Below, piece after piece: positions 1 to 49,938 of a stretch of DNA of 49,938 nt (within the stretch, counting starts at the first letter, position 1; the number at the start of each line of letters is the position of its first letter). The stretch comes from Perkinsus chesapeaki (taxonomy: Eukaryota; Perkinsozoa; Perkinsida; Perkinsidae), in contig JAAPAO010000185.1 of NCBI GenBank assembly GCA_013115145.1, forward strand, positions 1 to 49,938. The letters are read 5' to 3'. The notes under the pieces were generated by a model. It was not told where the DNA came from. It made no database searches and was given only the letters and a program-made list of their open reading frames with translations. The position numbers and the translations under genes are program-made.

Positions 1-916
1 AACTACCCATATAAACTATTTCCGCGTTTGTTGACGTTCGACCCGTTTTCTGTATACGTTCGACCCCGCGGCCAACATAACGAGATTACTAACAAATGCG
101 TGGAACAGCGCAGTGTAATTACCGCGCGCCCGGAAAATAAAATAAATCACTAACCAGGAAAATTCCCTACGACGAACGAATTCTAGCGGGTTGGATGCAT
201 ACATAAGACGGGTCGAACGTGAAGAAGCGTAGAAGCGCAGCTGGCCATCGAATAGATACTGAGGGAGATAATCCCCGGGGACCTGTCCGACACTTGGGCA
301 GATTTACGGACTCCTCATCCTCGGGTCTCTCGGTAAAGGTCGCCGTACTAGCCTCACACTGTAAGATTGTAAGCTCCACGTTATTATCGCACGTTCAATT
401 TGGTTTGATTTATACAGAATTAGGTGTTAACTAATCTCGCGGTGACCGAAGTTCAGTTCCGGCGTGATGGCAATCAGCGTTTGTCTGCATCAAAAAGTCA
501 TCAAACAGATTGACGACTTCTTTATTCGTACGGCACCCCATCTCTAAGCTTCTCACCGGCGGTTTAAGCATCGTCTCAGAGATATGTGTTATAAAAAGCG
601 TATCCAAGCGAAAGTTGAGTTAGCTACTGATCGTACCGTACTGTAATCAACGCAATACATTAAGCGCGAGTTTGAATTCCGCGCGTGAAAGTTTATAGTC
701 CAACGCCGAGATCGGCTTAGGTAGAATATCCATTTTATGTGCAACTGCTGCCGGGAGTTTAGTACCTATACTAATCTTGCTCGAACTGTCACCCTTTAGA
801 CCGGGAAACATCCGGCGACTACCGATTAGAATCAATACTTCCTCAACCACTGGCAGCACGAACCCTGTCAAGACCGTTCGCGTCTACAAGCGACACTTCG
901 ATAATCAAGAAGGATT
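1..916. other. No supported gene (left edge)
   Basis: No convincing exon chain was found here. A 74-codon minus-strand frame (647-871) covers a dispersed repeat copy (687-780). Its second copy at 3363-3450 has stop codons in the matching frame, so I do not call it a gene. Confidence 0.4.
687..780 (+). repeat. Dispersed repeat, copy 1 (about 90 bp)
   Basis: Begins around GTTTATAGTCCAACGCCGA and stays alignable to about position 780, with copy 2 at 3363-3450 in the same orientation. The copies differ at many positions, so the repeat is old. They flank the EF-hand/coiled-coil region as direct repeats about 2.7 kb apart. Confidence 0.75.
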
Positions 917-1514
917 ATGACGCGTACCAGATTTTTCACGTTGATGGATATCGAAGAGCGTATCGTCGAACATCTCGACCAACCCCCAACAAGCCCGGGG
1001 TGGGACTTGTCTGGCGAAGCCCTGAAGGCTGGTTTTGGAAGGCGAGCCAGCACTCTAAAGAAGGCAAATTCTCTCGAGGAACTGTTCAGTGGGAATCCTA
1101 CTATATGATGTATCGCATCACTGCCGTCAGGGGAATTCGACGAGGACGGCTCTGGTTGCCTCGACATTAAAGAGTTAGGTCACCTGCTGCGCTCCATGGG
1201 GTACACTGTCCCTCAACACGCGATTGAAAAGTAGGAGACAAGAAGCTTGGCGATGACGTGCTGGTATAGGTTTGTACTGCCAGTTGTGACCGACGGCAAA
1301 AATACCGAAATTCGAGTGGACCAGCTCTATGATGTCGTACGGCTAAACGCTGATCGCGAGGAGGGCGGCAAAACCCAGTAGGTGGAGCTGGTTAAGCAAC
1401 TTCTGAACAAGAACGACCGCTCACCGGATGACCCATTGGACATATCCATACACGAAGGCGAGACACACATACAGCAACTTTATCGAGTGCTTCGGGAGGC
1501 ATCGGTATCTTTAA
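917..1514 (+). CDS. EF-hand calcium-binding protein, 5' part (spliced)
   Basis: I rebuilt four exons: 917-1088, 1131-1230, 1270-1336 and 1382-1514. They are joined by GT-AG introns of 42, 39 and 45 nt, with matching phases. Exon 2 encodes a canonical EF-hand loop (D-E-D-G-S-G-C-L-D-I-K-E), with calcium ligands at loop positions 1, 3, 5 and 12, followed by the helix ELGHLLRSMGY. This resembles calmodulin/centrin-type EF-hands, and only one loop is clear. Exon 4 reads as a helical region (VELVKQLLNK). The start at 917 is the first ATG after an in-frame stop, but an upstream exon is possible. After 1514 I cannot continue the frame cleanly: a possible next exon near 1556-1600 (LIRAAEKSA) needs a different splice choice. 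The segment may be the N-terminal half of the coiled-coil gene at 2360, or a separate or damaged gene. Confidence 0.6.
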
Positions 1515-2359
1515 GTAAGCACAGGGAACGGACAAGCTGCCAGAAGGAGCTCTAGCTATGATTGGCTGAGCTCATTCGAGCTGCCGAAAAATCGGCCGTA
1601 TAAGAAAATCTTGAATCAATATGCTATGAGGGTAGCCTATCACCGAAACTTCACTTCTCCATTCCAAATCACTGATTTCGGTTCAGTGGTAGTGCGCTAT
1701 TTGGCACCAATGTCCGTAATAGAATAGCGGTGGTAATTAATATATGGTGCTTAATAATAATTTGTTAGCATCACACTAGTAGTATACTTATAAGATGGAT
1801 TCAGGCGACAACGAAGTGCCTGTATGGGGCAGATCTATCGAGCAACTAATTGACGAACGAAGTTGTACTTGGAATCCTCGCACCTGCAGAGGGAGTGAGC
1901 GGGAGGCTCGCCGTTTACATTTGCAAAATCCGCACGACTCGAAGTGTAAGAAATCTAACGACATCGTGTATGGCTCAAAAACAATTAAAGATGCACTACG
2001 CTGCGCACTAGTAACTTTGCTGTAAGATAAACTTGAGAACTCCTAAGAAGTTACTCCTTTGTCCAGGCCAGGTTTTTCCGTACCGTACAATAAAAGGCGT
2101 ACATGAATCCTTGCAAGGAACAAAAGCAAACAATGTCATCACAGGAACTCGACACCCGTAAACAAGAGCGCCAGTCTCATGTGAAGTTCGCCTGTTCGCA
2201 AAGTTTCCATTTTGTTCGCACTGCGAACCTAAGCACGTAGAGAGAAGGGAGAGCGGATCGTGAGTGTCAATCTGTGAACATGTGTTCCAATACAACCATC
2301 GGCAATATCGTTTTCATCATATCAGAAAGTGCGTCTTCTAGTCCTGGTTTTCATTTTAG
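1515..2359 (+). other. Unresolved stretch between EF-hand and coiled-coil exons
   Basis: This probably contains exons I cannot chain with consistent phases. Candidates are a helical piece near 1556-1600, an open frame from ATG 1795 that may splice at 1943, and a short ELDTRKQERQ piece near 2143-2178. Around 1680-1695 the sequence GGTTCAGTGGTAGTGC resembles a tRNA D-arm/A-box, but no B-box follows at the right distance. Confidence 0.3.
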
Positions 2360-3823
2360 CGCGTAAATTGCCAGCGCCCAAGAAGCGAGACACCGCTGCC
2401 GAAATCAAAAAGCTGTGAGTAACTAACTTCGTTCTGCGCGAAGGTTCTTGCCACCTGCTGGCAGATATGCCCTTACTAAGGGCACTATAGAGTTTTTTGA
2501 GGAAGAAATTGCAATGGAAAGTGCGATGTCGAACTCGCTGAAACAAGACCTAAACCAGACGAACAGTGAGACGAACCGAATAAAAAGCCTGCTGGATCGT
2601 CGCCACTTGCTTTGGCGAGGTAAATTCAAGCGCGTTGCGAATAAAGGACAGCAAGTTATCAAAGGAGTCGCGCAGGAGAACGTAACAGCCAATGTTGAGC
2701 ATCTCACGGAACTGCCCTCTGCAGTTCGCTCTGGCATCGCAGCGTGCGGTTCTCGAAGCCCAAGTCAGTTCCTTGCAGAAAGAGCTCTTGGCAGCTAAGG
2801 CTGCGCAGGAAGCAGAGAACACTGCCTTTGAAGCAGAGAAGCGGGGTGGCGCACCAGATGAGAAATAACCATTTCCTTGGGTCTTTGATAGAACATCGAG
2901 AGCGTCTGGAGAACTGCAGGTCCCGGGAAGAAGCATGCCAGGCACGCGGGAAGCAGATAACCATGATAGGGAGAGATCTGGTCGGTTTGAGCTCCCAGGA
3001 TGACCGCTGCAGGAAGCATCTTATCGTTTTATAGGTGGGAAAGAAACGGCTTCGACTGCAGGAGTATGCAGAACTTCTTAGTGATAAACCTCGAAGCGCT
3101 CAGCTTGAGCGCATCCTCCATCGAGAAGAGTGTGAGCGCGAAGTAAGAAATAATAAAGCCATGAATGACGGTGCCGATTCCATTGGCTCCATCATATCCG
3201 TTAACGACCAGGCAGTCCTAGAGGAACATCAAATGTTCCCGGGAGAAATATCTTTTATTTTGTCCTAGGAACAAATCCTCTAAGACATTTCCTGAAGTAA
3301 CTCCTAAGTATTAGGAACAATTATTGGGCCTCGAGAGCTGTGTTTCCTAAGCCGTGTGTGTGTGAGTTTATAGTCCAACGCCGAAATTGGCCTAGTTAGA
3401 CTATCCATTCCATGTGCAGCTTCAAAGCGAGAGTTTAATACTTATACTGTTATTGTCACTGTAGGGTTTACCAAAAACGAATGTAGCTAGTCTCAAGAGA
3501 TCCTACTCCTCCTAAGGCTCAACGACTCTCTGTTGACGGCTCGCCGACCCTGTCGATTTAATACGGATAAGCGTACTTGGCGCATTTCAGGTTCTGCTTA
3601 CGCTACTCAGCGATCTACACACCTTCCTGAGAAACGAAAGTGAAGTACTCGTGCCTAAGGGGCAAGCCTCGGTATGTTCGAGCCGTCGAAAGAATATAAT
3701 TCCAATTTCGTGTTGCTTCAAGAGCACGCATATTTTTTTTAGATCCTGGAAAATTGCACTCTAGTAGAACGGGATCTGAGCGATCTTCTGAGCAAGGAAG
3801 ACACGAGGAAAATTAGCCACTAA
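2360..3823 (+). CDS. Coiled-coil protein, spliced, 3' part of a gene
   Basis: Exons 2360-2414, 2465-2681, 2725-2845, 2892-2980 and 3035-3142 join in phase across GT-AG introns of 50, 43, 46 and 54 nt. The product is almost entirely charged heptad-like helix, for example FALASQRAVLEAQVSSLQKE and ERLENCRSREEACQ, with no enzyme motif. Two endings fit. One is a phase-0 exon at 3743-3823 (ILENCTLVERDLSDLL..., stop TAA), preceded by a long T-tract and AG, which continues the coiled coil. The other is a tiny exon at 3269-3283. I prefer the first. The exon at 2360 needs one base from an upstream exon, so the 5' end is missing here, and the EF-hand exons at 917-1514 may supply it. A structural, cytoskeletal or basal-body role would be typical of EF-hand plus coiled-coil proteins but is not shown. 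Confidence 0.6.
3363..3450 (+). repeat. Dispersed repeat, copy 2
   Basis: Diverged direct copy of 687-780. It lies in the last intron (or 3' flank) of the coiled-coil gene. Confidence 0.75.
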
Positions 3824-4185
3824 AGTCATGCCGCGAATTTGAGTTCTAGTGAGCAAGTCTCGAGTTGGAGCCCGGTTAGTTTTGGTTAGCTAACGGTTGC
3901 TGATACGTGTCATTTGGCATTCACGCTACCTAAAGAGCGTGCTCGGCAGGGAGACTGTGACTACTCAACGAGACCACTCTTTAGTCTGAAGTTCTACGAA
4001 GAGCCCGTCCCAGTATAGGAATAATAAACATATGAACCTCAACAGTGGCTGTATTCTCAGGCAGAGTTATATAAGAAGTTATTTTCTGTCCCTTGAAAAA
4101 ACTCACTCGGGTTTCCGAAACTAATCAACCAAGAACTACTTCTTGCCAACCCATGAACCATACCATCTCCGAAATGACATTTCAC

Positions 4186-4606
4186 ATGTACGTAATACGT
4201 ACATATGGCTCAGGGTGGTTGGCGGGTGGTGGTAAAAATTGATTCCGCCTAAAATATGCCCTAAAACCTCGAAGGAAGTTATAAAATTTATCCCCCGGGG
4301 AGTCCGGGCAGCTGTCACGGTAGGACGCGCGCTAAGCGCGCGAAGAGAAAATCACCCCATACCTGGGAATGGCAGCCGACGACGCAGAGTACACCTATAC
4401 CTGTACAAGTATTCCTACTATATGTATCCGTATTTATAAATCTGTATACCGCCTAGTGACCCACTAGTAGTGGAATGGGCCCCGTTCCACAGAGTAAGAT
4501 TCGCATTTAACTGTTCAACTTGCACACAATTCGTCGCTTTGAAGGCGATGTCTCATCGTTTGGGAGTCTCAGACGAACAAGTTGCCGTTCGTACGGTGAT
4601 ACCGTA
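4186..4606. repeat. Hairpin group: four compact perfect inverted repeats
   Basis: Arms/centre/arms: 4186-4193/aat/4197-4204; 4326-4332/taa/4336-4342; the overlapping pair 4453-4458/acc/4462-4467 and 4461-4465/agt/4469-4473; and 4592-4597/gat/4601-4606. Each arm is an exact reverse complement. In several the outer two loop bases also pair, leaving one unpaired base. Confidence 0.85.
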
Positions 4607-5007
4607 ACGGAGTTATATTGAGTCTCTGTTACAGATCTGAATTGTTAGTTCTAGTTCAGTCGCTGGTTGTGTCTCGCACTCGATTCGCGATGGATTAAAA
4701 TTAGTTTCATTCATTCATTGTGTGACCCTACCGTGAATACAATACGCATAAGCCGGCTGCTGTCCACGCTGTAGATTCCACATCGAGAGAAAATAATTTA
4801 AAAAGAATTGAGCATTTTGATGATCCTGGGCATCAAAAAATAGCTGACGAGCCAAACAGTATAGTCTCGTCAAAGTCGTTGAGTTATCTGACGGCTCTTC
4901 AGTGAGGGGCTCGACCCCAAAAACATCTCACCGCGTCTTACTCAAATCGTGAAAGGTAAACGCAGCGAGATGTTTTCAACGACTGTTTCCTGGCCTTGCT
5001 CTTCCTC

Positions 5008-5537
5008 AGAAGGGTTGCAGCCTGCAACCCTTCTGCAGGTGTCCCTGCAACTTGCAGGGATGTATCTGTACCCCTTATTCTTGACTGCTGTTGCTGGTGG
5101 TTCACTCATGGGGATGAACTCAAAGCAAAGGCTTCTATTCGATCTTCAGCTATGGGGGAGAATTAGCTACGTAATAATCGATTAACCGCGCAGGGTCGAG
5201 TGGAGGCGGTAACACTTTCCCCTCCACAGAAAGTGATTAATCATAGTGATGGTGTTGATAAAAAGTAAAGTAGTAATGAGTACTATAAATTTATCAACGA
5301 GTACTATAAACTTATGAATGATAATGGGGGCAGGTATAAGGAGGATGAGGCTCTTCCTATTGTTGGGAATCTCCAAGTCGACTTATAACGACTCAGAGGA
5401 GCCATGGGGCCCCCATGGTGGGAACCCTGTAGCCCGTGCATCATACGTGATGCATACCTCTCAGAGTCATATTCACTATTATAGTGCGCTTCTGATTCTC
5501 GTACTGGAGCCAGGCTTCGCCTGAGGCGGTTCGCCTC
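5008..5537. repeat. Hairpin group including a chain
   Basis: Exact inverted repeats at 5008-5019/gcc/5023-5034, 5042-5049/act/5053-5060 and 5402-5408/gcc/5412-5418, then the chain 5511-5515/ttc/5519-5523 plus 5523-5528/gtt/5532-5537. In the chain the second arm of one hairpin runs into the first arm of the next. Confidence 0.85.
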
Positions 5538-5688
5538 GCAACAAAGATGGCGCTGGTCGACTTCTTGCCACTGGTTCGCCACTGCGCACGCTTTGAACTT
5601 CTGCTGAAACCCACTGCTCGAAGTCTGGTGTAGTCGTTGAGAGATCAAATGGCTCATCTATGTCAGCGTTCATTTGATAATCAATCAA
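5304..5688 (-). pseudogene. Possible decayed coding segment, two frames
   Basis: On the minus strand one frame reads protein-like from 5688 (MNADIDEPFDLS...), and another reads protein-like further on (ESEAHYNSEYDSER...). The switch between frames falls at the hairpin chain 5511-5537. This would fit a coding sequence broken by a hairpin-type insertion. There is no recognisable domain and no splice chain, so it could also be chance. Confidence 0.25.
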
Positions 5689-5987
5689 CCGTAGTTGGTC
5701 TAGCTGAGGTTCCTAGGGCTACCCAACGCGAGAGGCATATGTCAAAATTGGGCGTAATCTCTTTGGAGTCAAAGGCCAAATGAGATTCAACTCCACTTAG
5801 CCACATGTTCATCATCACGTCTCATGTGACACGTGATATCACTGATAATCCTGCCATCTCTCTCGACCGTGTTCACAACACTCTTGAGTAAATCAGATAC
5901 TGACTGTCTAGTAACGCAACTCCCAAGTAGCATGGGAGATCAACAAAAAGTCCCTTATTCTGGTTTTTGGTTCAAATCCGATCCGAG

Positions 5988-6115
5988 AGTTCCCGCGGGA
6001 ACTGCATAGCTGTCAATCGAAGGCGCCCAAATGACAGCTAGTGATATGAAGGTATTCATATCACTAGCTAATGATAGGTATGGAGTAATGAAATACGGAG
6101 CCTCCGTCACGGAGG
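5988..6115. repeat. Hairpin group downstream of the carboxypeptidase gene
   Basis: A 16-bp self-complementary palindrome at 5988-6003, a 15-bp perfect inverted repeat 6036-6050/ggta/6055-6069, and 6101-6106/tca/6110-6115. All lie just past the stop codon of the minus-strand gene ending at 6199. Confidence 0.85.
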
Positions 6116-6198
6116 TACTATCAATGACAAATAGGACACAGCTCAACAGCTTTATGGAGTCATGATCAAAAGCATTCGTCTGACTTTATTTATCATAT

Positions 6199-8617
6199 TC
6201 ACTGAATGAATTGCTGAACTGCCTGAAGCATCTCAAGTGGCTTGTTCAGCATCGGAGTATGGCTTCCATCCGTAACCTGATTCATTATTGGAAGAGTAAC
6301 CTACAATCCGGGCTTGGACCGCACGCAGTAGGAATGCAAATAGACAGTTTTGAGAAATTGAAGAGGTTCGACCATTCGCCTACGACCATTGGAGAGCCAC
6401 TACTTCAAGACATACCTCAATGAAAGCCAATGACCCTCCTGTCGAATACGTGGCTTGTTTAATTGTCCCAAGTGTACCACCTTGATTAAACTGAGAAAAC
6501 TTCCAAAATCCAGACCATCATGTTATACTAAAATATATACCTTGAGTGGCTTGACCGGTGCTTTAGCTAATTCTGTACCATAGTCCACCTTTCCCTTTAG
6601 TCTGCTCATCCAATACAAAGCACCACGAGAGTTGCATACGAAGTCCTGGTCTCCATTGAAGACTACAACCTGATGGTAAATACTGGAACAAAGTGCTTGG
6701 AGGGTCTTCATAGTCACAGCTGTGCAGACTATGAAGACTATGCAGACTAAATTCAATCACAAGGTGCATGCTCAGTTGTTGCTCAACAGTAGTGAGCTTT
6801 GGGACATTCAGTCAGGGGCACACGCACTCGTGTGATGGTGCTCTGTCACTACCCAGAGCCAACGCCCCAACTAGTGTATGGCGAGCTATGGCTACCTAGT
6901 GCGCATTGGCTGGCTATCGCGTTTAACTGTTACCTTGAGGCCCTCATCCAATAGATCCGAAATGACATTAGTCGTATCAAAAGCACCGTATTTCATGAAG
7001 TCGTTGAATACCTATTCACACGCAACCTGCACTCGGTGTCGAATAGGATGTGATGTTAAATATTCCAGATGTCGAAGTTCGCACCTGGTTATCACTGCTG
7101 AACCATTGTTTGTCCACTCCTAGTGCAGTCTGAATACTTTCGTCGTTCATGTGAATCTCCGCCTAAAGTGGAGGATAATGAAAAGGAAAACATTGAACAA
7201 TCACATTTCCAGTAATAAGCTTGTAATTCTTTCCCTCTCCTCCCGGAGACACTCGTACATCGTACCTGACGTTGATCACCGTATTTCATGAACGCGGCCC
7301 CATTCGGAACTCACCGGCTAATATGGGCAGCGTCAAGCGGGTTCAACAAGGCATCTCCGCAGAATTTCATCGCTTTCTGGCAAGCGTCTGAAAGAGAACA
7401 GGTCCATAACTTAGCATATTGGTTCGTATCACCGCTGGGGTAGATCTTTACACAGACTTACGTGGATTAGGCTCCGAGCTGGCAGAAGGCTGACAAGCCT
7501 TCACTTTATCAGCACAAGTATATCCGTCGGTGACCATTTTGGCGATTCTACATGGAACAGCCTACGATTTCTTTTGCATTTCGTGTGTAAAACAACCCTT
7601 ACACTTTCTCTGGAAGGAGCTTCCTATCTTTTGCCATCTCGACTCCACCCCTATACCTGAATAGATTGGCAGTTGATGATAAGCTCATGAATATCACTTA
7701 ATATATGTCTGGTACATGTCTAGCCGCCCCATAGCTCCGTCAATGATCAGTAAAGACTTTAGTTTAATCCCAGATTGGGCCTTGAGAGATACAATCTTCT
7801 TAGCAAGAAGAGTTGCAATGGAACCTGAGGATATTAGACTTATATGATACATTTTATCGACGGCAAAGTGTCGACGATACGAAAGTTCACCAATGAGTGT
7901 CGCCCCGACACCATCATCAAGTCTGACCCCGTTTACCATCGAAAGATGCGCCAATCAAGTGCAAGTTGTCTTTGGCTTTTGGATCTTGCTTTATAATATC
8001 GAGCAGAGTATTGTACCTGTACACATAAGAGTGTGTCTGTCGATGATGTTTCATACAAGTTATCGATGTATTGTTTGATAGTGGTTTCTGTCGGCCCGAT
8101 ACTGAATCCAGTCTTCCCAGGCGCGTCAATATAAATACCATTCGCCGTTGAAGTCCAAGAGTACCTGATGGACGGGATCAGACTTAGGCTGTTTAAGAAG
8201 TCGAACACACTTGTTGAGGGAGAGGGTGAAGTCATCAACTTCGATAATGCAGGGGCCATTGACTGTCAGGGTTGCACCAAGTGCACTAACACCGGGCCCC
8301 CCCGGAAGGTAGACAAATGTCGGGGTACTCTGTGTAACCTTGTCGGCATTTATGTAAGCGTGGAAATACCTGATTGCCGATGAAACACTCGATGATCGTG
8401 ACTGATATCACTTGTTGGTGGCTGAGGTAACGGTGTAGCCAAACACTTGTTCACCGCCTGAATCTTCACATAGTGCTCCTCCTCCCCCAACGCCGCCAAT
8501 GACGCCTGACAAGAGTTCAGCAACATCAAATCTCATTAAAGCATGTCAATGGTTGGGTGCACCTGGGATGAAGAAGAATCCTTCCAATGCGAGCAAGATA
8601 TAGTAGCCAGATATCAT
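6199..8617 (-). CDS. Secreted serine carboxypeptidase (peptidase family S10), 15 exons
   Basis: Removes C-terminal residues from peptides in the secretory/lysosomal route. Exons, 5' to 3' on the minus strand: 8617-8563, 8505-8412, 8369-8211, 8164-8057, 8016-7937, 7824-7698, 7656-7605, 7561-7462, 7387-7315, 7265-7205, 7162-7085, 7011-6934, 6669-6541, 6490-6416, 6276-6199. All 14 introns are GT-AG, phases agree throughout, and the product is 448 aa, the usual family length. It opens with a signal peptide (MISGYYILLALEGFFF). Family landmarks occur in order: LPGGPGVSALG with downstream NGPC (oxyanion region), YSWTSTANGIYIDAP, nucleophile Ser163 in GASFDG (GESYAG in most members), Asp364 in FNGDQDFVCN, and His429 in DGSHTP. 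The triad is intact, so this is probably an active enzyme, although GASFDG is an unusual variant of the serine motif. The intron 7461-7388 carries a tRNA-like segment. Confidence 0.9.
7419..7446 (+). other. tRNA-like 3' segment inside a carboxypeptidase intron
   Basis: Antisense to the host gene: GGTTCGTATC (7421-7430) followed by CGCTGGGGTA (7433-7442). It closely resembles the tRNA-like tails in eIF3c intron 11 and the carrier intron at 33976. Confidence 0.6.
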
Positions 8618-8699
8618 AAGTTTTTGTGAATGGCCCTTAACCATTAGCACGCAAATACATGAGCTTGTTGCCTCGGGATATAGAAGTTCTATCTCTCCA

Positions 8700-9139
8700 C
8701 TGTTCTGTCACAGAACAGGTCCTGAGGATCTCAGTGGAATCTTCGCCATCTCAATGGAATAATGAAGAGAATGATCTATTGGCCGCACCCGAGTGATTTA
8801 TGTGCAGAAGAAGCCATTACCTTCCCTGAGGGTCACCAGAGGTTGCTATCGTCTTGGACCACACATGACAACCTCCTATGTCACGAAGGTGATGGTGTCA
8901 CCGTACCTTTCTGGCAATAGCAGAGCTGGCCATCGTCTACCGATAGTATCAATCGACGTATCGATCACGAGTCGTGATTCACGACTCCGCCCGCAACCTT
9001 TCAATCGCATACCTGATTGTTTCTCCTTTCCTCGTCGCCATGCCGAGCCCGGTAAATCGAACCTATCCAGGGAACTTCCCCAGCTTATCCGTTTGTCGCT
9101 CACCGTCGTTGATAGAATCGCTGACACTCACCGTGAGTG
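8700..9139. repeat. Hairpin group 8.7-9.1 kb
   Basis: Perfect inverted repeats at 8700-8707/tca/8711-8718, 8969-8976/att/8980-8987 and 9125-9130/ccg/9134-9139. The middle one lies inside a dispersed repeat copy and is absent from the two other copies. Confidence 0.85.
8941..8992 (+). repeat. Dispersed repeat (CGATAGTATCAATCGACGT family), copy with insertion
   Basis: Matches copies at 15619-15658 and 49701-49738. This copy has 14 extra bases (8971-8984) between CGATCACGA and CTCCGCCC. The extra bases are an inverted copy of the left flank followed by a partial repeat of it. Confidence 0.85.
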
Positions 9140-9328
9140 ATTCACGGATGGCATGCGTCGGCTTGCGGGTCTCTAGTGTATACTCGCCATTCTACCACTC
9201 CGCTGTTTCTTGGTGGCATCTGGCCTATTATAATTTGATGATCAGTTTCTCTGGTCTACTTGTAGTGTTGTCCTTTACCAATTGGAGAGTTACCACTCTC
9301 GACATGCTCGTCGCTTATCTACTATCGT

Positions 9329-9478
9329 ATAGGCGAATCGCCTATCGCCTAAGGCGATAGGCCAGAGAAGATGAAGCAATGTGTGAGCTACTAATACAGT
9401 CCCATTTCTGGCAGACATTTCCTGCATAACGATGTCCCTCATTCGTATAGCATGTATGTAGTGGCACTACAGTAGTGC
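9329..9478. repeat. Hairpin group 9.33-9.48 kb
   Basis: Overlapping pair 9329-9335/aat/9339-9345 and 9342-9349/taa/9353-9360, plus 9464-9469/cag/9473-9478, whose right arm also begins a further inverted copy (CTGTAGTG). Confidence 0.85.
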
Positions 9479-9622
9479 TGTAGTGAGGCCTGAAATAGAT
9501 AGGCTGAGTGGTGGTTAGAGCCCTACCTTCATTTTATTAGTCTTCTCTTCAAAGCTCAACAGCCATGCGTTCAGTTAGAGGCGACGAAGCAACGACACAA
9601 ACATGCGTTAAGTTCTCCTTTT

Positions 9623-10183
9623 GTTTGGATTCCAAACTTTGGAAACAAGGTGAGTGAATCCGATTCACGGAATCACTCGGAGTGGTATAATGAGTCATTA
9701 ACAAACGATACTATGAGTTTGTCTCACCACCACAACGATTTATTCAGAGGCACAGTGAACCCATGGGTATTATCTTAATTCATTTTGGATTATATGTGAG
9801 GAATAAACTAATCACTGAAGATTGGAATTAACAGAAGGCCAACCAAGAAACAGCTCTTCGGTTTACCTCAGCAAAATGAATAAACATCGTTGGACTCTAA
9901 CCAAGCAGATTAGAGTCTAATCATTAGACCCCCATCCATGTTGATCAGTGGTTAGATATAACTTATCTGGTATCAAGTTAATACCAGATAAGTTATACCT
10001 TACGTTGATACTATCAACATTGATATATTGACAATATCCCATTCCGGGGCTAATCTATCTCCTCTTATGATTAGTTATCAGTCTAACCTCGCAGAAGATT
10101 AATAACACCCACCACGGGTGGGCCACCACGTTTGCTGAACATATCGAGGACGGGCAGATCGAGTGTGGATCACACTGTGTGAT
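9623..10183. repeat. Hairpin group 9.6-10.2 kb
   Basis: Pairs 9623-9628/att/9632-9637 with 9631-9635/act/9639-9643; 9654-9659/ccg/9663-9668; 9908-9913/agt/9917-9922 with 9915-9920/tca/9924-9929; a 16-bp inverted repeat 9958-9973/caagtta/9981-9996; 10004-10009/act/10013-10018; 10108-10113/acg/10117-10122; 10169-10174/ctg/10178-10183. Confidence 0.85.
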
Positions 10184-10508
10184 GTACACTAACGGAAACG
10201 CAAGAGCCCTTCCGTAAAAAACGTTTCGTCTGTGAGTGCGTAAAGGTACCATCAAAGGCCTTTATTGTAGAGATGGGCGTCTTTGATTATGATAACGATT
10301 ACGGTATGACTTACGATCTCGTAACTTTTTGCGGTGCGGCTTATTACGGCTCATGGCTTACGGTTTCTACTGGCTCGGATGTCTTGTTTGAAGCGTGTCC
10401 AGCATGAACTTGCAAGCACCCACTGAGTCCGCGAGCGGTCTAATCGCGCAAGATTACACCGCAACGGTAGCTATCGTAATTTCGTATGATTCACGGGTTC
10501 GTAACCCC

Positions 10509-10622
10509 GTTACGGTTACGGTAACTGTATTTGCCGTAACCGTAACCGTAACCGTAACCGCAACCGTAACCGTAACCGTATTCGTATTCGTAATCGTAAT
10601 CGTAATCGTAATCGTAATCGTA
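10509..10622 (+). repeat. Hexamer array (CCGTAA)n grading into (CGTAAT)n
   Basis: The array starts as TTACGG on one strand, switches to CCGTAA, then becomes TCGTAA repeats. Degenerate TTACGG words also occur in the 200 bp upstream. Long frames on both strands here only read the repeat. Confidence 0.9.
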
Positions 10623-10873
10623 AATTTGCCCATGTATACTTCATTGTACCTTTCTGAACACTTTCTGATCCGCGAGGAACACATTTCTGCGTACCTAGAT
10701 GCCTCTCGGATCTGCGCTTGAGCTAGCGAGTGTTCGGAGTACAAATTTCGGAAGGCTTCGACATGATATCACTGATCCCTCGACTAGGGGAGCCAGAACG
10801 CAGTTTCAACTAGAGGAGCCAGAAAGGCAGTTTCGCGCTGTTGCGGGCCTAAGTGATTCCTCGTGAAAGAACG

Positions 10874-10910
10874 CTTCTCCTTCTGAAGGAGAAGCACGTG
10901 ACGTGCTTCT
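10874..10910. repeat. Double hairpin
   Basis: 10874-10882/ctg/10886-10894 overlaps 10890-10898/tga/10902-10910. The first and last arms are near-direct copies (ACGCTTCTC and ACGTGCTTCTC), with an inverted copy between them. It lies in the MGAT1 5' flank. Confidence 0.9.
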
Positions 10911-11046
10911 CGTAACACTCCACGATGTCTCTGCTTTCGTGACCGAGATACTGTCTCCAGCTGATTTCATCGCACGCGCAGTGAACAAAAACACGCACAT
11001 GGCAGCTACTCAAGTTGGTACAGTTTTCGGCACCTTCCGTATATGA

Positions 11047-13538
11047 ATGCCACCCATCACTCGGCGGACTCGCAAGGCCCCCCCTGGATTCAGACTATTA
11101 GTCATCGTTCTTGCCCTGTGCACTCTAATGTGAGGAGACTCAGCTCATCGTGATCGGCATGCCCATCTGTCAGTGAAACTGCAGTATTGTGGTTTGGAAA
11201 ACCCATAGCAAGCTCTGCATTAACCGGAGCTGAGGACCGACAGCAGCCTTCTTCTCACGACGAGCTTGTTCGTATTCGGCAAGAGCTAGAGCGAGAGAAG
11301 GGCCGCTCATTGAGGGCCGAGCACGAGAAAGAGAATCTCAAGGCTAAAGTGGGCAGATCGATGCCCACTAGATTGGCCCAATTCGAACCAGTATCATCCA
11401 TCTCATGTTTAAAGGTTGCATCCTTGACAGCGGAGCTTGAGAATTTGAGGAGGACTACTGAAGCGCCGGTCTCTGAGGAAACTCCTGAACATATAGAGAA
11501 TATGAGAGGTATGCCCGTGGTTTTCGATTACCTGCGTAAAGCGGCTGACGACCAGGTGCCGGCTCTCTAGCAAGTGCCTTGAAGCTTGATGCGCTGAGAA
11601 CTGCGCTCGTGGCTTCCGGAAGCTCCTCGGAGGTTCCGATAATCGGAGTCTTAGTGATTGCCTGCAAACGAGCCCAATATCTTGATCGAGCCCTCACGTC
11701 GTTCGTTCATAACCGGCCTAACGGTAACGAAGGCTTTTCTGACTGCGGCGAAGTTTTCTTGCAGCTGAACAGTTCCCTATTGTGGTGTCGCAAGACGGTT
11801 ATGACAATGGTGTCAGGAATACTCTCGAGCGGTCACTCTGGTCGTCGACAGTGTAAGCTCTTCTGTCGTGCTGTCAATCCAGCAGTCAGCTGTGGCAGGT
11901 ACCATATGCGACACGAACAAGGTATAGGAAACGGTTACGAGAAACTTGCGCAGCACTACGGTTGGGCTCTCCGAAGGATGTTTGATGACTTGGGATTCAA
12001 ACAGGCAATGCCGCGGAGGAAGGCTTCATTCTGCGGCAGGATCTACATGAATAGCAATAATTCACTAAGTTGTTATTAACGCGCATTCGTGGAAAAATCT
12101 GCCAGCCTTAAAATTCCCCCGTCAACTGACCATGGTGTCTCAGTTGTATCGGACATCAGCCTTCTATAAATTTCGTCAAGAAGTTTCCACCAGGGATCCG
12201 TTTGATAGCCTAGAGTTGATCAGTCGTATTCGACGCTAGCATGAAACTAACACAACTTCTAAGGTTATTATCATACGTATCTCCCCAGGAGGTTCTCCCC
12301 TCGGCTTTGGTCAGCATAGCCTCACCTAGCGCACGCGCTACTTCCATGTTCCCCTCGGTGCCTCAGGTTATCATTCTCGAAGAGGACATGGAGATCGCCC
12401 CTGATTTTTTCAACTATTTTCTATCCGTTCTTCCGCTCCTTCAAGCAGATCCCAAGCTATACTGCGTCAGTGCTTGGAACGACAATGGCTATGAATCAGC
12501 AGTCCATGACCCGAGGATGATGTAAAACTGAGTTTCCTAGATTATCCAATCACTAACTCAGTTATCGCACTGATTTCTTTCCTGGACTCGGGTGGATGCT
12601 GACAGCTGAGCTGTGGAATGAGATAAAAGGTCGCTGGCCGAATGGGTAGATCCATAACAGGGTGCCTAATCTTATTACGATCGATACGGTCGTTTCAGCT
12701 ATTGGGACGAGTTTATGCGCCGACCGGACGTTCGAAAGGGAAGGCATTGCCTCAGACCCGAAATTAGCAGGTAAGCTTTCAGCTGCGGCATCTGGAGGTT
12801 TTACTCCATGAGTGTGTCCAAGACGATATGATCGTACTAAGTACTATAATTGTACTGGCCGTGGTTTCTTTGCATATTATTGGGAAGGCTCTCATATCAT
12901 TTGAACATAGTCTAATTGATCAATGTTACGAAATGTGAGGAAGTGACAATCACCCTCATTGATCATGAAGTGACATAATAGTAAAAAACTGCTTCCAGAG
13001 AGCAGCTCCTTGTCGTGGCCTTTCTCAATATGCTTCAGGTCGTATACATTCGGTGAGGAAGGAGAATCCAAAGGGCAGTATTTCACATCACACCTTTCGC
13101 GTATCATGCTTAACAAGGAGCCCGTCGACTTCTCCTCCGAGCCTCAACTGCTCAGTCATCTCGCAAGCGAAGAGGCGTTCGACCAATGGATTGAAAATAA
13201 GGTGAAGATGCCTTTGGCAAGCCAAGCGTTGAAGCTGAGCCTTCAGATGCGCGGGTGTAGGGAAGTCAGTCTTCCGGCGGTGGAGGACATTCTTGCCGAT
13301 CGACCCGAAGACTACTGCATTCGTATCAAATACTCCGATCACATGTAAGCCATCGCGTCAGTTGCTTCTCTCACTTTATTCTAGGTATCAAATTTACGCA
13401 AACCGTTTTGGACTAATGCCTGACGAAAAAGAAGGCGTCAGACGAACTGCGTACAAAAGCGTCATTGTTTTCACTCTACGCGGCCATCACATCTTCCTCT
13501 ACGATTCCTGGCCGTCTTTTATGAGTCATAACTTATGA
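11047..13538 (+). CDS. MGAT1: Alpha-1,3-mannosyl-glycoprotein 2-beta-N-acetylglucosaminyltransferase (GnT I)
   Basis: Golgi enzyme that adds GlcNAc from UDP-GlcNAc to Man5GlcNAc2, the step opening complex and hybrid N-glycan synthesis. Exons: 11047-11129, 11174-11348, 11415-11535, 11571-11723, 11765-11852, 11890-12004, 12367-12521, 12562-12645, 12699-12770, 13039-13344, 13385-13538. Phases agree throughout, giving 501 aa against about 445 in animals. The N-terminus has a short basic cytoplasmic tail and a signal anchor (FRLLVIVLALCTL), then a helical stem. Family blocks appear in order: VLVIACKR, FPIVVSQDG, YEKLAQHYGWAL, the metal-binding EED motif (E250-E251-D252) in ILEEDMEIAPDFF, CVSAWNDNG, YRTDFFPGLGWMLTAELW, MRRPD with CLRPEISR, and a C-terminal GHHIFLYDSW strand region. 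Intron 12005-12366 is GC-AG and long. Intron 11349-11414 is a multiple of three without stops, so retention would add 22 residues; it contains a B-box-like word. Confidence 0.92.
11349..11414 (-). other. tRNA-like segment in MGAT1 intron 2
   Basis: On the minus strand it reads TGGTTCGAATTGG (centred on 11380-11389), close to the T-arm consensus GTTCRANNC but with a T at the last position. The intron also begins with a small hairpin (GTGGGCA...TGCCCAC). Confidence 0.45.
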
Positions 13539-14469
13539 CGGTCGTGCACCCTACCGCAATCTGACTTTTCTGGGCCATTTTTTGTTGATTTCACTAAGTG
13601 ATGTAATGGAGCAAACGCCCGAAAGCTTTGAAATAGGTCGATGGTCATCAAGGTGGATGTTTAAAGCCTTAGAATTTGGGACTATCAACTCGTGATTGGA
13701 CATCCTAACGCACCTTACTGACGTTTTCAACGCGGAACCCAAAGACTGAACGCCTGACGCTTCTGGTCCCAGGTGTAGGGCCTGACCAGAAAGACCTACG
13801 ACCTTTTAGTCTATCCAATCGACCAACTGTTGGTCGCCAACACGAAGCCGAGCAAGATCTATCTCTGAAAGCGATTGGTCAGAAGTCCACAAGGGCAAAA
13901 GCTCAATGGTTAAATGCTAACTCGGACGGTTAGCTCGTCAAAGAGGGAGAGTGATTTCTCCCTTCCTCCACTCGTGAAGCTGAAGGAAGGGAGAAATCAC
14001 TCCGTGAGTATGCGAGCTGTCATGTGTAGCCACAAACTGTCGATGTTCCGCCCTATATTGCTTGCGCCCAGGAAGTGGAGAAAAGAGGTGAAAGCAATTA
14101 GGAGAGCCTTTGTGATACATATGACAACCAGTACGGCTACGGCACTGACCATGGATGCCAACACTCGCTGAGCGCCTCGATCCTCGACACAATCAGATGC
14201 GCGCCCCTGTGCATCGGTATTTGATCGTCAAGTCCTGCCGTGGCTCCATTATAAGTTTCGAACTCAAGCCTATATGACACTGAAAATTAACTTCTCAAAG
14301 CTGCGTCTACTGGCCACATCTAAAGGCCGTGTTTTGTATTATAGTGCAGCTTACTTGTACGCCATAGTCATGAGATAAAATATGCAGAAAGAGAATAGAC
14401 CAGAACTCCACGAGAGTAAGCATCCGAACACACGATGTTTGCCGGAACTAGTACCGGTATTCTGCGTCT
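13539..14469. other. Intergenic, one long hairpin
   Basis: No gene recognised. It contains a 19-bp perfect inverted repeat (13949-13967 and 13984-14002) with a 16-nt spacer. Short open frames here have no protein-like character. Confidence 0.5.
13949..14002. repeat. 19-bp perfect inverted repeat, 16-nt spacer
   Basis: Left arm starts GAGTGATTTCTCCC and the right arm is its exact reverse complement. The spacer is longer than in most hairpins of this window. Confidence 0.9.
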
Positions 14470-14892
14470 CTAATCAGCGTACTTAAATAGACCGTCCCAT
14501 TCCCCCCTGAGGGATTTCAACTCGATAGCATTCTCGTTGTTAGACGGATTGAAGTAAAACCACATTAAACCAAAGTCGGCCAGATGGATGCGGGGATTGC
14601 CGCAGAGATGCACCCAATGCTCGAGGTCAGTGCCTTCATAATTGACATAAACAGGGTACATTTGATCGTATTTGTCAAATTTGCCAACTCCATACTGCAA
14701 CCCTTGAGCTTCAATAGCGCACTCCAGGACCCTGATACTCATAGCAAAGGTGGGGTTACTAGCATTGAATTCGAGCGCACCAATGTCACCCCAATAGGTG
14801 CCGCTCGGGTGAGGAGTAGTTTGAAGGCTTTTGATTCCTTTGAGCATTACGGTGCAGGTCGTGAAAGCAAGAAGGGTGAAGAGACGGGCCAT
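14470..14892 (-). CDS. Small secreted protein, family member 1
   Basis: Single-exon 140-aa protein. I start at the internal ATG (14892) because it gives a clean signal peptide (MARLFTLLAFTTC) and the same length as its paralogue at 16202; an in-frame ATG at 14976 would add 28 residues without obvious function. It shares with the proteins at 16202-16624 and 19275-19706 a SLQxTxxPxGxY segment after the signal peptide, two conserved cysteines (VLECAIEAQGLQY and HLCGNPRI), and a C-terminal W-D-G-x-F. I recognise no known domain. Secretion is inferred from the signal peptide. It is probably a lineage-specific extracellular protein. Confidence 0.8.
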   Translation of the reverse strand: MARLFTLLAFTTCTVMLKGIKSLQTTPHPSGTYWGDIGALEFNASNPTFAMSIRVLECAIEAQGLQYGVGKFDKYDQMYPVYVNYEGTDLEHWVHLCGNPRIHLADFGLMWFYFNPSNNENAIELKSLRGEWDGLFKYAD

Positions 14893-15618
14893 TAATGCGA
14901 ACGTGACTGGAGCTGAAAACAGACGCCGTTTGAGAATGAACCCTAGGAATGCTAGGTCACATAACCTGGGTGCCACTTCGCAGATCCCTCTGAGATTTGG
15001 CTCTTGAGAAGCGAATAGCGAAGCACTTCGCGTACGCAGCGAACATCCGCGTGACGCACGGAAGGCTTCCTCCGCGGGAGGCCCTTCAGGTAGATAACGT
15101 TTTCTTGTGCCATTGTGTGTCCTCGCAGACTATAATGGGGCCAATCCCATGCTGAGCATGGACGTTCTGTGATTGTAGCGGCTTTAAAATCTGGTCCGAA
15201 AAAGAGCTGCGGGAATCACTAATATTCTCGGCCCAACTCAATATAATGAAGAGACAAACCTCTCGTTATCACTGAAGCACATCAGATGAGGGGTTCTCAC
15301 CAGACTTACGGCCTCAAGATTATTCACCATAGGTAACATTTTCCGTACTCCTCAGTGTCTGGTCGGAAAGAATTCAATCTTAGCAATAAATCAGGATACG
15401 CTGGATTTTGGTTATCTTTGACCCCCCCGTTGTACCCTTGAATACGGCGATATTACTGCGTTGGTGGAGCGGAGGGCTCCACTGGAGCACTAGTGGTGGG
15501 AGGATTGCGTATCCCTTCTGCTTCTGTCGTTGGTAGATGTGTGCATGCTCTACTGGATGTGAATCGAATTGTCGAACTGCAGCAGTTCATTTTGTTGCCA
15601 GATTCAGTCTTTGTCTAG

Positions 15619-15658
15619 CGATACTATCAATTGACTTATCGATCACGACTCCCCCACG
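15619..15658 (+). repeat. Dispersed repeat (CGATAGTATCAAT family), uninterrupted copy
   Basis: Diverged copy of 8941-8992 and 49701-49738. It passes directly from CGATCACGA to CTCC, without the 14-nt insertion. Confidence 0.8.
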
Positions 15659-15841
15659 AGCTAGAATGTCTAGCTGAAGAGGCAAACCTCCGAGAAGTCG
15701 ACGGTGACTTGATTTGAGTGACTTGAATCGCAATGCCGCGATGGGATCTACGTTTGTCGTCTTGAACGGGATTTTTCTGCTACTGCAGTGAGGTAGCGAC
15801 TAATTCTCTTCCCTTCTCTCTCTTATTCATTAAATGAAGGC

Positions 15842-15864
15842 ATGAGGAAATTTCATTTCCTCAT
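15842..15864. repeat. Perfect hairpin, 10-bp arms
   Basis: 15842-15851/ttc/15855-15864, exact reverse complements (ATGAGGAAAT). Confidence 0.9.
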
Positions 15865-16201
15865 TTATACCTGTGTTTTAAGAGCCCGCGTCAGTGATGC
15901 TGCTTCACGCTTAGGACTTCTCGGAAAGTCGCTGCTTCCATTGTCGCTTTCGAAGAGCGTAAGGTTTTCGCTTGTCAGGGTATGTGATGTAGTTCGTTTG
16001 TTTACTCGATCAGAGGACAAACACAAAGTAATTAGAGATATTAGGAAATGATCGACCAAAAGCCGTGTACAATAGAAAAAGCTTAATGTCGTGTTTCATC
16101 TTCGAAAAGACATATTCTAGTATTACCAGCTCCATTGGTAAAACCAAAAGGTGCTCATCAAAGAAATGGTCTAAGGCACCGTTGGTGAGGGAAGACCTCC
16201 A

Positions 16202-16624
16202 TCAATCATGTTCAAAACGACCGTCCCATTCCTCCGTGGTAGAGTGCATCTCGATGGCATTAGTGTCTGTGGAGGGATCGTAGAAGAAATAAAGTGTATC
16301 GAAATCGTCAATGACAATGCGTGGGTTGTTACAAGCTGCCACCTTCTGCGCAAGGTCGGTGCCTCCGTAGGTGACTTGGATATCGTAATCGACCTCTTCA
16401 ACAAAGACAGGTGTGTACTGTAACCCTTGAACGGCAATGTGGCATCCCAGGACCATGATATTCATATCAAAGGTACCAGCATTGAATGTCAGCTGACCAC
16501 TGGCTTCAGGGTCGTTACTCACATAGGCACCGCTTGGGCGAGGGGTAGCCTGAAGGGACCTTCTGAGTCCTTCGCTCATTACAGCGGCAATCGTGGAAGT
16601 GAAGAAGGTGAAGAGAATGGTCAT
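16202..16624 (-). CDS. Small secreted protein, family member 2
   Basis: Single-exon 140-aa paralogue of 14470-14892, same strand and same length. The start at 16624 gives a signal peptide (MTILFTFFTSTIAAV). Shared features are RSLQATPRPSGAY, the VLGCHIAVQGLQY block (compare VLECAIEAQGLQY in member 1), a second cysteine in ACNNPRIV, an acidic FDTLYFFYDPS block, and the ending EEWDGRFEHD. The strong similarity of blocks and spacing points to tandem duplication. Function unknown. Confidence 0.82.
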   Translation of the reverse strand: MTILFTFFTSTIAAVMSEGLRRSLQATPRPSGAYVSNDPEASGQLTFNAGTFDMNIMVLGCHIAVQGLQYTPVFVEEVDYDIQVTYGGTDLAQKVAACNNPRIVIDDFDTLYFFYDPSTDTNAIEMHSTTEEWDGRFEHD

Positions 16625-17914
16625 CAATGAGAGTAGGGTTGACACTGATAACAAGCACTGCTCGTGGATTAAACCTGGATCGAGAAACCTCATTGAATCG
16701 AGAAAATTTGACTACACTACAACCGACGAATTAAGAGATTCCTCCACAGCGCTGGCAACTCAGTTTGGTGTCACTCGCTTTGTGACAAAGCATTTGTCCC
16801 TATCTGAATCGTGAGTAATAGTCCATGGAGCTCCGGTAGACCGCTGTTTCAGGCAAGCTTGATTAGGATTCCAGTATGCGCTACAGCTGTCTACGACCAG
16901 CGGTGGCTCTGTAAGCGTTCACAAGCGGCTGACCAATTCAATTTTTAGAACGTGGCAGAATCAGACAAAATAGGTTGGTGCCACGTGACGTGACTCGAGT
17001 CCACTAGTGGTTGGATCGGACTCGTCTGTCGGCAAAGTGAACCGAACTGCGCCAAAATATGGCTCAAGACATTACCTCGAAGCACTTGGCAAGCTATTTC
17101 CAATGCTGGTTGGACAACTCTGATAATTAGGGTTCCGTAGTTGACTTGTGATGAAGCGAAAAAAGTGTATAGATTAGAGTGGTGGCCGAATACTATAGTA
17201 TGAAAATTCGCATAATATAAAACTGGACTCCAGTTACTGGAGACGCTTTCTAACTCTGTAATTTATGGTGACGTAATGAGGAGCGAAACCTCGCTAGTTC
17301 AGGCTTCAGCTAGCCACGTGATGTAACTTGCATCATAATTGACATTGCAACATACATATTAATGTCATCAATGATTGAATGGCATGTTGTGCTTTCGCAA
17401 TCCTGCTAATTATCAGTTCGTACTTCAACAAGTGAACGTACAAACAATCGACGAATTGTTACTCAATGTATGTTGTGACACAGACTTCCTGGAATTAGAA
17501 CTCCTAAACTCGGCTGCGATCAGTCAGCCCCGGCATCCTGTGTCGGAGCACAGAGAAGTTCTGTGAGAGAACGATGTTAAGACCATTTGTAATAACTTAT
17601 CATCCTTCTGTCGGATTGTTACACATCCTAATGCAACGAGCTCTCGGTCCTATCGAAACCTGCAAGGCCAGTGTCGAACGCGCAGTGACATGTGCAGTAA
17701 TTGCACAACGATCGAAGCACCAACAGCTACAACCCTAGATAGGGAAAGTGATGCATCTTGGGTACGACACAAGAAGGACTTGTGCGAATCACGCTAGTGT
17801 CGAGAAAAAGTAAGTTGCCAAAGTTTTTACTCTTGTTTTCGGGTGATAGAGCATTATCGATTAACATGATATTATCCAAATGTTATTACTTTTCAGATTT
17901 TGTGTCTTCCAAAT
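16625..17914. other. Intergenic
   Basis: No gene with a clear start, splice chain or domain. A 63-codon frame at 17375-17566 is the most protein-like piece but stands alone. Contains an overlapping hairpin pair at 17222-17242. Confidence 0.45.
17222..17242. repeat. Overlapping hairpin pair
   Basis: 17222-17226/act/17230-17234 overlaps 17228-17233/tta/17237-17242, so the sequence reads ACTGGA, its inverted copy, then ACTGGAG. Confidence 0.9.
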
Positions 17915-18514
17915 ATGCGCAACGTCATCATTGCACTTTCGCTTGCTACTGCACTCGGTACCGTTGACCAGACCCCTCCACTTCCATTCGAATGCGACCA
18001 ATACTGTGATTTCTACGAGCCCGGTTCGTACTGCAAACATTGGCAATACCCGTCCGTTTGTTTCAAGATTGATATTCCTTGCTACTGTAGTGAGCTGCCG
18101 ACCAGTCAACAGCCAGAGCAAACCAGTGAGGTGTCTACTACTGAGTCTGCTACTACTGAGGCTGCTACTACTGAGGCTGCTACTACTGAGGCTGCTGCTA
18201 CTGAGGCTGCTACTACCGAGGCTGCTACTACCGAGGCTGCTACTACCGAGGCTGCTACTACTGAGGCTGCTACTACCGAGGCTGCTACTACTGAGGCTGC
18301 TACTACCGAGGCTGCTACTACTGAGGCTGCCACTACTGAAGCTGCCACTACTGAAGCTGCCACTACTCAGGCTGATACTACCAGTACTCCAAGTAGTCCG
18401 GAGCCGCCGAGGGAGTGCGATATTGATTGCGATTCCGTGTTATCTGGCAGTTTCTGTATGACATACAAATTGCCGAACGTTTGCTGGGGCACTGATGTGG
18501 GCTGCGAATGTTGA
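17915..18514 (+). CDS. Secreted Thr/Glu/Ala-repeat protein with two six-Cys modules
   Basis: 199-aa protein. I start at ATG 17915 (MRNVIIALSLATALG, a signal peptide), which follows a pyrimidine-rich AG at 17896 that could be a splice or trans-splice acceptor. Module 1 (about residues 28-60) and module 2 (about 167-199) fit C-x3-C-x8-C-x8-C-x6-C-x-C exactly. Between them lies a run of the pentamer TTEAA, rich in threonine and likely O-glycosylated if exposed. The protein ends immediately after the last cysteine, as do both S1/P1 nucleases in this window that carry the same module. The two modules separated by a stiff acidic linker suggest a bivalent surface or matrix protein, but that is inference. 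Confidence 0.85.
   Translation: MRNVIIALSLATALGTVDQTPPLPFECDQYCDFYEPGSYCKHWQYPSVCFKIDIPCYCSELPTSQQPEQTSEVSTTESATTEAATTEAATTEAAATEAATTEAATTEAATTEAATTEAATTEAATTEAATTEAATTEAATTEAATTEAATTQADTTSTPSSPEPPRECDIDCDSVLSGSFCMTYKLPNVCWGTDVGCEC
18137..18375 (+). repeat. 15-bp coding minisatellite (TTEAA)n
   Basis: About sixteen copies of a 15-bp unit (ACTACTGAGGCTGCT and close variants) in phase with the reading frame. Silent ACT/ACC and GCT/GCC changes fall in a pattern across copies, which suggests unit-level expansion. Copy number probably varies between strains. Confidence 0.92.
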
Positions 18515-19274
18515 ACTATACACTCGCCGCTTCCTAACACTCTGTTCCATCGGTCGTCCTTGGTCATAAGCGTGTCTCCAACTTGACTTCTTTTCGCTTT
18601 TCAATGTAATACTCATTGTCTAATATTCCGCTTTGTGTTCTCGTTAGTCAAGCAATAAGACAGAGCTGTCTACTCCGGTCTTAAGATCGCGGGTAATTGA
18701 CGTGTGTGCTCTGAATAGCCAGTGGAAGTTGATGCATAGCCGATTCACGAAATTGCGTTGTCTCGAGTTGAAGTCTAATATGTGATATGTTCATGCGTGA
18801 CATTCGCCAGCAGTATCTGCCTGAAATGTGTTCACTTTCCACTGGTTTTGGCTCCGAACTATAATCTGCCATTAGTACGCATAATTGAGAAACCGTGAAA
18901 AATATTTGATAAATGTTGCGGACAATAAAAAGGCTTCTAGTAGAAGCTCTGAAGGTAGAACTCATTGGCATCTTGCTGTGCGGTCAACTCCTCAGACCAA
19001 TAGGGTTAATTATATTGACCAACGCAAAGCTCTACCCCGAATATAGTAAAACACTTTCGAAGAATCGTTTATCAAGTAATATTCATCCGCCAATGCTAAA
19101 GGCTATACTTATATTCAAAAAGACATGTAGCGTAGTTGACTCCTCCGCCATGCTCCACTAAGGACAGGAGACTACCTTGAGGGAAATGAACTAACACTCC
19201 ATCGAGGGCATAGGTATCCCTGAATGAAGCACGGTTTGGAGACCAAAGGCTCCAACTGCTACAGACTAACATTC
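18515..19274. other. Intergenic with duplicated block
   Basis: No gene. Positions about 18845-19190 are duplicated at about 20655-21017. Confidence 0.5.
18845..19190 (+). repeat. Segmental duplication, copy A
   Basis: Aligns with about 20655-21017 in the same orientation over several blocks, best near 19100-19175 (CCAATGCTAAA, CTTATATTCAAAAAGACAT, GTAGTTGACTCCTCCGCC). The block lies just past the 3' end of the secreted gene at 19275. Confidence 0.85.
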
Positions 19275-19706
19275 CTAGTCTACATGGTAGAAAGTACCAT
19301 GCCACAGTCCCTTTGAAGAGACCAGATCAATTAAATTTGCACCACCGGGCTGAAAGGTGAATTTCAGCTGGGCAAAGTCTTCGACAACGATATTGGGGTC
19401 CTGGCATTGTTCCACATAGATCTTCAATGCAGTACCGCTATACGCAAGGAAAATCATGTGGCTCGATCCTTCTACATGGATAATTTCATAAGGTATGGCT
19501 CTGACATCGATGAAGCAATCTTGGACCACAATACCAATGAAAAGGGTGGAGCTTGAAGCACTTGGGAAGTGAAGCACACCGTTTACTGCATGGTCTTGGC
19601 TAACATAGCTGCCAGTGGGGCGAACGGTCGGCTGAAGGGATCTATTCGTCCCCTGGGCAATAGCAACGGAGATCATCAGAGCAAGGTAGATGAAGAGACG
19701 AGGCAT
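19275..19706 (-). CDS. Small secreted protein, family member 3
   Basis: Single-exon 143-aa paralogue of the genes at 14470 and 16202. Starts at the first ATG of the frame with a textbook signal peptide (MPRLFIYLALMISVAIAQ). Keeps RSLQPTVRPTGSY, two cysteines at matching places (VQDCFIDV and EQCQDPNIVVEDF) and a C-terminal GLWHGTFYHVD, so the W-x-G-x-F ending is common to all three. It is the most diverged member. Confidence 0.82.
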   Translation of the reverse strand: MPRLFIYLALMISVAIAQGTNRSLQPTVRPTGSYVSQDHAVNGVLHFPSASSSTLFIGIVVQDCFIDVRAIPYEIIHVEGSSHMIFLAYSGTALKIYVEQCQDPNIVVEDFAQLKFTFQPGGANLIDLVSSKGLWHGTFYHVD

Positions 19707-20654
19707 TGGTGAGACCTCGAGTTACACTGAGTTTAGCTGTAAACAAATCTTTCTTCAAATAAGCTTCCGAATAACGCAGTAGTACGCTCTGAAAAGGGCG
19801 GTAATTTCACATATTTCCATTTTCGTGCATTTCTATTGGCGGATAGCAGGCTGTCACGCGAATGCTGTCACCAGTCTCACACAAGAGTGCACTGGTATTC
19901 CAAGTAGCCTCGCCTGCATGCCTTGTAAGCATTACTAGTTGTATCGATGCAGCAATCCTTCTGGACCACAAATGCACATATTCTACTCTCCAAGTCAATG
20001 AGCAGCCGCGCGTTAAGAGTGCTGTGATGTGGAGAAAATCAGTGACCGTCATGAGATTTCTTTGAGCGTTTCAAAAACAGATGCCATATGATAGAGATTA
20101 TGCCCGGAAATCATACCTCTCGGGCCCATGAATCAGAGGTCATGATCGAATCAGAGACAGTTGAATCGACAGCCGTCGCATCTTACTGGACGGCCGAATG
20201 CACTGGGCGCGCGCGCCTTAGTTGTGTAATAATGTCACACAAGTGATATGGAGGGGGGTTCAATAAATCTCCTGCGCTATGACAACAATCGATTTACTGC
20301 GATAGTTTCTCGAATATAGGAGACCCGAAACCCTCTTCGGAGTTCGGAAAGTCTTCGTTATGCGGAGGTACAGCGAGAGCTTTACTCGAGGATATGTTAC
20401 CATCCCAAAGAGGACACCAGATACATTCCTGCACTAAAATCTATTGTCTATTGCACAATTGGCAAACCATCGTATTGCTAGCTTGAGACTATCCGCCTGG
20501 ACAGGAATAGTCGAGTCAGCTACATAGTATAAGACAATCGGCGAACCGTGCGGATGCCTGGAAGGTCTTTGATGTTGCAAGGTAATCGCGGCCCGCGAAT
20601 CGCGGCTGGTCGAAGAATGATCCGCGCTTTTCCTCGATATGGTATTAATTTCTG

Positions 20655-21017
20655 TTGATCCTCTCTCTGAACTATAACCTGTCATCAGCATAGATAGTTG
20701 AGCAATCATGAAGAACATTTATGGTGAATGATATCGTCACAATCGAGGCGTTTGTAATAGCGGTTTCACGAGTAGAGCTTACTTAAATATTGCTCGCTGG
20801 CCAGCTGCCCAAATCAGGTCAATCTGATTAACGTGATTAATTATACTGACCAACGCAACTCCTCACTACCCCAATTATTCGGAAAGCTGTAGAATAATCT
20901 CTACTCACTTCCACGGCCAATGCTAAAAGCAACACTTATATTCAAAAAGACATACAATGTAGTTGACTCCTCCGCCATGCTCCACTAAGAACCGGAGACT
21001 AGCGTGAGGAAAAAATA
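20655..21017 (+). repeat. Segmental duplication, copy B
   Basis: Second copy of about 18845-19190. In copy A the block is followed by the secreted gene; here the matching downstream gene is not recognisable, so it was either lost or not included. Confidence 0.85.
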
Positions 21018-22621
21018 AGTTTGAGAACATATTGGTAGGATCATTCATTCCGGAATGAGTCTAACTGACTAGAATAGGGCTCGATGACTTGCAGCTGCCA
21101 TCTAGCATCTCTAATCGGACTACCAGCAGTTCACCGTCCACAATCCAGATGTGGAGGTTATCTGAACATATCCTCTCCCCTCAGAAGTTCAGTACTCCAT
21201 CGAGTCGAAGTCCTTCGCTGGCACTTTGCCGGTTTAGTCGATAGTAGTGTATTGATGGTTTGGTCCTTCGGGGAAAAATGAAACCAATGTCGCATTGGTG
21301 ACCGTCACTACGATAAACGAAGTTCTTGGATAAAAGAAGTGTCGATGATCGAACACATGAGTTGAGTCAGCCGCCCCTACCCCAGCAAGCGGGAGGTTAC
21401 GAATACATCAAGGTTATTTGAGAGGCAAATCTCTCAGTAGTACGGCGGTCACTGGCCGTGTTTGGTAGGTGTGACACATCTGTCATAGTGTCACACAAGT
21501 GTTTAGACGGTAGTTCAATTCATTGCAGGATTGGCAAAACAATCGCTTATTGTGGCTGCTCATCGCTAAGTTGGCCGCAGTTCCTCACTTGATAGGGAGT
21601 GTTTTCCGTTCGTGAATCTGCCCGAGAGCCGATTTTTCTTTTCTGGCGGATTGTAGGGCTCATAAAGTTACGCTAGGTATCCGTATTTGGTCTTGAGAAT
21701 ATTCAACGGTCGTTCCGATAGCCTTCGAAGCTAATCGGGAAACACCGCGAAGTGCACTCATCACGCAGAAGGTTCGTTCTCCCACTATGTAAAGTCTACT
21801 CGATATGACTAACGCAAGCGAATGATATGACACAAAGAGTGGGTAATCAATGCCATGCCACAGCTGGTTTGGTAAATTGTCGACCAAGGAATTGCAAGCC
21901 GTTATTGCGGATACTTAGCACCTGGTGGAAGACAATACTCACAATACTCTTAACAAGCTTACTCTTCCCGTGAATGATGTAGGATTAGTGTCAGTTCCCT
22001 TCCTCGCGACGTTATAAGGATATCTACAGTGAAAGACGTCTCAACACAAAAACACATGTAGCGAACTTCTGTAGTGCTCGGACTCTAGCCTCGCGCAAGG
22101 CCCGACCAGCCTTATCAGTAGCCCCGGGTGCAGCAAGGGACGGCAGCGAAAGTTGCTTCTCCTGCTCAAGTTGAATAAGAGAGACTTTAGTGGAAACTTA
22201 CTATTGACCCTGGAGCCGCGGATTTCAGGTTGCCAACTATCGTCCGACTATCCGAGCTCACCGGATTCAGAGCGGCTATTCGAGAGTTATAGACGCTGCG
22301 ACATTCAGGGCACCTGGGAGGGAGACATCTAGTTCATTGACGCGGAACGGCTGCCTTGTTGTCGATTAGGCTTGACCAAATGAGAACCAAGATTCTGTTG
22401 TCCGATCCCATCGGAAGATACGAACTTGAGAAACGGAAAATTCGAATCGACAAAATCTCCCCTTTCGCCTCGGCAGTGTATCCAGCTGATTGTGCACATA
22501 CATTATTACAATACTGCATTTTTATCAGGGATGCCGGAGTTGAGTTTCGTTGACACCGTGCGAGTATGCATATCATCGTTAGCATTGTGCTTGATCGTTC
22601 GATGATTTGATGACTATAATC

Positions 22622-22675
22622 CCTCAAACTTTGAGGCACTTCTACACTATTACACTTTGAGGCTCAAAGTGTAAT
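22622..22675. repeat. Two adjacent perfect hairpins
   Basis: 22622-22627/act/22631-22636 and 22649-22660/ggc/22664-22675 (12-bp arms). Both contain the motif TTTGAGG or its complement, so the second may derive from the first. Confidence 0.9.
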
Positions 22676-22787
22676 ATTGTATAGCTTATTATGGGAGCCT
22701 GATAACTATACCAAAAACTTCATCCTGGTGAACTCAATCTACAACGCTGTTCTCGAAGTGATTCCCTCAATTCTTCGGCTGGTATCT

Positions 22788-23190
22788 TTACTTGTCTTTC
22801 CACCACCAAGATGTGTCACTCGGGTGCTGGGTGCAAATCCTCACCAGCGCGGGGAACTGAAAGCCAGCTCAGATTTGCGTCTCGACCAGGAGTATCTTCT
22901 CACCCCTTTCTCATCGGTTATCATCCTAACACCTTCATCTGTCACTTGTTTGCAGTACGGTCCCAGGAAGGCCTCCACCTCCCATTGAAGTCGGTCAAAA
23001 TTCGGGCTACTACCCTGGTAGCTTCTTCGTTGATGTTGTGAAGCGAGCCATGCCTTCTGTGAAGCCGTTGCCTGAAATCGAGCAGCTCCGCTGTTGGTTT
23101 ATATTGCCGCGCAATGGACTGATTCAGCAGGCCAAGGACCATGAAACGGATTACGGGATAACCGTCAGAGTCGTATACTTCCCGAATCAT
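22788..23190 (-). CDS. Uncharacterised small spliced gene (106 aa)
   Basis: Three exons on the minus strand: 23190-23014, 22978-22904 and 22856-22788, with GT-AG introns of 35 and 47 nt, all in phase 0. The product is soluble and mixed alpha-type in appearance (for example PTAELLDFRQRLHRRHG and VEAFLGPYCKQVTDEG) and ends in WWWKDK. I do not recognise the family. Further 5' exons are possible because the start is only the first ATG in the frame. The agreement of both junctions with open reading on each side is the main support. Confidence 0.55.
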
Positions 23191-24137
23191 ACTTCAATTT
23201 CATGACTCCCATAATGTTTTTTTGCAATGTGGGTAGTGGCGTGAAGAACACAATCTTGGCAGGCCGGCAAAGATGATTTTGAGTTAAAGCTGGGGGGTAG
23301 TAAGTTGTTACTATTCGACGTACAATCGAGATTATATGCCGCTGACCCAAGTATTAGATGGCTACTAAGATTATACCGACCTGCGAAACTCATGCTCGCC
23401 CCGGTACGGTCGTGTGATGTACACAATTGTCTGTCTTCTTCATAGCTAACACTATTTGTCCCTGTCTCCATTAACCCTCATTAATTATACTGTTAGTATC
23501 GTTATTGTGTTCTGATTACTACACGCCAGTACCGAGGATTCTGGCAATAGTTCCATGGATGTGTTTTCTTAACTCTTTCTCCACATGTTTGCATTCTCAG
23601 GTTGATTCCATGCTTTTATCAAAACGAATAAAATGCTGTTTGCGATTCGGTGCGCACCTTCAAAGCTGGCAAGGAGTTCACTGTCGGTAAAGTATATCGT
23701 CCTGGTAGAGTAAATGACAGCTGCAGGAAGGCCGTGTCGAGGCTCATAGTAGTGAGATAAAATGAATCACCTGGGGATAGAACCTGCGGCTTCAAGAATA
23801 CAGCTGAGCTGCTCTACCGCGCCGCCAATGCAGATTTTCAAAAATATAATCGGAGGTGGTTGGCACAGATGGTTTTCAGCGGAGAGTCCCTAAGCGCTAT
23901 CCACATGTTTAAAATTTCCTGTGCGGAAGTTACATGTCACCACGGAGAAGGCCAAGGTAGGCTGAGCAGCTCCAAAGATCGCATCGATTTTTAATCTCCG
24001 TTACTCGTTCTCTCGGATAGCTTGATCGATTTTATCACAAGGCTTCCCTCGCCCACCACAACATGTACAACACAAGTCAACAATCCACTCCAAAACTGCT
24101 GAAACGTAACAATCATGTCATTTTGCAAAGTCAGTCT
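23191..24137. other. Intergenic, tRNA-like sequence
   Basis: No gene chain found. Contains a tRNA-like element at 23770-23826. Confidence 0.45.
23770..23826 (-). other. tRNA-like sequence with A- and B-box
   Basis: Minus strand reads GGCGCGGTAGAGC (A-box-like), then about 26 nt, then GCAGGTTCTATCC (B-box-like), the normal tRNA spacing. The anticodon arm does not pair well and the acceptor stem is not convincing, so I call it a tRNA-derived relic rather than a tRNA gene. Confidence 0.5.
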
Positions 24138-24266
24138 TCACGGCTGTTGTTTCCGTTTCCTCGCAACAACGACAACCTTCTCGTCTTCATCCTTCTGGCC
24201 AACCGTATTGCTCGTCACCAAATCGACCGTTCCCCAGCCGGATGGAGTCAACGGTGCCTCTTCACC
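24138..24266 (-). CDS. Terminal exon of an unidentified minus-strand gene
   Basis: Follows a clear acceptor (ACTTTAG at 24267-24273) and is open for 42 codons to a TGA: GEEAPLTPSGWGTVDLVTSN at its start, then an acidic/basic tail ending VVVVARKRKQQP. The upstream exons could lie in 24267-25280, where two alternative frames both look protein-like and both offer a 43-nt GT-AG intron (about 24805-24847). I could not choose between them. Confidence 0.4.
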   Translation of the reverse strand, partial: GEEAPLTPSGWGTVDLVTSNTVGQKDEDEKVVVVARKRKQQP

Positions 24267-25529
24267 CTAAAGTGAGCATGAATGCAGATACAAGAGATAG
24301 ATACAAAATGGAATACTATTGAAAGACAGTATATAACGCCAACTATGGCCGCGAAAGAGATTATATGAAAATGAATAGACTTCCGAGAACTTGATTAACA
24401 ACGCTCCTACACTGGAACTCGCCTGCCAGGAAAAAGCGTGATGAACGGTGGGCAGTCCTGTAGATACATTACTGAATCGTTCACAAAACATCACAGCAAC
24501 CCAGGCTCTCGACATAATAGAGTAATCTTTATTGAGCGGAAGAATCTTAAATTTGGAACAAGTAATCTTTAAGATTTGGAATAGTATCGTTAAGAGTAGT
24601 GACACTACTGTAGTGTCACGCTACTGTAAGTATTTACACTATATACAACCGACTTACTATAGTACTGCGACACTTAGCTATACTAAGACGCAACTAGCAT
24701 CGCATCCATCCAAGAAAATTATCCCCACGACTACCTCAATATCATCATCCCAACCAACAGGCAAGTCGTACTCCTGCCGAATTCGTTCCCGAATCAGCCG
24801 CCGCCTAAGCCGAGCCGATTTCCAGCGCGCCACGAAATGCAACGCACCTTCGACTGTAGAAACTCTCTCCGGGCGTCAGACACGATACCGAGTAGATAAA
24901 AGCAAGGACAATGAGCACATTCATGGTGAAGCCAGATGGATCCTGACCAACCAAAATCATCACTCCCAGAAATGCGTCCTTCGGGGATCGAAACACGCTC
25001 CTGGGTGCGACGATACGAAATATTTATATGAAAAATGTGAATAGTAATTTATCAGTTGCTCTGGAGATTATACGCGCCCGGAGCAGAAGGAAACATCCAA
25101 CCCAGTGGTGCGCTACGACTCCCTCACCGACGATCATGCCGGAATTTATCCACCCTATTATCCTCTTCATCATCTATGTCGGTACTGCCCTAACAAAGGC
25201 TCTGAGCCCATTTCACAGTCCATCACATTTGGCAAGGGATAGATATTCCAGAAAATGCCTAAATCGAGCGAGCCTCATGTTATAGGAGAGATGCCGCCAA
25301 ATCCAGCCTTATTGAGAATGTTATATCACTGAGTAGTATTTTAAAGAATTCCTTAAAAAATGAAATTTTCCGGTAGTATCCCGACTCGTCCGCCGATCGA
25401 TAGATATCAAAATTGGCGACTCAGCGGCAACTTATATATCTGAACTCGCCAACGGTTACTCTATAGAAGCTTCTCCGCACTATATGTTTAGCCTTTAAAC
25501 TTCCTCACACAATCTCCCCAGTGAACACA
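24267..25529 (-). other. Probable exon-bearing region, unresolved
   Basis: A minus-strand ATG at 24924 opens a signal-peptide-like MNVLIVLAFIYSVSC and can splice across 24847-24805, but a second frame through the same DNA is equally open. Contains the perfect hairpin 24599-24607/ctg/24611-24619. Confidence 0.3.
24599..24619. repeat. Perfect hairpin
   Basis: 24599-24607/ctg/24611-24619 (GTGACACTA and its exact complement). Confidence 0.9.
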
Positions 25530-25854
25530 TTATTCCTTCTCCACCATTACTACCTTAGAAGGGCTAACAAAGAACTTATTGGCTGCATACGGCCCGAGCT
25601 TCCAATCTTTAGGAGGCATCCGGCCTTGATCCAACTTCTTGTGCGCCTATGAGGAGTTACTCCGAATATTGCGGAAATAATCACACCTGAAATCTGGGGT
25701 CGTTCTCCCAGCTAGCACCGCTCCGTCCGCCGCCAGCAGGTCCCTCTCCGCCTTGGGGCCCAAAGGGCGCTGGATCGTATTTAGCAGCCTCACCGGAGAA
25801 GGCTCTCAATCGAGCTAATGGAAGGAGCCTGGCTCGCGGAGTGGCGAGAAGCAT
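25530..25854 (-). CDS. Small, probably mitochondrial protein (94 aa), two exons
   Basis: Exons 25854-25687 and 25646-25530 with a 40-nt GT-AG intron in phase 0. The N-terminus is arginine- and leucine-rich without acidic residues (MLLATPRARLLPLARLRAFS), typical of a mitochondrial transit peptide. A Gly/Pro-rich linker follows, then WENDPRFQAHKKLDQGR and a C-terminal segment that includes KLGPYAANKFFVSPS. I do not recognise the family; size and layout recall small accessory subunits of respiratory complexes, which is only a guess. It is transcribed away from the carrier gene at 26552. Confidence 0.6.
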
Positions 25855-26551
25855 GAGATTCGGAAGGCTGATGGGTAACAAAGCGAGGTAATGCGACTGG
25901 TGAAAATTCCCTTGCCATCGATTAGTGTCGTGAAGAACGTTGTTAGGCATGTAGCGCGGTTGAGTGCCAACTCGAAAGACATCGAAATCTGGCTCGTTGG
26001 TAACAATCAATGCAGATCTCTGTCAATAGTATTTTACGGTCAAAACGAGCTTCAAGGAAGATTTGATATGACTAATCCCAAGACAGGTACGTCCAATTCC
26101 AGAGAGCTGACTCCACGGGAAGATTTTGGGAAGAAAATAACCCATTTCACTAGAATTCGATTACGTCCATGTGTGGCTCTGCATACAAATCCGCTCCGTA
26201 ATTATCAACTAATATTGGAGAGAGGACAAGTACGGCAGATCGGGAGTGGCAAGAAGCGGCGCGGTTGTCTTTCCGAACCTGCGTCGCAGAATAAGCGCAC
26301 GCCAACGTGATCGATATCTTCACAGTTGCAACTTATTCGGGCTGTTCAGTAAACTGAACAGTGAACATGTTCAGAATGCATTCCGAAACTAATTCTAGAA
26401 TCAATTCTGAATTTCAAAATTCGTTTACTGAGCAGCCCGATTGTTACATCTCTTTCGTGCAGATTTGGACGGCTCTCGTTGAGTCTGCGAGGGTGTTATT
26501 ACAGTTGGCAATACGTTTATACGTACATTCACATGCAGGTTAGTTCTATCT
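25855..26551. other. Intergenic region between divergent genes
   Basis: Likely holds the promoters of the 94-aa mitochondrial gene and the carrier. Contains an inverted repeat near 26343-26362 (CTGTTCAGT and complement). A plus-strand frame at 25891-26310 has no domain and overlaps the 5' flank of the minus-strand gene. Confidence 0.45.
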
Positions 26552-29500
26552 ATGTCATTGGATGCCTCAGCGATACCTACCCCTCTGATGCATGGGATTG
26601 CGGGAGCTCTAGCCAACACGCTGTCGATCGTCCTGCTATATCCTTTGGATCAAATACGTAATAGGGCTCATTAGGGGTATACAGGGTCACAAAAAATATG
26701 GAAAATTTCGGGAAAATATGTAAAAAATATTCTTTGCCGGAAATGTTAAGAAATTATTATTAACATTCGGAGCTAGATATGCACATTTTAGAAATGATGT
26801 TATTTGGTCCGGGATGCTAGAAACAGGATTACTCCAATTTTGAAGTAAATGTGATTCGGGAAAGTGCCCAGAATTTGGTAATTCGGCGAGTCTAAAGAGC
26901 TTCCTTCGTCTAGGTACCATTCAACAGGCGGCATCATCTCGAAACTCCGGTGTTTCCCTCTCTCATTTGCTATCCCTGAGGAATATCCCTTCACTCTACC
27001 AGGGGATTGGAGCGTCTGTGGAGGCATTGCTGGTCAGCTATTTTGTGTTCTTCTTTGCATTTGCGTAAGTAAATATCTCAAGCGACGTCTTTACATTGCG
27101 ACATGAATCCTCTACTCTGTCATCGAGTTATTGGATTATTCATAGTTTTGTAAAAAGTTAAATAATAAATATCGATTTCTTACTATTTATTGCAGCAATC
27201 TGATGAGCTTCCCTGACTCGGAGACTTGGAAAAAAGACGTCCTTTCGACTACTAGCGGTTATGTTCAGATACTTTAGACGTAGCAAGTTGCAGTTTTCTG
27301 GAAGGAGCAGACCGACACCATTCGACAATCTTGTATCATCTATGGCGGCCGGAATTCTGAATGTAAAATATCGATATAGCAGCTCGCATTATCTCACCGG
27401 ATACACACGGGTCTAGATTCTTGCTAGTAGATGGGATACGCTAACCACTGGTTATATAATTGTATGGTCAAGTATGAGTGAGCGCGTTGGTCAATCTGAT
27501 GTAGCAGTTCCGCAGGAGGAGAATCTCTATCTGTCTAGTTATGTTATATTGTATCTACTGTCGAGCGGTAATAATATCGCTGAGTGAGAGCCTCAGCGTA
27601 AGTCGAAGGACAGGTGTGAGTTGAGCTTCTGATTCTTACTGGCCTACAACTAGAAATCAATAAACTAACAGGCTGAGCCAAATCTTAGCCGCATCTAATG
27701 TTAAATGGTTATTTAGTAGTTCAGTCTTGGCAATTGTCTATAAGGGTTAGGCAGTGTGTCGACTGGCAATTATTGTACTAATACGCAGCGGTAAGAGTAC
27801 TATATAATGAATGTGTAGTTTGTCAAGAAGCGAATCATTCACAAAGATTTTATAAGGAAACAAAATGATAATCAGTGGGATTTCTATTGAATATCATTAT
27901 CTTGTAGTAGTTGCACTTCTCCAATTTCAGGTGCTCATGACGAGCCCTCTATGGGTGTATTCTACCACCAAACGTCTGGGAAGCACATCTCGCGGGGAGT
28001 CGTTTCTTGGTTTTGTAATGGGTAGGGAGAAGTGGTCTGATTTATGGAAAGGTAGTCGAAGGACGGCGAGAATACCAGTTAGATTGCAGCTGCTTTGCAT
28101 AATGGAGAAGCTTGAAATAGATTATTTTTCCGCAAATATTTTCCCTAAAATTTCCCAGTAGATTAATTTTATCATTATATATCGTATCATATGACTCTAC
28201 AGATTTATTTTCATTGAAAATGTCCACACTGTTCAAATATCAAGCTATTCGGAAATCGACGGGCTACACCTTCACTTTGATTCGGGTATGAAGTTGGTGC
28301 TTATTCTAAATTCCAATGCACCAGTTGGCTCTCGTGTCTATCCTTTCGGTTTCAATTTCATATCGGAGGTTCGAATCCGATCTCTGGTTTCCGAGTTCTC
28401 TCTTCGCCGAAGAGAGCGTTCGGTAAGACTCAGTTTCTCTTCAGGAACTGCGGCCTCATTGTGGCTAGTCGGCAACCCGGTGGTGCACTTCGTCGTATAC
28501 GAAAGTGGAAGATTGGCATTATTGAGCCGAACTCAGCCAGCAAGGCAGAGGGTAGTAGGGAATCGGCTCACCGGATCGCGAATGAATCATGAACCGTTCG
28601 GGGACAGAGATTCATCTGACATCGCGGAAATCGTCCTTCGAGGGTCAAGAATTGTTGGTAGCGTGGACCGGAAGAACTGTTTAACGATTTACTAATAGTG
28701 CTATCATTCATATAACTGTTCAACGATTTATTAATGGTGCTATCTTTCATACAACGATTTTGAAGATTTACGAAATGTAACGATCTAAGTGTCAGATAGA
28801 AATACAGTTAGTAGCTGTGTTTCTATCGCTTTTACCAGTAAGTAGTATTAATTATGCGTATTAGCAACAGTCTAGAGGAATGCTTCTCAATTTGGGCAAC
28901 AGCCTATGTGTTTGTGGATCCTAAAATCCTGGCCATTTCTGGTAGTAATATCTGATGTAGTGGTATTGTCTACACTGGAAATCACTTCTGTCTCCTCGAT
29001 TGTGTTCCACTTTTTGATCGATGCGAAAATCTAAAGCTAACGATAAATTTCACTCCTCTATATAAGTATTTTGATTGGAATGGTCCGCCGTTGTGAAACG
29101 TACACTGCAACGGTTCGTAGTCGGTTATTGTACGATGAAACGTCCTCTACTGTCTTCCTCGAAAACTGGCATTGGTTGTATTATAAAACCGTCACGGTTT
29201 GTCCTTTCGACTTTCAATTCATTATATTCTCATAAGTGAAATTCGCACTTTATCGAAATGTATTGCTAAGGATCTTAGGGTTTCTCGGCGATAGATGACG
29301 GAGTATCTGCAGAAGGCGTGAGAGTGCTGACTGATAGGCAAGCGATGGTGCTGGGAGGGCTCGCCAAGTTCACCGCTACAATGGCAACTTATCCTCTACA
29401 GGTGAGTTCCAGCGACAGCTAAAAAGTTGTAATTTGCTTAATGGTTTGTTGTCTCCTGAATGATGAGTAGTCAGTAAAAGGACTAGTTTTTAATCTCTCG

Positions 29501-32500
29501 TCAATCCGTCGAATCAGCAGCGATATGGACCATACTGGTCCATATCGCTGCTGCTGCTGTAGAGCAGCGACGTAGAAGAGAAGTAGCACTGCCGCTAGCC
29601 TAGGGTGATGGCTAGCAGTACTCAATATGGCTACTTGCAATGTAAGACAGTTAACTTAATATAGATTATAAATGTAGATGATGGATGTTCGCTAAATGAT
29701 GGCAAACACGTTGGCGTTATTTTGCCCTGGTTTTTTACTGTGTTCATAGAGGGTGCTGCAGACAAGAGGGCGCGCCCCTCGAAAATTATTAAACAAGAGA
29801 AGCTAATATAACTGAATTTGACGTCCGAACTGGGCTCCGAGTTACAGCTGGTCTAATAGTTAAATGAGCTATTGGACTTGAATTTTCGGAAGAAGTCGGG
29901 CGAGCGATATATAACATCATTCAAGGCATTATTAAGCAATTGGGAACCTTCTTGAGCATTCTGAGCTCCCATGCTTTTTCGAGTGAGTTTCGAGCACCCA
30001 GAAGTGCCCGAGCAGAGGGCACCTGCTGATCACAAAAAAACGACTTCTGCTGAGCAGCTTGTGAACGGATACGTGGCTAAGTCGAATACGAGACGAAAAA
30101 GGAACACCAAGTGGGCGCGCGCTAATCAGACGCGCGAAATGAGTGCTTCCCGTCATTGCCGTCTCCTGTCCAGAAAAGGGGCCGATATCCCGTCTTGCAG
30201 GCTTTTCAATTCTCCATTGATGATGTCCAAGTCCTTCATTATTCTTAACGTGGTCTTCCCATTTTGGCGTGGTGGTTGTGAAGCCACAGAGTTGCCAGTG
30301 ACCTCGTCAGAGCTCAAACAAGGTACATATAAGGCAGTTGCAATGCCCGATAGCAGTAAGATTTGCCCTTCACTGCCGACACTTGAAGAGTTCACCATGG
30401 AAGTTAAAGATGGGGTGAATGGCCAATTGGCGAGGTTGACAGCTAAGATTAACGGGCATGATGATGTTGTCATGCGCGATTATGAAAAGTTAGTGTGGTT
30501 CTCGAAAGTGGGAAGCCGAAGTGTATGCGTTTCTTGACCGGAGGTTACCTAGGAGGAGAATTTGTATGGAAAATTCCGGGTCATCTCGGGCTGGGGTCTA
30601 GACCAAAACCGGCTTCTGACTTAACCCTCTGCGTGCAAGATAAAAAGTTAACAGTGAACCTGATAAAAGTAAAGGAACGAGAATACATACGAGCTTATGA
30701 GCACAGTTTTGAACTCGTGGACAGATCATCTATGGGTCTGGGCAAGAGAAGTCAGCACCAATCATATCCTCACTCGTCCACGAAAGAGCCCCCGAGGAAG
30801 CGTGTAAGACAACACAGTGCCGGAGATGCCGAGTCCGGAGATCTGAGCAAGCCCGGAAGATCCATGAATATGCCTCTGAGGGCTGATAAGGGCATAACCA
30901 GGATGTCACCGCATAAGGGAATCCCTGGTACTACTGGCGTGCATCAGGGAAGTGCTACGGGCCCCGGACCGAGCGGTAATCAGCTCCATCCGAAGAGCCT
31001 TTATCACCCATCCCATCCTCTTCGAGTAAACGAGCTACAGACGGGGACAGCTACGGATAACGCACTCGATCTGGAAGATATAGATGTTGACAATTGGAAT
31101 GGTCAGCCGGATATGGCCGATGAGATACTGGATTCGGCAAAAGCTGACAGTATTGTGAACCCTTCTAGCACGGGAATGAGTAGCAAGCACATTGGCGGAC
31201 AAGTGGTCCAACATGATAACTCTTATAATGAGATATTGTCTTACTTAAAGGATGAAACTGCACCTAAGGGGAGTGGGTCATCCAGTGTTTTATTGGACTT
31301 TAATACGGAAGCTCTACCTGATTATGATAGTATGCTTGAAAACATATTAGACTTGAAGGACGAAGCTGAACAGAGGCGACCATAGCCGTTGACAATGTTT
31401 AGATCTACGACTTATGTTATTCATGTAATCTCTTTGATGTTTATATCCACTTAATTCTAAAGCCCGAAAACAACTTCCACTGTATTGATGTAATCCCTTG
31501 CATGTTTATACTTATTCGATTATTATCCTTATTAAGGGATTTACTTTATTGCGAGTATTCAATCTTCGACAAGTGTTGCCGTGCTCCGTGACGAAACCGG
31601 AATATTATTGCCTTCCACAGTTTGCCATACCAAAATCAATATAGCTGTGTAATATCAATCAGTTATTCATATTATATGGAGCTACCGATAAAGCTACTAG
31701 ATCAGACATTAGTGGACGAAGCCCAGAAAGTTGTGCATTCCACCTTGCACAACACAACGCCCTTGCCGTTCAAATTGGAGCCGAAACAACATTAGGGCTC
31801 AAAGGACCAAATTAGATTATTGATTCGGATCCTACGCGAAAAGATGCTTTCAGTGGGGATGATGACTGTCGGATAAACGTCCTTTCCTTGAGGCATGTTG
31901 CACTGTTCACCGCGCCGTTAAACGGTTAGCTTCCGTAAAGATTGAAAACTTGACCTCAGGTCAGCAGCACGAGTGCGTTGGCGCCGCTAGCGAATTGCCA
32001 AGAACACAGCACTATTCGAAACGGTGTGTACGATGTGTACTGCTCGCGTAGTTGGTACAGAACCCGGCACGGAGCTTGCTGAGGGGTACCGTAGCATACT
32101 TCCAGTTTCATGGCATCCCTCCACCCCAGATAGCAATCGGTGACGCCGGTACATCGACAGTTTGCAGCTATAGGGGATAATGCCATATGAAAATTAAGTG
32201 TCGATGATGGCGCGCCTTGGGAACGTCTGTCATCATGAGAGACAATGAAGGAGACATTAGGCTTTCATGTCTTCTTCGACTTTTTTCATAATTCGACTCA
32301 AATCCTTCGAGGCATGATATGCCATCCGACCAGGCGCCAGTGGTCGAGTGTGGTCAGCTCGGTGCTCGGTAATTAGTTATATTTGGGAAAAGATTATTGT
32401 ACTGATGAAAGTAGATGATGTACATGTGCATCGGCGTGCAATTAGTTGATCAAACACTTGTAGCGTTATTACACTGTCATATCCAATGTAATAATAAGTT

Positions 32501-34184
32501 GAGGCTCGGATATGGGAAGATCTCTGGCGTATTCCTGCCTGTGAGTTTGAACATCTTAGTGGGTCCTTGATGAGTTAGAGCATGATTGCAATGTAGAGAT
32601 CATGCCGGTTTGAGCAACCATAAAGTTCATAGGAGATAACCGAGTGTTGATTAGCAATACTCGTTCACATCATGGTATGAGATAGAGGACATAACTCGGG
32701 AACAGCGCTCCATTTAGCCTCGATATATCATCATCCCGCACTCCATGACTCATGGACCATGAAGAGTGAGAAACCGCCAGTAGACATTTCATGAAAGGCT
32801 GTGCCACAGCGGCTGTGGAGCGCAAGAGTACCAGCATATAGCTGAGTTCGACTCATTAGTATTTGGCAAATTAGGGCGCCTAAGCGAAGGGACAGCAGGT
32901 ATGACACAATTGGTGCCACAAGCACCTGCAGGCTGCCTGCACTTACTAGATTGTTTAAGATCAGTCTGAATTGTATGCGTCTTGAAGTGCCGCATTGCGG
33001 GTGGCTCGTAATAAGCTGCAAATGGTGAGAAACATAAAATGCTCCCTAGAGGAATGTGCTTGATGTTTCTTTTTGCTCTTGGAATTCCCGTCCGCATCAG
33101 GAACTCATTGTGGTCCTGAGAAGCACTCTCAAATGTGGCCAAACGCTTCCTAGTCCAGTTCGTTATACGGTGTTAGTAAATCCTTTGAGAAAGTTTGATG
33201 AATGTAGATACGATTCGTAGCTTCCGACAACAACTGTGTGATAACGCGTATCATTTCAGCTCGTCCAGACAATACTGAGAGCTGAGGGAAAGAGCAACCA
33301 ATCAATGACAACTCTGGGATGCCTGTTGATGGTGTATCGAAGAAGTGGCGTCATTGGATGTTATTCGGGACTGCAGGCCAAATTAACACAAACTGTAAGC
33401 GCTTTAAATGCGGGCAATTTCGCACTGAAATTGCGAGAAATTTTGTTTCCCTCAATACTTAACGATTTTTTTTCTGTGTTTGGCTGATTTTTCCTGGATA
33501 TTTTAGCAAGCATTTTACTCAGTTTAACTAAAAAGCAGATCACATTGTAGTATTCCACACTTGCTTCAGCTTCATGCTAAAATTATGGAAAGTTAGGCAT
33601 CTCATTTGTTGCTTTTTCGGAAGAAAATTTCCCGGGAAATTTTCCCCGTTTTATTCGGAATTTTTTTGCATTGCAAATTCCAGGATGTATGTGATGACGA
33701 ATTGCTATCGAAGTTTCAAGACGTCTCTTTAGGGAAGTAACGGGTTTGTGAACGTTTGCTTTGTAGCGCACGTGTGTGCTTAAAAATCGAAGACATCGTC
33801 CCTCTGAAAAATTTTATGCGAAAATTTTTTACCTGAAGTGTTGTCCCTGCCGAGCTGGCCATTGAACTCCCTTCGCCCTTCAGGTTCTAAATGCGATGCT
33901 AATGTCTGTATTATACGAAAGGATTTTGAAGATAGTTCAACGCAATTCTTATACCGTGTCATCGGCTATTAAGAGGTACCGGGCAAAGCTGCCGGAATAA
34001 AAGGCGCAGGTTCAATTCCTGGCTGGGGCATTTTTCTGTAATTATCATCTGTACTGTAACGATATATTCACGTTGTATTACGAAAATCGAGTTTCTATTT
34101 CTTTGTAGAGTTTCGTTGGGCTACTTGATGATTCGGAAGCGATTATACCCCACAGGTGGGTTCATATGGGATTTAACGATGTAA
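26552..34184 (+). CDS. SLC25A17: Peroxisomal-type mitochondrial carrier family protein (PMP34-like)
   Basis: Six-helix SLC25 transporter; PMP34 members carry CoA, FAD, NAD and related nucleotides across the peroxisomal membrane. Exons: 26552-26657, 26914-27064, 27196-27238 (or to 27262), 27294-27362, 27931-28051, 28445-28657, 29295-29401, 33260-33394, 33884-33975, 34109-34184; phases agree, giving about 370-378 aa. The three repeats show YPLDQIR, then TSPLWVYSTTKR, then TYPLQLVQTILR. PLW in repeat 2 and a PLQ/PMQ-type signature in repeat 3 are typical of PMP34 rather than of general carriers. LYQGIGASVEALLVSYFVFF and VGNPVVHFVVYE also match. A long loop after helix 4 (about 50 residues) enlarges it. 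The start follows a pyrimidine-AG site by 13 nt. Intron 29402-33259 (3.9 kb) holds another gene; introns 28052-28444 and 33976-34108 hold tRNA-like segments. Confidence 0.85.
28330..28395 (+). other. B-box sequence in carrier intron 28052-28444
   Basis: An exact tRNA B-box, GGTTCGAATCC (28368-28378), in sense orientation. A weak A-box-like stretch (TTGGCTCTCGTGTC) lies about 40 nt upstream. Confidence 0.5.
28678..28755 (+). repeat. 39-bp tandem duplication
   Basis: Two adjacent copies (28678-28716 and 28717-28755) differing at a few positions, within the carrier intron 28658-29294. Confidence 0.85.
29515..29553. repeat. 18-bp perfect hairpin in carrier intron
   Basis: 29515-29532/tac/29536-29553, exact over 18 bp (CAGCAGCGATATGGACCA). 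The longest compact hairpin in the window. Confidence 0.92.
30220..31385 (+). pseudogene. Secreted-type gene nested in the carrier intron, with a frame break
   Basis: Lies on the same strand inside carrier intron 29402-33259. The start at 30220 (MMSKSFIILNVVFPFW, signal-peptide-like) follows a CTTGCAG acceptor by 19 nt. The first frame runs to 30537 and contains GTYKAVAMPD and a conserved-looking FTMEVKDGVNGQL block. From about 30495 the protein continues in a different frame (CMRFLTGGYLGGEF, then a beta-rich domain, then a long Ser/Pro/Asp-rich tail) to the stop at 31385. The frames overlap from about 30490 to 30537. Joining them needs a one-base shift or a 20-nt intron, smaller than any other here. 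It may be a pseudogene, a recent frameshift allele or a base-calling error. I do not recognise the domain; secretion is inferred. Confidence 0.6.
33623..33644. repeat. 22-bp perfect palindrome
   Basis: GAAAATTTCCCGGGAAATTTTC is self-complementary over all 22 bases apart from none unpaired; it lies in carrier intron 33395-33883. Confidence 0.9.
33976..34035 (+). other. tRNA-like segment with T-run in carrier intron
   Basis: The intron begins near the exon edge with an A-box-like GGGCAAAGCTGCCGG, then the B-box GGTTCAATTCC (34009-34019), then GGCTGGGGCA and TTTTT (34031-34035), which looks like an RNA polymerase III terminator. The acceptor stem does not close, so it is tRNA-derived rather than a tRNA gene. 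Confidence 0.6.
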
Positions 34185-35572
34185 AGTTTTTACCACGGAT
34201 TTGAAATATCTCATTACTTTACGATGAATGAAATGCTAAGTGATTCAGCCCAAGTCTAAAAGGGACTTTAAATTCCCTTTCAGCTCTTTGGTTTTTTTCA
34301 CGAAAATTCCATGTTTGAATCTGAAGTATTTCCATCCCCGAGCGAAACCATTCCTACGGTGATGCTGAATGGCTCCTTGGACTTTGATAAACGACTCAAG
34401 TGAATGTATTAGTTCATTGGTGAATGATAAAATAGTACTATAATAATTATAGGTAATTAGGGATTCTCGTTATGTTATAAATATATTAATAACATTATAA
34501 TTGATATCATTGTACACTGCGCATCAAATTCTGATCAGCTCTTTTAAGAGTTGAGAACAACTAAGGTGTGGTTATTAGCTCATTTGACGCACCCTACATA
34601 TAGTAACTTCGTATATAATAGAGATTCCACCTTCTCCTTCAATATCATTCTCCATCTGCTTAAGGCATATTCCGGTGCTGATGAAATGTTGCAGTGACGC
34701 GCAATATCTTGGCGCGCGGTCGTGAACGATGATTCTGCGAGGCCTCTAGAGCTAGGGGCATTATAATCTGATTTTTGATAGATATCTGATCCACCATCAT
34801 TATAGTATTCAAAGCAAGGTGTGCATTAGTTAAGAGCAGCGTATGGTTCCTGGAATATATAGTCCTTCTGGGACGAACAGCGAGCACACAAGCTGATTAC
34901 ACCACGTTCCATTGGGCGATTGCTCAGTAATGCGGTAAACATCAAATCGATTTTACCCCATTCGCGCATTTGGCATCTGCGACGCTTTTGATTTAATCAA
35001 CCGCTCTACAGGAGCTGCCCCAGAACGGTTATATATTATAGAAGATCCTCCCCCGCCGAGGAATCTACATTGCTGCCGATTTCTGCATCCCCGCCGATTA
35101 CCCGAAAATAATGCGAACTCCTTGGACCGATCATTATTATGAGTAGCAGCACAGATGGTAACATTTGCAATCGGTATTTCACCGGAGTTCGGCAGGCTAC
35201 GACAACTTTCTAAAACCGACACAGCGATGCACTGCTGCTGGCTAGCCTGCTCGAAGGGGACAGACTGCTGCACAAGATAAAGTTGTGTATAACATTTCAT
35301 AAACTTCATTATCAAACTAATGATCGAACGAGTCCGATTTACTATGGACTAATTTATCGTAATAAATGTAACACTAATATATTAGATTGGAAGTTGTCGC
35401 ATAATTTCGCCTGATGTCTGGTATCGGAATATCTGACCGCAGCCTTCCGAGACTTGGCATTTTTGGTGGAGTACTTGAGTGTAGAAATTCATCGAGATAA
35501 TTTAAAGACGTCTACGGCGTGCTTTCTGTGAAGTTACTTACCATTTAGGATTTAACAGTATATTATTCGCTT
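34185..35572. other. Intergenic
   Basis: No supported gene. AT-rich 34380-34640. A 120-codon minus-strand frame at 34953-35315 has no domain, start context or splice partner. Confidence 0.45.
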
Positions 35573-38500
35573 ATGTCCAATAATTATTCCACATCAGCAC
35601 AGCCGTATAGCTCCAAACAAGATCAAGAGCAAGGTGATATTGGGGAAGGCAAGGGGAGGGGGGGGGGCATAGAGGAGCATCATATGAGATGATGGTATGA
35701 TTGATGGACGATACCGTATTAGACATAGCAGCAGGAAGGTGTGCCTGTTAGTCTGTATTTTCTGTTCTCTCTTAAGAACGCTTTTCCTTCTCCTTCAAAT
35801 GCTTCTCCGGAAGGCTGGATGAATCGCTTCGTGTAATCAGTTCGCCTGCTCGGTTGGGCTGTGTAAAATGGGCCACACCATTTCGATTCTATTGAGATCG
35901 AAATAGTTGACACTAAACTGACGAAAAATCAGCATTAACCTCGTTATATTGGAAAAACAATCGAAAAAACTCAGCAGGTCATATAATTTTGTAATGTTCT
36001 GCAATGCCCCACACAACTTGTACTTTTCCTAGATAAGAATACTGTCCTAGACTTCATGCTCAGGTTTGTCTCTGACTGGTGTGAATGCAGCAGTAGTTCG
36101 TCTGCTGGTGGTGGAGGTCACTGCGAGGATGCTCCATGGTAGGTGTGATTGGAAGCCTCGTTGGTAGATTACAACCTTACTGACGGATGAGATTACGATC
36201 TCATTGGTCATTACGCTTTTTTTATTTATTATTCAAGACGCTAATTCTTATGCCTTTGTTGCGAACTTTTTATATTAAGGCTTTGATGAAATATTTCGCG
36301 GTTACCTCACACTCGTTAAGGTAGACTGTGAAAATCCTGTGAATTTTCGGCGACAAAATTTCTGATTTTCTCCGTCTTCCGCAGGGGAGACACCATCCGA
36401 CGCAATGCAGAGTGGCTTCGATGACGTGCAGCAGGCGTATCTCGATACGGCGGATTTGCCAGGGTCAACCTCGGAGGACCGGGCAACGGCAGCAAATCTG
36501 ATTGAAAGGGTAAGAAGAGTGTGCGCGGCGTTTAGCTAGTTGGGTGCATATCGTAATTTAAATCGTATTTATTATGTATCATCATCCGAGTCGAAAAATT
36601 TTGAGCAGCAGAGATGAACCCTCGTGAATGTTTAGTGGGCGCATGTGCGCGAAATGGGAAGATCGTCATCAGTTGTTTTTAGATTCCTTCGCTATCGTCA
36701 AGTGTTAAAATATCGGCCAAGTTGAATGCCACGAAAGCCAGTGAGCTCGAGGACTTTATATTGTCGTTGGAAAGAGAGACTGTTGATAATAAGATGTCCA
36801 GAGGGGTAAGCTGGTTATTATCCCCTCTAATCTTCGACTATTAATTCACATTGCAGAGATTCGTATACGCGCTGGCACGACGAACATCTATCTACGCGAT
36901 CAGGCGATAGATATTTCTGCCCTTCGGATTTTTTACAAAATCGATTTTCGGAACGAAAGAAGCTGCAACTTACTCTAAGCGCCATCTCCTCTCTGATGAT
37001 CGATTTACTCTTTAAGTGCAACCCTGAAGTGTCTCTTAGTTGGCAATCGAAATCGCCGAGTACAAAATCGGCGTGCTGTTCTTGCACCGTCTCGAATTTG
37101 AGTTTAGCAAGCCCTCGTATCGTTCCACACTGCGCTGGTCGTTTAGAAGGGTGATTCAGTGTCATGTTCTTTATAGCTTTGTGGCATACACGTTTCACCT
37201 TTCGACGACCAATAGGGTTAGAGATAGTAATTAGGCTATTTTATGGCGTTGGAGTGTGGTCACTGTGGCCGCGTAAAGTGGGGAGAGGACCGCTAAGGTT
37301 CGCAGCAAAATGTTTTTGCTCAGCTATGACTTTGTTATAACATTTTAATCTTTCGAGAAGTATCGGAGAACGATAGAAAATAATAATGTTTTGAAACGGA
37401 GCGCATCGGAGGTTCCTTCCTCGACGCTCATTGCCAGTTTGCTGTGGATAGAATTTTATACGGCACGTTCGTGAATGTACTCTTCGATGAGAGTTTGCCA
37501 CGGCGAATGTTTTGAATCAAAACATTATAAAAAACATTTGAAACACATTATTAAAACTTTCAATGGTTTCGGAGATTTCTCATGGCGCCAGTAGTGCAAC
37601 TCTCGAGGACTCCGTCGTATTTCCCAGCGCGAGATCGAAGGCTTCCAGAAGGGGTCCGTTGGTGTTGCTGTAGAAGCATTTCCGGTGAAATCATTGTCGA
37701 ATATCCGTCGCATTAGGAACACTTTTTGATCCGCCCGAAGGAAGGCTACTGTGTGGAGCTAGAGAAATTTTCGAATTGGTCATCACATTTCTGACTCAAA
37801 AATTCCGACGGTCTTTTGGTCTCAGGGTGTCGTCAACGTACCGACGACAGACGACTGTTTCGGCATCTACATGTCCTATATTGATTCCGAGTTGCCGATC
37901 TTCCCCGTACTTTTCGATCCACTTTCGAGAGACAACAGACCAGCGGCGAGCTGCCTCTATTTTGATTCGGTAAGTAAGTTGGAAGCTACTAAACGTTCGA
38001 CGAAGAGGTGTCTTGGTTATTCCTGTCCGCTCTGTACGACATAAACTAGATGATTTATTTTATGTTTACAATTTGATTTTGTTAAATTTATTAAGAACAT
38101 CAAATTCGTGCGAAACTGTCGCCCACTCGACCTCCATAGTGCATCTGCTGAGTCTCTCTGGGACTAGTTTTGGAACATTCTCGAAATGCTGGCTTTGTTG
38201 GGCATGTGTAGGAACTCTGAGCCGAAAGATGCAAAGTTATGAGTTGCGTAAATTCATAGGACTTACTTTACCTAGTTAATAACTGATTAATATGCTTGTG
38301 TACTATTATAAGTTTTGTATAGTATTATAGTATCCAGACTGGTCAATTATTTGGCTCATATATCTAGATCTATTAACTTAGTTAATAATTAATATCCTTA
38401 TAGTGTTACCTATTCCCATTCACTTGGCTCGCTCTATCGCCAATTAGATTTCCTCATCAAAGTGTCGATCGCCCGATCCATGCGCATCAGTTGGACGGAT

Positions 38501-40255
38501 CTTTTTCACCACTTTGAACTAATAGAAATCTTGCTGAAAACTTTTTCTCGGTTGCCTGGGCACCGGAAGTGGTGACAGTGACGATGGAAGACGGCTAAAA
38601 AGGGGCGCTAGATTTGCCGTTGATTTGTCAGAGTGTGGATTTGGCGGCGTATATCGGGCGGTTGATGAGCAACTTGTCCGACGTCAACTTCAACTCGGTG
38701 TATCCTTTAGAGGTAGGAATCAATGAGGGGACTTTGTTTTTCCAGGAAATTTTTTTTCCGGAAAATTCGCGAAATTTCGTGGTAAACATAACGGTTGAAA
38801 TGATCGGCTTGGTTCGTGCGGGGATCAAATATATCACTAATTCTGATTACCGTCATCTCGAACTTCTGTATGAAAATTGGTAGCTTAATACATTAGCCTG
38901 GGAGAAAGCCGTGCTCCTTGTTACGTTAAACTAGTCGAGTATCCACCAGTCACTGTAGGGGGCATAGAGGCAGATGAGATGATCGGCGGGGTAGAGGGAA
39001 CTTCAGCTTCCCTCTTCGGTAGTCTAGGAAAATATTTCTCAGCAAAATCTCTACGGGGTCTCTCCAGCATTGGGAATCCGGAGGGCTAGACGGACTGCGG
39101 AAGTGTTGCTGTATGGTTTGCAATTTGCGTGTTGTGGGCATTTTTTGGAAACTTTTTGTCAGGCGTTGACTCTGGAGTCGAACGGTACCACTGGGCTCGA
39201 CTCGCAGCATTTAGTCGAATGCGAGGACCTGATAGAGGCACTCGGATGGCCGAGGCCGGAGCCGGTGCCGATGGTTGATGATGACGACAAGCACTGGGCT
39301 GAAGAGGAGGCTCCGGAAGACACTCGAGCCAGCGAGGTCACCCCCGAGGGTCAGCGGGAGGAGGCGATCACTCCTGTTAAAGAGGAAATTGTAGCGGAGT
39401 TCGAGACGCCGGAGACGGAAGCTCCCAGTGAGGAGGATCAGCAACAACATAGTCCGGTGAAGGGCAGGCCTTTCAGACTGGTCGAGGCTACTGGTGATGT
39501 GTAAGTTGGGGGCACGAGGGCAATGGATTTCGGCAAACTAAGTCCCTTTGTTTCGATGCCATTTTGGAGAGCTTGTTCTGTAATGTGAAATTGTCGTGAA
39601 GTGTTCCGTGAATAAGTTTGTGAAATTGTGAGTTTGTTGAAGTGTGTGAAGTTGTGGCGTGGTTTAGCTCCCGAATAGAGAACCCTCAGACCAGGTTATT
39701 TTACGCTGCGCACCTAATTTTCATCAGAGATTTGAGGATTTAAGACCATTGGGCGTTCATCAGTGTAGATGTTTTATTTGTCGAGGAGGATTCCTGCCAT
39801 TTCTTCCGGGCATTATGAGAAAATCATTGTAATCGATCAGCACATTTCCGCGAGGTTAGATCTTCAGCTAGTACAATCGCCGAGTTTAGGACGATAATAG
39901 ATACCGGCGGACGTAGGGAAACAGTTGGCAAAGTGAACAGTAGGGTTCTTGCTTGGCTGGTAAAATATCTTCTAGTGCGGTGGTCGCTTAAGTGTCAAGT
40001 TGTAAAGTCTGCAGCTGTCACTAAGGGAAGATTTAATTACGCACTTTGACAAATTTCCATTTATCTGGAATGTTGCGCAAGTGACATTTTTTCAGAGATC
40101 TGCCGTCGGAGGAGCTGCCAGATTTCACACTACTTCCGCCGGAGCCCATCATCGAGGGAGAAGAAAATAACCAGTTCTGCGGTTTCTGTGGTTTTGATTG
40201 GCGTCGTGAGCTGGCGCCGCTGCAGAGGTTCTTCGGCGAGCAAGCTCGTCATTGA
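35573..40255 (+). CDS. Unrecognised nine-exon gene with acidic tail and CxxC motif
   Basis: Exons 35573-35633, 36064-36138, 36385-36509, 36683-36805, 37040-37150, 37826-37969, 38632-38712, 39163-39500 and 40096-40255 join in phase to 405 aa. Introns are long for this window (up to 662 nt). The N-terminal third is helical (GVNAAVVRLLVVEVTARMLH, then KASELEDFILSLERE). The middle has FGIYMSYIDSELPIFPVLFD. Exon 8 is a long acidic Pro/Glu-rich stretch, and the last exon ends with NQFCGFCGFDWRRELAPLQ, a CxxC pair that could bind metal. No family was recognised. Exon 5 is the least certain join: a short alternative exon at 36857 would end in a stop. The start codon follows a CATTTAG acceptor by 26 nt. 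Confidence 0.55.
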
Positions 40256-40701
40256 AGATTACTATAAAAGTTGAAGTGATATTTGTTGTTGTTGTTGTTC
40301 ATATGGAGATAAGTTTCTATTAGAGAATCGTTCCCTTCACTGTCACCAGTCTGTTGCGTTCACTGTGCGATGTTCGATGGGACTGTGTTTGATATAAGCT
40401 TCCGGCGCCCCGTACCCACAGCATCGCACGGAGATAGCTTTTCGTGGCGCGCGCCTTTTGTCTGGGGCGAGCGAGATTTACGTCAGCCTTGGTGTGGTGG
40501 TGGATGGTGAAATATATTGGGATGTTATTGAGGAATATGGATGGAATTTGATAAGATATTTTGAGGTTAATTTCACAAAGATTCGTTTGAAGTTGAATTG
40601 CAAAGATTCTTGGGGGGTCGAATTGCAAAGATTCCTGCGAGGTTGATTGGGAGACCAAGGTTCTTTGGGGTAGGGTTATTGGTGTGTGATTGGTTCCAAT
40701 T
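40256..40701. other. Short intergenic region
   Basis: Separates the CxxC gene from eIF3c on the same strand. Holds a short GTT microsatellite at about 40283-40300 and an imperfect repeat of GAATTGCAAAGATTC near 40596-40638. No gene seen. Confidence 0.5.
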
Positions 40702-43700
40702 ATGAGTGACACTCCAAAACTAAACCGATCGGCGATGACGTCGTTGCAATCGGATATCCATTCGATGCAAAATAATATGAAAACTGACGATTTCCATTCC
40801 TTGGCAAACTCCTACAATGCGACCCTGAGGAGTTGGGAGAAAGCCGCGGCGATGAGCTCGGCGATGAGCGGTGCTGAGGTGGTCGATGTTCAAAAGATGG
40901 TAAGGTGCGCATGCGTGCAAATGTGGTAGTGTGGTTGATGTCAGAACGCCCCGGACTTCCTGGTGAAGGCGGTAGTTGACTTGGAGGATTATATTCAGGA
41001 GAAGTTCTCGAGTAGTTGGGAAATCTTTATAGTGCATAAATGAGCGTATCTTTAGATAAGTCTAAGATGTCGAAGATCAAAGCACAAGCGTTGAACAAGC
41101 TTAGGGCACAGGTAAGATACAAAATAGGTCAGCTTGGTGACGACTGTGGCTAAATCGATCAGGTCCGGAAGGGAAATGCGCAGACTTTCTCTGAGGAGCA
41201 GCTCGAGCATTGTCGAGAGCACCCGGAAGATTACGCTGACCTGGAGCCCGAGGTTGACGAGGACTCTGACGACGACGATCAGGATGAAGTTGAGAGTGAG
41301 GAGTCCAGTAGCGAATCGGAGAGTGATAGTGACGACGAATCTTCCGAGAGCGAGTCGGATTCGGAGTCGGAGTCGGAGAGCAGCTCGAGCGAGAGCGAGG
41401 ATGAAAGCCCGAAGGTTCGCGGTGCCGGGATCGAACCCGGGTGGATCGGTTTGTGTATTAGGCCAAAGCGAAGCCGAAGCGTCGGGCAGTCGTTGATGAT
41501 GTGGATTCTGAGGGATCGCTGACTTCCTCAGATGAGGAGAGCGATAGTGACGAGGACGAGGTAATAAAACTCCAGAGGCCGGGATCGAACTTGCGTGGTT
41601 CAGTCGTCATCGGACGAATCGTCCTACAGCAGTAGCTCTTCATCATCGTCGAGCAGCTCCTCGGAGTCGGACTTCTCGACGAGTGAGAGCGAGTCTGAGA
41701 GTGACGCGGAGAGCGCATGGAGCATGTCGGCCGACGATGAGAGTGAAGATGACGAGCTGGACGAGCAGGCGAAGAGGAGAAAGAGAGCTTTGAAATGGCT
41801 CAAGGACAGCGATGAGAGTGACTCTGAAGATGAGAGGAGGCAGGCTAACGAGGTAATATGGCCTAGCGGTAGAGCGTTCGGTTTGTAACCCGTATGTCGC
41901 TGGTTCGATCCTTAGTTGTTACGTTTAGATCCGTGCTCGCCGCTTGCAAGCTCGTGGGGCCAAGGACGAGGCGGCAGCCAAGCGTCAGCAGGCCATGGAC
42001 AGCGATGCTGATGAGGAGGACACCGACGCCGAATTCAACGTCATAGACCGCGAGGAAGCGCTGGCTGAGACTTTGAAAACTCAATACGGTATCCATGATG
42101 AGATGGAGGAGGAGGATGTGCTGAGCAAGACTAAGGAGATCTTGCAGCAACGGGGTCGAAGAGGAGTTGACAGGCAACTTCAACATAAAAAGATGCTTGC
42201 TCTCCTGGAGATATCCGAGAAGAACGATTTCGATCTGAGCACTCGAGCGACCCTTCTGGGAGCTATCCTATCTCATTACGTGGACCAGCGAGCTGGCGTG
42301 TTCAACAGTCTCCCTAGGAAGGCATGGTTGGAGTGCTTTGGTTATCTTGGCAAGTTGATATCTCTCGTGGCTGCCGATGCTAACACTATCATTCTCACTG
42401 GTGGTATGGAGAAGAGTGAGGATGAGACTGTAAAGAGGCAACAGCGATCTGCGACCAACTCGGCGTTGGCCGGCTACATCGAACAGCTGGACGAAGACCT
42501 ATATAAGAGCCTTCAAAGTGCAGCAGAGTAGGCTTGGCCGGGGATCGAACCAGGGACCTTTCGATTGTTGTTAATTTTAGTTTGTCCTCCGCGCAACATT
42601 CCGCTGGTTCGTCGACTACTACTGGTGCTATCGATAATGCCGAGCAGTACACACAGCGACTGGTGGACTCCTACCGACTAGCTGCCGTGGAGTTCGTGGC
42701 ATTGTGTCAGTTCAAGAGTAATGGAGGGAGGGCATCTGTGAAGGGTTCGTACTGGATCATTTTTAAAACGGAGAAGTGGTACTTGTGAGAAATAAGGTTC
42801 ATAAAAATTTGCCAACGTACCAGGCTGGCGGCCTTGAAGCGTTTTCTTTGAAGACTTCTCTAAGGCTTCGTCACAGCGACATTTTGGCAACTAATCACTC
42901 CGCCTCCAATAGACCTAACTCGAACTAGGTTGTTGACGATGACGTTTCATTTCGGTTCCGTGCTCGTTTGTAGCTTCGCCGCGGATTAGTTCGAGGTTTT
43001 TTGTGATGTCGCGGCCGGGGTCTTTCGCATGTTGGTTGTTTCAGTTGATACCAGCGTTGAGGAAGGTGAAGCCAAGGACTCCGTGGTCTCCCGCGTCGCT
43101 TTGAAGTTGATAGATCATCTCTACTATCGTCCAGAGAACCTCAACAAGTTGGTCATTCGCAAGATTTCCGAGAACCTCAAGAACGGCGACGATCTGATGT
43201 CATGCAACCTCGCGAGCGCCTTGGTGGAGACCGCCAGTGTCGAGTGGGAGCGTCTCTCTCAGCTGGAGGAAGGCAGCTCCGTGGCTCTCGTCGGCAGTCT
43301 GGCCGCCTGCATCTACAACTTCAGCGGTCCTATGGCGACTAGCATGAAGGTCGTCGCTTTGTTACGTCAAATTTTCCACTACGCAAATAACGATCGACTG
43401 AAGGAAGCCAGGAGGCTGATAACGGTCTCGAACGTCCACGAGAGGGTGCCTCCCTCCCTTACCGGCGCGGGTGCCGATGTCAACACGCAAGTGTTATACA
43501 ACAGGGCGCTGGCAGCGATCGGAATGGCTCACTTCAGAGCTGGAAATGTTGCCCAGGCACATAAGTAATATATGGGTAATAATGTAGGGGGTGGGAATCG
43601 AACCTGTGTAGGTATCTATACGAGCTTTGCGGACAGAATCGATGCCGTGAACTTCTTGCTCAGGGATACAGTAGAGTGTCTACCATGCGCGGAGAGGTAG

Positions 43701-45003
43701 CCATTTCGTGGCGCAGTGACGGAATTTCGTGCCATTCAGGAGAAGACACCCGAGCAAGAGAAGGCTGAAAGACGTCGTCGTCTGCCCTATCATATGCATA
43801 TGAATCTCGAGCTCATCGAGACGGCCCATATGATTTGCGGTGTCCTTCTTGAAGTGACTCAGATGGCTTATCACCGTGCAACTGGTAAGGTGGTCTTGGG
43901 TTCTATCCGCGGCTGGGGTATTTTTATTGTATATTTTATACAGTGCTGGAGAATATCGTCTATACGTCGAATCGATGAGGAATTTCCTCAGGGAATGCTT
44001 GCAGGAATTCCTATTATGGTTTTGATAAGCGGTACTTCCCAACTCTATTTTTCAGGTGCCAACAGTCCCTTGGTGAATCGCGTTGTCCGTCGGTCTCTCG
44101 AGCTCATGGATCGTCAGACCTTCCTGGGCCCTCCTGAGTCAGGTCGTGACTCTGTACTTTTCGCTGGCAAGGCGGCCCTCTCCGCCGACGTTGACCGCGC
44201 TGTGGCGTTGGTGTCGTCATTGAAGATTTGGGAGCAGCTACCAGCACATGTTCTTACTTCCATTCAAGACGGCATGAGGAGGACCTGCCTTCAAGTTGCC
44301 CTGTACAGAAGTATGCTAACCCATACCTCAGTGAACTCCCTCCAGCTCTCGGAACATTATAAGGTGGATCACAGCGAAGTTAACGGTAGGAATTAATATG
44401 ACAACTTGCAGTGGTTCTAGCTTTGTGAGATCTAGGGTCCGTTGTGGAACTTTTCGTCGGGTCATTGGATTGCAAATGTATCGGTGAACTCCAATTTGAC
44501 GCTGGTCGGCATTGGTCTTTTTTTGTTAGCTATGATTCGTCAACTGATCTTAAGAGGAGAGTATCCAGCTCAGTTCGTGCCGGAGGGTGAGATCGGCGAT
44601 GCCACCGAAGACAAGATGCTTTTCACCAAGTAAGAGACTTAGCCTTTCTGGAGGATTCCCTAAATCTTGTCTTTCCAGCTTCACCCGGGCAACTCGATTC
44701 CAGCAGTTGTCTCGTCAGCTTGTGGACCGCTCAATCATGACGACGGATAGCAACGACAAGCTGGTGATGGATCCAACGACTGGTCGTTACGACTACCGAG
44801 GAAGCGGCCTTCCGAGTGATCAACCCAAACCGAAGATTGCTCGAGCGCCGATGACAAGCGAGGAGGCGGCCAGGAGAGGATGGGGCGCTGCACGGCGGCA
44901 AGCGAAGGGAACGGTGATCCCGAACGCTTCGGCTGTGGGCGGTCTGAAGCCCGCTGTTGGTGGATTGAGGACAGGCAAGTACGTACCGCCAGGACGACGT
45001 TAA
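40702..45003 (+). CDS. EIF3C: Eukaryotic translation initiation factor 3 subunit C, 14 exons
   Basis: Core PCI-domain subunit of eIF3, which docks on the 40S ribosome and bridges eIF1/eIF5. Exons: 40702-40899, 40945-41011, 41056-41111, 41163-41414, 41462-41560, 41604-41852, 41929-42527, 42581-42744, 43045-43564, 43612-43696, 43740-43884, 44056-44385, 44530-44629, 44679-45003. All 13 introns are GT-AG with agreeing phases; 1062 aa against about 910 in animals. Landmarks: an N-terminal VVDLEDYIQEKF block, an extended Ser/Asp/Glu-rich region (exons 4-6, longer than usual), QRGRRGVDRQLQHKKMLALL, VNTQVLYNRALAAIGMAHFR, the diagnostic QEKAERRRRLPYHMHMNLEL, and a PCI winged-helix region (NSLQLSEHYKVDHSEVN to MIRQLILRGEYPAQF). 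Introns 4, 5, 6, 7, 9 and 11 carry tRNA-like T-arm sequences. Confidence 0.95.
41415..41461 (-). other. eIF3c intron 4: antisense tRNA T-arm
   Basis: The 47-nt intron contains, read on the minus strand, CCGGGTTCGATCCCGG, a perfect T-arm stem-loop (GTTCGATCC core), starting close to the 5' splice site. Confidence 0.7.
41561..41603 (-). other. eIF3c intron 5: antisense tRNA T-arm
   Basis: The 43-nt intron reads AAGTTCGATCCCGGCC on the minus strand. The GGCCGGGATCGAAC block is shared with introns 4 and 7. Confidence 0.7.
41853..41928 (+). other. eIF3c intron 6: near-complete tRNA-like sequence
   Basis: The 76-nt intron has tRNA length and order: TAGCGGTAGAGCG (A-box-like), a TTTGTAA loop as in Thr(UGU) anticodon loops, then GGTTCGATCC (B-box). 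The first seven intron bases can pair with TTGTTAC near its 3' end like an acceptor stem. D- and T-stems are imperfect, so it is probably not a functional tRNA. Confidence 0.65.
42528..42580 (-). other. eIF3c intron 7: antisense tRNA T-arm
   Basis: The 53-nt intron reads CCTGGTTCGATCCCCGGCC on the minus strand, a near-perfect T-arm. Confidence 0.7.
43565..43611 (-). other. eIF3c intron 9: antisense tRNA T-arm
   Basis: The 47-nt intron reads CAGGTTCGATTCCCACC on the minus strand, an exact B-box. The 3' splice site (GTGTAG) lies directly beside the T-arm. Confidence 0.7.
43885..44055 (+). other. eIF3c intron 11: sense tRNA 3' segment with T-run
   Basis: Within the first 45 nt: GGGTTCTATCC (43898-43908), GGCTGGGGTA (43911-43920) and TTTTT. 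Same layout as the carrier intron element at 33976-34035. Confidence 0.65.
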
Positions 45004-45957
45004 ACGTGAGATTTAAATGTATCACTAGTAAGAGTTGTCATTGTTGACGGCTGGAACCATCATCACATCTCCCATTAATGGAAGTAACCGTTTCACCCTA
45101 AACTTATTAGTGCTGAGTTCTACTAGTAAACGGCGAACAAGAGAGAGAATACCGTCTAACGTGGAAAGAAACTCTCTTGGCCAAAGAAAGCGCAGAATAA
45201 CCTCTCTGGGAGCAACACATCGCTGAAGTATATCGAAAGTGTCTTGAGGGTTAGAAAACAAATGAAATAAACGTATAACAGTGCTTTATAGAGCACGGGT
45301 CGTATTATACGGTAATATTATGGAGTCGCTTGGGTGAAGAGAGTAAATACATTTATTGTAAGGATAGCTCTGAAGGCTGTGTAGGAAAGTAACGGTAAAT
45401 GTTGTAATGAATAAATGATAGAATACAAATACAGTAACTAGCCTTTGAGGGAGGCTTCGTTCATAAGAAGGGAACGTCATTGAGAACTATTACTAGAAAG
45501 CACTTTAATAGCCTAAATAACATAATATTAAATACGTTGTATTGTGCCAACTCCTTCGAGGGCAGTTGCATAGGCCAGTCATGGAAGCAGAAGTGGAGCG
45601 TAGTCTCTGTAGACTCCAGAGCAGTTCACCCAGTTTCAGGGATCAAAGGTGTCTCTTTTGTATCATTTGATAGATAATATTCATAAAGAGGACAAATGAA
45701 GCTCGGAACGCATTACCACTGTCAGTTGGCCACTGAATAGGGGTCCGGGACTACGTGTAAACTGAGTTTACGAAACTCATTTGTCGGACCGATTGATTTG
45801 TAGAACCTCCATGGCACTAACAAACGAAACAAAAAGGGGATATATAGAAAGTTGCAAAACAAGTTTGATCCCATAGGGATGGACAAAAGGGAGCATATAA
45901 GGCACATATATATACATGGAAAAAGCCAGCAGCGTCGCCAACAGGTCGATGCTAAAG
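45004..45957. other. Convergent intergenic region
   Basis: Lies between the 3' ends of eIF3c (+) and the first nuclease (-). AT-rich with no gene. Contains the overlapping hairpins at 45757-45779. Confidence 0.5.
45757..45779. repeat. Overlapping hairpin pair
   Basis: 45757-45762/tga/45766-45771 overlaps 45763-45769/acg/45773-45779. Confidence 0.9.
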
Positions 45958-47004
45958 CTAGCAAGAGCAAGGTACGTTACTGCCGAAGCAGACAGGTACA
46001 GTCTGCCAGTACTTGCAATAGGAGCCAGGATAAGTTAGCTCACACTTCTTATCAGCCGCACTACAGTCAACGGGAGCGGGAGTAGTGGCTTCGGGGAAGG
46101 CGTTATTCATCACCCAAACGAAGCGAACGATAGCCTTAGCAAGCTGCTCCTTCACAACCTCGATACGCTGTGTGTAGTAGTCCATGGGAAGAACATCGCC
46201 GTCCTCAATCTCGGAACCGTCCACATGCCTATAGGCGTCTGAGCAGGCCGCAGAAGCGGTCTCGACTGCCATCGAGTTGACACACTCGTCGAGACCGTTT
46301 TGCTCGCAGTCAGCAAGCCAATCTGGTATCATTTCGTGGAAGGCACCACCTTCAGCGAGCTCTGCCTGAACATCGGCCTCGAGAAGGGTCCAGAACATAT
46401 CTCTGTCAGCGGGCGGAGTGCTGAAGTTGAAGTTCTGCTGGATGTAGCCTGGACCGTATTGGCTACCTTCGAGCTGGTCGATCATCTTGGAGTCCCATGC
46501 GGAATGCAGGTTGCCATCCTCGAAGTCGGCGAACTTCATGTCAACGTTAAGAAGGTTGCCACCGACATCAGAGCCGCGGCCGAGGTGAAGAGGTTGATGA
46601 ATGTCGCCCATAAAGTGCATAAGGAAGATGAAAGCCACCTGCCTCTGTTCTAGCGGAAGGGTCTCATCTGATACCTGTCTGGTGTAGTTCTTGACGGCAC
46701 CAACGACGCAGTAGTCATCCTTGCAATCTGTAGAATAGTCGAAGTGGCAACTATCGTCGGTATCAGCATAATGCAGGCCAGCAGACCACTCCCACTCGGC
46801 TGCGTCGGGCCCATGAAGGACGCTATCCGGCAGGCTAGAGTAGTCGGCGATCCTGACACCTTCCCCCATGAGCTCTGCCACCGTCTTGTTGGCGTTGTCA
46901 TTGAAGTAGTCCTTGGCAGCGTCGACGATGGCAGCATGTCCATCTCGTCCCCAAGCAAAGGCACCGGGGATAACTATAGCGGCAAGAATGGCTGTGCTGA
47001 ACAT
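45958..47004 (-). CDS. Secreted S1/P1-type nuclease with six-Cys tail (1)
   Basis: Zinc-dependent single-strand nuclease / 3'-nucleotidase of the S1/P1 family, here 348 aa in one exon. I start at ATG 47004 (MFSTAILAAIVIPGAFA, a signal peptide cleaved before WGRDGH) rather than 16 codons upstream. All zinc-ligand blocks are present: mature N-terminal Trp and His (WGRDGH), Asp in LPDSV, His in GLHYAD, HFMGDIHQPLH, and NLHSAWD. A C-terminal extension of about 35 residues carries the module C-x6-C-x8-C-x8-C-x6-C-x-C, ending at the last cysteine; ordinary S1/P1 enzymes lack it. It is tandem with the paralogue at 47885 on the same strand. Likely extracellular nucleic-acid digestion or purine salvage. 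Confidence 0.93.
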   Translation of the reverse strand: MFSTAILAAIVIPGAFAWGRDGHAAIVDAAKDYFNDNANKTVAELMGEGVRIADYSSLPDSVLHGPDAAEWEWSAGLHYADTDDSCHFDYSTDCKDDYCVVGAVKNYTRQVSDETLPLEQRQVAFIFLMHFMGDIHQPLHLGRGSDVGGNLLNVDMKFADFEDGNLHSAWDSKMIDQLEGSQYGPGYIQQNFNFSTPPADRDMFWTLLEADVQAELAEGGAFHEMIPDWLADCEQNGLDECVNSMAVETASAACSDAYRHVDGSEIEDGDVLPMDYYTQRIEVVKEQLAKAIVRFVWVMNNAFPEATTPAPVDCSAADKKCELTYPGSYCKYWQTVPVCFGSNVPCSC

Positions 47005-47884
47005 GGTGTAGAGTTGAACAGTGGAGAGGTGTTCCCGGAGAGGTGAACACAACCGCTAGCGCAGCTGTCTCCTCGGCTAATGAAATCAGCGCATGATCTG
47101 CGTTGCTTGAAATCGGGGCTTGAAAGCTCACTCCGAGAATAGAGAAGTCAAGTTAGCAGTAGTTAACAAACGCCTCTCGTTGGGTATACAAACGGCCTTA
47201 CATGTGCTTCGTCGAGCGATACGTTTGGGGCCTAAGAGATTGCATATCTTCAACATCTATATGGTCACTGTACACACAACTATAGGTCGGTAGAGCCTAT
47301 AGCCGCATGGCCGCTCGTAAGCCGTGAGCTGCATACGCGACTCGCGCTATCCACGTGGCTTCCGAATAAATGTGCTTTCGTGGGCATTGTGCTTCGGAGA
47401 ATTAGATTGCTAGGGACAGTGCCAATTACTTACGGAAAAGATAGTATTTCTAAGATGTATCGATTGAGTTGAGTTGCTTATCCACGTTAGGCTATAGCTC
47501 GGAATTGACAGGCCTACTGTAGACTCTGCCGCCCAGCGGATTTCTATAACCAAAGCCACTGAGCTCCAGATTGATGAAGCACTAGGCAGTAGACTCAGGA
47601 TGGTGAAGGAGTTCCTGTCCCGTATTTGACTCTTGGGGAACATGAACGCCGTTTGAAACCTACAGATGGTTTTGAATGGCTTTGTTCGTAAAATGGGCTG
47701 GAGCAGGCTACTGGCGTGTCTCGTTAGTTCAACTAACTCAGGTGATTCGCTGATTCCGCGGTGACTGAGTATCACTAGTATTCAAAACAACAACTTTGCG
47801 GATAGCTTAGTGAAAAAAGATGGCTTCCGGGAGCTGGTGTTGAAAACAGACGTCAATGTGACAGCTGAAAAAGGGTAGATTATT
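47005..47884. other. Intergenic between the two nucleases
   Basis: No gene. Contains the hairpin 47723-47728/tca/47732-47737 and presumably the promoter of nuclease 1. Confidence 0.5.
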
Positions 47885-48934
47885 TCAACAAGAGCAAGGT
47901 ACATCCGTGCGAAAACACACAGGGATAGTCTGCCAGTATTTGCAATATGATTCAGAGTAATCTTGTTGACATTTCTTATGGCCTTCAGTACAGTCGACGG
48001 GCGCAAGAGTTGTAGTGGCCTCAGGAAAGGCATTATTCATCACCCAAGCGAAGCGAACGGCACCTTTAGCAAGCTGCTCCTTCACCACCTCGATTCGCTG
48101 AGTGTAGTAACTCATAGGAAGGACATCCTTATTTACCACTTCCTTACCGTCGACATGCTTGTACGCATTATTGCATGCAAGAACAGCCGATTCGGAAGCC
48201 ATACTATTCACACATTTATCAAGACCATTCTTCTCGCAGTCTTCAAGCCACTCTGGGACCTTGTCGTAGAAGGCTCCACCCTCTGCGAGCTCCTTCTCGA
48301 TATGCTTCACCGTGATGCTCCAGAACATATCTCGCTCGGCTACAGGTGTGTCGTAGTTGAAGTCCTGCTGGATGTACTCATCACCATAATCAGATCCCTC
48401 AAACTCATCGATGAGCTTCTCGTCCCAAACCTTGTGCAGATTTGCATTTTTATGATCAGCAAATTCGTAGTCGACGTAAATCCTATTCCCGCCGAGGTCA
48501 GAGTGACGGCCAGCATGGAGAGGCTGATGAACATCACCCATAAAATGGGTAAGGAACTTCAGGGCAACTTGACGTTGCTCAAGTGGTAAGCTCTCATCGG
48601 CGACTTGGCGAGTGTAGTTCTTAATAGCACCAACAACACAGTAGTCGTCCTTACAGTCGCGTGCATAGACGAACTGACAGTTGTCAGTATCAGCGTAATG
48701 AAGTCCTGAAGTCCACCTCCATTTGTCCTTCTCGGGGCCGTAACGAATGCTGTCTGCCCATGTCGAGTAGTCGGCAAGCCTAGTGCCCGCGCCCATAATA
48801 TCGGCCACAGCCTTGTTAGCATTGCCATTGAAGTACTTCGCGGCGGTGTCGGCCACGGTAGCATGACCGTCTGGGCCCCAAGCAAAAGCGGTTGGAAAAG
48901 TGAGAGCAATGAGACTTGTTCGGTTGATCATCAT
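47885..48934 (-). CDS. Secreted S1/P1-type nuclease with six-Cys tail (2)
   Basis: 349 aa, single exon, paralogue of the gene at 45958 and close to it in every block, so a tandem duplication. Signal peptide MMINRTSLIALTFPTAFA is followed by WGPDGH, which places the conserved Trp at the mature N-terminus. Zinc-site blocks: WADSI, GLHYAD, HFMGDVHQPLH, NLHKVWD, all intact. DCKDDYCVVGAIKNYTRQV is shared with nuclease 1. The C-terminal six-Cys module is also present and again ends at the final CSC. The linker before the module is short and Thr/Pro-rich. Confidence 0.93.
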   Translation of the reverse strand: MMINRTSLIALTFPTAFAWGPDGHATVADTAAKYFNGNANKAVADIMGAGTRLADYSTWADSIRYGPEKDKWRWTSGLHYADTDNCQFVYARDCKDDYCVVGAIKNYTRQVADESLPLEQRQVALKFLTHFMGDVHQPLHAGRHSDLGGNRIYVDYEFADHKNANLHKVWDEKLIDEFEGSDYGDEYIQQDFNYDTPVAERDMFWSITVKHIEKELAEGGAFYDKVPEWLEDCEKNGLDKCVNSMASESAVLACNNAYKHVDGKEVVNKDVLPMSYYTQRIEVVKEQLAKGAVRFAWVMNNAFPEATTTLAPVDCTEGHKKCQQDYSESYCKYWQTIPVCFRTDVPCSC

Positions 48935-49184
48935 AACTCAAAAGCTAAATTATCCCGAGCAGTGAACGCTTCACTATTCGGCTAGTAGCCCTGAGAGAAG
49001 GAAACTCTGTTGCGCTCAATTCTTCGCCTAAGAGAGCCATGCGGCGAAAACACTGAACTTCAGTGAAATGAGTCCGTTCGCAGAGATCAGTAGGCTGCGC
49101 GCCGTGCGCATGCGTGCCACGCGTCGCCACCTTCATTGTTGCTGGCTTCGCGTGGAATGTAACTCTGAAGTCGGCTTTCTTTAT

Positions 49185-49220
49185 TGAATCGAGTATAACA
49201 TTCCGTTAATACTCGATTCA
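49185..49220. repeat. 12-bp perfect inverted repeat, 12-nt spacer
   Basis: TGAATCGAGTAT and its exact complement. Confidence 0.9.
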
Positions 49221-49700
49221 GTAGGGGTGCTCCAAGCTGGCGCTCTGATTAGACTTTGTCAGCTCCAGAGGTAACCCGAGGTGTATCGCTCCCCCGACGA
49301 AAGGCCAGCACGCACGCGCTTCAGATTGTGGTAGGAGGTTCCTGTATTCCTTCTATGTGTACCCATTTGTAGCTGTGTGCCTGCTATATTGTATGTAAAT
49401 CGATTACGTTCGGCCACATGTAACTACGAGTCTTTATATCATCTGCTATTGTAGTCGGTCACGGGCGCGGCGCTTCTTGTGCGGAAGAGCTAAGTGCGCG
49501 CGTACGGTGAGTTAGATAAAAGATAAGATTCGCCGGAATCTTTTATCCGTGCTGTTGGTGAGAAGTTAGCTTCACCTACGCTTCATTACTTGTCTCCGAG
49601 GTCTCCAGCTATTGTGCCTCGAAGCTGTATTGCCTGCCCGCTAAGCACTACTTCGTATAAAGCCTTTGGGATTGTGTTACCAGAGTCGCCCATCGCCTAC

Positions 49701-49738
49701 CGATAGTATCAATCGACGTCCCGATCACGACTCCGCCC
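49701..49738 (+). repeat. Dispersed repeat (CGATAGTATCAAT family), uninterrupted copy
   Basis: Nearly identical to 8941-8992 but without its 14-nt insertion. Confidence 0.85.
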
Positions 49739-49772
49739 ACATTTCTTCTGGTAGCAGCTCCTTGTTAAACTT

Positions 49773-49938
49773 ATTGGTAATGGTACGACGGTAATTGGTG
49801 ATGGTACGATGGTAATTGGTAATGGTACGATGGTAATTGGTACTGGTACGATGGTAATTGGTAATGGTACGATGGTAATTGGTAATGGTACGATGGTAAT
49901 TGGTAATGGTACGATGGTAATTGGTAATGGTACGATGG
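49773..49938 (+). repeat. 21-bp tandem repeat running off the window
   Basis: About eight copies of a unit reading ATTGGTAATGGTACGATGGTA with single-base variants (GGTGAT, GGTACT, GACGG) in the first copies. The last copies are identical. The array continues beyond the end. Confidence 0.95.

What the first reader, a model, noticed from the sequence alone, without database searches (positions are those of the whole stretch)
41415..44055. tRNA T-arm sequences sit inside at least six of thirteen eIF3c introns
Introns 4, 5, 6, 7, 9 and 11 each contain a tRNA B-box/T-arm core (GTTCRANNC or one mismatch), usually within 30 nt of the 5' splice site. Four are antisense and two are sense. Introns 1-3 and 10 do not show it. 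All splice phases are confirmed by the conserved protein. Introns of only 43-76 nt that consist largely of tRNA-like sequence suggest that a tRNA-derived element (SINE-like or introner-like) seeded or repeatedly entered these introns. I know of no description of tRNA-derived introners in this lineage, but I cannot search.
Basis: partly seen in the sequence, partly recalled or inferred. Interest (0 to 1): 0.93.

Follow-up and report, generated by a model that had tools for sequence, protein, structure and literature searches.

The report
tRNA-end-like elements forming tiny introns
In a Perkinsus (shellfish-parasite) genome, a short stretch resembling the tail end of transfer-RNA genes is scattered in hundreds to thousands of copies and makes up the body of several very short introns, but whether it is a mobile intron-maker or a preserved protein-binding site could not be settled.

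Summary
The eIF3c gene has 13 introns; six (4, 5, 6, 7, 9, 11) carry a tRNA B-box/T-loop core, four antisense and two sense. Intron 6 is a decayed tRNA-Thr(UGU)-like sequence (39/51 identical, anticodon kept). It is not local: a 30-nt motif (C48, B-box, GGCA73-TTTT) occurs 847 times genome-wide against 0 for the reversed pattern and is depleted in exons. A dinucleotide-decoy test puts an excess of about 11-12 of 132 sampled copies in 38-90-nt introns. tRNA ancestry is shown only for a minority: A-box upstream in 9 of 132; tRNA-like 5' half in 8 of 132, intron 6 included. Against a young tRNA retroposon: T-stem unpaired, spacer variable, one clean target-site duplication among 77 sites, no sibling found for the two copies searched. 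Conservation peaks on the B-box. Best reading: an old, diverged, tRNA-derived, SINE-like population, part of which became ~45-nt introns. Close rival: selected TFIIIC/B-box sites housed in introns. Intron gain could not be tested without sister-species DNA.

The parts
40702..45003 (+). eIF3c gene, 14 exons, 13 introns (1053 aa)
   Evidence: spliced model; 85% to P. olseni P0002 and 84% to P. marinus P0001; Pfam eIF-3c_N on three of four exon pieces
41415..41461 (+). intron 4, 47 nt, antisense element (B-box complement 41427-41437), 5' splice site 1 nt from the A73 position
41561..41603 (+). intron 5, 43 nt, antisense element (B-box complement 41581-41591, 1 mismatch); intron begins with the reverse complement of GTTTTATTAC
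41853..41928 (+). intron 6, 76 nt, sense decayed tRNA-Thr(UGU)-like sequence; Rfam tRNA match 41853-41922 (21.4 bits, below gathering 29) starts at intron base 1
42528..42580 (+). intron 7, 53 nt, antisense element (B-box complement 42541-42551)
43565..43611 (+). intron 9, 47 nt, antisense element (B-box complement 43594-43604)
   Evidence: junctions reset and confirmed by P. marinus and P. olseni proteins
43885..44055 (+). intron 11, 171 nt, sense element with a mutated B-box (GGTTCTATCCG) near its 5' end, followed by GGGGTATTTTT
23731..23830 (-). further tRNA-like element with D-arm-like part (best match tRNA-Lys(CUU)), possibly an antisense intron; not confirmed by protein
34000..34040 (+). 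further element (matrix score 29.2), context not resolved
24970..25010 (-). further element (matrix score 18.2), context not resolved

Best explanation
The introns carry members of an old, dispersed population of short tRNA-derived, SINE-like elements. Each is essentially the 3' part of a tRNA-like gene: variable-loop AGG-C, B-box (positions 52-62), about 10 nt of former acceptor strand ending GGCA73, then an oligo-T run like a Pol III terminator; a minority also keep a 5' half with an A-box. Copies arose (inferred) by reverse transcription of Pol III transcripts from their 3' end, usually 5'-truncated, and settled mostly in non-coding DNA. Copies that landed in coding exons persisted only where GT and AG at or near the element's ends let the spliceosome remove them, giving introns of about 45 nt in either orientation. 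Shown: the element, its copy number, its depletion in exons, tRNA homology of intron 6 and of a minority, and introns of 43-53 nt made mostly of it. Inferred: retroposition, intron creation, and the reason why the B-box is kept.
For: 30-nt motif: 847 matches with <=3 mismatches vs 0 reversed control. GGTTCGANNCCC 957 vs 63. About 3,200 copies extrapolated from 18 in 200 kb. Intron 6: 39/51 ungapped to tRNA-Thr(UGU), anticodon kept. A-box at tRNA spacing in 9 of 132 vs 0 of 132 in each of three controls. tRNA-like 5' half: 8 of 132 sequences, intron 6 among them, vs 0.8 expected, to Val, Thr, Arg and Gln tRNAs. A73 plus T-run at the tRNA distance. Exon depletion: 3 of 77 sites in predicted exons vs 422 of 1500 random positions. 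GT-AG introns of 38-90 nt around the element: 16 of 132 vs decoy mean 4.6, maximum 9 over 35 decoy pairs. Short element introns are no longer than short element-free ones (43-53 vs 43-51 nt in this gene), which argues against insertion into ready-made introns.
Against: T-stem pairs 49-65, 50-64 and 51-63 are no better than permuted; no 5' acceptor partner (5 vs 4.8); acceptor 7-mers match the tRNA library no better than permuted (15 vs 11.5 with <=1 mismatch), though that library holds only 20 isoacceptors. One clean target-site duplication among 77 (L039, 12 nt). No extended sibling of intron 6 or L084. Positions 53-58 hold only 3 of 80 single mismatches while the spacer varies widely, which looks like constraint on a binding site. 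AG or AC directly after the T-run is at background (40 of 110 vs 0.364), so splice sites are not built into most copies. With a crude local model only 8 of 77 sites fall in introns vs 107 of 1500 random positions, and sense introns do not exceed a random-position control. Outside eIF3c only 3 of 172 predicted introns of 36-150 nt carry it, one of them because of a true tRNA-Pro gene, so it is a minor intron source.
Confidence: 0.45

Rival explanations
1. Selected B-box sites. The motif is a DNA binding site for TFIIIC (like extra-TFIIIC sites) or for a similar factor, kept by selection at many non-coding places; short introns are simply non-coding slots that can hold it, so orientation does not matter.
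For: The best-kept unit is the B-box 52-62, not the T-stem hairpin 49-65. Near-identical pairs are not in clear excess (2, 17, 139 at distance <=0, 1, 2 vs 0.9, 16.4, 113.6). Both orientations occur in introns (8 and 8). Matrix hits lie in and outside predicted introns.
Against: C48, GGCA73 and the oligo-T run are also kept at tRNA spacing, more than a B-box site needs. Intron 6 and 7-9 of 132 sampled copies have tRNA-like 5' halves or A-boxes. Some columns are linked (59-60-64, 49-51) and spacers are less diverse than independence predicts (58 distinct vs 70), a hint of shared descent. The 100 sequences examined are the best-matching 12% of 847, too thin to exclude sibling copies. No binding data.
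Confidence: 0.3
2. tRNA fragments of several isoacceptors were captured during DNA repair and are decaying neutrally; no element, no function.
For: Different isoacceptors among recognisable copies; no general target-site duplication.
Against: Neutral decay should not leave C48, B-box and A73-TTTT largely intact while erasing T-stem pairing and the acceptor. A57, present in 12 of the 32 tRNA variants listed, is almost absent (1 of 100; the search pattern asked for G57, so this is biased).
Confidence: 0.12
3. The elements inserted into pre-existing introns that later shrank.
For: Non-coding DNA is where such elements are tolerated; intron 11 (171 nt) and predicted longer introns carry them too.
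Against: In 43-53-nt introns the ~34-nt element leaves about 10-20 nt, so almost all of the old intron would have had to be lost each time, to the same size as ordinary introns.
Confidence: 0.1
4. Chance or base composition.
For: The short core GTTCRANNC is only 2-fold over chance in the window.
Against: 847 vs 0, 957 vs 63, 34 vs 1.3.
Confidence: 0.01

Closest known systems
Introners / introner-like elements (PMC9860276, term search only; Amoebophrya, PMC7789003, passages and section 10)
   Same: Repeated sequence forming the body of introns across a genome; Amoebophrya is a related alveolate
   Different: Here no terminal inverted repeats noticed and one direct repeat in 77 sites; introns use GT-AG; the element bears a B-box; copies share only ~30 nt; gain not demonstrated. 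In PMC9860276 the words tRNA, SINE and Perkins- do not occur in the main text; supplements not seen
tRNA-derived SINEs and tRNA retropseudogenes (features recalled, from no call)
   Same: B-box, in a minority A-box, oligo-T end, either orientation, dispersed
   Different: No shared body, no general target-site duplications, no sibling found for the two copies tested; much shorter than usual SINEs
Extra-TFIIIC (ETC) sites (recalled; one search was seen as a listing only)
   Same: Isolated B-box as the most conserved unit
   Different: A73-TTTT and C48 context kept as well; no binding evidence
Dada transposons of P. marinus, inserted in tRNA genes (PMC3706591, passages)
   Same: Perkinsus, tRNA genes as targets, large tRNA gene number
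   Different: A several-kb DNA transposon inside tRNA genes, not a 30-nt tRNA-end motif in introns

Membership tests
tRNA gene | tRNA fold scoring above the Rfam gathering score, or an ARAGORN call | tested here: not met
   Window: ARAGORN 0, Rfam gathering 0; intron 6 21.4 of 29 bits; 20 chosen loci: no RF00005 at E<=5, two weak tmRNA hits on the T-loop only. The 132 sites are by construction those without an ARAGORN call
tRNA gene | paired T-stem and acceptor stem | tested here: not met
   77 sites; 100 motif matches
Introner | repeated sequence located in spliceosomal introns | tested here: met
   Six of 13 eIF3c introns; 16 of 132 sampled copies vs decoy mean 4.6. Met for a minority of copies; no RNA-seq
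Introner | copies similar over the intron length | tested here: not met
   Only ~30 nt shared; no sibling of intron 6 or L084 (2 elements tested)
Introner | lineage-specific intron gain | not testable with these tools
   No DNA of other Perkinsus species was reachable; proteins only
tRNA-derived SINE | internal Pol III A and B boxes | tested here: inconclusive
   B-box in all by the search; A-box in 9 of 132
tRNA-derived SINE | target-site duplications | tested here: not met
   >=9 nt: 3 of 77 vs 0.57 permuted; one convincing (L039, 12 nt)
tRNA-derived SINE | common body shared by copies | tested here: not met
   upstream of position 42 and at 66-69 little is shared
ETC / TFIIIC site | B-box more conserved than its surroundings | tested here: met
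   positions 53-58 hold 3 of 80 single mismatches, the other 17 of the 23 constrained positions 77
ETC / TFIIIC site | TFIIIC occupancy | not testable with these tools
   no binding data

The most novel reading that the evidence does not exclude
Perkinsus carries tRNA-derived introners: tiny Pol III-promoter-bearing retroposons (B-box plus oligo-T end) that, on landing in exons, become ready-made ~45-nt spliceosomal introns in either orientation, a source of introns different from the DNA-transposon-like introners known.
Probability: 0.33. Interest if true: 0.85.

Novelty: new variant of a known kind. Interest (0 to 1): 0.62.

Why it matters
Many described introners have marks of DNA transposons (PMC9860276 passage: 72 of 177 families with inverted repeats, 49 of 130 with target-site duplications). 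A tRNA/Pol III-derived source of spliceosomal introns would add a retroposon route to intron birth and would be directly testable in published Perkinsus genomes. If instead the motif is a selected B-box site, it would be a genome-wide TFIIIC-like map written into minimal introns. Ten literature searches (open-licence PMC only, most results seen as listings) showed no description of either in this lineage.

Tried and rejected
Rejected on test: (1) A peak of strong antisense donors 5-7 nt from A73 (23 vs about 3) looked decisive. It is largely an artefact of the A-run that scores as GTAAAA: genome-wide, G or C after YATTTTA is 40 of 110, equal to background 0.364. I replaced it by the dinucleotide-decoy test. 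(2) Terminal-inverted-repeat or MITE reading: of 37 neighbouring pairs under 2 kb, 9 are -+, 12 +- and 16 same-strand, no excess. (3) Nucleosome-like spacing of close pairs (154-196 nt, five pairs): too few. (4) Spliced-leader relic in intron 10: GTAGCCATTT occurs 1 time vs 0.48 expected. (5) Young retrocopies of known tRNAs. (6) The first gene-finder run was degenerate and was replaced. (7) Other intron tests with mixed results: at score >=8, antisense 12 of 132 vs 43 of 1320 random, 4 of 422 shifted and 4 of 132 flipped positions; sense 6 of 132 vs 47 of 1320, 3 of 422 and 2 of 132. (8) Do most short introns descend from the element? Scores of 123 introns of 40-90 nt are shifted up over shuffles (p 0.0016) but not in the 48 with the best splice sites (p 0.37); not supported. 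(9) A pattern forcing GGTAAG plus a fixed spacing found 0.

Limits: the gene finder is self-trained on 250 kb and crude; in it intronic hits are 10 antisense to 2 sense, unlike 8:8 in the decoy test. Of 957 core sites, 149 distinct ones (window, 200-kb sample and stretches picked from contig-ordered lists) were examined; dropped were 17 ARAGORN tRNAs, duplicates and sites too near a locus end. The exon tiling test (0 of 1293 60-mers) sees only about two fifths of placements; 5 of 34 matrix hits do lie in predicted exons, which hold 36% of bases, at least one of these (43903) being intron 11. In one search only the 100 listed of 847 matches were used (20 with 0 and 80 with 1 mismatch). In one search the 132 sequences include two from the window and lose a few sites that shared a name. 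Searches use a search that skips very common words.
Full report
What was checked. The window is contig C96 of a 35.4-Mb assembly of 884 contigs. The gene is eIF3c of a Perkinsus species: 85% identical to P. olseni over 923 positions, 84% to P. marinus over 816. I rebuilt the gene as 14 exons, 40702-45003, with no internal stop; introns 1-4 and 6-11 sit at points where the P. olseni protein runs on without a gap. My first model missed two 5' introns and misplaced edges of introns 8, 9 and 10. Introns 9 and 10 were reset and borne out by both homologues; intron 8 and the two 5' introns were corrected from P. olseni.

More than chance. In the window the short core is only two-fold enriched. Genome-wide the signal is large: GGTTCGANNCCC 957 vs 63 for the reversed pattern, GGTTCGATCCCC 267 vs 4, GGTTCGAATCCC 242 vs 2, and a 30-nt motif with up to three mismatches 847 vs 0; these counts include true tRNA genes. 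In a 200-kb sample GGTTCGANNCC was 16 vs 0.85. After removal of tRNAs and double hits, 18 matrix hits remain in those 200 kb, about 3,200 per genome.

What the element is. 149 sites were collected from fetched stretches; 17 are tRNA genes by ARAGORN and 132 are not. An earlier subset of 77 gave the profile: A44 49%, G46 55%, C48 84%, B-box (fixed by the search), G65 57%, spacer 66-69 with no base above 36%, G70 52%, G71 55%, C72 69%, A73 66%, T74-T77 65-82%; upstream of 42 little is shared. In the 100 listed of 847 motif matches, G53, T55, C56, A58, C61 and G70 never vary, G57 varies once, and positions 53-58 hold 3 of 80 single mismatches. So the B-box is kept best. The T-stem is not: pairs 49-65, 50-64 and 51-63 equal permuted values; there is no 5' acceptor partner, and acceptor strands match the 20 isoacceptors I could read no better than permuted ones.

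tRNA ancestry. Intron 6 is the clearest case: Rfam tRNA at 21.4 bits, below the gathering score, starting at the first intron base, and 39 of 51 nt identical, ungapped, to tRNA-Thr(UGU) with its anticodon. Among sampled sites, 9 of 132 have an A-box at tRNA distance vs 0 in each of three controls; 8 of 132 sequences, intron 6 among them, have 5' halves like Val, Thr, Arg or Gln tRNAs vs 0.8 expected. Anticodon-stem pairing is in slight excess only (6 vs 2.5 with all five pairs). Rfam found no tRNA in 20 chosen loci. So ancestry is shown for a minority and inferred for the rest.

Introns. Sites are depleted in exons: 3 of 77 vs 422 of 1500 random positions, and 5 of 34 matrix hits in predicted exons that hold 36% of bases. 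In 132 sampled copies, short GT-AG introns with coding flanks were found for 16, against a mean of 4.6 and a maximum of 9 over 35 decoy dinucleotide pairs, 8 in each orientation: an excess of about 11-12, roughly 9%. Other tests are weaker: 8 of 77 sites in introns vs 107 of 1500, and a random-position control that the antisense class exceeds about threefold and the sense class does not. Many copies could not be placed with 400-600 nt of context. Outside eIF3c, 3 of 172 predicted introns of 36-150 nt carry the motif vs 0.1 in shuffles, one of them because it spans a true tRNA-Pro gene. eIF3c, with 6 of 13, is an outlier. In its 43-53-nt introns the element leaves about 10-20 nt, and these introns are no longer than its short element-free ones (43-51 nt), which speaks against insertion into ready-made introns.

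Mobility. Only one site has a convincing direct repeat (L039, ATTTTTTGAATT on both sides of a 58-nt insert). Intron 6 and a perfect-motif copy (L084) have no extended relative found in the genome. Near-identical motif pairs are at the expected number for distance <=1 and 2.4 sd above for <=2; spacers are less diverse than independence predicts, 58 vs 70; some columns are linked (59-60-64, 49-51). These are hints of shared descent, not proof.

A correction made on the way. An apparent peak of splice donors 5-7 nt outside the tRNA-like end is mostly explained by the A-run itself: after YATTTTA the next base is G or C in 40 of 110 genome-wide matches, the same as background 0.364. I do not use it as evidence.

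Mechanism. I favour an old population of short Pol III-type tRNA-derived retroposons, 5'-truncated, of which some became introns; the B-box would be kept because only copies with it could be copied again. The close rival is a selected B-box site, for which the conservation gradient speaks directly. The two are separated by empty orthologous sites, which need DNA of sister species that I could not reach.

Literature. PMC9860276 was searched by terms: no tRNA, SINE or Perkins- in its main text. PMC7789003 was seen in passages and section 10: more than 60% of Amoebophrya introns are non-canonical, and its introners are a subset with inverted and direct repeats. PMC3706591 was seen in passages: P. 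marinus has more than 500 gene copies in five tRNA types and Dada transposons in tRNA genes. PMC11782384 was seen in passages. Others were seen as listings only.

Noticed in passing
window 23731-23830 (-): Second tRNA-like sequence with a D-arm-like part, best match tRNA-Lys(CUU); GT and AG near its ends would make an antisense full-length tRNA-like intron.
   Followed up: partly
L039, around the site: 58-nt tRNA-3'-like insert flanked by a perfect 12-nt direct repeat that includes the A73-T-run, the best single case for an insertion event.
   Followed up: partly
L122 (C48:30140-30740): An antisense and a sense element about 130 nt apart; an intron using the outer end of each looks possible.
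   Followed up: no
contig C48, 18-36 kb: Eight core sites in 18 kb, a cluster like that in eIF3c.
   Followed up: partly
window 40702-41055: The P. olseni protein and this window agree that the eIF3c open frame starts upstream of the ATG at 41040, adding two introns of 45 and 44 nt.
   Followed up: yes
window 10534-10623; 18135-18381; 49773-49938: Tandem repeats: CCGTAA x15, a 15-nt repeat in a Ser-rich frame, and a 21-nt repeat at the window's end.
   Followed up: no
contigs C440 and C328: Several tRNA genes per contig within a few kb; those read by ARAGORN are mostly tRNA-Arg(UCU).
   Followed up: no
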